From: Capitulum mitella
Taxonomy: Eukaryota > Arthropoda > Thecostraca > Pollicipedomorpha > Pollicipedidae
Length of the DNA: 64,000 bases
Direction of reading: 5' to 3'
Assembly: GCA_030062745.1 (NCBI GenBank)
Contig: CP099854.1
Span: 17,561,337-17,625,336, forward strand
Position 1 is the first letter of the stretch. Each line of letters starts with the position of its first letter. Positions 1 through 64,000 of this stretch are shown piece after piece. The notes under the pieces were generated by a model. The model did not search any database, was not told the origin of the DNA, and was given only the letters and a program-made list of their open reading frames with translations. The translations under genes were made by a program, and so were the position numbers.

Positions 1-425
1 ACAACACGACTTGACAAGGCTAATTTGAACATTAAACGAAAGCCAAAATTAGTCCCAGTTAACTCTATCCCGTGTTCGTCACCGGTGTCCGCGGTGTCAA
101 CTTTGCGTCGTAAATATTGTTCATATCAAAGAAATTAGACGTTTGTGAGCATCTACAAATTTCTACCTATTACCTGGTACCTTTACTTAGAACTGATTAA
201 TCATAGTCCTTGAGATCCAGACCGTTTCTCGGGTTCATGTAGTCGCCTATGAGAATGCATATCTGCAACGTAAATGGCTTCCGCGTGATTCAAAAATAAA
301 AACAAGACCAGTTTTAAACCCTATTAATCACGAGCATTCCAACGGTACGCTTATTTCCGTCGTGCAACCCACCGTTTGCGAGTTAGAGGTGGGGTTGCCA
401 ACCCCCTCTCCCGGTCGGGCGACGC
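1..425 (-). mobile_element. Old degenerate family B element (copy B6), running off the window start
   Basis: Recognisable family B words in order include AGAAATTAGACG, CTTGAGATCCAG, TTTCTCGGGTTCATG, ATTCCAACGGTACGCTTATT, GAGTTAGAGGTGGGG and CCCCCTCTCCCGGTCGGG. Divergence from B1-B5 is clearly higher, so this looks like an older insertion. Confidence 0.7.
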
Positions 426-892
426 CTAGAGGCCTGCAGAGTCTGAACTGACCTCGAAGAGCTCATTCGTAACGGCTCCTGCCCTTTTCCCAGAATTCCT
501 TGATTCGGAGCGTCACGTCACACGAACGTCACGTGACCGTTCGCCAGGTGACTCGAATCACTCGAACAGAGCGCGTGGGCTAGTCAGTCGCCCAGCATGG
601 CCAACCACGACCAACCAGGGAGATAGCCCGTTGAGCTCGAAAGCGTTCACGGACTGCCTGAAGAAATTATGATTCCAGCACAAATTGGAATCACCGTAGC
701 GTCCTCACTGACCTCGAGGTCAGGAGTTTGACGACCCCTCTGAGCCGCCTCGGCCGCAGCTGGGCCGAAAATGGCGCGCCGTTTGAAGCCCTGTCGTCCC
801 GTGTCCGTGAACTTCTGATGGCTGGTCTTCTTAATCTAATCGGCAGATATATATACATGATTATCGGTCTTTTCAGCATTTCATGATAGAGA

Positions 893-894
<2 letters not shown>

Positions 895-950
<56 letters not shown>

Positions 951-1080
951 CATAGAGTGAGAGAGTGAGAGAGAGTAGATAGAGAGATAGATGGATAGAT
1001 GGATAGATTGATAGATAGGCGGATAGATAGATAGATAGATAGACAGATAGATAGAGAGTGAGAGAGAAAGAGAGGGAGAG
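895..1080. repeat. GA / GATA microsatellite
   Basis: A (GA)n run at 895-940 passes into (GATA)n and (GATG)n at 975-1050 and back to GA-rich sequence. It accounts for the repetitive SLSLSLS and YLSIYLSI open frames here. Confidence 0.97.
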
Positions 1081-4000
1081 GAAGAAAAAAGAGAGATGTC
1101 CATTACCATTATATTCGTCACTTCTCCGTCCCATCTGTGTACCTTTCCTCCGGTGCGTTTCCGCGTGTTGCGACACCTGGCACTGGTCACAGTCACTGGA
1201 CGCCGCTCGTGCAAGACCGTCCCGTCTGCACCGCTGCCGGCGCCAGCCAGCCGTGACCAGGTGTAGTGCAGACACGGTGCACGTGCCCAGAGCTAGGCGA
1301 AGGCCGTCACACCGGTGCGCGCTCCACACATGCACCAGCGCAAACAAGGCGCCCGATTATCATCAGGCTCTCTCTGGTGCGGAGAAAGTGTTGTTGCTTT
1401 TGCTGGGGTCGCCTCTGCTGGCGGTAAACAACGAAGGTGAAGCGAGAGAAGCGTAACGCTCGCAGCTCTCGCCTACGCGCAATCAGAATGTTTTTAAACG
1501 CTTCTCGCCCGTGTGCTGTTCCGAAACTGATTATTCGCCAATAAGTCGCAAGATGTCACAAGCAGGCGTTGGCTACTCCAAGAACGGGACCTTGTTTTGG
1601 GTACTGGAATCGAAATGCTCAGCCGGTCACGGGTCGGCCGCGTCGTGGACTTGCACCGCACGGTGGAGATCCTCCGGCGGTGTCTGGCTTAGTGCCTGGG
1701 ACAAAATTTCCCTGGAGGCACACCTGGGTAACTGAATCGGGCGCCGAACACAGAGCTCGGCGTAGCAAGGACTTATCCTAGCTCTATCCACGTCCACACG
1801 TTTAGGCAAGCTCATTGAATTTAATACGCTTTCACAAGCTTAATGAATTCAATGAGCAGCTCCTGGCTGAAAGCGACGGCCACAGCTGTGCTCGTGGCAG
1901 GACTGAAACGAACTGTCTGAACTGAACTGAGCCGAACTGAGCCCGCGCCGAACGCACTGAAGATCGGCTCCGTAATGTCATCTGCCGCCAAACAGTTAGC
2001 AGAGCTGTCAGAGAGCTGACGTACTCGGACTAGTACCTGTACAGACTGGTACAGCTGGCGTACTCCGGCGGCGTCTAACGAGAGGCGGCCGCCCTGGAGA
2101 CAGCGGCGGAACGCAGCCACGGTGAAAAACAGGAATGGAGCTTTTCGTTGATGTCATGGGTGTCAAATACGGCTGTCACAGCTCGTTTGTTTCGGAGTTT
2201 AGCGGGAAAAATTACGAAATACTTTAAAGAAGAAATTCCCAGGAGCTTTCATTGTTTTATATCTTCAGTAGGCAGGGCCGACGGATTAGGGAGGGGGAAG
2301 AGGGCAGCTGCCCTATCTCCGTCGAAATTTGAAATTAACCCTATGGCGCTGCATGGAAAGAAACGACCTAAGCAATTTGCTTGCTCCCCATCTCTGGAGG
2401 GGCTCCGCCGTCACTAAAGTCATTCTTCCTCGATACCGGTCAACGGTTTACCAGTGTGAGGAGAAAACAGCGCGTGACGTCAAACATGTTAGCTTGTCGG
2501 TGCCCAGTCAAGCCATGTGGGTGGCCAGGGACCCACAAGCATTCCACCGGTGGTCAGAACACACAGGCAGCCGTATCGTGATTGGCCTTATCTATCCTCG
2601 AACAAACAACAGTGAACGACGGTTTCGGTGCACCGACGCGTGCCTAGCGCACGTAAGTAGCAGTTATGAAAGTTGCGTTGCACGGAGTTATATTCCTTTC
2701 CTTACGCCATCTCAACGGTCACTTGGAAACCCAAGCAATCTTTCATTGGGCATGGCGGCATCTACAGGCCAGTGGTGTCCCCGGAGAACACCAGGTGGCG
2801 GTGAGTGAGCGGAGCTTTCCGTTTAGACGTACCTCTGACCGCTAGATGGCAGCAGCTGCGCCGCTGTCCGCACAGCTCGCTGAACATAACGTCAGAGTAG
2901 GGTCGGATCCAGGGACGTGGCCAGGATCTCGCCAAGGAGGTGGCCATGAAAAACCGGACCCCAACAAAACTGAATGTTCCTCAGAGCTCGTCCACTTATT
3001 TTTGAATTCCGGAATTCGCAACTATTTTCATATTTGGCGCGCAAAGAAAACATACATTTTGAGTCAAGGGAGGCCATGATCCTCTAGCCTCTTTTCCCCC
3101 TTCCTTGGCTGCGCCCCTGGCCGAACCTCGGAGGATGGAGGAGGGGAGAGCGGAGAAAGTATTTGAGGAATTGTTACGGCACTTCAACCTTCCAACGCAC
3201 ACAATAAACTGCTTAGATCAAACGCTAAACGTACCAGGGCTCACAGAGATTATTCATCCGGGAACGACACCCTACATACCACCCTAAGCCTTCGTGCGCT
3301 CGAACAAGAAGCACGCACCGATAACCTCAGCCAACATCACCAACGTCAGAAAACCCGCACATCACCGAGAACAAGCAGATTAGCCCGCGCATCTGCCGTG
3401 TCACTGGGGGCAATGATAAAGGCAGCTACATGAAAGCACAACCATCAAGATTATCCACCTTTGTTCTTTCTTTGTAGGCCAGATATATCTCACCACACAT
3501 CTGTCACTCTGTCGCACCGAAACTGGAAGGTGGCTATCAGAGATATCTCTGAGACGCATTAGCCACCAGTGGCAGCCCCCTCCCCCTCCCCCCGACAAAA
3601 TCAGACCAAACGGTTCCTGCTCTGGCAAGTTTTGGTCCGGTGTGAATGTGTCGCCGCGGTGACGTGGGGCATGCTTCCATTGTCAGAATGCTTTGCATGG
3701 GTGTCGATGTGACCAACGCCAGCCCTCTGACTGCGATAAATGAAACATGCACACACTATCTGATGCACTTTAAAGAGGCACTCATCGCGATACATGTGGA
3801 AACGGAAGAATCGCTATTCACGTGATGCGTTTGGGTTCACGGTGAACGCCAAAGCAAGCTTCGTTTTTCCAAACAAGAAACTATATTCAGCCTGTGAAGC
3901 ATCCGATGTGTTGCGAGAATCTGCGAATCACGTCACCAATACATGCAGTTTATTTGGGTACTTGAACATCACGCAGCTCCTTCGATGTGTTTCGGTGACA

Positions 4001-4903
4001 CTGGTGAATTTTCACGTCACCAGTACAGCTTACGTCACCGCCACCTTGGGGCCAAAATATCAACTATGACTTGGCCTCGCTGCTGTCAGAGGTCAGGACT
4101 GAGGCCACACGGTCGGCGGAACTCGTTGCCGTGCTCATGAATCCACTTGTTTGCCACTGTGAACGCAGAGAATGTCATGTCAAACGTCATATCATGGCTG
4201 AAATAAAAGGCGGAAAAGCTGCGTATTTTGCTTTGTGAATACTACAACAATCGCGTACACCAACACCTCGTAATGACGTACACCCATCATATTGCTGCAA
4301 AAGATTCGTTACCATGTCATAAGATCTCCTCTGCACGCTTTTGTAAATGACGTCACTTTACATTCGGGAGAACCAACTATGTCCGATGAATATGGAAAGT
4401 CTCAATTTTTTGTTAAGTGTAGAAATCTCAGCCGTATTCCGACACGCAAGCTGCACGGTGCATTGGTGCATCGGTGCACGGTGCAACACCAATAAATCCG
4501 GAATTTAGCATTGCGTCCTTATTGACGTATGGATTTAAAGCTGTATCGCCAGCACCATTTATTATCTGAGGTCATCACCCTTACAAGGAAAAAAAATCAT
4601 TTCTCAAGCTTGTTCAATGTTTACGTCGCTTAACACTCGCCCGTATAGGGAGGTCGATGGAACCCCCACTCTGAGGTTTTCCGAGGATAGCTTCCGAACG
4701 GTCGGTTTGATCCATCAGAAGCTTGGTGTGTCCCCTGGGGTGTCCTTTCCGCATCTCATGGCGACAAAAAATTATTCTACGTTGCCATAGTAACAAGTTA
4801 TGACGTCAACACGGGAATCATGTCAGCCGTTTTCGCATGCCGACGCGGCAGTTGACAACGGTGACAGTTTGGTCTCACTGTAATACGACTGGAGTGCAGA
4901 AAT

Positions 4904-4910
<7 letters not shown>

Positions 4911-4960
<50 letters not shown>
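4911..4960. repeat. (TA)n microsatellite
   Basis: About 25 uninterrupted TA dinucleotides. Confidence 0.98.
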
Positions 4961-4964
<4 letters not shown>

Positions 4965-6776
4965 GATTCCAAAGTGTACATTCCATAAGACTGTACATAG
5001 ATTTAATGGGCTGATGCTTACGGCCGGGAATATCGAGGGTGTAAACTGAGGTCATGAACTACGGCGGGAACATGTTACTTTTTATCTTTGTGAGTGCGAT
5101 AGGAAATAGGTATTGCAAAACCACGTATATATTCCGACTTCTTGAGGTGTGAGTAATCGAGGTGCAGTGCAAGAACGCCTGACTTCTCTCCGACGGGTGA
5201 AGCGGCGTCGGCCGCTAAGTCTACCTAGAGAGTACCTCGAGAGATCTGAAAGAGTCTAAAGAGAGATAGTCTAGAGAGAGAGTACCTCGGCATGCTTAAA
5301 ATTAGACGTTGTGCTGGGTGTCAATTCCGGAAACGCTTTTACGGCATTTAAGCTACAATTTTTAGCTAATCCAAGGTCATCCTAGGTCATTGGCTTCAGC
5401 TAATCTTGGATGGCCTAAGCTGACCTTTATATGTTATTCGACAATAGCGTTTGTTAACTGAGATGCTTGCCTATTACTATTCGCAAAAAAAGCTTCTGCA
5501 TCTCGGAGAACGCATTTAAGCCGACGACCCCGCTTGACAAGGATTGACCTAGCATGACCTGGATCGGACTCCATAGGTAAAACACAATCATATGGGGTAC
5601 AGATAGACTCTTAATTGATCGATGAACACTATGATGTTTGTTTCGTTTCATCGTCATTTATTCCTCGGCGTTCATTTACGCTTAAACTCGAAAATTGCAA
5701 TTTTCTGCCAATTTTTGACATCTGACCGGACCTGGAAGGTCATTCGTTGATCTGAAACCTTGAAAGGAGACACAAGTCGCCAGATCTTGTCACACGCAAC
5801 ACGCTCTGTCTTTTGCGACGTTCTAGGACGCGCGGTGTGGAAATGGCCGGGGGTCTTACCAACCCCCCCAACCCCTAAACGTTCGCGTTATGCAGAAGGT
5901 CCTATACGGACGAGTTAAACATTCTTGTACATTTTGAGGCACGTAGATAGTGCGATAATCTTCCAGAAATAAAGGAAATCTGACATTAACAGATTGTTTG
6001 CGTCAAAAGCGGCGTACTTTCTGCCTCGACTAAAGCAGAAAAAAGAGGTTTCATATACAGCTATCCCGAGATATTACTAATTCATACAACACCCCAACAA
6101 CAAAACACTCGACCTTCCCTGCCTCTGCAGAGTTAGGGGAGGTCGCGTTCAGGGGACCGCGAAAACGCTCCCCTGAACCTTTGACACGGGCCATGAGAGC
6201 ACGTGAGATGAGAGGTGAGAGGTGAGAGGTGAGAGGTGAAGCCACGATCTCGCCACGAAGGACGACTAGGACAAACCTATCCCCCCTCGAAAACTTAAAC
6301 TCTTCGGTTTTTGGCCGCTTTATTTTCTGGTTCCTGCAATTTTCGTCGGCTTCCAATTTTGGTACGCAAAGAAATATTGAATTTCCAAGCTCAAGGGGAC
6401 AGGACATGGCCCCTTGCCAGGCACGTAGCCAGGATTTTCCTCAGGGGTGGGGGGCCAAATGTCAAACTTTGTCAGATGCCACTGGTATATGACGAAATTA
6501 CTAGGAAAAAGCAGCAACTGTATGCATTTACTTCATGTTTAACGTACACGACAACATATAATGTTTCCTTTTGCAACAGATATGTGATCACTATTTTGCA
6601 TTCATACGAAATCGCCATATATCTAGCGAGGGCCGCTTAGATCGGGGGGGAAATGACTCCCATACCCCCTCTCCCCCACTTAGCTACGTCCCTGCCCCTT
6701 GCCCTTCCCTTGGCTACGGCCGTGCTTGAGAGTAAGCCTGCGGCCCCGCTAAGTGCCGGGGCAGGACACAACCCAC

Positions 6777-6942
6777 CCCACTTGGAGCCGACCAGGACGG
6801 GGCAGGCGGCGTGGCGGGTGCGCAGGTCGCCGCGGCCGTCCGGCAGCAGGTTGTACCAAAACGCGGCCGACCCGCGGCGCGGCTGCAGCGCCACGCCCAG
6901 TTCCGTGAACACGGTGGCGCCGCCGGTCGCGACGTCCGACAT
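6777..6942 (-). CDS. P4HA: P4HA exon 12: third iron ligand and 2-oxoglutarate lysine
   Basis: The exon reads MSDVATGGATVFTELGVALQ, then PRRGSAAFWYNLLPDGRGDL, then RTRHAACPVLVGSKW. These are the hallmark GGATVF, KGSAxFWYNL and RTRHAACPVLxGxKW blocks. The RTRH histidine is the third Fe ligand and the GSKW lysine binds 2-oxoglutarate. The donor is TGGG|GTGGGT, phase 1, which fits the usual continuation KWVxNKW. Confidence 0.93.
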
Positions 6943-9900
6943 CTGGCGGCGAGAAAGCAAACTAGAGGTTGCGACACGGCCAAAGCGAGACGCTAGCTCC
7001 GCGAACACGGTATTTACGTGTTGTGTTAAGCGACACGGCTGTTTTGGTTTTTACCATTTTCTATACTCTTTTCGATGGTGCTGGCTGTCGCTTTCCATGT
7101 CGTTGAAAGTTTCAAGGGGTGGCGGTAGGGGCGGATATTTTGAGGCAAGAATCCCCCAATGCGATCGCAAACTTCAACATCGGAGTCATCTTAGATCAAG
7201 GAAACAAACGGCGATTCGACGTCGAGAGACCAGTCCGCTGTCTCATTCTCGTGACATGATTCCATTCGACACGAAAGACCAAAAACTGATGCAAAGAAAA
7301 CGCAAAAGATGTTGTGGTGCACTTACATAGAACATGAAGGTAGCGATTCGGTTTCCGTCCTGGAGATTCGACGTTGCCGACTCGTTCTGTAATGAAAGGC
7401 AAAAATTTGGTAGTTCTATTCCCGAAAATGTCGCATCATCGTCTTGGGCATCAAGAACACCTAAGCAGAACCACCAACACTGAGGCAAGCACCATGCTAA
7501 CAGAATATGCTGCGAGGAATCCGTGCAGGCTGTGTACATAGTAGTCTAGACACACACATTCTACCTATTTTTTGCATCAAAGATGGTGCAAATACGGCTA
7601 ATAACATACGCGAAAATACAATAGTCATAGCTTCTCTGAGGCAGCAGGCAAAGCCATAGAATATTAAACATCTGTTTGACACGCAGAACTGTACTGGTAT
7701 GCCGAACAAAATAAAAATCTAGCAGGCACTGAAACCGGGCTATGTTCGAGAGCGAATGATCTTAATTTGTGTATGACAATGGCTAAGACAACGTCTGAAA
7801 ACATTCATTTTTACGATATGATCGGCAATAGATTGCATTGTGCGAATCGGTAACATACAGATGACAATTTACAACATGTTCTGCTAACTGAGCGTCGATC
7901 TTTCGTGAAAGTTAGCCATGACCGATGCAAATCACTTCCCAGTTCCTTCCAACTGAATTGGATCACATGGAAGTGGCGAATGCCGGCAAAGAAAGTTGGG
8001 GCAGTACGCTCCCATCGCTCACTTATTGGCACATTAGACTTTGGAGGAATACTAACTGCTAACTGTTGTACCTAAAATGCTTTTGGTTATGTACACGAAT
8101 ATTTGTATTTTATTTCTTTGTGTACTTTTTCGTGAAACATACGGCGACGCATCTACACGAAAGGTGGAAAGCTAAATTTCGTTAAGCACCCACGATAAGC
8201 CTTTCTGGCTCCGCCCGTGGCCTCACTATGGCGTGGTCCAGGTGAGGTTCGTAGTGGCCCCCGATGCCGTAGTTCACCACCTGCAACTGCTCAGCCGTGG
8301 ACAGGCTGAGACCGGTCAGCTGAGCCACGCGACGCTCCACCTGCCCACAGTGACGTCACACATCAGCTGAGTCATGCGACGTTCCTCCTGTCCGCAGTGA
8401 CGTCGCACGTCAAATGAGCATCCACAACGCTCTACCTGTTGACGATGGCGTCAAACATCGGCTGACCCACGTGATGCTCCACCTGTCAGCAGTGACGCCA
8501 TACACCAGCTGAGCAACAGAGCATTCTATCCGTCTACAGTGACGTCATATATCAGTTCAGCCGCACAACGCTCCACTTGTCCAAGATGACGTCACACATC
8601 AGCGCAGAGATACCATATAGGTTCCGCCCGTCCCCAGTGACGCCAAAGATCAGAGGTGCAACACGACGCTCCACCTGTCTACAGCGACGTCGTACATAAG
8701 CCGAACCACACGACCCAACCACAGTGACGTCATACACGTGGGTGTGTGTTGGGTTAAATTTTGGTATGGAAAAGGAATTTTTTTTTAACCCTGAAAGGAG
8801 GCATACTTATGTACACAATAGTTTATTTTCGCAATGGCTTATTTTCTAAAGCAAGAAAACGCATGAATGGGTCAAGATGTTGGTATGGAATTCCATACCA
8901 ATAATTTCCTTTCGTATGATAAGTTTCATACCGAATGTTTATAAAGTTACACCCTTGGTCATACATCAGCATTGTCACACGACCTATCACAGCCATGTCA
9001 TACATCAACAGTCACATGACGCTCTCCCTGTCCACATCATGCATCGTCTGAACCACAGGACTACCTTTCCACAGTGACGTCACTCATGAACTAAGCCACT
9101 CGACGCTCAACTTGCGCACAGTGACGTAGAAACCAGCCCCGTCAGCTGTGTCACGCGAAAATGACGTCATCCGTGAAACAATTCCTTTCCGAAGACCGTG
9201 CTTCTTTTCTTCTCACAAGCTTCGCTTATGCCAAACCGTTCTCTGTGAATCCCAAGCATCCGCTGACCCCTCACCGCAACCGTGGCTTTCCTGGATCCTC
9301 CGCTGATACACCTCTATGGCCCTCTTCTGTCACGATCCACTCCCCTTTTCTCTTTTCGACTTCACTCGCCTCCTCGGGCCAATAAGGACAGTCCTCCGAC
9401 TGTTTCCGCAGTCCTCACCTGTGTGACGGTGGATCGGTCCTCATTCACCACGGGGTCTCTCTGGATCTTCGCCGTGGTCCTCGCCTGTTCGACGGCACTA
9501 TGGTCCCCTGGCCTCAACCAGAAAGACTCTCTGGTCCTTTCCCGCGGTCCTCAGCTGTTCGACGGCGCTGCGGTCCTCTGGCCGGAGCCAGGAGGACTCA
9601 CAAGACTATCCTCGTGGTCCTCACCTGTTCGATGGCGCTGTGGTCCTCGGAGCGTAGCCAAGCGAATTTGCTGATGCGGTAGCTGACCTCATCGTGCCCG
9701 CCAGTCTGATCGTTTCGCACAGTCGCTCGATTCAGCTGGCGAATCAGAAGCAGCGGTAAGACTGGAAATGATGTGAGGACCACGTGCCGGTGTGACGACA
9801 TGTGGATGGATTGCACTTACCTTGTTTCGATGGTTGGTTACAGAAGCTTGAAAAAGTCACCTGATCAGAAAAAAGTCGTTAGTTTTTAAAACTTTCTTGT

Positions 9901-12900
9901 CTATTCCAGTCAATAATCGGGAGAAAGAAGGAAACTTCAACGAAATTATCCAACTCGTCACCGGACACGGTAATGTCACTCTGTTTACATCTTACCACGG
10001 GGCTTACGATTACCGGCCTTGTGATCTTTAAATGCCATTGTCACTCTAGGCCTTGTCATGCCTAATCTGTCCTCTTATGAGACTACTTGGGTAAAGAAAT
10101 ACGAGGCAACAATCCATGCATGTCATCGTTAGTTGCGGGCCATCTTCAGTGGACTCCACTGATCTAAAACCCTGGATTTCCATGACACTAGACTTTTCTG
10201 AAGCAACTTCAGATAGCGGTAGAAACGTCATCGTGACTTCTCTCTGTTTCAAACGTACTTCCTTCAGGGGGCCTTCGGGCATTAACAAGAAAGCATTGCG
10301 TTTTCCGGCTGGTGTAACTGCCGGTGCAACAACACAGTCAAACATGAACAAACACGAAAAGCTGCACATCTCATCGATCTTTCTTTCCGCAGTTTAATCA
10401 TTTGATCTCCTTTGCAGCTGATTAACATGGAGTACTGAGCTACTGTGTGCGGTAGCTCAGTTGGCAGAGCGCTGGTCGCCGCGTCCTGGTAACATAGGCA
10501 GCGGAACGGGGGGTGCAGAGGGGCACCGTGCTCCTTAACTGGCGAAATTCAACATTAACCCTATGGCGTTCCATGGAAAAAATGGCTCGAAAAGTAGCCG
10601 TTGCCCGCCTCGCCGGAACATGCTCCGCCAATAGTGCCTGGTAAGACGGGTTCGAGTAAATTCGGTGCTCGATTTTGGTCCGCAGGTCAGCTGATAAGCT
10701 GGCCAACATAGATTGAAGCTGGCTACCACACGGTCGTGTCGCACCTTTGGCGGCACGTTAAAATTTTGCCACAAAATCAGCCGTTGCCCGGGGCTGCGCG
10801 ATCGGCTGACGGGGTCGGAGTCTATGCAAAAAGGTCAAAGGTCGGAGTCTATGCAAAACGCTCTGCTTAGCGCGGGCTCCGATACCAGACTAGCGTCGTC
10901 CCACCGGACCACTGAGATCAAATCAGACCAGTAATCTGACAATTTTGGCACTCTCGCGGCAGTGTAAGTCTTCCTTGATCAGAATCATCACCGCGCATTA
11001 GGACTGGTCGGCGGCGACCCTGAATAGTCTTTACTAATGCTTCCGTGTTTCTTTGCCGATTATTGAAATGCGAGAAATGAAGGCGGTTATGGAGAACGCA
11101 TTGATGGAAAAAGAGATTGCTGTTTATGACTGAAAAGGTGATCAGGAAAGTGCATTGACAGAACAACTGACTGACGTCGATAAAGACGTCAGTGACGATG
11201 ACAGTGATGATCATGATGGCGATCATCGCCATCATCATCGTCGTCATCATCATGGAAAACCAAACTATGAAAAGCACAATGGTGGAAAAACTGCACATCT
11301 ATCGGTACTTCTTTCGGCAATTTCGTCATTTGACCTCCTTTTTACACGAGAGCGCCTGAAACGCGCGTCCTTAACGTACCAAAGGCGCGGAAGTTCTTTT
11401 GATGGCCTCGATCTCCGAGTCGTACATGACGTTGTGGAAGAGGACGATGTGCGGGTCCAGCCGGGCGTCCTCGGTGGGGAAGGGCTGCAGGAGCAGGAAC
11501 GGGACGTTGCTGTGGCTGTAGTAGCACCTGCCGGCAGAGGCAGTTTCCTCCGTTCGTCTTACTGGCTTCCAGAAAAGAGTTGCCGAGACCTGTGAGGAAG
11601 CATTGAGTCCAAATGCCCTTAACAACACAAGAAAAGTGAGGAAGAAGATGGCAGCTGCAAACCGCTACAAAATTCCCTCGCCAACATGGGCAATCAAAAT
11701 TCAATTCAACATTGAAATTTACTTTGTTTAATTTAAATAACTTTAATAATAACCTAAATGAAAAACACTTTTTTTTATTTTAATAACAACTTAGATTTTT
11801 AAACCATTTTTTTATTTCAGTAATAATTTAAATAAAAATAACAGTTAGATCTGCATCCACGCTATTACCATCTTTCCCGATCTCTCTCTTCAAAACCCTT
11901 TCTTTCCGGCATGACTAGGGCCACCGGAACCTTTCTCGTTCATTCCATGAGTTCGAAATGACCAGAACTGGTCGTTTGAGCTCTGACCACAAGCGTACTG
12001 ACAACATTACTGCACAGAGACCATTTCTTGATTCTCAAAATGCCGCATAAAAAACGCCATGAAGCGCATGGACAATTTGTTCTTGAGCGCCGGAATTTCA
12101 GTGCTGAGCTTCTCAGTTCTCACGTGCCAGCTGTGCGCTAACCGCGCACCTGAGGCGTTTGGAGATGCTGGGTTTCAGCGTGGTGCCGCCTCGACACAGC
12201 GCCAGGTAGTCCGGGTCAGCGTATTCATCGTCGCCGTCCGACTCGGGACGAGCCTGCGTCTGGAAAAGTTTCCGTCATCGCCGGTCCGAGCTCCTCAGAC
12301 CAGTGACGTAGCCTGGACTTGGCCATGAAGGGACAACAACAGAGCTGACCCCGCCCGAAAGTGAAAATTCCTCTGATCCCTCCTCTTTGTTTTCGATTCC
12401 CGGGGATTTCGACTTATTTTCATTTTGGTGCAGAAGGCATCGTTAAAATTTCAACCTCCAAGGGCGAGGACTGAAATGCCCCCATCCCTCCGGCCTTCCT
12501 TGGCTACGCCTGTGTCTCGTACCCGCACCTGCACAAACGTTATTCGCCTCGAAACGCATTGGTTGCGTGCAGCCGTTCATCGGCGGGAAAACAAAACTTG
12601 AAGGCATAGTTCCATGTTCATCACGTGTTTGGAACACAGATGGTCTGATAGAAATTCCTGGCAATTGGCTTGATGATACGCATGCTGAAAATATCACCCA
12701 GAAAAGACTTTTTGATCACGTCAAGCTAATTTTACAATCCGACCAATGGGGAACATTCATTTTAAATTGGGTTTCCCCGGAGCTGGGAATGACCCACGGA
12801 CCATTTTCAACAGCGTCGTAAGCTGGGTATGTTTGTTTATAACATCACTGTGTAATCCAGCAATGCATGAACATATTTGGGGGGTCCTGTGACAGATTTT

Positions 12901-15900
12901 TATTACTGCAGGTTTGATGAACAAAGGACAATTATTATGCGTCACTTGCATTACGGTCTATGCGTTACAAGTTATACGTGAAAACTCACGAAACTTCTGA
13001 GAGATTGCCAATCGGCGTTGAGTATAAGCTGACGCGTAAAAGGACCATATAAATACTCGCTGTCCGTGAACCTGGTCAGCACTTTTTTGTCACCTTAATT
13101 TCCTTTGCTTACCTCGTTAGCATTTGGACTTTCGGCCTTTTCACTGTCGTCTTTAGCGTCGCCAGTCTCCTTCAACTGATCTTCATAGAATGCCTGGCGA
13201 CAAAGGAAGCTGTCAAAAATAGTAACGTGTCATGAATTGTTGTCCAAACTGGAGTAATGGCTTCTTGTTGCAACTATTTGTGAAGCATTTTCGGTGATAC
13301 ATAATTGCAAAACGTACTGGCTAAAAAATAATAATTAAAAGAGTTTTAACTTGGCCACTAACATAACGTAAATACATTATCTTTCTGTGATAACTCGTGG
13401 CTGGAATAACAACGTAAGACGAGTACGCTCGTCCATCCCTATCTTAAGGACGAAATCTGCATTACGTCTGTTTATACATTAGCCGCAATGGCATATCGTG
13501 GCATTGCTTGGAAAACAATCCGCTCATAACCGTCAGTCGGATTTCCTCTGTTTTGGGGAAAATCCTGCCCATGATTATCATTACCATTATACGAATAGTC
13601 CTATTTATCCACCACGAAGAGCACACGAAAGTTCGGTCGCTAAAATTTCCTTCGTTTCAGAAACTTAGATTTCCTTTTTTCAGTTATTGCCCCCATCCCC
13701 GTAAGAAAAGAGGTTTGACAAAAATACAAAAATAAAAAAAGTGCCGCGGACCACGGCGTCCCTGCCAAAACCGCAGCCCCATAGCACCAAACGCGTAACA
13801 CATTCGTGTGTCGTACTGTCTGTCCTTTGCCGCGTCGGGTTCTGGTCATTAGACCAACACGCTTTGACGTCATTTGCGGCCAAGAGGTGAAAACCCGCGC
13901 TGCCAGCCAGGTTTGAACCCGGCCCCTGCAGTTCGCGCTGCGAACCACTGACACCATCCTACGAGCAGCTGCTACCTCCGTTTTCGTCTAGACATGTGGA
14001 GTAGCATCGGCCTTTTGGCACGTGTCTGTAGCATAGCCTCATCCACCATATGATTATTTTACACATGGATAGAAATTTCCGAATATTACTGCGTATGATT
14101 CTGAGCAGCATTGGAAACATTTTTTTTTTAAACCATTAACATATGTATGATGCTAAGATCTCTCAAACTTGGCACTTGGACTCGCCGAATCCGCATGATC
14201 TCCAGCCATTCTCTTACGCATCAGGAGCTTCCCTGTTTCCTTTTTTGCATGGCTATTAGCCATTCGCTATTCGTGCATTGTTTTTCCCAGATAAACTTCC
14301 TCACGCAGTACGTACCACGTTTTGAATAGCGACCTCATGCTGTGGATCCTCTCGCAAGAGGTCAAGGGTCAAGGCCAGCGCGCGCCGCGTGTCTCCACGG
14401 CGGTACGCGGTGAAGGCCAGAAACTCCAGGACCTCAGCCGGTCGGACGGACGGTCCGCCAATCGGCGTCGAGGACGCGGGCGCTCCGCCAATCAGCGCTT
14501 CGAGCCGGCCGCGACGCCACGCCTCCTGCAGCCAGGGCTCGGCGTGCCTGCGGGGGCCGAGCCACCAGCCGTCGGGAAATAGCATAGAGCACAGCCGGAG
14601 ACCGGGTCGGACACCGAGGGTTCTGGACAAGGATATCAGGCGTTTGGAGCCGATCAAGGGTGGTGGGCCCTGATAGCGGATAAAGAATAGAGCGGATAAA
14701 GAATTCAGCATCGTATTTCAAAGCACGAATGCACTTTTGCCCTCCCCAGCACGCGGGGGCAGGGGAATGGGGTACAAACCCCCTCAGGTTTTCGATAGCT
14801 ATCACAGAACGACGGCGTCGATGATTCTGACATTGCGCAAACCTAGGCGTTGAGCGTTTTTACACATTGCTTGAAAATGTGGGATCAGTACCTTGAAAGG
14901 TCGCCGACCTGGTTCCTTGAGGGCATGCCATCGAGAAATCACATTACGGCCGCCGTCTCTATCGGACAGCAATCGTTTTCGACGTTTTTCGATACTCATT
15001 ATTGTTGGTCTTCTACAGGAGTGGCACCCACGATGCTAATGACTGCCGCACTTGATAACATATCTGGGTTACGGTTATCTTACGTCGCATTAACGAATTG
15101 GGATTATTGACCTGTTTTACATGTCGTCGACATCAGAGGTCACGATGTAATCGGAGACGCCAATTTGCATACAAGCAATAGTCTGAGATATCGTTAACCC
15201 GCGCACGACCGTCAGTCCGTTACGATCATGCGCGACTGGGGGGCAGTTGGCAGCCCCCTCTAACTCACGAACGGTTGGTCGCACAATAAAAATAAGCACA
15301 CCGTTGGCAAGCCTGTGAGGAGTAGAGCTCGCAACTTGTCTCATTTTGGTTTTAGATAATATGTAAGCAATTTACGTCCTATATATGTTTTCTCATAGCC
15401 GACTGCATGAGACCGAGAAATGGCCTGAATCTCAAGGGCTGTGACGAATAACGCATAGGTTAAGGCACCAGGGCGCAAGTAAAGGCCCGCGGATGCCGAT
15501 ACACGTCTAATTTCCCAGATTTCTTCAATATATACACCGAAACAGTTAAAGACACGGCAATTTTCGAGCCTAGTTGTAGGCATGCGCCGCTGCCGTATGC
15601 AGTAACAAATTGACGGGAACTAATTTTAGCGATCCTTTATTTTCTCGAAAAAAGGCGATCTGTGTATATTTGATTGGTCTTTGTGGTTCTTGTGGTGGTT
15701 TTTCATGCTTAAATTCTGGAAAAATCATTAGTTACCAATCTACACAATTCGCGGAACTTTGTTTGCGAGAGCCTGTTTATTTCCAAAATATGCAACTTTT
15801 TTTCAAACTTTTTGAGGCTCCTGGTATTACTTCCGTCTGTGCAAGCCAATTCTGCCATTTTCTACCCATTCTGAGTAATTCATCGCCGACTTTGACGGTG

Positions 15901-18900
15901 GTACATTTTGGCTCACAACAGTTATTCGTGACCTGACCTCAGGTCAATGGCTGGAAATCATTGATACTTTGCCCAATGACGGTAACTAGATGTCTGCTTC
16001 ACTCCACACTAAAAATGTTATAAAATATTCCGTCAATTTCCGAAAAAAACGACATGTCTAAAAAATGGGCTTGACCTTAGGTCAATGACCTGGAAAATTT
16101 CGAAAAATCTGAGATAGGAGTTTTGTTGCATCTATCTGCATCACTAATCCCTGAGAGTATTATTGAGATATCTTGTTTTGCGAAAAAGTTGGAGGGCGCT
16201 AAACTTTTTTGGGCATATTTCTGTTTGACCTGACCCGAGGTCAAAACTTTGACACAAGATGTAAAAATGATGAAGCCAAAGGTACCCAATGTTTCGTGCC
16301 CTGTGTTTGTTCGTTCTCTCGCAATCCCAGAAAAAACCTCGGATGGGGTTCTCAACGTACCCCCCAGTCGGGGGCGGGTTAACAGTTGTTTTGGATCCCT
16401 TAAAGACTCCTGTAGGTGACGTTCTAGAGGACCTAATGAAAATCAGAATCCATAGATATCACCTCGTCTGAGGTCGCATGTAAGGCCATTGCGTGACCTT
16501 AAGGGTGAAACGATGTGTTATCGTGCAGCAAAAAGACGTCTGCTACACGACGGATTTTATTTCGTCCCTATAGCACGTCAGGTTTGCAAACAGGTGAGGG
16601 GTCGATTCCCCTTCCTTGTCCTGGCGAAGGGGGCCATACAGTGCATACTGGCGAAGGTTAAACCAGAGATCCAATGTGTGGGAAAACCAAGTCAGGATCA
16701 GTGGCCGGGCTGCGGTTCATACGTGCCCCTCAATACATTTTACCTAGGTACCATAGACAAAGCCGCCGTGGACAAGGAGACGCATTCCAAGAATTATAGC
16801 ACGCATGGATACCAGCGAGTGACAAAGTCAGAGCACGTAGGCGATATATATATATATTGTAAATAATGGTTACACATCGTCGACCTTATTTCCTGAAATG
16901 TATTCCGGTCCCAACCCGCAAAGTAAAATCAGTCACCTCGTGTGCGGTTTCCGCACGTTCACTTCTTACTCGAGATCACCGCCGAAGAAACTCTGTCTGC
17001 CGATTTCGAAGCAGTCCGAGGTGGTCAGTTCCCGCTTCAGGCTGCTCCCCGGGACCTTGCCTTGCGCCAGATCTGCATGAAACGTGCAACAGATGTCACA
17101 GCGTTACGCAGCGTCACGTCACACACTTATCCGCCTTCGGCGAAAAGGGGTTTTGCATCTGGCGCCCTTACCCGCCGAATCTTGGTACCGAGCCCGTCTG
17201 GTACTGACCTGTTGTGATGAGCTGGTAGGTATCCGGTTATGGTGCTGACCTGCTGTGTTCAGTTGGTAGGTGTCCAGTTCTGATTCCGACATATTGTGCT
17301 GAGCTGGTAGGCGGCCGGTTGTGGTTCTGACCTTGTGTATTGAGCTGGTAGGTGTCCGGTTCTGGTTCTGACCTGTTGTGTTGATTTGGTAGGTTCCTGT
17401 CCGGTTCTGGTTCTGACCTGTTGTGTTGAGCTGGTAGGTGTCCGGTTCTGGTTCTGACCTGTTGTGTTGAGTTGGTAGGTTCCTGTCCGGTTCTGGTTCT
17501 GACCTGTTGTGTTAAGCTGGTAGGTGTCCGGCTCTGGTACTGACCTATTGCGTTGAACTGGTAGGTGTCCGGTTCTGGTACTGACCTATTGTGTTGAACT
17601 GGTAAGTGCCCAGTTCTGGTACTGACCTGTTGTGTTGATCTGGTAGTTGCCCAGTCCTGGTACTGACCTGTTGTGTTGATCTGGTAGTTGCCCAGTCCTG
17701 GTACTGACCTGTTGTGTTGATCTGGTAGTTGCCCAGTCCTGGCACTGACCTGTTGTGTTGATCTGGTAGTTGCCCAGTCCTGGTACTGACCTGTTGTGTT
17801 GATCTGGTAGGTGCCCAGTCCTGGTACTGACCTGTTGTGTTGATCTGGTAGTTGCCCAGTCCTGGTACTGACCTGTTGTGTTGATCTGGTAGGTGCCCAG
17901 TCCTGGTACTGACCTGTTGTGTTGATCTGGTAGGTGCCCAGTCCTGGCACTGACCTGTTGTGTTGAGCTGGTACGTGCCCAGTCCTGGCACTGACCTGTT
18001 GTGTTGAGCTGGTAGGTGTCCGGTTCTGGTTCTGACCTGTTGTGTTGAGTTGGTAGGTTCCTGTCCGGTTCTGGTTCTGACCTGTTGTGTTAAGCTGGTA
18101 GGTGTCCGGTTCTGGTACTGACCTATTGCGTTGAACTGGTAGGTGTCCGGTTCTGGTACTGACCTGTTGTGTTGAGCTGGTAAGTGCCCAGTCCTGGTAC
18201 TGACCTGTTGTGTTGAGCTCGTAGGTGTCCTGGAGACGGACGAGCGCTGCTGCTGCGCCCGCCAGGTCGCCGTCGTCGGGCAGCATCACCTCCGGATTCG
18301 TCGATTTGATGTCGTCCAGAACATCTGACGAGGAAGCACGGAGCACACTGCAGCGAATGCATTCATTCCACAACTTCGGGATGGCGCAGTTGGCAGTAAA
18401 TGGCTCAGCGTCATTTGTTTACGAGCGCACGAAACTACACCAGTCTGCCTGTAATGGCACAGCAGAGCTTAGCTCGTCAGTTCTTGTTTATCTACCAACG
18501 ACATACGAACAAGTAGGAAAAAGAAACAGCATTCTTACTAGGCAGGAATCTAACGGAGAGAGCCAGCTTGAACAAAATCAAGCATGGAGAGCCATTTCCA
18601 ACGAATTGCATACTTTTGACAAAGCTGCTTATGGATGCTTGGAAGCTGCACACAGGTGCCATTATTATTACAGTATTGTAGTATTATTATCGCAGGATAT
18701 AATGGGGAAGTTCCATAAAAAAAGACCGCATTCCTGGCATTGATGAGCTTTTTCTGTTCGTCCTCGGGCTTGAGTGTTATGTTTTGTTTCATTGTTAAGA
18801 CATGAGATCTTATTCCTGCTATCTATTTCTTCTGACGTTTCATCATCTTTCGTAAGATGTCAGATGTAAGATTTCGTGAGACATCATCACGAAATAAGTG

Positions 18901-18941
18901 TAAACTGCGACTTAAAATGGTAAACGCAGTCCGAGAAGTAG

Positions 18942-18986
<45 letters not shown>

Positions 18987-19004
18987 GTTCTCGGACTATC
19001 TATC

Positions 19005-19069
<65 letters not shown>

Positions 19070-20475
19070 AAAAAGGATGCTGGAAAACCCAATGCCCCCA
19101 GAATAAGCAGAATGTATTTCAGGGATCACAACTGTCCTGAACGAAAGGCATAGTCGTTTGTGCTGAAATCCAACCATTCATGCGGCGAAAGGATCGAAGG
19201 ACGTTTTCATACGTTGGGCCATGAAAGTTTCTGTTTGCCTATAGAACCACTACGTTTGCATCGTCTCGGCAATCCTCGACGCCTAAATAGACGTCCGTTT
19301 ATTGAGCCGTTTATTGGTAAAATGCAAACCACTATTTCAGGTTGATTACCTACCTTGTGCTGCACTTTCCGTTGCCAACTCAACCGTCAGCTTCCAGTCG
19401 ACTGTGAGTCTTTTCACCAACTGGAAGGCGGCTAGCGGGTTTCCAAGATGGCGGTCGGGATCCTTCATCAGCTGACTGTGCTCGTGCTCGAACCAGGCCA
19501 ATCTCCTGGCAATGAATGATGCAGAATAATTAATGCATAACTGAGCACGCTGTACAAACCTGGGCAAACTCTGCGCTTTATCTTTCAGATAACAATGCCG
19601 ATTTTGAGGCGTAATTTCCCTTTTTGTCCGTTCCTCGGCAGAGTCCTGGTTGCACGACCTACGACGCAGGAAATACAACAAAGCTCCTGTTTCTTTACAA
19701 AGGACACTTACCTTTCTATGAAGGTGAAAAAATCCGGGGCTGTTGTCTAACGTTTTGTAAAATCGTTCTGCTTGGCAGTTGTCAGATAGCTTGCATCAGG
19801 TAGTTACATCGCTTTTACATCTCTAATACCTAAATATTCTGCGGTTGGCTACCGGGCCGCTTAAGGCGCTGCTACTTTGGCAGCGTCCGCTGGAATTTGT
19901 TCCGGTCGAAACGTAGGGGGCATGTCACAGCGTGTTAATCAATAGCATAAACGGGGGACAGGATGGGGTCAACTGCCCCCCTCCCTTATGGTATGAGGTT
20001 TCCAAAAAATGACTTTTGTCGCATTTTGTTTTACTCCTACACAGTGGGACTGTAACTTGGTGAATGCCCCTGACACATCTGTGATTACAAATAAATGAAT
20101 CAATCAATCAATGAATTATTTTTTTAAAGACAAGGTTCTTTTAAAACAAAAAATGCGTAATTTTATTTGCAAAATCTACATGTGTGCTGCCGGATGGGTC
20201 AGTTTTCCCATGTTTGCAATCAAATGGTAAGAGTGTTACTATGCCTTTTTATTTCAGCCATGATCCCCCAGCTCGTTACGAAAGCCCGGGCCAGGCTGGT
20301 GACGTCACCGTTTGAGCTGCTGCAGCCTCTGCTGCTCCGCCTGGACTGCCCGCTCCAGCGCCTGGATCACGGCCCGCTCCGAGGCCACCAGGTGTTCAAG
20401 GTCGGCCAACGCCGTGAACAGCTCGCCGCAGCCCCGGCCGGCCACGGCCAGCAGCAGTGCTAGCGCCAGCAGCAT
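6777..20475 (-). CDS. P4HA: Prolyl 4-hydroxylase subunit alpha (12 exons seen; last exon not found)
   Basis: The protein is the catalytic alpha subunit of collagen prolyl 4-hydroxylase. This family works in the ER lumen with protein disulfide isomerase and hydroxylates prolines in X-Pro-Gly repeats using Fe(II), 2-oxoglutarate, O2 and ascorbate. Exons in transcript order: 20475-20309, 19505-19354, 18324-18205, 17072-16970, 14547-14316, 13193-13113, 12259-12150, 11527-11380, 9735-9625, 8340-8227, 7386-7327, 6942-6777. Together they give 1564 nt, 521 codons plus one base; vertebrate alpha subunits are about 530 residues. Domains: signal peptide 1-17, N-terminal dimerisation region about 18-145, TPR-type peptide-binding domain about 147-260, acidic linker about 262-305, 2OG-Fe(II) dioxygenase about 320-521. 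Visible ligands are H441 and D443 (PHLD), H510 (RTRH) and the 2-oxoglutarate lysine K520 (GSKW), with 69- and 10-residue spacing close to the family pattern. All intron phases agree. Exon 12 ends in phase 1, so a short final exon is expected below 6777 or outside the window. Confidence 0.93.
7327..7386 (-). CDS. P4HA: P4HA exon 11: dioxygenase core strand
   Basis: This 20-codon exon reads NESATSNLQDGNRIATFMFY. It matches the family's GNRIAT(W/F)LFYMS strand. The acceptor is CATTACAG|AAC and the donor TTCTAT|GTAAGT, phase 0 at both ends. Confidence 0.93.
8227..8340 (-). CDS. P4HA: P4HA exon 10: iron-binding HxD exon
   Basis: The exon reads VERRVAQLTGLSLSTAEQLQ then VVNYGIGGHYEPHLDHAI. The H and D of PHLD are two of the three Fe(II) ligands. 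The acceptor is GTGGGCAG|GTG and the donor GCCATA|GTGAGG, a 38-codon phase-0 exon. Its first 24 bases and acceptor are the seed of the 47-bp minisatellite in intron 9. Confidence 0.93.
8341..9165 (-). repeat. 47-bp minisatellite copied from the exon 10 splice acceptor
   Basis: Starting from the seed that spans the exon 10 acceptor (8317-8363), about nine degenerate 47-bp copies run to about 8738. Further copies lie at 8955-9165 beyond a 200-bp interruption. The unit is about 24 exonic bases (GCGTGGCTCAGCTG region), the acceptor, and about 20 intronic bases with the word TGACGTCA. On the plus strand the recurring word is CAGTGACGTCA, a perfect CRE-type octamer in several copies. Confidence 0.88.
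8738..8955. repeat. AT-rich insert within the 47-bp array, with a perfect palindrome
   Basis: This 200-bp stretch is unlike the flanking 47-bp units and interrupts them. It contains a perfect 22-bp palindrome at 8880-8901 centred on GGAATTCC, with a related half (TTGGTATGGAA) at 8761-8771. I see no coding potential. It may be a small insertion, of unknown type. Confidence 0.6.
9391..9624 (-). repeat. ~70-bp tandem copies of the exon 9 splice donor
   Basis: Exon 9 ends GAGGACCACAGCGCCATCGA, then ACAG|GTGAGGACC. Three further copies follow at spacings of 70, 70 and about 66 bp, around 9556, 9486 and 9420 on the plus strand. Their donor positions read CTGAGG, GCGAGG and GTGAGG. One has therefore lost the GT, one has a GC-type donor and the farthest keeps GT. 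A more degraded fifth copy may lie near 9391-9405. Confidence 0.85.
9625..9735 (-). CDS. P4HA: P4HA exon 9: dioxygenase domain
   Basis: The exon reads LNRATVRNDQTGGHDEVSYR then ISKFAWLRSEDHSAIEQ. It matches the family block RATV-x-N-x-x-T-G and YRISKSAWL. The acceptor is TCGCCAG|CTG and the donor GAACAG|GTGAGG, a 37-codon phase-0 exon. Its last 24 bases and donor recur three times in the intron that follows. Confidence 0.93.
10500..10760. repeat. Short dispersed repeat E (also near 2340, 21120 and 29240)
   Basis: Copies share CCCTATGGCG(C/T)TGCATGG, then AAA(G/A)AA. They lie at 2338-2372, 10558-10585, 21126-21156 and, inverted, 29218-29250. Similarity extends for tens of bases on either side. 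No coding content. Confidence 0.5.
11380..11527 (-). CDS. P4HA: P4HA exon 8: entry to the dioxygenase domain
   Basis: The exon reads CYYSHSNVPFLLLQPFPTED then ARLDPHIVLFHNVMYDSEIE. It matches the family block LxPxKxExxxxxPxIVxxHDVxxDxEIE. The acceptor is CCGGCAG|G and the donor CCTTTG|GTACGT. It is 148 nt, entering in phase 2 and leaving in phase 0. Confidence 0.93.
12150..12259 (-). CDS. P4HA: P4HA exon 7: linker and conserved LCRG motif
   Basis: Acidic residues lead into DPDYLALCRGGTTLKPSISK. The YxxLCRG word is a family signature just before the catalytic domain. The acceptor is TTTTCCAG|ACG and the donor CTCAG|GTGCGC. It is 110 nt, entering in phase 0 and leaving in phase 2. Confidence 0.9.
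12305..12515. repeat. Short dispersed repeat D (also at 2910-3125 and 6190-6425)
   Basis: Three copies of a roughly 200-bp unit lie here, at 2910-3125 and at 6190-6425. Shared features are GTAGCC(A/T)GGA at one end, TTCGATTCC-like and TATTTTCATTTTGG-like words inside, and CCTTCCTTGGCTACG-like sequence at the other end. The ends are roughly inverted, as in small MITEs. Confidence 0.5.
13113..13193 (-). CDS. P4HA: P4HA exon 6: acidic linker
   Basis: This is a 27-codon phase-0 exon reading AFYEDQLKETGDAKDDSEKA then ESPNANE. The acceptor is TCGCCAG|GCA and the donor AACGAG|GTAAGC. It falls where family members carry a variable charged linker between the TPR and catalytic domains. Support comes from phase, position and splice sites more than from sequence identity. 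Confidence 0.8.
13903..13970 (-). repeat. tRNA-like sequence (SINE head or tRNA pseudogene)
   Basis: The minus strand reads GGTGTCAGTGGTTCGC (A-box-like), then GGGCCGGGTTCAAACCTGGC (B-box GGTTCAAAC) about 30 bases on. The stems are imperfect and no acceptor stem closes, so it is not a functional tRNA gene. Confidence 0.5.
14316..14547 (-). CDS. P4HA: P4HA exon 5: TPR peptide-substrate-binding domain
   Basis: The exon reads HAEPWLQEAWRRGRLEALIG and later EVLEFLAFTAYRRGDTRRAL, then LLREDPQHEVAIQNV. This is the family's helical TPR unit, where WMEQAL, LDYLSYAVYQQGD and ELDPEHQRA are the usual words. A Gly/Ala/Ser/Pro insert between the helices holds a small internal duplication (IGGAP and IGGPS, ATTGGCGGA twice). 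The donor is AACGTG|GTACGT, phase 0. Confidence 0.92.
15194..16382 (+). mobile_element. TTAA-type MITE, family B (copy B1), in P4HA intron 4
   Basis: This 1189-bp element is bounded exactly by TTAA at both ends: TTAA-CCCGCGCACGACCG... and ...CCCAGTCGGGGGCGGG-TTAA. TTAA target sites with CCC/GGG ends are the hallmark of the piggyBac superfamily. It has no transposase frame. The interior holds blocks shared with the other B copies, including CGAACGGTTGGTCGCAC and several AGGTCA/TGACCT half-sites. Confidence 0.85.
16970..17072 (-). CDS. P4HA: P4HA exon 4: start of peptide-substrate-binding domain
   Basis: The exon reads DLAQGKVPGSSLKRELTTSD then CFEIGRQSFFGGDLE. It matches the family segment around KGNLPG and the DCFELG motif. 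The acceptor is CATGCAG|AT and the donor CTCGA|GTAAGA. It is 103 nt, entering in phase 1 and leaving in phase 2. Confidence 0.9.
17205..18204 (-). repeat. 41-bp minisatellite copied from the exon 3 splice donor
   Basis: There are twenty-four tandem copies after the exon 3 seed. Most are 41 bp; three are 45 bp (17370, 17456 and 18034). On the minus strand a unit holds ACCTACCAGCTCAACACAAC, then AG|GTCAGTACCAG. That is the last 25 bases of exon 3 plus the first 16 of the intron. Nearly every unit keeps an AG|GTCAG-like donor. The block 17415-17624 resembles 17993-18202 copy for copy, so a higher-order duplication of about five units also occurred. The array fills almost all of intron 3. Confidence 0.95.
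18205..18324 (-). CDS. P4HA: P4HA exon 3: N-terminal domain, ends at the minisatellite
   Basis: The exon reads DVLDDIKSTNPEVMLP, then DGDLAGAAAALVRLQDTYEL. It corresponds to the family block GAAKALLRLQDTY. The donor is ACAACAG|GTCAGT, phase 1. The last 25 exonic bases plus the first 16 intronic bases form the repeat unit that fills intron 3. Confidence 0.92.
18926..19065. repeat. (TA)n microsatellites with a flanking inverted repeat
   Basis: Two TA runs (18944-18980 and 19010-19065) lie in P4HA intron 2. The first is flanked by near-perfect 18-bp inverted arms, CAGTCCGAGAAGTAGTTA at 18926 and TAATTAGTTCTCGGACTA at 18981. The whole could fold as one hairpin. Confidence 0.9.
19354..19505 (-). 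CDS. P4HA: P4HA exon 2: N-terminal domain
   Basis: The exon reads RLAWFEHEHSQLMKDPDRHL followed by GNPLAAFQLVKRLTVDW. This matches the family block KDPEGFVGHPVNAFKLMKRL. The acceptor is ATTGCCAG|G and the donor CAAG|GTAGGT. It is 152 nt, entering in phase 2 and leaving in phase 1. Confidence 0.9.
20309..20475 (-). CDS. P4HA: P4HA exon 1: signal peptide and start of N-terminal domain
   Basis: The ATG at 20475 starts a hydrophobic leader (MLLALALLLAVAGRG) with likely cleavage after residue 17. Next comes GELFTALADLEHLVASERA, matching the family's conserved LFTS-x-x-x-x-x-L-I-x-x-E start. The exon ends AAACG|GTGACG in phase 2. A good acceptor (CTCCTGCAG) lies about 60 nt upstream of the ATG, so the 5' UTR may itself be spliced. 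Confidence 0.9.
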
Positions 20476-22471
20476 GCTGCGAACCCGAACACGGCGTTAC
20501 GGAGGGCGAGACGGGGAGGGGAAGCCAGCGTCTGCAGGAGGCAGGGTGTCAGGGCGTGTATTGAGCGTCATGTTGGCATCACACTGCGCTGCACATGCGT
20601 GTTTGCATGAATTCGTATGCGTGCTGGGTTGTATGGATCGTGTGTACGTGCATGTTTTTTAAAACTCCTTTTAAGGTGCACGCCTTTAATGAATGGTAAC
20701 AGTCATGCAATGAGTCCCAGGCGCACTTCTCCATTTGCGTCCTGAAGTCGTCCATTAATGACTGCAGCTTTATAGGTGAGAGAAAAATGAATAACAGATG
20801 CAGCCTTAAAAGAAGAGTGACGCACGTTTCCATAACAGGCGTTTAATTCACAACACCTTCAGTGAACAACTTCGTAAATCTTTTGCGCCATTCCGCGAAT
20901 AGCATCACTGTGCATACAGATATGTCTTAGTGAGGATGAGTGTGCTGGGGTAGTGGTTTCTAAAAACTATTGAGGGTGCCACACCGCGTTTTCAACATTT
21001 CAAGACAAAGGAAAGCACTGGAACAACCTAGCCGTCACGTGTGTCGCAGCCCTTAGGGAAGGTAGGACAACGGCTCAACTAACTTGGCAGCGGCCTGCAA
21101 ATTCCGAGTTGTTTTAACATGAGCTCTATGGTGTTGCATGGAAAAAGAACTCACGAAAAATAGATCTAGCCGTACCAAATTGGAAACGCTCCTACACCAT
21201 TCCTAACCATGGTGTTCTCCTTGGCAGTTCTTACGAGAAGCCGAGGTTCTTACGCCGAAGATGATAAGAACGATGCAAAAGAAAAGAAAGGTCTGCTCGT
21301 GAGCACCAGCGAGGGGATTTCGTTCCCCTGACGGAACCAGGGTCGACAGGACGTGGCATCACCAGAACACTGCGGCGTGACCCCGGACATCTGCACGCGC
21401 GGCTGGCCTCCAGCTCGGACGCGAGAGCTGTCGCGTGCAATAGATGCGTCACCCGTCGACATTCGAGGAACAGCGGGAGTCCGGGAGGCGCTGATTCGGT
21501 CGTTGCCCAAGACGGCTCGGAACAGAGAGAGGAGGATCAGGGGGCGGGAGGGAGTCGCCGAACACTCCTATCCTCTCTCTCAGTCACTGTCACAGTCAGT
21601 CCCATCGCAGGACTGAACACACCAGTGGAGTGCGGCCGTGCTGTAGGACGAAACGCCTCTCCTGTACAAACGGCACGGTGGTAGCTGACCTCAGATCGTA
21701 CAGGTGTCGTGGTAGCAGAATGTGCCTGGATCCCGAAGGTATGCGGACTATCCCCGTCTTGTATTCAACTACTCGTTGACCTGGGCGGGTCATCTCGGAA
21801 AGGTCGTGCCCTCGGGAGCAAAACGGTGCGCAGGTGACACAAGACTTACTGGTCAGCTTAGAATCCGACGCAAAACGAGAACAACCTGCATTCCATCGGG
21901 ATCACGGCACATCTCTGCCTGGCAGGCACTTCTACGGTTACTCAGTTACAGACGAATGCAAATCGAAACGAACGAAAACTAGACGACTTCGTCGAACATC
22001 GGCGCTTCAGAGGGCGGCCGGACGTTCGGAACTGACCTGTGGGGTAGGGAGACCGACGCTAAAACATTGGGCACACCACCAGCCACCGCTGAACACGTCT
22101 TCTCACGGCGCCAGCTGGCGCCGACCGCCGCCGCTCACGGCGCCGCGGATCTGTGAACCGGTCCTCCTTGGCCGCCGCACCGGCGTGCGCCCGAGAAAGT
22201 ACCGTCACGGCACGTCGTCCCCCGCCCTCCCGGGGAGACGGCTCAGGGTTGAAAACCGGCCGCCACGCCAGCACGGCCACATCAACTTGTTTTCAGCTTT
22301 CGTACCTCTCGGCGAACCATAATGCACGTGTGGATTACCATTTGTGAGCAGAACAGGGTGGTTGTCAACAGCAGAGCGAGCCCGGATCCAAAACGCATCG
22401 AACGTCAAACCTTACGGTTAGGCGCTTGGAGATTGCATTTGCAGGTACCAGACCGAGTGCTCATCGTGCCA
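20476..22471. other. P4HA 5' flank
   Basis: Immediately upstream of the P4HA start the DNA is GC-rich and CpG-dense (20476-20580). GC-rich blocks recur at 21350-21560 and 22030-22270 and could hold non-coding first exons or a promoter. No TATA box or coding exon can be asserted. A repeat E copy sits near 21120. Confidence 0.4.
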
Positions 22472-22581
22472 TTAGCGGACGGCGGGAGGGACAAACAAGT
22501 AGGTGGCCGTTCTCTGGGCTTTCATCTGCCCCAATTCAAAAGCCTTCCTCTTCACTTCGATCAGTCCTAAATCAATGATAC
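22472..22581 (-). CDS. Possible terminal exon of an unidentified gene
   Basis: A strong acceptor (a run of about 14 T then AACTTAG|) precedes a frame reading IIDLGLIEVKRKAFELGQMK, then AQRTATYLFVPPAVR and a TAA. It enters in phase 2. The composition is protein-like, but I recognise no domain. Upstream minus-strand stretches at 22670-22717 (SGADSIGETSESIET after a good acceptor) and 22808-22970 (EEFWEFEGTVSSVAELRG) are also protein-like and may belong to the same gene. The phases do not join simply, so no model is offered. Confidence 0.3.
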
Positions 22582-22970
22582 CTAAGTTAAAAAAAAAAAA
22601 AAGAAAACGCCTGGAATGCCAATAATTCAGAACATTATTTTTGAAAAGATGCATAAGATATTGTCGTACAGTTTCTATGGACTCAGATGTTTCGCCGATT
22701 GAATCCGCACCAGACACCTAACAGTAAGAAATTAAAGCACATCGTTTCGGTTGAAACCTTGGGGATTGGAACTGCACACCTCTGTAGTACACGGAGCATA
22801 TCACTTAGTTGCAATGCACTTCAAATCACAAACTTTGAAGAACTGCCGTTTTATCAACTCGCGGTTTGCTGGGAGGGTGGAAGTCTCGCGTTCTGTGCCG
22901 CGTAATTCAGCAACCGAAGACACAGTGCCCTCAAATTCCCAGAACTCCTCGATACATGAACTGTGCACAT

Positions 22971-25900
22971 TTTGATGAAAGCAGATGACGTCATGAAGAC
23001 AAAAATGTTTTACCACTTGCCATTTTCCGAGTTTTCTTGATGTTTGTTGATAAATGGTTCTGCAAGACGGGAGATGGTGCACATTATGTGTTATGACGTC
23101 ATCAGAGGTTCATGTAGTCCATACAGAGCCCCTAAAAGGTCGTCAAAGATCGAATATATGTACTTAAACGGCAAAGTTTTTTTTCTTATTTCTTCTTTTT
23201 TCTTTCTTCTTATTCTTCGGAAATATATTGCCAATTTGTGCCATACAACCGGTTGCATTTGCCATTTAATGATTTTCTGTTGCGAAGGCAAGTATTTCAA
23301 TGTATTTAACTGACTTTCATTGTATTTATGGAATGCGTCATATCATGCGTACTTAAAAGTAACATTCGAGTAAGCCCTTATCACGGCAGGACCAAGGTTG
23401 ACTTGCATTCTCCTTGTCCTCAGAAAGACGTACATACCTTTTCATGTATTCTGACCTTCATGCAATATAACCTGATGTGAAATGTACATATCTATAACAC
23501 ATTGCAACATACGAGTATATAATAGATCGCGACATGAACTAAACAATGCCATTTAAAGCCTTAAATGTTTGACGTCAGCAATTTCCAATTTGTGCGGAAA
23601 AACGGCTCTCAAAAAATCGATCAAACATTGGCCTTTAACGTCACCTGTGACCTGACATATAATTTTGTAGTCTGTAAATGTGGCATGCCCAGGGTCGCAT
23701 CATCGACGGCAACTGATAAACGTTTGCACCATCCGCATCAACCAACTGGATGCGGGGTTATTCAATGTTCGCGTAGGAAGCTTCATACGTCAATCCATGA
23801 ATGAAAGGGGTTATCTATGAAATCTATGAAAGCTATAAAAAGGGGCTTGCCCCTTTGCAGCAAGCGCAAGGACGCAGAAATGACCCGCGAAGTGCCGGGC
23901 TAACCTATTAGTTCTTTATTCAAGACGTCACAGCAGGCCCACCGTAGTCATTTCCTAAGGGGCCAGCAGTAGCTGCCTCATTCATGCGCTTTTGAAGCCG
24001 GCTGCAGCGAAACAGATCCGTGGTCAGGACCACCTCTGACCTCCCGCTCCGCTCCCCATGACCCCCCCCCCCCTTCCTCCCCCACCGGCGCTGCGCCAGT
24101 ACGATGTACACGGTCCGCCTGGGGCCAGCGCAACAGACTGAGGGTTCCACCGTCAGCACATGACAAACCAGCCGTGAATACCGCACACAGGCTCGGGGGG
24201 GGGGACGAATCATTCCGTGGGGGTTTGGTTGGAGACCGAACTGTAGGACGAGTGCAAGTGAATATCGAAGTAGGACGCGCAATGCACAGAACGTGGTAAT
24301 GAGTCTTACCCGCCCACTAGATGTACGTTTTGATGTGTAAGAACGTTTGTCTCCTAAAGCGGGAGAAATGAACATGCGTTTAGCCATCGCCGGCATCGTG
24401 AAGGGAACGTGATACCCTTTTCTCGTCTGGATGCACCCCTGTGCAATGGCAGCAGCATGCAAGCGGTGTGCCGGCGTTAAGGGATTGCAAAGTCTGTCGG
24501 CATCGATAACATTCATGATAGTTCCAGTTATCTCCAACAATAAGGAAACCCCACAGATTCGCCTATGCACCTGTTCAAATGCTCACTGATACAAATGACC
24601 TCATGTTACACTGCTTATCCGGTGATTATACAGAGTCACGGCCGGAGAAAGTTCGGGGAAGGTGAGGGCTGGGGAGAGCGTAGCAAGGATAATTCTCTTC
24701 TCGGAAGGTGTAAGCCTGGTCTAATGCTATGACGTTACACTATCGTTCAGATGACAGCATTGGTGCCTCTTCGAGCCCGTGATCCAGGTCCCGTTATGTT
24801 GCAATTTTTGGCAGAGATTATCCGGATTTTGATGCCAGGTTTTCCAATCCTGGACTGTGGCCCCTCTTAGGAATGACAGATGGAATGAAATCTGTTTTCC
24901 TTAAAAAAGGACTAGATCAAGAATTGGATTGCATTTTTCTGCAGTTCATTCTACAATTTTTGTTCAAGCGTCGTCCTTCATGTGAGCACTGAGTGTCCTG
25001 CGTAAGTCATGGCTATATTGCAATGAAAGCTCGTTTCCAAAAAAGGGATTGGATTGCAGATTAGACTGAATTTCCCTGCAAATCATTTTACAATTTTTTT
25101 CCCACGCGCCGTCTTTAATGTCAGCACTGAATATTCTCAGTGGCTATACTGGATGGCTTTTGAAGTCATGGCTGCTTTGCGTTCCGTTATTCTTGCGAAG
25201 TGGTAGAAGACAGATTACTTAGTCGTAGAGATTCTTCATTACTGCTTAATTCTAGACAACGGCAATGCACAAAACTGTGCTGGACTGCACTGCAACGCTC
25301 ACCTCTCTTTCGCTGATATGAGTGACAGAACACAAACATCAGCGGCTGGATATTGTGATGCCGGTTTTGCACATGGCCGCGCTATAGATGAAAGAGACAG
25401 GAATAAAAAGGATGTAATAAGTCAAAAAAATATAAAGATATAAAAATGAAAAAGGATGCACCACCCGTTTCCCATTCATCGGGGAGAAAAAAAAATGATA
25501 TTGCTGCGATCTAGGGCAGCGAGGTCATCCCCGCCGGCCGCCGGTCGGTACAGTCAGGGGGTGATGACCGATCTCTATGACCATATGATTTGTTTTCTGA
25601 TTGCTTCACAAGCACACGGGCAGGCGATATGGCTTTGAAACTGTAACGTATTACAACGAGAACGTACCAGAGAGCGTGAACACGCACGACGGAGGTCGGC
25701 GTGCCCTCACCCCGACCGGTTACGGGCACACAAACGTGACCTCTCAGAGGTCACTGACCTCACCCCGCCTCGGGCGGTCGGCAGCCGGCAGCCAATGCCC
25801 GGCACTGTGTCGGTCCAACCTGAAACACGCACCAAAAGAGGGTCACCCCCTCAATACATCACGTCCAGGCGCCGGGACCAATGCGAGGCGGACGCGCAGA

Positions 25901-26035
25901 CGGCAGGCCGGACGAGACGCTGGACGCCGAGCGGTCGAACGCCTCGACAGGACGACTCCGCCCGGGGCGCTGGCTCGCCTCGCCTCGGGCGCGCTTCCGG
26001 CCGGCGGCAAACGCGGCCGCTCGACCGCGGCAACG
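22971..26035. other. No confirmed gene
   Basis: It contains a GC-rich open block at 23950-24200 (minus) with poly-C/poly-G runs, a partial direct repeat around 24840-25110 (ACAATTTTT...CGTCGTCCTTCATG versus ACAATTTTTTTCC...CGTCTTTAATG), and GC-rich sequence at 25520-26035. I see no recognisable domain. Confidence 0.4.
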
Positions 26036-26335
26036 TCAAGTCTCGTCACGTCTCGTCACGTCAAGTCTCGTCACGTCTCGTCACGTCATGTTACGTCACG
26101 TCACGTCACGTCTCGTCACGTCATGTCACGTCACGTCACGTCATGTCTCGTCACGTCTCGTCTCGTCATGTCATGTCACGTCACGTCACGTCTCGTCACG
26201 TCACGTCACGTCAAGTCTTTTCACGTCTCGTCTCGTCACGTCTCGTCACGTCAAGTCTCGTCACGTCTCGTCACGTCACGTCATGTCTCGTCACGTCTCG
26301 TCTCGTCACGTCATGTCACGTCACGTCACGTCCCG
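26036..26335. repeat. Pentanucleotide array (GTCAC / GTCTC / GTCAT)n
   Basis: About sixty 5-bp units of TCACG with TCTCG, TCATG and TCAAG variants, uninterrupted for about 300 bp. ACGT occurs throughout. It reads as SRHVTSRH-type nonsense in all frames. It lies just downstream (minus sense) of the GT11 remnant. Confidence 0.97.
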
Positions 26336-26384
26336 CAGGAGCCCATCACGGCCCCACCGCCCGCAGGCGTCACGATCGCGATCC

Positions 26385-26480
26385 ATTACAAAGCCATTAC
26401 ATGGAGCCATTACAAAGCCATTACATGGAGCCATTACAAAGTCATTACATGGAGCCGTTACAAAGCCATCACATGGAAGC
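26385..26480. repeat. 24-bp tandem repeat at the GT11 3' end
   Basis: Four copies of ACAAAGCCATTACATGGAGC-CATT, mildly diverged, directly follow the last conserved GT11 codons in the minus sense. The conserved frame reads through them as CNGFVMAP repeats before a stop at 26321. Confidence 0.9.
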
Positions 26481-26489
26481 TGAACGGAA

Positions 26490-27420
26490 CACATGACGAT
26501 GATGACGATGGTCCAGTTGGCGGCGCCGGCCAGCTGGATCTCCAGCAGCGGCGCGTGCCGGTCACCGCGCGAGAGGTGGGTCTGCGCCTCCGGCACCAGC
26601 ACGGTGCCGCCGGCCAGGTAGGCGCTCCAGGAGCCGTACGTGCCGACCGTGACGATGGAGTGGTTGCAGGCGGCCAGCAGCGCCATGTCACGGCCCGGGT
26701 CTTTGGTGTTGCCGTTGCCGGCCATCACGACGTCGTTCCACGACGACCTGAGGTCCTTCTTGACATGGTCCAGGTCGTCGGAGCAGACGATGAAGAGCGC
26801 AGCCGGAAGCGGGAGCGGTAGTACTCCATCGCCTTACTGAAGTAGGTCTGGTCCGACAGCGAGTCGTTGTTATGCTTCCGGATATCGTTGCTGTAGTCAG
26901 TGCGGCGGATGTAGAAGCCTGTTAGGTGACCAAGCTTCTGTTTCCTCGAGCGAGGCGCAAGGTGTCTTGAGTCTGTTTTTTAGGCCGGGGCACAAACTCA
27001 AACTTTCTGCTCAGCTTCTTTTAAAACGAGTGGAACTCGTGTATTCCGTTTCGGTCCGGGTAATTGGCAATGCGAAATGAACTCCATGTCCTGTTTGTTC
27101 TCTCCGGGACGACAGGATAGCTTCTCCTCTGCCTCCTGGCACCAAATGTCCTTCCACTCGGCATCGGGCACATCCGTAGTGGGCCGCAGCGATATGTTCG
27201 GAAAGTGCTTCCGCAAGGTGTTCCACATATCTCTCTCCACGTAGTCGGCGGCGCCGTAAATCCTCTGGTAGCTGTAGACGATGCCGTACAGGCCCATGAG
27301 GTTGCCCAGACGGCCGATCGAGTTATACACGACCGCCTCGCCGCAGCCGGGGGCGTCGCGCTGCCGCGGCACTTCGGCGCCGATCCGGCCGCGCAGCCAC
27401 CGCGCCACCTGCCTCACGGT
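26490..27420 (-). pseudogene. GT11 alpha-1,2-fucosyltransferase-like gene, disrupted
   Basis: The GT11 family transfers fucose from GDP-fucose in alpha-1,2 linkage to galactose in the Golgi. Segment 1 (27417-27001) encodes VVYNSIGRLGNLMGLYGIVY, the N-x-x-GRLGN family word, then FPNISLRPTTDVPD. Segment 2 (about 26944-26806), after a possible acceptor GAAACAG|, encodes HLTGFYIRRTDYSND, the H-x-R-R-x-D donor-binding motif, and MEYYRSRF. Segment 3 (about 26803-26490), in a frame shifted by one base, encodes FIVCSDDLDHVKKDL, then DMALLAACNHSIVTVGTYGS and WSAYLAGG, the other GT11 signature. The one-base shift near 26801-26806 breaks the frame. About 40 residues normally found between segments 1 and 2 have no room. 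The C-terminus runs into a minisatellite. Upstream, hydrophobic GLLVLLVAAQALQLLLGG (minus frame near 27600-27660) looks like a type II signal anchor but is in a different frame. It is either a pseudogene or a locus damaged by assembly errors. Confidence 0.75.
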
Positions 27421-27726
27421 GCGCCACCTGGCGCACGTACAGCGTCAGTCCCGCTGTGCCGCGCCGCCTCCGCGCGCCCGCCGCCCGCAGCGCCGCCTGG
27501 GGCGGTCGGTCGCGGGCGGCGGCCGCTCCGCCGCCGGCCCGTTCTGTCCGAGCGCCGCCGGTTCAGAGCGCAGAGGCCGCACCCGCCCGACGCTGGCCGC
27601 CGCCCAGCAGCAGCTGCAGCGCCTGCGCCGCGACCAGCAGCACCAGCAGGCCGGGCGCGGCCAGCAGCGGCCGGCGGCCGCAGCTGCAGCACGGCCCGAC
27701 ATTCCGGCGGCCGCCCGCCCGCCCGC

Positions 27727-28255
27727 AGAGTGGACCGGCGCCGGTCAAACAAGGGACCGTCCGCCCGCAGAGTGGACCGGCACCGGTCAAACAGGGGACC
27801 GTCCGCCCGCAGAGTGGACCGGCGCCGGTCAAACAGGGGACCGTCCGCCCGCAGAGTGGACCGGCGCCGGTCAAACAGGGCACCGCCCGCAGAGTGGACC
27901 GGCGCCGGTCAAACAGGGCACCGCCCGCAGAGTGGACCGGCGCCGGTCAAACAAGGCACCGCCCGCCCGCAGAGTGGACCGGCGCCGGTCAAACAGGGCA
28001 CCACCCGCCCGCAGAGTGGACCGGCGCCGGTCAAACAGGGGACCGTCCGCCCGCAGAGTGGACCGGCGCCGGTCAAACAAGGCACCGCCCGCCCGCAGAG
28101 TGGACCGGCGCCGGTCAAACAGGGCACCACCCGCCCGCAGAGTGGACCGGCGCCGGTCAAACAGGGGACCGTCCGCCCGCAGAGTGGACCGGCGCCGGTC
28201 AAACAGGGCACCGCCCGCAGAGTGGACCGGCGCCGGTCAAACAGGGCACCCCCGC
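27727..28255. repeat. 42-bp GC-rich minisatellite upstream of the GT11 locus
   Basis: There are thirteen copies of CCGCAGAGTGGACCGGCGCC, then GGTCAAACAGGG..., in 42-bp units with 38-bp and similar short variants. Each unit carries the palindrome GACCGGCGCCGGTC. The 42-bp units read without stops on either strand (for example RRVDRRRSNRGPSA forward), which explains the long open frames here. I do not regard these as a protein. Confidence 0.95.
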
Positions 28256-28719
28256 CCGCACACCGCGCCAGCCACGCGAGGCCCGACCGAGCGGAAAACA
28301 CTGACGACCGGCGGCGACCGCAGGCAAGCCCATCCTCCGAACCTGATGCACCGAGTGGCTTGAAACCTGCAACAATCGACGCGGCTCGCGTTATTTCCCT
28401 TTCTTTTCGGAATTTGGTGACCTAAGGTCATGCTAAAGGTTAACAAAAAGGCATCGAAAATGCCGTTGCTGCCTTATTCCAGCTGCAGCAATGCCATGGT
28501 CGGGTCAAATGGACTGCGGGTTGCGTTTCCATGTTTTCGGTTCCGCCGGACTGGGGACTGGACTCCATTCCTTTGCTGTTCAGGATTGGGAATTGGATTA
28601 CCCTCTTTTTTTAAACGATTTTGATGACTTCTGTCCATTCCAGTGTGTTTACGCCGTAATACTGCGCAAGCCTCCTTGTTTCTGGAAGTGGACGGATGCA
28701 GCACCGGCAAGTCGCCGAC

Positions 28720-28911
28720 ATGGCACCCCTGGTAATCAAAGTGTCAGGGCAGGCATCCACAAAAGAAGCTCAAGCAGAAATTTCTGAGCACAAATTAGCG
28801 CCTCAATGCGAGCCCAGCAGCTTCGCCCAGTGGATCGTGTTCATATGCGTGGTTGTCGCCATCGCCTGTTTGGTCCTAATGACAACGTTGTTCATGGCTT
28901 CTTCCATTTGA
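28720..28911 (+). CDS. Small single-pass (tail-anchored type) membrane protein, unknown
   Basis: The 63-residue frame starts at an ATG with G at -3 and G at +4. An upstream in-frame ATG at 28696 has a weaker context. Residues 1-34 are polar (MAPLVIKVSGQASTKEAQAE...). Residues about 37-61 form one strong transmembrane helix (AQWIVFICVVVAIACLVLMT), and only about a dozen residues follow, as in tail-anchored proteins. I do not recognise a family. An acceptor-like CCATTCCAG lies at 28636-28644, so this could be the last exon of a longer protein. It lies upstream of the GT11 locus and on the opposite strand. Confidence 0.45.
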   Translation: MAPLVIKVSGQASTKEAQAEISEHKLAPQCEPSSFAQWIVFICVVVAIACLVLMTTLFMASSI

Positions 28912-29819
28912 GAACCCCCTGCAGCCGTTCTTAATCGGGCGATGGGGGAGGATCACAAGACTCTACTGGGCGCCGAATGACCCTGCAGTCGGTGCGCCCC
29001 TAAGCCCCAATAACCAATCAACCACAAGGCCTTACAAAGGATACTGTACTGGCATCTAGCGGCGAAAACAGAAGTTGATACTCTCTTCACTGGACGTCAG
29101 GGGAAGACGACACCTGTTGGTCAACTTAATAGTCGGAAACATTGCCCGCTTGCAACGAAGTTTGTGCGTCCATGAACAGTGGCATCTCTGTGGAGATGGG
29201 GGAAAACGACATTTTTGCCTCGTTTCTTTCCATGCAGCGTCGTAGGAGTAATGTTAAATGCTGTCCCAAAGTTCGGGGTAGCTGACCCGCTGCCCCACGG
29301 TTAAAACGCCCCCGTTTGTGTCCGCCAGTTGACAGAAAATTGCACGACACAATGAGCGAGATGGAGGTCAGTTAGTCGGGCGGGGACGAAAATACCCGTC
29401 TTCGTGGGATCGGAGGCAGAAATGTTGTAATTGCAGCGAAGCACCCAGTCGACCCTCTGGAAATCATAACCAAACTGTTTCCGGGAAGATATTGAAAAGT
29501 AGGCTCAGTAATGCGGCTTTTACGTCGTAACATGGCATACACAACATGCCACCTATTGTGTATGTTTACGTTTTAAGCAACGCTAGATGGCAGTTTGAAA
29601 AAAAGCAATTTTTTCGCTTAAATGGACAAATGCGCACATTCCGAGTAGCTGTAATTTTAGCATAGCTGTGATTCTGCTCATTCCCGACTACCGATATACA
29701 ACGCAGCCATTCATGTAAAAATGGTTCACACAACAGGCCGGCTTTTGCTTGTCATTTCTATGGTTTTCGAAACAGCTGCAAGACATTCAGTGGCTTTTCC
29801 GAACTATCTTTCCTGCATT
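28912..29819. other. No gene seen
   Basis: This is intergenic. It holds an inverted copy of repeat E near 29218-29250 and AT-rich sequence up to element B2. Confidence 0.5.
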
Positions 29820-31097
29820 TTATCCCGGCCCCCACTGGGGGGCGTGGCAGTTTACCGCCCCTCGAGGTCTTTCCGAGATTGCGAGAGAACGAAAAAACGC
29901 AGCTCCACGAAATTTTGTGTACCTTTTGCTTGATTATTTTTGCACATTGCATTCAGATTTTTATTTCCAGGTCAAATAAGGTGTCTGACGTAGGTCAGGT
30001 CAAGTTGACCTATGTCCAGAAAAGTTTAGCGCCCTGTAACTTTTTGGCAAAACATGATATCATAATAAAATTCCAATGATAAGAGATTTTGATGAAACGC
30101 AACAGATCTGCCATCTCGGATTTTTCGGAAATGTTCGGATTATTGACCTAAAGGCAAGCCCATTTTCAAAATAAGTCGTGTTTTTTTTCGAAAATTGAGA
30201 GAGTTTTTAACAATTTCAGGTGCCAGGAGATCCAGAAATTCAGTGTTCTGTCAATGGACAAAGTTTAAATGATCTCCGACCACTGACCTGAGTTCAGGTC
30301 ATGTTTAATATAACTGTTTAACTGAATAACTGTTGCGAGTCAAAATGCACTGTCATCAAAATCGGCGATGAACAACTCAGATCGGGTAGAAAATGGCAAG
30401 GACTCGCTCGCGCGATTAAAAGTAATACAGACAAAATGAAAAAAGTTTTAAAAAAAAATTGAAAACCTGGGGAATAAACAGGCTCTGGCAAAAAACTCCA
30501 CGAACTGTGTGGACTGATAACTACTATTTTTTCAACACTTAAGCACGATTACATTACATCACGGGAAACGATGACAAGAACCACTAGAATCAACAAAAAA
30601 CACATGGGAAGACATATTTTGCGAAAATACAAGAGCGCTAAAATTAGTTCTTGTTAATTTCCATACCGCGCTTGCGTAAGGCTCTCGCCCAGGAGCGGAA
30701 CGAAAATCGCCGTCTCTTTAATTCAACGTACGTATTAAGTTGTCCTTGCGCACATATTAAACAAATTAGAGAAATCAGACGAGTATCGGCATATTTGGAC
30801 GTTTACCTGTCCGCTGGTGCCTTTATCAAGACTTTATTAGTCACAGCCCTTGAGATCCAAGCCATTTCTCGGTCTCATGCAGGCGGCCATGAGGAAAAAA
30901 TGTTTAAGGCGCAAATGACTTACATATCATCCAAAACTAAAAATGTGGCCATTTTCGAGCTCTACTTATCACCAGCTTTCCAACGGCGTGCTTATTTTAA
31001 TCGTGCGAACCAGCCGTTCGTGAGTTAGAGGGGGCGGTCAACCCCCCCCCCTTCATTCGGGCGTGCATGGTGCAGACTTTCAGTCAGGCGCGGGTTA
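29820..31097 (-). mobile_element. TTAA-type MITE, family B (copy B2), flanked by TTAT
   Basis: This reverse-oriented copy starts TTAT-CCCGGCCCCCACTGGG and ends ...GTCAGGCGCGGG-TTAT. The same tetramer, TTAT, flanks both ends, as expected of a target duplication at a one-base variant of TTAA. The body aligns by eye with B1, B3 and B4. No transposase is encoded. Confidence 0.8.
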
Positions 31098-31109
31098 TGC
31101 CAAGTTTCC

Positions 31110-32300
31110 ATAATTGCATTTGGCTCAGGAGAAGAGCCAAGCTAAGTTTCTGGGAGCTACCCCAGGCCATTTTTGGCACTGTTGAGGGTTAAAAAATGGC
31201 TGCCTAAAATAGCTTTTTTAAGTTAGAGTTTAAAGCGAAACATCAGGGTGTAGGGAAATATCTTGGCCAATTACCAAGGATTATGTTTGTTGGTGTGAGT
31301 CCACTTCACACGGACCAAGTGCACATAACAAGTCAAAATTTCATTTTATGTAAATATTTTCGACACGTTTTTCAAAACGTCAAACCTTGAACTCAATTGA
31401 CTCAGCACAATGCCGTCATTTCACTGGCGGATCTGGGGGGCATCTCGGGCATGGCCCCCAACCGCGATTAGGGGGGGGGCTAAATGGTCATTTGACTCAC
31501 CATCCCGAAAGGCATGGGTTTTTTACTCAACCAGAGTGTCTTCCATCCCCGCCCCCTTCCCCGGTCCATGACCTACCATCCATACTCAGCCGCTGATGTA
31601 CACTCCGAATCTACGGCTAGCGCGTTGTCCATCCTCCCCCCTTTCCTTCCCCGGCCAACGTTTCCGCTGACCTACCATCTTGACCCAGGAAAGTTTGGTT
31701 TGGCCTCCCCGAAACGGAGCCGCTGGATCCGCTTCTGCTCGACTTGTGCTTAACGTTTCAGATTTATATCCTGGTTTAGATTCCAGATTTTTACTATTTA
31801 TATTTACCCAGGTTTATATCGTTCGGTTCACGGAACCCTGATCTAAAATATCCGCGCGCATCCTATGCAAGGACGGAAATAAACGGGAGTGTGAGAAATA
31901 TAGCCCATTCAAATGACTGGAAACTTTTCAAACACTGTGAAATGAACTCAATGCCATTTCATGTGACTCTGATTTCATTTAAGGTCATTAAGGTTAAAGG
32001 TTCTAAACTGGCCTGACAAACCTATGACCATTACAGTTTCCCCTGTCATGTGCCTGGTGCCGAGTAAGCCAATGTTATAAAAACAATGTGGTGCAGTTTG
32101 TACTTCTAATCACAACATGACTAAATATCTGTACAAAAGAGACAAACATGTCTAACTTTTATGTTAATTCATCAATAAAAAAATATATTTTCTCCCATTT
32201 TCCAACCCGGTGAAACCCTATGAATATTTCCAAAGTTCCAAACGTATGGGCTAATGGGAAAAATCCCATCGACAAGCTCTCTATTCATGACTTTGGTGCA
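31110..32300 (-). mobile_element. Old degenerate family A element (copy A5)
   Basis: Family A words appear in reverse order and strongly diverged: GCTCAGGAGAAGAGCCAAGC, GGCCATTTTTGGCACTGTTG, TTTAAGGTCATTAAGG and CATGTGCCTGGTGCCGAG. The block 31410-31870 between them is not family A and may be a later insertion containing short pyrimidine-rich repeats. Confidence 0.65.
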
Positions 32301-32484
32301 GGCCAAAATCAGGCCATGAACAGCGGAGGGATAGCAACTCATTATGTTAGTATATCTATATCAGTATATCTATATCTATATCATATCTAAACTGATATAT
32401 CTATATCTATATCAATGTACTATATTGGTATAATAACAGCCATATCATCAGCAAAATCACTTTCTGACCCGTGTACCATCTCTT

Positions 32485-33692
32485 TTAACCCTATTCCCGG
32501 AGGGCTAGGCGGTAAGGTCGATTCCCGGCAGGGGGGGCGGATTTGGCCACTCCCCCCCCGAGATCTCGAGAACTAAACATCCGATTTCATCGCAACAAAC
32601 AGCAATCGATTTGCCATGATGTGAACTACATTTGTATAAAACGAAATTTTGAAAATTTTGAAAGGTGTGGATATAGGGGGCAAAAATACCAAAATCAGAG
32701 GTATTTTTGGACTTCTTATGACTTCATTGTTTATGGACCGATTTCGATGAAACTGGCATGAATCGAGAGAATATGGATAGGACTTTTACCATTGGTACAC
32801 ACATCTGAAATGTTGAGAAAATTCATGGGCGTTCACAGCGTTTCAAAAATAAGAGGATTAGTTTTTCAACAACTGAATGAACAGAAAAGGCAAGAACACT
32901 TTCTTGGCTTTTGCTAGTCATGTTATGCTAAAGAAGTACAAAGCGCATTACAATGTTCGTATGATGTTGGCATAGGCGGTGCCAGGGACATTAAAAAGGG
33001 GGTCACACGTTCTTCAGATCAACTTGTGACCTTTGACCTTAAATGACCTCAAGTGGCCTTGGAGTCACTTGGAATAGTCTCATGTGCATTTAATATTATC
33101 TGTAGGCGTTTTCAATCATTTCAATTCACTCTATTTAAAAAATGTCATTTTATGGCTATTGCGATATAGGGTACGCGCACTGACATTTTAGGTCATAGCT
33201 TCGTGACCCGACCTGATATCAAGCTGAAACTTGATACACAAGTAGAGGACGCCATTCTACGTCATATATATTCTGGGTTTGGCATTTGAAGGAAAACAGC
33301 GCCGAAATTATTGCAATAAAACCAAATTTTGACTTATGACCTTGACCTGACCTTGTAAAGTGACCCCAGACTAACAAAATTATATCTGCACATTGCCCAA
33401 CTATTTAGCTATACATCTATATAAAGTTTTGAGTTCTATCTTAAAATACTGTTTTTGGCAGACATTTTCCTTTTATCCTCAACATGGCCAAAAATGGCCT
33501 AAGATGCTTCCCAAAAACGTTGCCTGGCTTCGCCCCTGAGCAAAATAAAGTTTTGAAATTTTATCACAGCACGTAAAAAGAACAGCTAGGAAACGCCACC
33601 AAGTTTCGTGAAGCTGCGTTTAAAAGCCTAGAATTGGCAAGCAAAAAACCCGAGGGGGGCGGATTCAGCCCCCCTGCCGGAAATAGGGTTAT
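32485..33692 (+). mobile_element. TTAA-type MITE, family A (copy A1)
   Basis: About 1.2 kb, beginning TTAA-CCCTATTCCCGGAGGG and ending ...CCCTGCCGGAAATAGGG-TTAT. The ends are inverted repeats of about 17 bp (CCCTATT[C/T]CCGG). The left side has TTAA and the right TTAT, so one flank has mutated. The element contains TGACCTTTGACCT, a DR1-type pair of receptor half-sites, at about 33026. No coding capacity is visible. Confidence 0.85.
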
Positions 33693-35794
33693 GACTTGCA
33701 AAGTTTCGTTTAATAAAATGTAGTTTACTTCATGGCTGATCTACCGTCCATTGTTATGATCAAATCGGAGAGGTAGTTCTTGAAAACTCACGGGGGAAGG
33801 CGCCGAATAAGCCACCCCTTTTCGAGAATGCGCTCTACCGATATGGGTACGGAAAAGGAGTTAATGTGGGCTGCGTTCACTGATTTTCGAAGAAAATGTT
33901 CCCGCGTTTCGGGAGGTAAAGGCAGTTGCACACCAGAATGTATCTGTCTGAGATCTAATGTGGGAAAACCAATATAATTATAATGTTTTCGGGAGCGTAA
34001 AAATGAAACAACGTTCGGAACAACTGCATCGAAATAAATGCGGTTTGAAGGAAGACGGTTTACTTCATGGTTGATCTATTGTCGATTGTTGTGACCAAAT
34101 CGGACGGAAAATTAAGGCAATTACACACCTGAAGGTATCTGTCTGAGATCTAATGTGAGAGAACTAATATAATGTTTTCGGGGGCGCACTTAAGGTGTAC
34201 ATATCGTCAGATACTCGTTTCCCTGCGGCGTGCAGACGATAGTAAAAGGCGAAAAACAAGAGGTTTGTTCGCATGCGAAATTTTCACCGTTTTTTATTTC
34301 CCCTGAAAGTGGAAATGGACCCGGAAGTTCACCGCGGTTTGACCCGAAACATTTAACAACGGACATCGCGCGCGGCCTCGGTCCGCCAGTGACGTCACGT
34401 CGACAGACAGGTGGCAGATCGTTGGGGCCAGCTCTTGGCCCCGGCAGAAGTTGAGAGCGAGGTCAGTCAGAAGCGGGCGAGTCCTGTGAGCGGGCGGTCG
34501 ATGCCGCACTGCAGACCACGGACGGTGTGTTTCTGGGGAGGCAGCCGAGGGTGCGGTTGAGGTTGAACTAGAGCTGAGCGGGTTGATTATTTTGGGAAGC
34601 AGATTTTGCTGATTTGGACATGGGCACTTATCTTGATGCGTATTTTCCAGCATTGCAAGTAGCAGGCAGATCAGTAGTTGCATCTGGAAAGCCTCGGCTG
34701 GCACCTGCAATTTCTGCGCCATTTTGGGATTACGATGTCAACCACCTATTTTGTGGTGAGTACGCAGCAGCTACAACGGATGAAAATTTCGAAATGCTCG
34801 CAGTGATATTCACATAATTTCTGTTCTGAGATGCAGTTTGACACTGCTCTGAGTCTGACAGCATTTCCTTGCGTCGCCGTAATATCATGTAAGCCATGCT
34901 TCAAAATTGCGCTACCGCTTAATGAGCGTGCACATTGCACTACCAGTTGATGACAAGCACACCAACAAACATCCTATCGAGTGTATCTTTTACACGGGTT
35001 CCGTCCTGGTACGGACATGAACAGAAGACGGAAAGTGAGGCCCTTTTTCCGTGTAGCCATTTAGCATTGCTGTTTGCACACTGCCCTCTATTTTATGACC
35101 TTCCTTTCGTCCATCTCATTCTTCCAAGTACACATTTTCCGTTTAAGACGACGTTTTGCCACCAGTGCTGTTTACCAGGTGTTGTTTATCGCATTGGTTG
35201 TCCGGGCGTTATTTCTGTAACTGTTTTTGCTTGCTGTTTGTGCACTTACTTTTTTCATATATTGCTTGTCGATTCTGTTGTGGAGCGAGCGAAGCCAATG
35301 GCCAGGTGAATTTTACTTAAATGAACTTTTGCGGGGTGATTAGTTTGCAACTATCTGACACTGTGTGTGTGTGAATCGTGCAGTTTCCGCAAAAACATCC
35401 CACTTGTCTTCAGCAGGTTTGCATTGGCATAGACAGTGCGATAGCCTGTTCACGTTTTGTATCTGCCATTATTGCGGGAAAGATATTTTCACTTTTCAGC
35501 AAGGCAGCGAAAAATATCGCGGGCACGAGTGAGGTCCAAATGGAGAATCATTGAATGCAAACTAACGACACAAATCTATGAACATTTGTGCATACTGCGG
35601 ACTGAACATGGGCAAATAAATACATCACACAACATTAGAAAAAAAGTATTTCCAAATTTCACCAGACGAGAAGCCTTTAGTCTTTATATCTGCTATTCGT
35701 CAAAACGAGTGGTTTTCACCTCTATTCTTTAAGGTTTTCACCTCTATTGTTCGTCACACTCCCTGTTTGTAACATTTGCTGTTGTCTCGGGCAG
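33693..35794. other. Intergenic, with a diverged tandem duplication
   Basis: The block 33716-33995 partly recurs at 34063-34185. Shared words are GTTTACTTCATGG, CAATTACACACC-like, and GTATCTGTCTGAGATCTAATG. The GC-rich stretch 34370-34570 carries an exon-like minus-strand frame without a recognisable product. The cysteine-rich exon at 35795 must have its 5' exon(s) somewhere here or further upstream. Confidence 0.45.
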
Positions 35795-35953
35795 CTGCTG
35801 GTGCTGCTGGCGGGCCTGGGAGCAGCAGTTGCTTCCAACTGCCCTGGCGGCTGTCCTGCAGACGATCGGTGCGTCATCTACAAGGCCTGCGACCTGCCAC
35901 CCCCGCCCCCGCCGATCCAGCATGTTTGTTGCCCACCGGACCTCATCGGATGA
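35795..35953 (+). CDS. Terminal exon of a small cysteine-rich secreted protein
   Basis: After a pyrimidine-rich acceptor (TTGTCTCGGGCAG|CTG) the frame reads LLVLLAGLGAAVAS, the end of a signal peptide. It then reads NCPGGCPADDRC, VIYKACDL, six prolines, and QHVCCPPDLIG before a TGA. Six cysteines follow the pattern C-x3-C-x5-C-x5-C-x12-CC. The ...G/RCVxxxxC...VCCP end faintly resembles arthropod clip domains but is too short to call one. The start codon must lie in an upstream exon that I could not fix. A proline stretch of CCNCC codons is an oddity. Confidence 0.5.
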   Translation: MLVLLAGLGAAVASNCPGGCPADDRCVIYKACDLPPPPPPIQHVCCPPDLIG

Positions 35954-38113
35954 CCTGGCCTGCTGGCTTGACAGCATGATGACCTGGGCAACAGACGTGT
36001 CCTTGAGCTTCGGATTTTGTGACTTTGACCTTTTGGACGCCGGACGGTTATCTTGTCATTGGACTCTGCAGCAAGGACGAATTGCGAGGAAACGAGAGAG
36101 CCAGGAGGTGCGCTTCTTTTCTTAATCTTTCTCTAGACTGCAGTTAAGGATAAACGATATATCTGGTGTATGGGAGTTACTTTGCGGTGGTAGGTAGGTG
36201 ACGATAACTGAACTTGGAAAATTCCTTTTTGTTCGGCGTGATGTTCGTGTTCTTTTTCGCCAGTTTCCTGACAGCTGCGAATGATGCTTCGTGTTATGTG
36301 ATTGCAAGGAAATGACACAGGCGGACCACTGACGATAACGCCCTTCTATGATCTCTTAATTGGAACTTTACGCTGGTGAACAGTGATAAGCACGCCAGTT
36401 TGCAGTAACCGATCGTGGTAATGTTTCCTGATTCAATACAAAACGATCCCAATGGATGCCGGGCTTTAAATATATTTATAAACCAGTACAGTTGTCATTT
36501 CGGCGGCGCAAACCGACCACTGAAACAACGCAGAGTTTCAGTCCGGTTAATTCGAAGACGAAAAGTATTCTAGAGATATCGAGGCCATTTCTATCCATTT
36601 ATGTCGAACAATAATTGGTCGGCATTCACACAGACCACGTATACGTAGAAGATCAAGTACACGTGATGTTCTACGTGCCGAGTATTGTGATTCTGATTGA
36701 ATCTAATTCTGTGAAGGCCTCCTGGATATGAGACATGGTGTGCTTGGATGTTTGTTTTGTTTTGGCCACATATGCCCTAGATATTCATAGAAGACAGACA
36801 TAGGGAGAAGAAACGACTGACCTCGATGCAGTGCAGGCTGTAGAAAGACAAACGATCCCGAAGAGAAGAGACGTTCTGTTCTCTTCATGATGTTCTGTCT
36901 TTCTACAGCTTACACTGCACCGAGGTCAGCCCTTTGCTTTTATTATTGCCTATCGTCGATCAATAATTAGGGCTTAGGTTGTCAAAACAAAACAAACTTA
37001 TCTACTTGAGTTGTTCTAGCACTGGGCGGAGAGGATTTCTGTGATAGGGGTTCAGTACGGAGAGATTCTCTGCGGGTATTTCCAACAGAGAGCCGCCAAG
37101 GATCCAAGGCTGCGGGAATTTCCAGCGAGTGGACTACAAGAACATGGTTTCGTGGAAGGGATCTGCCCACTGGAACCCTCTACCAAGCAGGATCTCACGG
37201 AGTGAGAACTAGTGAAAGCCCCCGGTCCTGACCGCAGATTGTTTTCCTTCTCCTGTGACGTCATGAGTGGTTGCTAATGCAATACACCGGTTATGTCACG
37301 GGATTTAATCGCCACGAGGTCTGCCGTGATGTTGCATACTACGCCTTTGCTTTGTCCCTGAAGCTTCATTTCCGACACTCTCAGAGCAGCCATGGAACAG
37401 CAAGCAAACAGACAAACATTGAAAGATGCATCGGTATTATGGTCATCGTAAAGCCATATGTATTTGCTCGCAATACAGTTTGTCAAAACAAACGACGTCC
37501 TTGGCATCAAATGCACGACCGAGCACCAACACCAAGCCAAAGATTTGCAGATAATGCGTTACTGCCACGAGTACAGAATGGTGAAAAAGAATAGGCGTGC
37601 ATTTTTGCATAGACAGCAGATGAATTTGAGGTTGAGGTGGAGGCTGTAGATATTACCTCGTCGTGAAGCAATATTTTGGAAAGTTTGTAAACCGGGATTA
37701 CGCATGGGATCGCTTTCAGAGTAGCGGGTCGGTGTCTAAATGTCCGATTCAACAATACTATAATAGCAACATTAATATTCTTAGTTATAAATAATGAGGC
37801 CGCCAAAACGCTCCAAGATGCTCTGCGTTTCCTGCAGACAAGGTTTTCAGTCACCATCATTTGATCCGACTCTGAAGCTGTTCTGTTGAAGTCAGCACAT
37901 ATCAGTGGCGGCGGATAATGTTCAGAGTTTGCGCCACACAATTGCAGGGAAATTTCTACATAGACAGCACCTTAAGTCCGTTGCCAAGTTTTCCCCGAGA
38001 AAGCAGCTACCTGTTCTTCGCCTTATCCGCCTCAGCAGTTCTCAGAACGCACAGCAACAACGTCCGCTTGTGGTCGACAGAGAATTTCACCCGCAGGTAA
38101 GCCTCCAGCTAGC
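35954..38113. other. No gene seen
   Basis: It starts with the presumed 3' UTR of the cysteine-rich exon. Apart from the hairpin at 36817-36929 I see nothing structured. Confidence 0.5.
36817..36929. repeat. Long hairpin (34-bp inverted repeat, 45-nt loop)
   Basis: The arms 36817-36850 (CTGACCTCGATGCAGTGCAG...) and 36896-36929 are near-perfect reverse complements. The loop contains a second, smaller stem (GAAGAGAAGAG with CTCTTC). It lies in otherwise featureless intergenic DNA. Confidence 0.85.
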
Positions 38114-39337
38114 TTAAAGCGCCGCCGACTGGGAGGGGGCAGTTGACCGCTTCCTCCCTGAGATTTTTCTGGGATTACGAGAGAACAAACAAACACTGAG
38201 TCACGAAACTTTGTGTACTTCTTGTTTCATCACCTTTACAACTTGTTTCAAAGTTTTGACCTCAGGTCAGATCAGGTGCCTGACCTAGGTCAGGTCAAAC
38301 AGACCTATGTCAAAAAAACTTTAGCGCCCTGTAACTTTTTGGAAAACAAGATGTCACAAAAATACTCTCAGTGATTAGTGATCTTGATAGATGCAACAAA
38401 TCTGTTATTTCAGATTTTTCGGAATTTTCCGGTTCATTGACCTAAGCTCAACCCATTTTTAAGACATGTCGTCGTTTTTTCGGGAAATGACGGGACATTT
38501 TATGACATTTTAGGTGTGGAGTAAAGCAGACATCGAGTTACCGTCATTGGGCAAAGTATCATTGACTTCCAGCCATTGACCTGAGGTCAAGTCACGAATA
38601 ACTGTAGTGAGCCAAAATGTGCCACCGTCAAAATCAGCGATGAATTACTCAAAATGGGCGGAAAATGCAGAACTAGCTTGCACAGCCGTAAGTAATACCA
38701 GGAACCTCAAAAGTTTGAAAAAGTAGTATATTTTGGAAATAAACAGGCTCTCGTGATTAAAGCTCCGCTAATTGTGTAGATTTGAAACTAACGAATTTTT
38801 CCAGAATTTAAACATTAAAAACCATCAACAGAACCACTAAGATCAATAAAATTTGCATGAATAGGCTTTTTGGCGAAAATAAAGGAAAGCTGAAATTAGT
38901 TCCCGTTAATGTCTTACTGCGTACGGCTGCTGCGCACGGCGACAGCCAGCGAGAAAATTGTTGTGTCTTGAACTCGACGTTTCGGAGTATATATTGAACA
39001 AATCCGAGAAATTAGATGTGTATCGGCATTTGCGGACCTTTACTTGCGCGCTGGTGGCTTTACCTATGTGTTATTAGTCACAGCCCTTGAGATTCAGGCC
39101 ATTTCTCGGTGTCATGCAGTCGTCTATGAGAAAACATATACAGGACGTAAATTGCTTACATATTATCTAAAACTAAGAATGATGCCACTTTTGAGCTCTA
39201 CTCGTCACAAGCTTTCCAACGGTATGCTTATTTTTATCGTGCGCGACCAACCGTTAGTGAGTTAGAGGGAAGGCGGTCAACTGCCCCCCACCCGGTCGGG
39301 CATGATCGTAATCGACCGACGGTCGTGCGCGGGTTAA
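38114..39337 (-). mobile_element. TTAA-type MITE, family B (copy B3)
   Basis: This 1224-bp reverse copy is flanked by TTAA on both sides (TTAAAGCGCCGCCGACTGGG and GGTCGTGCGCGGG-TTAA). It carries the same nuclear-receptor-like half-site cluster as the other copies at about 38262-38310 and no protein-coding frame. Confidence 0.85.
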
Positions 39338-41705
39338 GAGGCTGAAGCTGTATGCAACAGACAGCAATTCGCTGAAACCACGGAGACGAAATTAGTTACA
39401 ATTCCCACTGAAAATATGGACGTAAGGAAGAGTCTCTTTAGTCTGTTAGTTACTAACCATCCCGTCGTCAATACGTGCAGACGACGGGCTTTTCTCGACC
39501 ACAGTCCGGATTCTTGGACCTTCCCCACCTTTATGACATGGAAATGTACCGTGACCGTGAACCAGTCCGTATGCCGGTGCCAATACGTACTGACGACGGG
39601 GTTTTCTCGAGCGCAGTTCGGATTCCTGGACCTTCCCCACCCTTATGACATGGAAATGCACCTTGGCCGTGAATCCGTACAAAGCCAAGGGACCACAGAT
39701 CAGATGTACAATGGCATACTAAATATGGTCCATTTTCACTGCCATGGTGTTCCTGGATACCGTAACCTTATGAACCCTTTAATTCCCACGCAGCAATGTA
39801 ACAATATGCACTGACAGGTGTGTGCCATCATATAAATGTATAATTCAAAGCAATACATTATTGCAAATGTTACGGAAGCAACCTAAAACACACATCATAA
39901 AATTGCGAAATATACTACAAAAGCTGCCATTTTCGGCAGTACACCACCGTGCCGCTGAACTAAATAAGCTTGTCTGCGTTGTCGATAACCTTGCTGCCGT
40001 TGTTGTTATGTTGGTATGAGAAGACTTACATGGAGGTAAACATGGCTGGCCCGGCTTAAGTGAAAACAAAACCCAAATCTCAGAAACTGTCCAGGAATGG
40101 CCATCAGATGAAACAGCTAGATGTAACTACAGAGCTTAGACGTATCAAACCTGGGTCATTCGCATGCCTTCTGACATATACAGTGTTCTGGAGCGACAAA
40201 GAGGGATTTCAGAGAGATTGCCATTATGTCTTACAGTCTTGCCACATCCGCTATTCGGGCGAATGTGATACGGCTAGATGTCAGGAGTGAGTCTTCCTCG
40301 CCCAACGAGGAGGCTGTCTGCCACGCCCAAGAGGTTTGTACTTCATGGCCAGTGAACGGGCGGCGTCAGCGGCATGAACTTTGCGGTGGTTGACCGTACA
40401 ACCTGTCTACATCGTTTTCTCCCAGCAATGTCCAAAGGCCATTTCGGGTAGACAAATTATTGCGTCCTTCTCGAGAGCTGGCAAGCCATTTACCTAGACC
40501 TCAGTGACGATCAGAAATCTTACTTAGGAGTCAGGACTCTGACCATATATGGAGTGAGTTATAGACACGGAACTGTTTGAGCAACATTTGAACTGATTTT
40601 GGCATTGAGAGGAAAGCATGACTGACTGCAATGATTGCTCGTTTTTGTTGCGTCGTTGTGATTATTATTTTTCTCCTTTTGGCGCAACGCCATTTTATTT
40701 TGGCAGGTCCATAAATTCAACAATACAGCATAATGCTAGCAGTGTTACAGTTAGTAAAAATACTAAACAACTACTAAGAGGTAAAAGCGCCGGTAACCGA
40801 AAGCCATAATCAGGTGACTTTAAAAACACCGTGTACAGGCAAGAGTGCTATGTATTTAATTATTACGTTGATGCAGGAGATGGCGCCTTATATCGTTCAC
40901 TTTCGCTGTGACCTGAGAGGTGACTAGGTCATCTGGAAGGGGTCAAAATATGCCACGCCTGAACAAAAAGGAGCCACGCCTTACACGTCCGTTTTTGCAT
41001 CCGTCGCTCTGTCCTGAATAGGGCGAAAATGGGCAGTTGGGGACAGCAAGTCCGACCTCCTTCCTCGTCCGGGGCTTCGAAAAGCTGACGCCCAGCGAAG
41101 GATGAGTCCACGAGCAGCAAAAAAAAAACTATGCAACACGCCATCCGAGGTCCTTGCCCATCAGCTAGTCAGGCCAGCGAATGATTCTGGCGTTTCCCCC
41201 TGAGCACGTCTCTGCTGAGCATGGCATCTCCGTATACTGTGTGGCTAAAAATACGGTCACTCTGAGCTGCCAGAAGACCGCGGACACGCCAGGGCTCTTT
41301 TGACGCCAGGCTTTCGATACCGTCGGCCCCTCTTGCAAAGGTCACAGGTGCCGGACGGAGGGACCTAGCCAGAGTCGCCTCACCCAATGGTCCGGGCGAC
41401 GCTGAAAACAGCTGACGCGGACTCCGTCTGCACCGGAAACCGTGCTCAACGGTGCCGCTTTCAAACTCACCGGCTTAAGGTCAGACGGAGCTGCAACGTT
41501 TCCGGGTGAGTAACAAGCCTTACTGACCAAGGTGACGATTCCGGCTGTGACTGGGGAGGGAGGATGGGGACAGGACGACCTGCCACACGTCGTTGCCTTG
41601 GTTCGAGTCCCTGTTGTTACCGCGCATCTGGTGCAGCGAAAAGCAACAGACGGGCGTTGCCAAAACATTTAAGCTTCCCGGTTGTTAAGATTACAGAGAA
41701 GATGC
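39338..41705. other. No gene seen; one 111-bp tandem duplication
   Basis: The two copies 39475-39585 and 39586-39696 share ACGACGGG-(C/G)-TTTTCTCGA, CTTGGACCTTCCCCACC-like and TATGACATGGAAATG. The rest is unstructured. Confidence 0.55.
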
Positions 41706-42921
41706 TTAACCCGGTAGTACCTGTGGTCTTCCACAATCCGCGACCGCCTGAGGGTTAAGAGTAACTTCCTCGTATCTCAGGAAATAAGTGTCCAATCTCA
41801 CTGATCCCAAAGCAGATCGAGAGGGCGTGACATTGTCATCTCGGGATGTGAAATTTGACCTCTTGTGTTAACCTTTGAACAAGTCACGATTTACGGCCGA
41901 AAACGCACATGGTACTTTTAACAACGGTTGAGTGGAGACTTCAAAACTGATATCTAACTAAACATTACAGTTTTGTGATCCGGTGTGATGCAATACACAC
42001 AGTAAAAGCACTCTTGGAGGAGTCTAGGAGATCCCTGAATTTGTGAAGTTACGGCCAAATGCGTGGCAGTGATGGCCAAATGCTACGAGTACTCCTACTC
42101 CCGAGTACCGTACTCCTGGCCGTTCTTTCCCTACTCAGATTCTCCTCGTGTTGCTTTAATTTATGGTCACATGCACGCCGCGCGACACAGTTCTTACATA
42201 TCATGTTGGTAAAAGTTTGGCGACACGCTCGGCCGGCGCCGCCCGCCAGCGCCCGGGGGCAGCCGACTCAGCCGACTCAGCCGACCCGGCCGACGACGCG
42301 CGGCGGGCGGACCGTTTGACGTCTACCACGTCATAGACACTACAGTTTTTTGTCCGGATGGTAAAGTTTAGGTACCAGTAGATGCAGAATGAACCAGAAA
42401 TGTTTAGATGCTTGTTTAGAGAAATGTTTAGAGAAAAAAACATCTTCTATGGATCCACTGAATCTCACTTGTGAGATAACTATCAAAATCCGCTACGTAT
42501 TTAGACCACCAACTTTATTAGCCTTGCGTTGCAAAACCAAATGATAGAAAAGATAAAGTACTGGCACCATTAGATTGCTAGTTCAATGACCTAGAAGATG
42601 ATGTGCATGTTTGCTATGTTTGCAGATTATGCTATATTTTATTAGAGACATATATTAGAGATATACATTGCTGAATGGAAGTTCACCGTCCGCCGGCCGA
42701 CGCGCACGACTGCAAATCGCTCGATATAATGATACCATTTTGCTCCTAATTTCCGTAAGATGCCACCTATGCGAAAAAATTACCTCACGATGTTTCAAAT
42801 GAATTAACTGACGATTACAAAAGTTTGATTGTCTCATCGTTTACGTTTCGGACGCAGTCGGCGAAAAACGAAGGGGGTTACTTTTAGCCCCCCACCCCCA
42901 CCCCGAACAGTCGCGGGTTAA
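41706..42921 (+). mobile_element. TTAA-type MITE, third family (C)
   Basis: 1216 bp between TTAA-CCCGGTAGTACC and ...GAACAGTCGCGGG-TTAA. The terminal logic matches A and B but the interior differs. A further GAGGGTTAA boundary occurs 50 bp inside the left end (41755), so the exact left limit is uncertain. A GC-rich block with CAGCCGACT repeats lies at about 42220-42310. Confidence 0.6.
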
Positions 42922-45900
42922 CGTAGTTTCAAACTGTGTTCAAATGCAGGCAGTACTGCACTCTTCAAATGACTTTCATGTACGTGGCTGCTCATTTAAC
43001 GACCAAGTTAAGAATGACTATATGCTTCACGTAGTTCCAGGCCGAGTTCAAACACAGGCAAAATTGCTTTCTTCGAATGCCTATGGCATTGATTAAGTTT
43101 TCGACATGAGGATTGCCCGGCTGAACCCAAATGACGAAGGTGGATGTAGCCAGGATCCAAAAATTTTGTCGGCTGATTTCTATGTTGATTTAGCCCCAAC
43201 ATGATCAGATGGAAGCGGCTAGCGCTGGAATCGGAATCCAGCTAAGCCGATATTATATAAATTGCCTGCAACCATTGGAGATTTTGATCTTACACCTCGC
43301 AAATTCTTGACGAGTGTCAGGAAAAGTGTCATGCTTAGTTCGTTCCAACAGTTTTATGGTCCTATTATAACACATTTTTCTAACCATCAGCATAACATTA
43401 GTTGGAAGCCAATATTATACGAAAAGTGATACGATGGTTCGTTGCTCACCCTCAGTCATTTTTGAATCGCCTCCTCCTTTTATGCTCTATGCACGTTGTA
43501 GTCCTTTCAGTACAGCTTCACGATTTTATGTTACCTTAGCTAGCCGTTCAGCCCCGGTAACGACTTCACATATCATGTTCGTGTAATGACAACACTCAGA
43601 GCAGGTAACGCACTTTGTGGGGCGCATGACGAGCAAGGCCGTCGTTGTTGCTGCTTGTATCGCTACTTTCCTTTTATGGATTTTGCATTGCAAGGGGTAT
43701 TTGGCGAACTGTTCCAGTATTGGACACCCGAAGAATTGCACGTTTAAACATGACGCGGGCCCATGATATTTTTCAGTGACATTACTGAGCGGTTCAAAAT
43801 CCGTAAAAAAGAGGTCTGGAAGCGAAAGCTTTAATCCCGGAATAGTTATGCGGAAGAAAGGGCTTGCAAGCTAACACATTGCAAATGCAGATCCATACAA
43901 TTTCAGTAACTGAGCCATGTTCTAGTAAAAGTTTCATGACTCGGTGGCCAGTGGATGAGAAGTTACTGGCCTCCAGAAAGTGTCATGGTCGGGTCGGACC
44001 TGTGAAATTGGATTTTTTCTGTTAGGAGAAGGAACATGTACTCGGCCTTCGGCCTTGTTCGTAATAATGATTTTGTCATAATTTTGCTCATATGCGCCGG
44101 GAAGAGAAAAGCTCTCCGGCATGTGACTACCATGCGTACTGCCTTTTTCGTGACATCTTGTCATTTCTGATATGCCTAACCCTACGTATCGTGCTTGGTT
44201 TGGAGAACCGTGGGCATTGAGTCAAGGAACACATGAAACTAGGGCATTGGTAAGAACTGCCCATTTTATTCGAAATGCTTACTCAAGTTGACCTTAGACA
44301 GCTTGATATGTAAACATTTTTGGTTACCTTGACTTCGATAGTTTCTTTCACGAACGGCATTCACAGAAATGTTCGTATCTGTGAATTTTCGTTGCGTGAC
44401 ATAATGGGTCGAATACAGTTTGCCCTCTTCTCCCCCCCCCCCCCGGCGTAGGAAGAACCGTAGGGAATGATAGCGGACATTGACTATCAGCGCCTCCCTG
44501 GTGGCAAAACATGGAACTTCCGTATTTAACCCGGCACCGCCACGGGATGTGTGAAGAGGGCACCTCTTTGGTTTTTCGTAAGTAACGTATGAACCGTTAG
44601 AACCAGCCCCACTTAACTTTCAGGAGTTATTCATTACGTTTTTTGATGTCAACACTATTTCCATGTAGGGTCAGGTCTTGGAGATATCACGTCATAAGTG
44701 AGCCATTTCATGCATGTTTTCGCCTCTTCGGGGGGTGACGCGAACATGCTTGGTTTTCATAGTTTTCGCAAACATAATACATGGTTCATTTGGATTTACA
44801 TAGCACACGATCCTCAAAAGAACATTTAACCGTGACACGCGTCAACATTAGAGGTCATGCAAGGCCACATACATCATGGCAATTGGGATGATTTGCTGTG
44901 TAGGTGATAGAGGTGGTTGCCGCTGACCTTCCTTATTGTTTGAGCTAGACATGCAAGACATCCTCTTAGCAGGGTTCTCCAAAGACAAAGTGGGGTCATG
45001 TCAGGTCACGCGGAAAGGTACATGTCAAAACGAAATGAAATACAACATTTCCTGTGTAATATCGTTCAACAGGAGCGGAACAATTATTGCTCCTAGTCAG
45101 AAAAACAAATATGAGTATCTGTCCCGTATAAATATAAGACCTGGCTTGACCTTGATCTGATTAAGTGCAGACAGAGCAGATTTAATCATGACCAAATGTC
45201 ATTTTAGTTGTGCACTTAAAGCAGTCAATAATCCCAGCGAGTAATTATTGTTCTTTGGCAGGAAGAGTAATGCAACTTTATCTAACCTGGCATAGACTGG
45301 CCTGGACTGGGTGAAAAGCAGGTAATGCAAAACTGACCAGCAGAAAGCTTTACGTCATTCCTTCTTGTGACGTCGATCTAAGCGGCTGGGAGTAAGTATC
45401 GATCTTTGACATGAAAAGTGAGAGCAGTATTTCACCTGTCCTAGGCTGACCTTGACCAGACATCTTTAAACATTTTTGGCATGCTTCTCGTGCAGAAGAT
45501 CGTGATCTTCCGTTTTATACCCAGCTTGAAGGCTTCAAGACCACCGACCAGTATTGCCGTTGATATGGTGTGCGAACCGATGTCATTTTTACCGACTTCG
45601 TGTTACGCGTTTTATGTGGCCTTGGACATAATCAGTCAGGCGACCACGGCTAACAGGGTATTTTCTGAATCGCATGACTCATGGCTATCGACTGGTGGTA
45701 GACCAGTTCAGATCGGACGGTTAGATCCTGAGATAGCATGGGTTGCTATTTTTGACAGCCCCAGGTTGTCGCGGTTCCAAAAACACGCCAGGCCGTGCCA
45801 GATTAAATCATGATAATCAAAGCTCTGTATGTTAAGAGAAGTGAAAAGCAAATCAAACCCTACGAAAAATAGAGCCATTCTTTTTTCCCTCTGTCTTGTC

Positions 45901-47299
45901 TCAATCCTTTAGCATAAGGTGAACCATGAACAAAATTAATCACATGAAGCATTTATAATGGGACCTCAGCTGTGATACTAAACATCAAAGTAACATTGGA
46001 AAGAAATCGGGGGTGGAGATCGAAATGGTGACAGTAGTATGACATAAGGCACAAACCTGCCTATTCTGTAAGATCGCAAGTTGAACTCGTTGCACTGGGA
46101 GATAAAAATTGAATGAGCGCTTTGAGATCTGAAAATTAGAATTATGTCATGGAAGTTATGACGCCACGAGGAAAAGCTGTCTCTAAAAAAACGAGAGGGA
46201 ATTCGAATTGGGCACAACAGTTTCACTTAAAGCGCCCCTTTGCCCGTTTTAGGACGCCATAAGTTTGCTGGTGCAATACAAATTGGATGCGGACTTTGAG
46301 GCGTGCCAACTGCCATTTTAGTTTGGAATTATGGTCAATACAGGGGAAATCGTCTATCACGAAATTTGGCACGAAACTCGAAACTGGCACCGCACTGTAG
46401 CTTTAAGTATACGTTTACATATAAGACAAGGTCTATACACATATAATTCCTGTGAACAACTTTACTTGGTTTTCCGGCCTATAAACTGATTGCACACATT
46501 CCTCTTTTGGGCGTTCACGCCTGTTTGAGAGGGTCGCACGACGTCCAAGGTGCGAAGTGTCAATGGGGACACAAGGGCCTAATGCCACGCCTGACCTTCT
46601 TGATGCTCATTCGGAAGACGAAAGGTCACCTGTCACGTGGCGTTCGCTGTCACTGCCGCGCAACAGCTTTTTACGGCGTTCCGCAGGGCCACGGAGCGGT
46701 GCCACAGAACCGTCCTCTCCATTAAACACAAGACGAACAGGACGAAACGAAGCCATTTCACCAGTTCATGACGTGTCGTTCCTGCCACAAGGCTTTTAGC
46801 TCCCATTTTCGACGCTGCATATCGCGGACGACAGTTTCGAACGTGTATGTGTCCAATGGCCCGTTGCTGTGTGCCCAGTATGTCATTACCGATGCGACCC
46901 ACTGCTGCCCGTGGATCGGCAGCCGACGTCTTGGAGCTCCCAAGGATCGTGGGACTTGCGCGGCGGTCCTTCCGCTTTCGAGACGCCAGCGGCGTTGAAC
47001 AGGTCGCCAGTTTGAGTCCGAAGCTATAGCTCAAGATGTGAATCGAAGAGCGGGATTCGGAAATGGTTTGATCTTAGCTGACATGTGACTGCGACGAGAC
47101 GTGTGCGATGGATGTCTGTTGCATGATACGTCATTGGTTTCTTTGCTGTCTGTTAAGTGCGATATGCTTTTCCCACATTAATGTGTATTCGTTCGGATAT
47201 ATATATACATATATATATTCTTAAAATACGGTGAAATGTTTTCATTTTCCCATGTTTCGTCAAACAAGACGGTTGTTTAGACTTTCAACAGTTTCTTCA
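42922..47299. other. No confirmed gene
   Basis: AT-rich, with a poly-C run at 44432. A GC-richer patch at 46560-47030 has overlapping frames on both strands, including a minus-strand one ending in WVASVMTYWAHSNGPLDT..., with no recognisable family. Confidence 0.4.
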
Positions 47300-47590
47300 G
47301 GACTTTTTTGATGGTTCGGGTCATCGCTTTCCACGTCGCTGAAAGTTTCCATATCAGGTTACAAAAATACTCATATGTTATACAAAGTACATTGACGTTT
47401 CAAAAAATACATTTTCCATCTTCAGCATGAATTCTTATCGGTGCGCCATGGCGAAGCCAAGTTTGAAATTTCATAGTATCACGCACGTCATCATTACTTA
47501 GGCACTTTCAGAAGCAGGCTCGAACCTGCATGTTTAGAACAAGCACACGTATACCATACGCTACATGCACTGCACAAAACTCTCTGTCTC
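47300..47590 (-). mobile_element. tRNA-derived SINE-like repeat, copy 1
   Basis: On the minus strand it begins with a tRNA-like head: A-box-like TAGCGTATGGTATACG, then B-box-like GGTTCGAGCCTGC. A body of about 200 bp follows, ending in the block ACTTTCAGCGACGTGGAAAG. A second copy lies inverted at 48170-48445. The head-plus-body layout is typical of tRNA-derived SINEs, but no clade is assigned. Confidence 0.6.
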
Positions 47591-48169
47591 GCCTTCGCAG
47601 GATCACCCCACAGCCCCAAAGGTACCCGTGACCTTAATTGAACGTCGAGGGAGGGAAGATGTTTTGTATAAGTAGAGCGTCGTGTATCATTAGTCGTCTG
47701 TCATCTGCACATGTCACGGGTATCGTGGTGTTGTCTGTCACGATTTTCCTCGTGATGTCTTTATTGTGTGCTCTTCGTGAGTGGCGCTGATTGGGTGCTA
47801 TAGAGCGCCTCGGCTACTGCGGCCATTTCGCGTTGAGTGCTTGTCGTGAGTGCTGAGCAAGAGCTCAGTCTCGCAAATGCATAGTCAGTCGTCTAGAGAG
47901 TTGTGGCCGTAGCATCGATGTAGTGCATTTCATGAAGTCTGCAATCTTCGTGCGGACTGGAAAAATGATGCACTACGTAAGTGCTTTTCGGAGTGTGGTG
48001 TGTTTTAAAACCTAACAGTTCCACTGTACTCACGACATGTACAGATCACAGACGACTAGTGACCTACGAGGTTCTACGGATACAAAAAAATCGCCCGCCC
48101 CCTCAACGTTGAACTAAAATCATGCGTGACACTGGGGCTGTTTGATGATCCTCCTTAGGTCGCGCAATC

Positions 48170-48445
48170 GTCGTCTCCTGTGCAGTGCATGTAGTCATGT
48201 GTGCTTGTAGTCATGTGTGCTTGTTCTAAACATGTAGGTGTGAGCCTGCTTTTGAAAGTGCTTAGGTAGTTATGACGCGAGTGATACTTGAAAATTTCGC
48301 TTGCCTTGCCTTCGGTATGCCATTTCAATAGTAATTTTTCAAACTTCAACGTACTTTCTGTTAAATATGAGTGCTCCTCTAAACCTGACATCGAAGTTTT
48401 CAAGGACATGGAAAGCGACAGCCCGAACCATAGAAAAAAACTCTG
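48170..48445 (+). mobile_element. tRNA-derived SINE-like repeat, copy 2
   Basis: The shared run is CTTGTTCTAAACATG-(T/C)-AGG...GAGCCTGCTT-(T/C)-TGAAAGTGC. It ends in GGACATGGAAAGCGACAGCC. The B-box is mutated (GGTGTGAGCC), and a 19-bp duplication (TAGTCATGTGTGCTTG) disrupts the A-box region. It is in the opposite orientation to the 47.3-kb copy. Confidence 0.6.
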
Positions 48446-48545
48446 AAGAAACTCGTGAAGGCCTAAACAGATCTGGCGCTGTCCGTTTGGTGCTCCGGCG
48501 GACCGTTGGCGAGATATCGGCCCTTGCAACATTCTGCAAAATTTT

Positions 48546-48698
48546 GCAGCATTGTGCAACAAGGCCAAATTGATGCGGGAGGCCACCGGAACATCCCGGG
48601 CCTTGTCGGGTGCGCTTGGGTCCCTTCCGACAGCGCTGCGTCTGCCAGACACCGCTGTGGCCGTTCCCACTTCCGTCATCAGGGGAGCCGACGCCTGA
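48546..48698 (+). CDS. Possible terminal exon, unidentified
   Basis: Following AAATTTTGCAG| the frame reads LCNKAKLMREATGTSRALSG, then ALGSLPTALRLPDTAVAVPT and SVIRGADA before a TGA. GC-rich third positions set it apart from its AT-rich surroundings, as in the real exons of this window. It directly follows a SINE-like repeat. No family is recognised and no partner exon was found. Confidence 0.25.
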   Translation, partial: AALCNKAKLMREATGTSRALSGALGSLPTALRLPDTAVAVPTSVIRGADA

Positions 48699-49694
48699 CG
48701 TGGCTTGGAGGTGAGTATACCCTGGGTCTGCAGATGGTCGCCTCGTGCCGTCAACAACAAAATGTGCAGGTGGAGGCTTATAAATGTCGGTCGACCATGT
48801 GGGCAGTTCATGCTCACGGGAAGGATTTATCCCATGGTGGGTGAGCGCGTAAATCTGAAAGGCACAGTGGTTTGACGGATGGGTTCGTCTGCCCTCCACA
48901 GACGTCCGGTCACTTCGGTTTTCCGAACGGTAACAGGCCTTCCGAAGCAGTGAGTTCAAGATCGCGACACCCGGGTATCTCTCATTGCTCAGATAATTTT
49001 TTACTATTTACCTCCGTGGCCATTGCCACTGCAAATCCCGGCTGAGCACCATCCGCCTCTGCTGGATCCTAGTTCCCCCTCCATGTGAACTGTGTCGGTA
49101 TTAGATGCGTCACTGTCCGTCCTTTGTCCTTTAATAAACCGCTGATTTCCCCTTTTTCCCCTCCATCGGTGTAACGTGATCAGTCACAGCAGACCACTCC
49201 AAGGCAGAGTAAGTGTCACGACCTCTGTCCCTCGAGTAACTGGAACGCTTTCCGGGGCGGTCTCTGGCTCTGGTGTAACCATACGGCAAAGGGGTCTAAA
49301 CCTCTAAACCCAGGCAGATAGTAACGGGATGATGAAGACCCTTCTTCAGTCTGGGATCACTTATTGGCCTCATCTACGTGGCTTAACCGGGTTATCGCAC
49401 CTTGACCGGTACCGGGCCGTTTTTACCTCGGCCAAGACCTGACCTGTCCGTGGCACCTTTCCTTTCTTCCTGACCTTGCGAACAGTGGACACCAGTCCTG
49501 GCTGGGCCCTAGGCCCTCGCTGGATGTCGCTGCATCCCCAGCGCAGGACCACTGAACAGTGGGTTTTCCATCCTATATGGTAAAAAGAACTAAAAATGTA
49601 CCAGACTTTGAGATTTAGACTAGAACTGGAATATGATATCAAGATGATCCAGCGCTGAGCTGACGGCATCTGTGGAGTGATAGTCGTAAGTAAG

Positions 49695-49695
<1 letters not shown>

Positions 49696-49747
<52 letters not shown>

Positions 49748-49790
49748 AATTATATATGTACATGTATATATATAATATATCGTTATGTGT
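49696..49790. repeat. (TA)n microsatellite
   Basis: A run of about 24 TA units (49697-49745) is followed by imperfect TATA/TGTACATG repeats. Confidence 0.97.
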
Positions 49791-52729
49791 TTCCCAGCTT
49801 TGAAGATCGAGGAAATCCGCCACACAGCGTTTGAAGATCGATATCGGGCGGTTAGAAAATTGCGTTATTCAAGGAATTTGCCCTGTATCTTACTGGAGTA
49901 TCTTTTCCTTTGCCCTTTCACGCTATGATTAAATTATGAAAAGGTTTTGCACAGGTTAGTTGGCTAGTAAATGGCCAACAGGCATAGTGGCGTTTATAAT
50001 TTTTGAAATTTCCGGCAACCGCAGGTAAGGTAAGGTATCGTCGGGTACTGTGGCAGGCTGGACGGCACTGCTTGATAGGTGTCTGGCTAGAAGAGATGTA
50101 CCGAGGTGTACCCATATTAAAGCAGAGAAACTTGTTTTTGTATTTCAATTTTTCACTCAGGTATCAGTATTTTGATATTTGGATGGTTCTTTATGATTGT
50201 CATACCCAAATGCTCCGGAAATCGAAACATATTATTGCAATGTTATCCACAGAAGTTTTGACAGATATACGATGACAATTATACTACTAGTAGACCTTTG
50301 TTGCGTGTCAGCACGAGATACTTCCAACAAAAATAAGATTGTAATATCAACAGGAAACAGACATTTGCATACCCTCATGATGATATTTATCAAAAGAAAC
50401 TATTAATCGACACGCACTCTTCATGCAGGGTGTCACGTGACACTAAAGTTGGCTGACTCGTCTTCGATATCACAGTGCATTCCGGTCTGAAGTATCAAAG
50501 GTGCGCCCTCCAGTGTCATAGCTGCCCCATGCCCTTTTCTGCCATTCAGGTCCCATGTTATGCAAGAAATCCATGCCATTCCACAGGCATGTATCCTACA
50601 TCTATGCCTAGCACAGGAGGTGAATGCCATGAGTTCCTGTACAGACCGTAGTTAAGTTGAAATCTGTAGATGAGCAGCAGGATAAAGTACTTTTGATATT
50701 TGCGCTCAGTCTTATGCTCGAACATTGATATTGTTCAGGTACTGGGGTAGCATTTTTGATGATTCAATCTTTCTGATTATTTTGACAAAATTTCATTATC
50801 TGAATACATGTGGACTTTGAATATTTAGATATGTATTTTTTCTGTAGCCTGAATGCTCAGCTTTAGTCCCACATTCTCATCAGTGCTTAGTCATGGCAAA
50901 TATTTTTCTTTGTGCTGATTATAAGGGGTTTTATTATGGAACAAGTATCAATATATCATAAGCATCTAGTCCGATGATTTTATTTTAAAATGCGCACAGT
51001 TGGGGAATGGTATGGAACAGTCTGAGATCACATTCAGTGCTTTCATTTCCATGGGGAACCAATCCCGTCTTTGTTGCTTTCAACGATGTTTACTTTAAAA
51101 CTGCTCAGTTGCTCCTTCCACTCGAACCACTTTGACATTCCTACCCCCGGGGGCAATGAGAGGTAAAATGGGTTTCAAAGCACAAAAACTGGTTGGAAAA
51201 TAAGAAAAAAGGTCTTTTATATTCAGCCAGTAATTCCGCCATGTCTTTTTTTATTGTCAAACCTGGCTTTTAGTTGCAATATTTGGTTCAGTTCTCTGTT
51301 TTAGCCAATGGTAAAGTGGAAACCCTATGCAAGAACTTGTCAGCTTACTTTTTGCATAATACGTCTTTCCTTTTCGGAACAATAACATGCCAAGTTGTGC
51401 AGTATCCGTTTGACGTAATGGCACTTCATTCCGGAATGTCATCTGTCCTGGCATGAATTACAACCTTTTCCCGAAGCCAAAGGAAGGACCAGCTTGACGG
51501 TAGCAGGCCTGCCGTTGCATCGTTTTTATTCTCGTTACCACACGCCACAAAGTATTGTCATGCATTGAATTCCATCTCTCCGCGACTTGCATCCGCCGAT
51601 ATTAAGCAGCCGTCCCAACGGCCAGAGCCGCCGCACACGAATCGGCTTAAAACGCCCCCGGCTGAGGAGGCGCTAGCTGTTTTTCGGTCCCGGGAACTCT
51701 GTCCAAAACGATCTCCGGTGACCGTACGGCGACGAGGCTTTACCCCGCCAAGGGGACGGAACCTGTCTGGAGGCGTGTCCGTGGTTACTTAGCTCGTGTC
51801 CACGGCTGGGTGCGGAGAAACCATATCGCGATGGCTCCCGCCCTCACGACAGTCAATGCAGTGCACGACAATCAGACGACATCGCCATTGCACTATATGG
51901 CGATAACAGTCCCCGCCAGGGGCGTTGTACGGCTGCCTGGACCTGATGATAGGGCAGCGACCCCTGGCGCTCTTTGCTGCGGGAACCCGCGACTGATGTT
52001 GATTTCGTCTTAGGAAGATACAGTGTGTTCTTCGCCTCTGCCGCCGCCGCCCCCACCCATCACATCAGCGATGTGATGGGTGGGGCGGTTCCCCAGTGGT
52101 CCGAGCCGTTAATAATTCAGTCTCTCCGAGCCCTTTTTGATGAGACCGTTTTAAAACTGAAAGACTGCTGATGGATTCTGACAAACTATGACGTGAGTAT
52201 TGGTGACCCGAGCTGTCCAGTGCCTAATCGGTAACCCTTGCCCGATATGCCCTAAGACAAGAAGAAATGAGTTGAGCTAAGGCGTAGATCTGGTCGAATT
52301 TATTCACCGTAAATATTTATATAATAAATATAATACAAAACATAATATATAATCAAAAATAAACGATGAAACAAGTTACTAGCGATGCGACCAGTCTTAT
52401 AGTGGATATTGGCAAAACGAGACTTCTAAATCCAATAAGCCCCGCCTGACGAAAGACTCATGTCGGGACGGAAAATGACCGAAATTACCAGAGTTAGTAG
52501 TGCCCCAGCAACAAGGCTCCAGCTTTTTGCAACGCATACATAATTCTTTACACATGAATAATTTGGATTTTCGGCTCCATGAGTCAGGCTCCTGCTCGCC
52601 AACGATGCGTCCTCTGTACGCCTTTCGGCCTCGGGCAGGCTGTCCAGTTCTCCGTTACTGGCGCGCGTGACAGTAAGCTTCGTCGCGGCGCCGCCGCCGG
52701 CGGTGTAAGCGTGAGACCGACGCCCCCGG

Positions 52730-52865
52730 CCTCACAGATGCCGGCTCACAGATGCCGGCCTCACAGATGCCGGCTCACAGATGCCGGCCTCACAGATACC
52801 GGCTCACAGATGCCGGCCTCACAGATGCCGGCTCACAGATGCCGGTTCACAGATACCGCCTTCCT
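52730..52865. repeat. 29-bp minisatellite (CTCACAGATGCCGG)
   Basis: Alternating GGCTCACAGATGCC and GGCCTCACAGATGCC units of 14 and 15 bp make a 29-bp period, about four and a half copies, with scattered point changes (GATACC). Confidence 0.92.
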
Positions 52866-53743
52866 CAACATCGGTACCAAGTACCCCGGCCCAGATCATC
52901 GCCGCTCCGGCTTTCTAGGCTTTTGGACCTCCGCAGAGCTTCTGTACTTGCTTGCACAGGCCGGATGTGCCGCAGCTTATTTTGGTCGTTCTCGCAGTAT
53001 TTCCTGTGTCTGGGTAGTCAGCCAGACATGGACGGACGCGTTTTCTGGGTCTGATTGGGGCTGCCGGCCGCCGACTCTGCCTGGCGATCACTGTTGTGTC
53101 CCTCGCTCTGGCTGGCTCGGCGCTACCTGTCGGTCAGGAGCTCGCGACGTCTGTTCTTGGATCCGCCCGTGTTTATGGCCCTGGTTGGACGTGGGACTGG
53201 GGACGGCACGGAGGACCAGCTGGGCGGTCACGGAATCTCCGTGGCTCGTGGAACGGCGGCTGCCGCTCCGCCATGGCCACCGCACGGCATTGTTGAGATG
53301 GCTTTGCACGCGGTTTCCCGAAGGAGATAGGGAAAAGAAAAATGTAACCACGTTGCTACCTTTTTGGATATTGATCTTTGTGCCGTTGCATAACCCTATA
53401 AAACGTCTATTTTTACTGAAAACAGGTTCGTAACAGCCATGACTAGCCATACCGCTCCATGACACGTGTAAAATCCAAGAAAAACTTTTACGATGGACTT
53501 CTAGGGATACAGATCAACTGATGACGTAGTCACTTCAAGACGCGACACTTTTCTTTTTACCTTATTGAAGGGAAAAACACCTTTGCATCGGTTGTGCCAA
53601 AAATGAGCATACTCTTACGTAAGTAGGTTCTTTGTGAGCACGGTTCAAAAACAAGACACTTGGCTGCATGCCTGGGCGCGAAAGACAAACCGAGGAAAGA
53701 TTACTTTTGCATTTCTTTACTGTTTTGGCGCATTTTGTGGCAT

Positions 53744-54709
53744 TTAACCCTATTCCCGGAGGGCTAGCGGTATGGCAGATTCCCGGCAGGGGGGGCGGGT
53801 TCGGCCCCCCCCCGCTGAGATCTTGAGAACTACACTCAGATTTCATCGCAACAAACGGTAGGCGATTTGCCATGACGTAAACTACGTTTTTATAAAAAGA
53901 ACGTTTTTGTTGGCTTCTTCTAGTAATGTTATGCTGAAGAAGAACAAACCGTATCACCATGTTTGTATGATGTTAGCATAGGTGGTGCCAGGGACATGAA
54001 AAAGTGAGAACTGTCATGGTCACATGTTCTTCGGATTATATTGTGACCTTTGACCTTAAATGACCTCCAATAACCTTAGAATCACTTAAAATGGTCTCGT
54101 ACGCATTTAATATCATCTGAAAAAGTTTCCAATCATTTCAATTCACTTTATTTCTGAAATTTCATTTTACGGCTGTTGTGGTATAGGGTATACGCACTGA
54201 TATTTTAGGTCACAACTCCGTGACCCAGATTGATATCGAGCAGAAACTTAGTACACAATTAGAAAGCACCCTTCTACGTCACATGTATTACGGGTTTGGC
54301 ATTTGAAAGAAGGCACCAAAATATTTGCCAAAAAAACAGATTTTGAATTCCGACTTCCACCTGACCTTGTGAAATGACCTCAGGCGAACAAAATTGTACC
54401 TGTATGTTGCCCAACCATTTACCTCCACATCCATACAAAGTTTTTAGTCGTATCTTAAAAACGCTACTTTTGACGGTCATTTTCCTTTTACCCTCAACAG
54501 GGCCAAAAATGGCCTGAGGCGCCTCCCAAAAATGTTGCCTGGCTCCGCCCCTGAGCAAAAAAGTACTACGAAATTTCGTCGCAATACGTAGAAAGAAGAG
54601 TTAGGAAAAGTGACCAAGTTTCGTGAAGCTGCGTCAAAAACGCTGGAATTGGGTAGCAAAAAATACGACAGGGGGCAGATTCAGCCCTCCCTGCTGGGAA
54701 CAGGGTTAA
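53744..54709 (+). mobile_element. TTAA-type MITE, family A (copy A2)
   Basis: 966 bp, TTAA-CCCTATTCCCGGAGGG... to ...CCTGCTGGGAACAGGG-TTAA, with perfect TTAA on both sides. Compared with A1 it lacks about 240 bp of the left interior. The TGACCTTTGACCT word is kept at about 54045. Confidence 0.87.
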
Positions 54710-54806
54710 AAATCTAGATAAAGGCCCCACCGAACAGGTAAAACTCCGCAGATGCCCATATGCCCATACATGCCCATACATACATGCATGCACATACATA
54801 CATACA

Positions 54807-55696
54807 TGCGTCTAATTTCTCTGATCTGTTTAATGTATACGCCGAAACGTTGAGTTAAAGACACAGCGATTTATCGTGCCGACTGCCGGCGGGCGTCGTA
54901 GCCGAACTCGATATCAAATTAACGGGAACTAACTTTAGCGTTACCTTATTTTTGCAGCATAGGCCTTTTCAGGGAATGTCTCGTAAATCTGGTGGTTCTT
55001 GTGGTGGTTTCTCATAATAAATTTTGGAAAAATTCATTAATTATCAGTCTACAAAATTGGTTGAGGTATATTCGCGAGGGAACGTTTGATTTTTAAAATG
55101 TGCAATATTTCGAACTTTTTCATATGACTTGTAACTGTGCTTGGCAGTTCTGACACTTTCTATCCGTTCTGAGTAACTTATCGCTGATTTCGACGGCGGT
55201 GCATTCTAGCTCATAACAGTCTTTTGCGACCTGACTTCATGTGAATGGTTGGAAGTCGTTCATATTTTGCCCATTAACGTTAACTAAATGTCTGCATTAT
55301 CCCACGCTAAAAACGTTTTGAAAAATTCCGTCAATTTAAAAAAAAACTACGACATATCTTGCAAATGAGGTCAACCATCGGCCAATGATTCGAAAAAGTC
55401 CGGAAATCTGAGACAGCAGATTTGTTTCATCTATGAAAATCTCTAATCCCTGAAAGTATTAATGTGATATCGTTTCCCAAGCAAGTTGTATGACGTTTAA
55501 TTTTTTTGGACATATGTCCGCTTGGCATAAACTAGGTCAGACAGTTCAACTGATCGGAGTTCAAAACTTTGAAACAAGGTGTGAAAATGGTCAAGCAAAA
55601 AATGCCAAGTTTCTTCACGCCGCATTCGTTTCTTCTCTTGCAATCTTGGAAAAAACTCGAAGGGACGGTCAACCACCCCACCTCACTGGAGGTTAA
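54807..55696 (+). mobile_element. Truncated family B element (copy B7) upstream of the lectin gene
   Basis: The copy lacks its left third and joins the family at CGTCTAATTTCTCTGATC. It runs to a TTAA at 55693-55696 (ACTGGAGG-TTAA). It ends about 256 bp before the start codon of the multidomain lectin and so forms part of that gene's 5' flank. Confidence 0.75.
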
Positions 55697-55952
55697 TGAA
55701 CTGCGGTATACCCATTCCACAAGTCATCATAGAACAGTTGACTGAAGGATGTTGACACAGATTATCCAACTGAAGCATCACTGCACGTCGTGCAATGTCT
55801 TCACTTCAGACGCCTCGACGGGACACCACCCAACTCCAGATTACCGGGGCGACCGTGCACAACTGCAGGTCGGCGCCGACGCGGTGCCGTGGTTTCTGGT
55901 ACATCAGCGCCGGCCCGGCCAACCAGCCGGCAGTGCCTTGCCAACAGCCACC

Positions 55953-57524
55953 ATGGGCCGACGTCCGAGCGGCTTCGCCCAGCCGCCGCCGCCGCTGCTG
56001 CTGCTGGTGCCGCTGCTGTTACCGCTGCTGGCCGCCTCCGGCCTGGCGGCGACCTCTGCCAAGTTGCCGGCGGCAGGTTCCGGTGTCGGCGCGCCGCTGC
56101 CGGCCGCCCTGCTGGAAAGGCTTCAGTCCAGACGGCCCCGCCTGCCGCCGGCCGCCTTCGACTTTAACGGCATCGCCACCGGAGCGCAGCGGTACCCGGA
56201 GGAGGTCCGCTACCGCACCCTGACGGCAAACTCGGCCTGCCAGTGCCGACTACGCTGTCTGACCGACGTCCGCTGCATGGGCTACGAGCACGAGGCGGTC
56301 AGCGGCTCCTGCGGCCTGACGGACGTCCTGCTGCCGGCTAAAGTCACGGAGGAGACGGTCGGCGGCTGGAGCGCGGGCCGGCGCCGCGGCGTCAGCTGGC
56401 TGCAGCAGCCGTGCCGGGCCGACAGCGACTGCAGCCTGCTGGTGACCGGTGCCGTGTGCGGCCCTGACGGCAGGTGCACCTGCCGCGCCGGCTGGAGCCC
56501 GGTCAGCGACGAGCTATGCCGCCCCGAAGGACAATACCTGCAGGTCACCAGCGGCACGCTGGCCGCCTCCGCGCCGCTCGGCGTCACCACCGAGGCCTCT
56601 CTGACGGCCTGCCAGGACGCCTGCCACCGCACGCCCGGCTGCTGGGCGCTCGACTACGCCGAGAGCACGTCCCGCTGCCGTCAGTACGCCGCCGGCGTGC
56701 AGGCGGCCGCCGCCGCCGAGCCGGACGATCAGACCGCCATCGGCTACGTCTGGCAGTTTTCGCGGCCGGACGGCGACGCGCCTGAAGCTGCCATCGAGGT
56801 GGCCGGCCGGTTGTTCCTGCTGAGCGCGCCGGTAACGTCCTTCGACGCGGCGGACGCCTGCTTGAAGCTTGGCGCCGTCCAGTACTCACCGGACGAGCCG
56901 GAACTCCTGCAGCGGATCTACAAGGCCATCAGTGGCACAGAAGGCAACGACAGAGGCATCTTGGGAGTGGGTGGGACCGACTTGCTAAATAAGGGGAGTT
57001 TCGACCTTCCCGACGGTACGGTTCTGTCCAAAGACGATCCACGCTGGGAGAAAGGCCAACCCAACAGCGAACGGTCAAGTGAGCGCTGTCTTGGTTTCTA
57101 CCGATCACCAGCCATGGACAATTTACGATGCGACAGAAGCCGACCCCAGCTCTGCGAGTACGTTGGCGAAGACCTGCTGGTCAGGCCAGTGGGAGCGGCG
57201 CGCTCTGGCAGCCTCCGTCAGCTGACCTGGTGGACGGCCGACCTTGGCGCCGTGCTCCAGGTCACTGGGGTGCTCTACGTGGCCGAGGCATCGGGCAACG
57301 TCAAACCGCAGCTCACCGAGATCAGGGTTGGCCGACACCCGACCGACGCCTCTGATCTGGAATCGACCCTCTGTCGTCTCCAGACGGGCCCGCCGGTGGC
57401 GGCCAACTTCAGCCGTCTCTTCAGCTGCCCACAGCCGCTGGCCGGCCGCTACCTGCACGTGGAACAGTGGTCCGGAGAGCTACCCGGCTGGCAGCGGCTC
57501 GCCGTCTTTGGAAACCGCTACTAG
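55953..57524 (+). CDS. Secreted multidomain protein: PAN/apple-EGF-PAN-C-type lectin-fucolectin-like
   Basis: The ATG at 55953 has a near-ideal context (AGCCACCATGG) and opens an intact 523-codon frame. An in-frame ATG at 55749 is possible but puts 68 unremarkable residues before the signal peptide. Regions: signal peptide about 15-34 (LLLLVPLLLPLLAASGLA); PAN/apple-like 95-122 (CQCRLRCLTDVRCMGYEHE); EGF-like 154-189 with six cysteines (CRADSDC...CTCRAGW); second PAN-like 220-244 (CQDACHRTPGCWALDY); C-type-lectin-like about 286-403 (LFLLSAPVTSFDAADACLKL ... WEKGQPNSE ... CLGFYR ... RPQLCEY), lacking an obvious EPN/QPD calcium motif; and an F5/8-C or fucolectin-type module about 408-523 (WWTADLGAVLQVTGV, TEIRVGRHP, F-S-C-P, GRYLHVEQW, LAVFGNRY). 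One N-glycosylation site is visible at N485. It is probably an extracellular carbohydrate or cell-surface binding protein; the ligand is unknown. No introns are seen in the coding part, unlike the prolyl hydroxylase gene. A truncated family B element ends 256 bp upstream. Confidence 0.87.
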   Translation: MGRRPSGFAQPPPPLLLLVPLLLPLLAASGLAATSAKLPAAGSGVGAPLPAALLERLQSRRPRLPPAAFDFNGIATGAQRYPEEVRYRTLTANSACQCRLRCLTDVRCMGYEHEAVSGSCGLTDVLLPAKVTEETVGGWSAGRRRGVSWLQQPCRADSDCSLLVTGAVCGPDGRCTCRAGWSPVSDELCRPEGQYLQVTSGTLAASAPLGVTTEASLTACQDACHRTPGCWALDYAESTSRCRQYAAGVQAAAAAEPDDQTAIGYVWQFSRPDGDAPEAAIEVAGRLFLLSAPVTSFDAADACLKLGAVQYSPDEPELLQRIYKAISGTEGNDRGILGVGGTDLLNKGSFDLPDGTVLSKDDPRWEKGQPNSERSSERCLGFYRSPAMDNLRCDRSRPQLCEYVGEDLLVRPVGAARSGSLRQLTWWTADLGAVLQVTGVLYVAEASGNVKPQLTEIRVGRHPTDASDLESTLCRLQTGPPVAANFSRLFSCPQPLAGRYLHVEQWSGELPGWQRLAVFGNRY

Positions 57525-57589
57525 GCTGGGATGCAGGCGCTTCGTGTGGGTCTTTCGACTTTGCCAACCGCTTAGCCGGCCTGGTGACT

Positions 57590-57790
57590 GGTCCTGGCCT
57601 CGGCTCTGATTTAACCTGACCTCGGCTTTGACCTGTCGTGACCTCAGCCCTGACCTACCGTGACTTCCGCTGTGACGGGCCCTGACTTCAGCTCTGGTCT
57701 ACCCTCTGACCTCACCTGTGACCTACCCTGGCTTCATCCCTGGCCTACCCTGACGTCAGCTCTGACATGCCCTGATATCAGCGGTCACAT
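57590..57790. repeat. Degenerate ~24-bp repeat after the lectin stop codon
   Basis: TGACCTCAGCTCTGACCTACCC-like units recur about eight times just 3' of the lectin gene, probably within its 3' UTR or immediate flank. Each unit carries TGACCT half-sites. Confidence 0.8.
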
Positions 57791-58332
57791 GACATGTTTG
57801 AATTGGTTATGGCTATCGTGTTTCTGCACTTGTTTTGTTTTCTAAATGTCTGAAATGTTCAACGATAGCTAATGCCGGCACCCGTCAATACACACATTCT
57901 CGAGTACCCCGGAACTTTAACATCTTATCGGGCGACCAAGCGTCCGATGTTTTCGTGTCAATGGGCTGTGGACCGTCTTGTGCCGAAGAAGTACCACGCA
58001 TCCTTGCACGCTGCACGGAAGAATTATCCTGGTTAGGTTTAACTTCACGCATGCAAGGCCTGAGGTGGAAGATTCATGGAGGACTTTACAAATAAACTAG
58101 TGCACGACATGTGTTGGAGAGAAAACTGGCATGCCAAACACAAAGCCTCGTACAACACGCTTTTATCTGAAATGGCTTTCATTAGCTTCGTCGAAGAAAA
58201 GCGAGACGATGCTTTGAAAGATTTCTGATCAGGTGTTTGCGGTGTCGCGAGTGAAAGCGTCTGAATTTCTAACAATGACGAAATTCAGATGTCTCGTTCA
58301 CTAAGGAGCCTCAAACCTAGCCGTAGACCGCA
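57791..58332. other. 3' flank of the lectin gene, no gene seen
   Basis: Unique-looking sequence between the lectin 3' repeat and element A3. No coding evidence. Confidence 0.5.
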
Positions 58333-60695
58333 TTAACCCTATTCCCGGAGGGCTATGCAGTAGCCGAATCCCGGCACGGGTAGGGGGTGGATTCAGCCCC
58401 TTGAGATCTCGAGAACTAATCATTCGATTTCATCGCGAAAACAGCTGTCAGTTTTCTGTGGCGTCAGCTACATTTTTACAAAAGGAAATCAGAATTATGA
58501 AAGGGGTGGATACAAGGGGGGCAAAAGGAGTCAAAAAGGGATATTTTTGGGCTTGTTATAACTCCGTTGTTTATGGACCGATTTCGATGAAACTGAATTT
58601 GATCAAGTTGGACCGACTTTGAATAAAATTGAAGAAAAATGAATCGAGAGATTATGGATAGGATTTTTTCTCCGGTCCATGCATTTGAAAATCTGAGAAA
58701 ATTCGCATGTGCTCACCGGGTTTTCAAAATAGGAGGTTTGTTTCATGATGCTAAGTTGACAAAGAATTTTAAAACACTTTTTCAGCTTGTATTAGTCATT
58801 TTGTGCTGAGGAAGAACAAACCATATTAACCCGCGCACAACCGTCGGTCCGTTTCGAACATGGGCGATTGGGGGAGGGCAGTTGACTGCCCCCCTCTAAC
58901 TCACGAACGGTTGGTCGCACGATAAAAATAAGCATACCGTTGGAAAGCCTGTGACGAGTAGAGCTCGAAACTGGTCTCATTTTTAGTTTTACGTAATATG
59001 TAAGCCAATTCACGCCCTATATATGTTTTCTCATAGCCGACTGCATGAGACCAAGAAATGGCCTGAATCCCAGGGGCTGTGACTAATAACGCATAGGTAA
59101 AGGCTCCAGCGCACAAGTAAAGGTCCGCGGATGCCGATACACGTCTAATTTCCCCAGATTTCTTCAATATATACGCCGAAACGTTGAGTTAAAGACACGG
59201 CAATTCTACCGCCCGCTGTCGGTGTGCGCCGCTGCCGTATGCGGTACCAATTTGACGGGAACTAATTTTAGCGTTCCTTTATCTTCGCAAAAAAGACGAT
59301 CTTTGTATATTTTATTGATCTTTGTGTTTCTTGCGACGGTTTCTCACGCTTAAATTTGGGAAAAATTAATTAGACCAATCTACAAAATTGGGAGAGCTTT
59401 ATTGGCGAGAGCCTGTTTATTTCCAAAATATGCTATTTTTCCAAACTTTTTGAGGTTCCTGGTATTACTTACGTCTGTGCAAGCTGGTTCTGCCATTTTC
59501 TACCCAATCTGAGTAATTCATCGTCGATTTTGACGGTGGTACATTTTGGCTCACTACAGTTATTCATGGCCTGACCTCAGGTCAATCGCTGCAAGTCATT
59601 GATACTTTGCCCAATGATGGTAACTAGATGTCTGCTTCACTCCACACTAAAAATGTTATGAAATATTCAGTCGATTTCCGAAAAAAACGACATGTCTTAA
59701 AACTGGGCTTGACCTTAGGTCAATAACCCGGAGAATTCCGAAAAATCTGAGATAGCAGATTTGTTGCAACTATCACGGCCACTAATCCGTGAACGTAATA
59801 TTGAGATATCTTGTTTTGCGAAAAAAGTTACAGGGCGTTAAACTTTTTTGGACATACGTCCGTTTGACCTGACTTAGGCAGGCACCGAACCTGACCTGAA
59901 GTCCAATTTTTGACACGAGATGTAGAATTGATGGAGCAAAAGGTACACGAAGTTTCGTGACTCTGTGTTTGTTCGTTCTCTGGCAATCCCAGAAAAACCT
60001 CAGGCATTGCAGAGGAGGGCAGTCAATTGCCCTCCCCAGTCGGGCACGGGTTAAATTACATGTATAAGGTAGCATAGACGGTGCTAGGAGCATGAAAAAG
60101 AGGGAACTGTTATGGTCACAAGCTCATTAGGTCATCTTACGACCGTTGACCTTAACTGACCTGCAGTGATCTTGCAGTCACATTGAATGGTCTGGTGTGC
60201 ATTTTACATTGGTTGAAAACGTTTCCAATCATTTGATTTCACTCTGTTTCTAAAATTCCATTTTACGGCTATTGTGAAATAAGGTACGCATACTGACAGT
60301 TTAGGTCATAGCTCCGTGACCCAACCTGATGTCAAACTTAAACCTGGTAGAAAAGTAGAGAACAGCCTTCAAGGTCATATATGTTCTGGGATTGGCATCT
60401 GGAAAAATAGCTCTGAAATTATTACGACAAAACCAGATTTTGAATTTCGACCTTGACCTCGCCTTGTACAGAAGTGACTTTAGATTAACACAACTGTGTA
60501 TGCTTGCCCAATTATTTCTCTATACACCCAAATTGTCTTTTCAAGTTCTATCTTAAAAACGCTATTTTTTAGCAATCATTTTCTTTTTTTACCCTCAACG
60601 GGACAAAAATGGCATGAGGCGTCTCCCAGAAGCGCTGCACGGTTCCGCCACTGAACAAAACAGGATTACAACATTCTGTTGCAGTACGTAGAAAG
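58333..60695 (+). mobile_element. Family A element (copy A3) split by the nested B4
   Basis: The left part, 58333-58825, starts TTAA-CCCTATTCCCGGAGGG. The right part resumes at 60055 and runs to about 60695 (GCAGTACGTAGAAAGATGG), where a LINE fragment replaces the expected right terminus. The split is caused by B4. Confidence 0.85.
58826..60054 (+). mobile_element. TTAA-type MITE, family B (copy B4), nested inside element A3
   Basis: This 1229-bp complete copy is bounded by TTAA at 58826-58829 and 60051-60054. The sequence on either side (GAAGAACAAACCATA, then ATTACATGTATAAGG) reads across as one interrupted family A element. This is therefore a clean secondary insertion. Confidence 0.9.
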
Positions 60696-60699
60696 ATGG

Positions 60700-61310
60700 T
60701 CAATGTGCAATGGTCGTACATTTTCCTGTTGAAACAGACTGGTTGTCTCGGACTGAAAAGGCGCAAAGGAAGTGGAGTAGGGATTTTACCCTTCTAGCGT
60801 CATTTCATTGCTGTGACATACTCTATTTCACATATGAGAACAATAAGGACTTCAAGCTGAGGTGGTTTCAAAGAACAGTTTTACACCGTATACTTCCAGC
60901 GAATGGCCGTCTCGCTACTTATGGCATACGCTACTCAAGCGAATGCAATAAACGTCCTGGACAGAGCGAATTTATTTCGCACATGCTCTGGTACTGCCCC
61001 GATGTTAGGATGTTCTGGACCAGTTTACAGTGGGCCGTGGGACATCAAATCCGAGTCGTAAATCAGTTCGGCAGTCCTGGGCGGGCACAAGAGAGGTCGC
61101 TCCTCTGACCCAGGTGTCCTGTTTATGTACATTTTGTTAGGCAGACACTATGCATGGCCCTGCAGGTACTCAGGCGTTTGTCCATAGCTGCAAGGCTTCA
61201 TAAAATCACCATTGCATTATATCCGAGTAGCAAAGTACATTGTTCCGTATCAGACGGGCTGGCTACATTTCAGGACAAGTGGGCTCGACTGACCATCTGC
61301 TAAGGAACAG
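60700..61310 (+). pseudogene. LINE (non-LTR retrotransposon) fragment, C-terminal zf-RVT region
   Basis: An open stretch at 60710-61108 encodes KLRWFQRTVLHRILPANGRL, then ATYGIRYSSECNKRPGQSEF and ISHMLWYCPDVRMFWTSLQ. This is the pattern of the zinc-binding region (zf-RVT) after the reverse transcriptase in LINE ORF2: W-Q-x-x-x-L-H-R-I-L-P-x-N, C-x-x-C-type residues, and H-x-x-x-x-C-P-x-V-x-x-F-W. The motif Cys pair is imperfect (CNKR). After a stop at 61106 related coding continues in other frames to DGLATFQDKWARLT at about 61250-61290, so it is a dead remnant without the RT domain. It abuts the broken right end of element A3. Confidence 0.75.
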
Positions 61311-62022
61311 AGAGCGACCACCATGAGTAGCCCATGGGATGTCGCAGAATAGGACTGACAACATTTCTAGGAATGGCCTAAATGCCGCCAAACGAAAACG
61401 GAAGAAATGTATGACGGGGAGAGTTGATTGGGCGGGGGAAGAGTTAGAGGTAGGTGATATTACAGGCATGGTCGTTATGCTTGTTTGTTATGATGTTTTG
61501 ATGTCCTCATCGTGTGTAGTGTAACTCATGGTGTGTGGTGTGTAGCAAACGCAACCTTATCAGGAACACAAAACAATAGGCGCGTTTATATGGGCATTTG
61601 AAAAGCTGCCAGATTCCTGGCCAGGTTGGCTGGATTGACCAACCTGAAAATAAATGCTGATTTAAACTACAGTTGGTTCTGGAAAGGCGTGTTTTAACAT
61701 CCTGTGACACCATGAATGGATTGCAATGCAAACCAGCTTGAAATAAAAGGAGGAGAGACTTTGGCATTCTGTACTACATGCCATGCGTAGTAATTTCCTC
61801 GCGTGTTCTGCGCTTTATTTGGTAGCTTCTGGCCAGCCTGGCCGCATCTCGGCAGTGCGGCCGCTGGCCAAATCCAGTGGTTCACAAAGGCTATGTACGT
61901 TGACAAGGCTGAAAGGTTTTACAACGAAGGCGCTGATTGGTCGAAGGCTGATAAGATAGAAATACAGGGAAAGTGGCCCGGGAGTGGAAAATTCCTTCAC
62001 TTGTTGTGCACGTGGTTCTTGT
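61311..62022. other. No gene seen
   Basis: Unstructured sequence between the LINE fragment and element B5. Short frames only. Confidence 0.5.
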
Positions 62023-62913
62023 TTAACCCGTCCCCGACTGGGGGGGGGGGGGGCAGCTGACTGCCCTTCTCCTGAGGTTTGTCTGGGATTGCGAGAGAAC
62101 GAACCAACACAGAGCCACGAAACTTCCTGCACCTTTTGTTTGATCACTTTTTACACCTTGTGTCAAAGTTTTAACCTCAGGTTAGGTCAGGTGCCTGACC
62201 TAGTTTAGGTTAAACGGACCTATGTCCAAAAAAGTTTAGCGCCATGTAACTTTTTTGCGAAACAAGATATCACAATAATATTTCCAGCAATTAGTTATCT
62301 TGATAGACACAACAAATCTGCTATCTCAGGTTTTTTGGAATTTTCCGGGTCATTGACCTAAGATCAAGCCCATTTTTGAGACATGTCGTTTTTTCGGAAA
62401 TTGACGGAATATTTCAGAACATTTTCAGTGTGGAGTCAAGCAGACATCTAATTGCCGTCATTGGGGAAAGTATCAATGACTTCCAGCCATTGCCCTGAGG
62501 TCAAGTCACGAATCACTGTTGTGAGTCAAATGTAACACCGTTACAATCAGCGAAGAATTACTCAGAATGGGTAGGAAATGGTACAACTGGCTTGCACAAA
62601 CATAAGTCCTACCAGGAACCTCAAAAAGTTTAAAAAAAAAAAATGCATATTTTGCAAATCAGCAGGCTCTCGCGAATAAAGCCCCGCCAGTCGTGTAAAT
62701 TGGTAACTAGTGAATTTTTCCAAAATTTAGGCATCAAAAACCATCACAAGAACCAATAAGATCAATAAAATTAGCATGTATGGGCTTTTTTCGCGAAAAT
62801 AAAGGTACGCTAAAATTAGTTCCAGTTAATTTCTTATTGCGTACGGCTGCGGCGCACGCCGACAGCCGGTGAGAAAATTGCAGTGTCTTGAACTCAATGT
62901 TTCGGTGTATATA
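62023..62913 (-). mobile_element. TTAA-type MITE, family B (copy B5), interrupted by element A4
   Basis: This reverse copy begins TTAA-CCCGTCCCCGACTGGG with a poly-G run. It proceeds normally to the word TTTCGGTGTATATAT, where intact copies continue into AACAAATCCGAGAAATTAGA. Here it switches abruptly to the TTAACCC end of a family A element. Confidence 0.85.
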
Positions 62914-64000
62914 TTAACCCTATTCCCGGCAGGGGGCTGAATCCGCCCTCCCTCGGGTTTTTTGCTCGCCAATTCCAGGTCTTTTAACTCAGCTTTTCGA
63001 AACTTGGTGACTTTTCCTAGCTATTCTTTCTACGTGCCGTGACAAAATTTCAAAATTCCATTTTGCTCAGGGGCGGAGCCAGGCAACGTTTCTGTGATGC
63101 ACCTCAGGCCATTTTTGGCCATGTTGAGGGTAAAAGGAAAATGTCTGCCAAAAACAGTTTTTAAGATAAAACTTAAAACTTTATATAGATGTATAGCTAA
63201 AAAGTTGCGCAATGCGCAGATGTAATTTTGCTTATCTGAGGTTGCTTTACAAGGTCAGGGCAAGGTCAAAAGTCAAAATTCGTTTTTTTGCAATAATTTC
63301 GGCGCCGTTTTTTTAAAATGCCAAAACTGGAATATATATGACATAGGACGGTGCCCTCTACTAATGTATCAAGTTTCAGCTTGATATTAGGTCGGGTCAT
63401 GGAACTATGACCTAAAATGTTAGTACGCGTATATCGCAACAGCCATAAAATGAAATTTTTAAATAGAGTGAATTCAAATGATTGAAAACGTTTACAGATA
63501 ATACTAAATGCACACGAGATCATTCGAAGTGACCCCAAGGTCAATGGAGGTCATTTAAGGTCAAAGATGACAAGTTCATCTACAAAACGTGTGACCATGA
63601 CAGTTTCCCCTTCTTCATGTTCCTGGCACCGCCTATGCTAACATTATACAAACATTGTGATGCGATTTGTACTTCTTTAGCATGACATGACTAGTAGAAG
63701 CCAAAAAAGTGTTTTTGCCTTTTTTGTTCATTCAGTTGTTAAGAAACTAATCCTCCTATTTTTGAAACCCTGTGAACGTCCATGAATTTTCTGAAAATTT
63801 CAGATTTGTGTACCCATGGTAAAAGATCTATCCATAATCTCTCGATTCATACCAGTTTCATTGGAACCGGTCGAAAAACAACGGAGTTAAAAGAAGTCCA
63901 AAAATACCCCTGATTTTCACATTTTTGCCCCCCCCCCTGTATCCGCACATTTCAAAATTCTGAAAATTTCTTTTCATAAAAATGCAGTTCACGTCATAGC
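62914..64000 (-). mobile_element. Family A element (copy A4) inserted in B5, running off the window end
   Basis: This reverse copy begins TTAA-CCCTATTCCCGGCAGG and proceeds through GGGGCGGAGCCAGGCAACG and CACGTCATAGC up to the last base of the window. Its far end, and the rest of B5, should lie beyond 64000. Confidence 0.87.

Follow-up and report, generated by a model that had tools for sequence, protein, structure and literature searches.

A donor-spanning VNTR in the ABCA7 gene is tied to human disease risk. This human intron-18 VNTR has a 25-bp unit starting from the canonical GT of the exon-18 donor and 23.7 copies in the reference (PMC5954066). Of the transcripts, 2 ± 1% are spliced at the decoy donor of the next unit downstream, independent of array length, and skipping of exon 19 increases with length (PMC5954066). 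Tandem genomic duplication of AGGT segments as a source of new introns is treated in a review (PMC3443670) and in an account of Drosophila cases (PMC2891723). Short direct repeats of 4-30 bp that are common to both borders of an intron are read as traces of insertion (PMC11782384). Among the papers listed by full-text searches, no title or beginning of an abstract was found that describes recurrent junction-founded arrays across one genome, at donors as well as acceptors.

The window analysed here (a stretch of 64,000 nucleotides from Capitulum mitella) carries on its minus strand an intact gene for prolyl 4-hydroxylase alpha (P4HA), a collagen-modifying enzyme. Its 13 exons (4086 to 20475) were mapped by tblastn and connect through GT/AG sites in a single clean frame of 544 codons, and the 544-aa product contains the P4Ha_N, TPR_P4H and 2OG-FeII_Oxy_3 domains (Pfam). 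Exon 3 (18205 to 18324, minus strand) ends with LQDTYELNTT|G and is followed by the 1132-bp intron 3 (17073 to 18204, minus strand; GTCAG...CAG). Exon 4 (16970 to 17072, minus strand, phase 1) begins with DLAQGKVPGSSLKREL at base 17072, directly after TTCATGCAG, and its peptide starts with (G)DLAQGKVPG. Both exons were delimited by protein alignment and frame joining. The peptide across the exon 3/exon 4 join aligns without a gap to human P4HA1 (PDB 2yq8, E 1.5e-12), and the join lies inside a single P4Ha_N domain (E 4.1e-34, residues 23-155). The exon 3 boundary rests on this protein continuity, by which the junction at 18205/18204 is well supported. The same continuity points to the exon-proximal GT (18203 to 18204, minus strand) as the true donor of exon 3 and probably the one in use.

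The first-pass annotation had described intron 3 of this gene as 24 tandem copies of its own splice donor, and TRF and an HMM profile scan agree on this. The TRF row spans 17197-18230 (minus strand) with a period of 41, 24.9 copies and 88% matches, and the profile scan resolved 25 units, namely the exon's own copy and 24 intronic ones. In each unit, 26 nt of the exon 3 end precede the donor and some 15 intronic nt. The 41-bp junction unit of the earlier description stands, but its exonic part is about 26 nt instead of 25, and a spacing of 45 bp occurs three times among the 24. The founder copy (18205 to 18230, minus strand; TRF and profile units, protein alignment) is made up of the final 26 nt of exon 3, which are conserved coding sequence. 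From this start, 26 nt within exon 3, the array covers 1,008 of the 1,132 bp of the intron (89%). It had been said to reach from the true donor almost to the acceptor of exon 4; it ends 124 bp before the acceptor. The 24 decoy donors (17207 to 18163, minus strand) have their first G at 18163, 18122, 18081, 18036, 17995, 17954, 17913, 17872, 17831, 17790, 17749, 17708, 17667, 17626, 17585, 17544, 17503, 17458, 17417, 17372, 17331, 17290, 17249 and 17208. The donors were correctly noted as mostly preserved, with GT retained in 24/24 decoys and AG|GTCAG in 23/24. Alignment of the exon 3 end to intron 3 confirmed that exon end and repeat unit are related (score 47, against at most 32 in 300 dinucleotide shuffles).

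The locus resembles ABCA7 in that both intronic arrays adjoin an exon and include its donor (PMC5954066). In P4HA intron 3 the canonical donor of exon 3 is part of the repeat unit, and the array runs from the exon into the intron (18230 to 17197). The ABCA7 unit, however, is described as starting at the GT (PMC5954066), whereas the P4HA unit takes in 26 conserved coding nt; length variation and an effect on splicing are described for ABCA7 (PMC5954066), whereas the P4HA array is known from the sequence of one assembly. A further difference is that here arrays recur in several genes, and at acceptors too. The P4HA intron 3 array is of the ABCA7 kind, with coding sequence in the unit. With the direct repeats at intron borders it shares the closeness to splice sites, but it is a multi-copy array of one junction, unlike those repeats (PMC11782384).

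The sequence supports a local origin of the array by duplication across the exon 3/intron 3 junction, as had been proposed: the conserved coding end heads the array, the unit core is local and other junctions behave alike. The 21-nt unit core (up to 2 mismatches) was not found outside the locus in the 477-Mb genome of 16 contigs, among at least 22 matches, all of them in the P4HA intron 3 locus. The earlier suggestion of a link to an intron-making route finds no support here. In that process, too, coding sequence around AG|GT is tandemly duplicated, as reportedly happened in the potato RdRp gene, but there one duplication creates the intron, whereas here the intron apparently pre-existed, the acceptor is unrelated and the copies are wholly intronic. 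In the C15 paralog an intron 3 occupies the identical place and phase (LNTA|G...DIANG), and no array was found in the 406 bp of this intron (one paralog compared), so intron 3 appears to be older than the array. Absence of the intron in relatives lacking the duplication was therefore not observed, as judged from this one paralog. Nor are donor and acceptor two copies of one AGGT segment: the acceptor TTCATGCAG|ATCTGG is unrelated to the array unit, and the exon 4 start scored 14 against intron 3, a value matched by 276/300 shuffles. The birth of an intron was rejected on account of this array-free paralog intron, and growth of an older intron would be the simplest reading.

Taken together, the intron 3 array is probably a minisatellite founded on a splice junction that left decoy sites behind. 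A short segment straddling the exon 3/intron 3 boundary would have been duplicated in tandem, and the copies would then have multiplied within the intron through one- or multi-unit exchanges. The differences among units are patterned, and one block of 159 bp, roughly four units, is found again at a distance of 578 bp (18148-17990 and 17570-17412, 157/159 bases identical), which is the expected outcome of a multi-unit exchange. The outermost copy would be fixed, since it is held in place as coding sequence and working donor, and as long as that site serves, the intronic copies would be free to multiply cheaply. At position -16 the exon 3 copy has G whereas all 24 decoys have C, so exon and array probably passed through no recent mutual conversion. 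The remaining copies would act as decoy donors that splicing normally skips.

Junction arrays are present at further sites of the same gene. When its 24 exon edges were compared with their own introns, exactly three exceeded all 300 dinucleotide shuffles: the intron 3 donor (47), the intron 9 donor (38) and the intron 9 acceptor (31). The intron 9 donor array (9398 to 9660, minus strand) has 4 units of about 70 bp, the exon copy and three more, with decoy sites CTGAGG, GCGAGG and GTGAGG; it follows exon 9 (9625 to 9735, minus strand), which ends with EDHSAIEQ|. The intron 9 acceptor array (8320 to 9128, minus strand) has 12 units of about 47 bp, the exon-10 copy and 11 more, and is broken by about 270 bp without recognisable units; it precedes exon 10 (8227 to 8340, minus strand), which starts with |VERRVAQLTGL. 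Both arrays were identified by TRF, edge scores and profile scan, and both exons were placed by exon joining. The second C16 paralog also contains the two intron 9 arrays; by eye, several of its acceptor units are nearly identical to each other and the third unit of its donor array has GC, as in the window. In the C15 paralog, intron 6 holds an acceptor array of 77-bp units bearing the start of exon 7, intron 11 a copy of its acceptor junction, and intron 9 a 52-bp array ending about six nt before the acceptor.

Several other sequence features were recorded around these genes. The palindrome TGACGTCA occurs at 17 sites in the window (e.g. 2475, 8351, 13865, 23570), compared with about one expected from base composition, and also inside the intron 9 arrays of three P4HA genes (the window gene, L034 and L035). 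The P4HA-like locus L040 has a 27-bp x 17 array. At 27715-28260 the window contains a GC-rich 42-bp x 13 array (92%) with all three forward frames open and no Pfam match in the one frame tested.

Myosin (9 loci) and kinesin (10 loci) genes were taken from a Pfam search and picked for compactness, not for repeats. Donor junction arrays were found in myosin C2a (23-bp units), in myosin C14a (79 bp, both decoys GC) and in a kinesin on C3 (38 bp, 8 units, decaying). Acceptor junction arrays were found in myosin C2b (39 bp, 10 units, occupying most of the intron) and in myosin C9 (57-bp units; L057, reversed-locus 1868-2374). The myosin C9 units are open in the exon frame, with 19 codons each, and judged from sequence these copies might be coding or might serve as alternative acceptors that keep the frame. 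By eye, decayed arrays of few copies are also present at other junctions of two myosin genes. A 30-bp x 21 array in my_C2c abuts or lies near a junction, as do arrays in my_C11, my_C2c (621-734), my_C9 (812-927) and C15 intron 9; exon sequence was not recognised in any of them and they were left uncounted.

In the kinesin paralogs L061 and L062 (C3, about 60 kb apart) one exon is 99.5% identical in DNA over 391 bp, and no alignment longer than 28 bp was found in the introns between matching exon blocks. The donor array is present in one copy only, and the other has GC at the GT position of the donor. A 24-bp tandem of 2.5 copies lies inside a conserved exon of the my_C2a gene (L042, 3295-3353). 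In addition, a divergent single-exon myosin head was seen at C1:14897776-14899626, and many cytochrome P450 matches are single open frames that span most of the domain, these genes appearing intronless.

In intron 3, 12 of the 24 decoys match the true donor throughout the nine positions from -3 to +6, agree with it at 27-28 of the 30 nt between -20 and +10 and have the same computed U1 duplex energy (-7.5 kcal/mol). Local sequence therefore scarcely discriminates between them, and we infer that the choice of the true donor must depend on position or distance from the exon 3 acceptor, on transcription order or on exon length. That little but position separates the sites would speak for functional decoys, acting as a set of alternative donors or U1-binding sites tuning P4HA output by copy number and yielding in-frame isoforms or frameshifted transcripts destined for decay. 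Use of the decoys is predicted to give seven open in-frame insertions (41 to 291 residues), 16 frameshifts and one in-frame stop, and the exon 3 frame stays open through the array as far as 17240. However, successive 41-bp units fall into all three frames, so that an open frame follows from the consensus and is weak evidence for function. ABCA7 can be cited on both sides, since its decoy is used and exon-19 skipping rises with array length, but decoy use stays constant across lengths (PMC5954066). Moreover, both decoys of the myosin C14 donor array have GC for GT, and GT is lost in two of the three intron 9 donor decoys, which argues that decoys are not generally kept. The motif AG|GTCAG tops conservation among 35 overlapping 7-column windows of the intron 3 decoys (166/168), a weak hint of selection that could be chance among so many overlapping windows. 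On balance a working role of the decoys is unlikely. The intron 3 decoys are probably mostly silent and the array close to neutral, with which the erosion or loss of decoys in other arrays fits.

It is highly improbable that the array is wholly or partly coding, with exon 3 continuing through several units. The frame open to 17240 and the 57-bp acceptor units of myosin C9, open in the exon frame when read by eye, would agree with coding copies, but up to 291 residues would enter a conserved domain that aligns without a gap over the exon 3/exon 4 join, the frame shifts with each 41-bp copy, and the myosin C2 acceptor unit (39 bp) holds a stop in the exon frame (read by eye). Given the continuity of the protein, this reading was set aside.

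Equally improbable is a dispersed satellite or mobile element resembling the exon end by chance, or an assembly artefact: minisatellites are common in this genome (3.4% of window-direction tests show a tandem copy no more than 1.2 kb away) and a single weak match to the array (68-69%) lies on C3, but the unit-core matches (at least 22) are all at the P4HA locus with none found elsewhere in the genome, the exon end is conserved protein sequence, the units differ in a patterned way, and the second C16 paralog has corresponding intron 9 arrays with the same GC site in the third donor unit, so that the dispersed repeat was rejected. The C3 match is a short CAG|GTCAGTACC core common to both arrays, within a different 35-bp unit. 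That C3 array (L032, 4470-4969; 35-bp x 14, 97% alike) has a unit that reads CAG|GTCAGTACC on one strand, with AG|GTGAGG on the complementary strand, and no gene was recognised for it. On C9, C12 and C1 there are three short matches, which are to the end of intron 3 outside the array.

The minisatellite founded on a splice junction thus remains the preferred reading of intron 3, and the frequency of such arrays at junctions in general was assessed by edge counts. A first edge survey, made without a matched control, gave 6/74 edges at a score of at least 28 and was later superseded. A second with swapped targets gave 11/144 at this score against 4.25 expected from the swaps; it was discarded because homologous myosin exons contaminated the null and duplicated muscle-myosin exons contaminated the hits. 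With amended bounds, 8/198 myosin and kinesin edges reached 28 against their own intron, compared with 0/198 on the wrong side and 0/560 exon-interior windows, the intervals of my_C2b, my_C9 and my_C6 having been changed by hand after the arrays were seen and my_C9 being positive only thereby. At a looser score of 24 there were 13 on the own side, 5 on the wrong side and 1 in the interior. For the myosins alone, 7/118 edges reached 28 (6/117 without one mis-call, my_C2b 4286, a junction within the array) against 0/1,770 null draws from non-homologous introns, and for the kinesins 1/75 against 0/1,500 null draws. Exon bounds in both families came from Pfam or tblastn matches, with the intron-spanning kinesin matches of L060 and L063 unsplit; L049-L051 are extensions of loci already known to hold arrays. 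The later counts omit the muscle-myosin loci L052-L054, in which TRF found no comparable minisatellite, and the P4HA-like loci L037-L041 on C4/C5, whose exons are partly mapped.

Comparison with random intronic positions gave a mixed picture. A tandem copy nearby was found for 5.0% of random myosin positions, so that the 6/117 edges show no excess, and only against random positions that form the terminal unit of an array (1.2%) did the edges stand out. The corresponding control rates were 9.9% (any copy) and 3.0% (end unit) for the P4HA gene of the window, with 3/24 edges, and 1.0% and 0.8% for the kinesins alone, whose 1/75 edges are near them. Moreover, 6 of 15 TRF arrays include a junction, against 1.8 expected by random placement with equal exon-overlap tolerance (P = 0.006), in a test whose cut-offs were set after the arrays were seen, whose junction status was judged by eye and in which one locus is a paralog of the starting gene. 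The other nine arrays are not junction-derived. This count covers TRF rows of at least 3 copies and a period of at least 19 bp in 20 loci (9 myosin, 10 kinesin and the C15 P4HA gene), with overlapping rows of one array merged and fewer copies, shorter periods and my_C2a 3295-3353 omitted; the window's own gene (3/3) is left out. GTC donors make up 5/61 of the called myosin donors and 3/30 of the nearest GTNNG sites in the kinesins, too few cases to tell whether donor weakness through C at +3 causes the arrays. That exon-edge copies exist beside the junctions described above is well supported, and an excess of arrays at junctions is likely, on mixed evidence, but not proven.

That the same architecture recurs within one genome, in various states of decay, points to a way in which introns could become longer and gain decoys. 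Splice junctions may accordingly be sites of intron growth and of the origin of decoys. With 12 decoys matching the true donor, intron 3 is an unusually clean test of splice-site choice. We put forward tentatively, as a possibility to be taken seriously, that the exon-intron junctions of this genome, donors as well as acceptors, are hot spots at which minisatellites are founded, and so a constant source, across the genome, of intron growth and near-perfect decoys. If this is true, the arrays would be natural experiments on how the spliceosome picks among up to 25 near-identical sites, and the in-frame copies in those of myosin C9 and P4HA intron 3 could be raw material for variable protein repeats.
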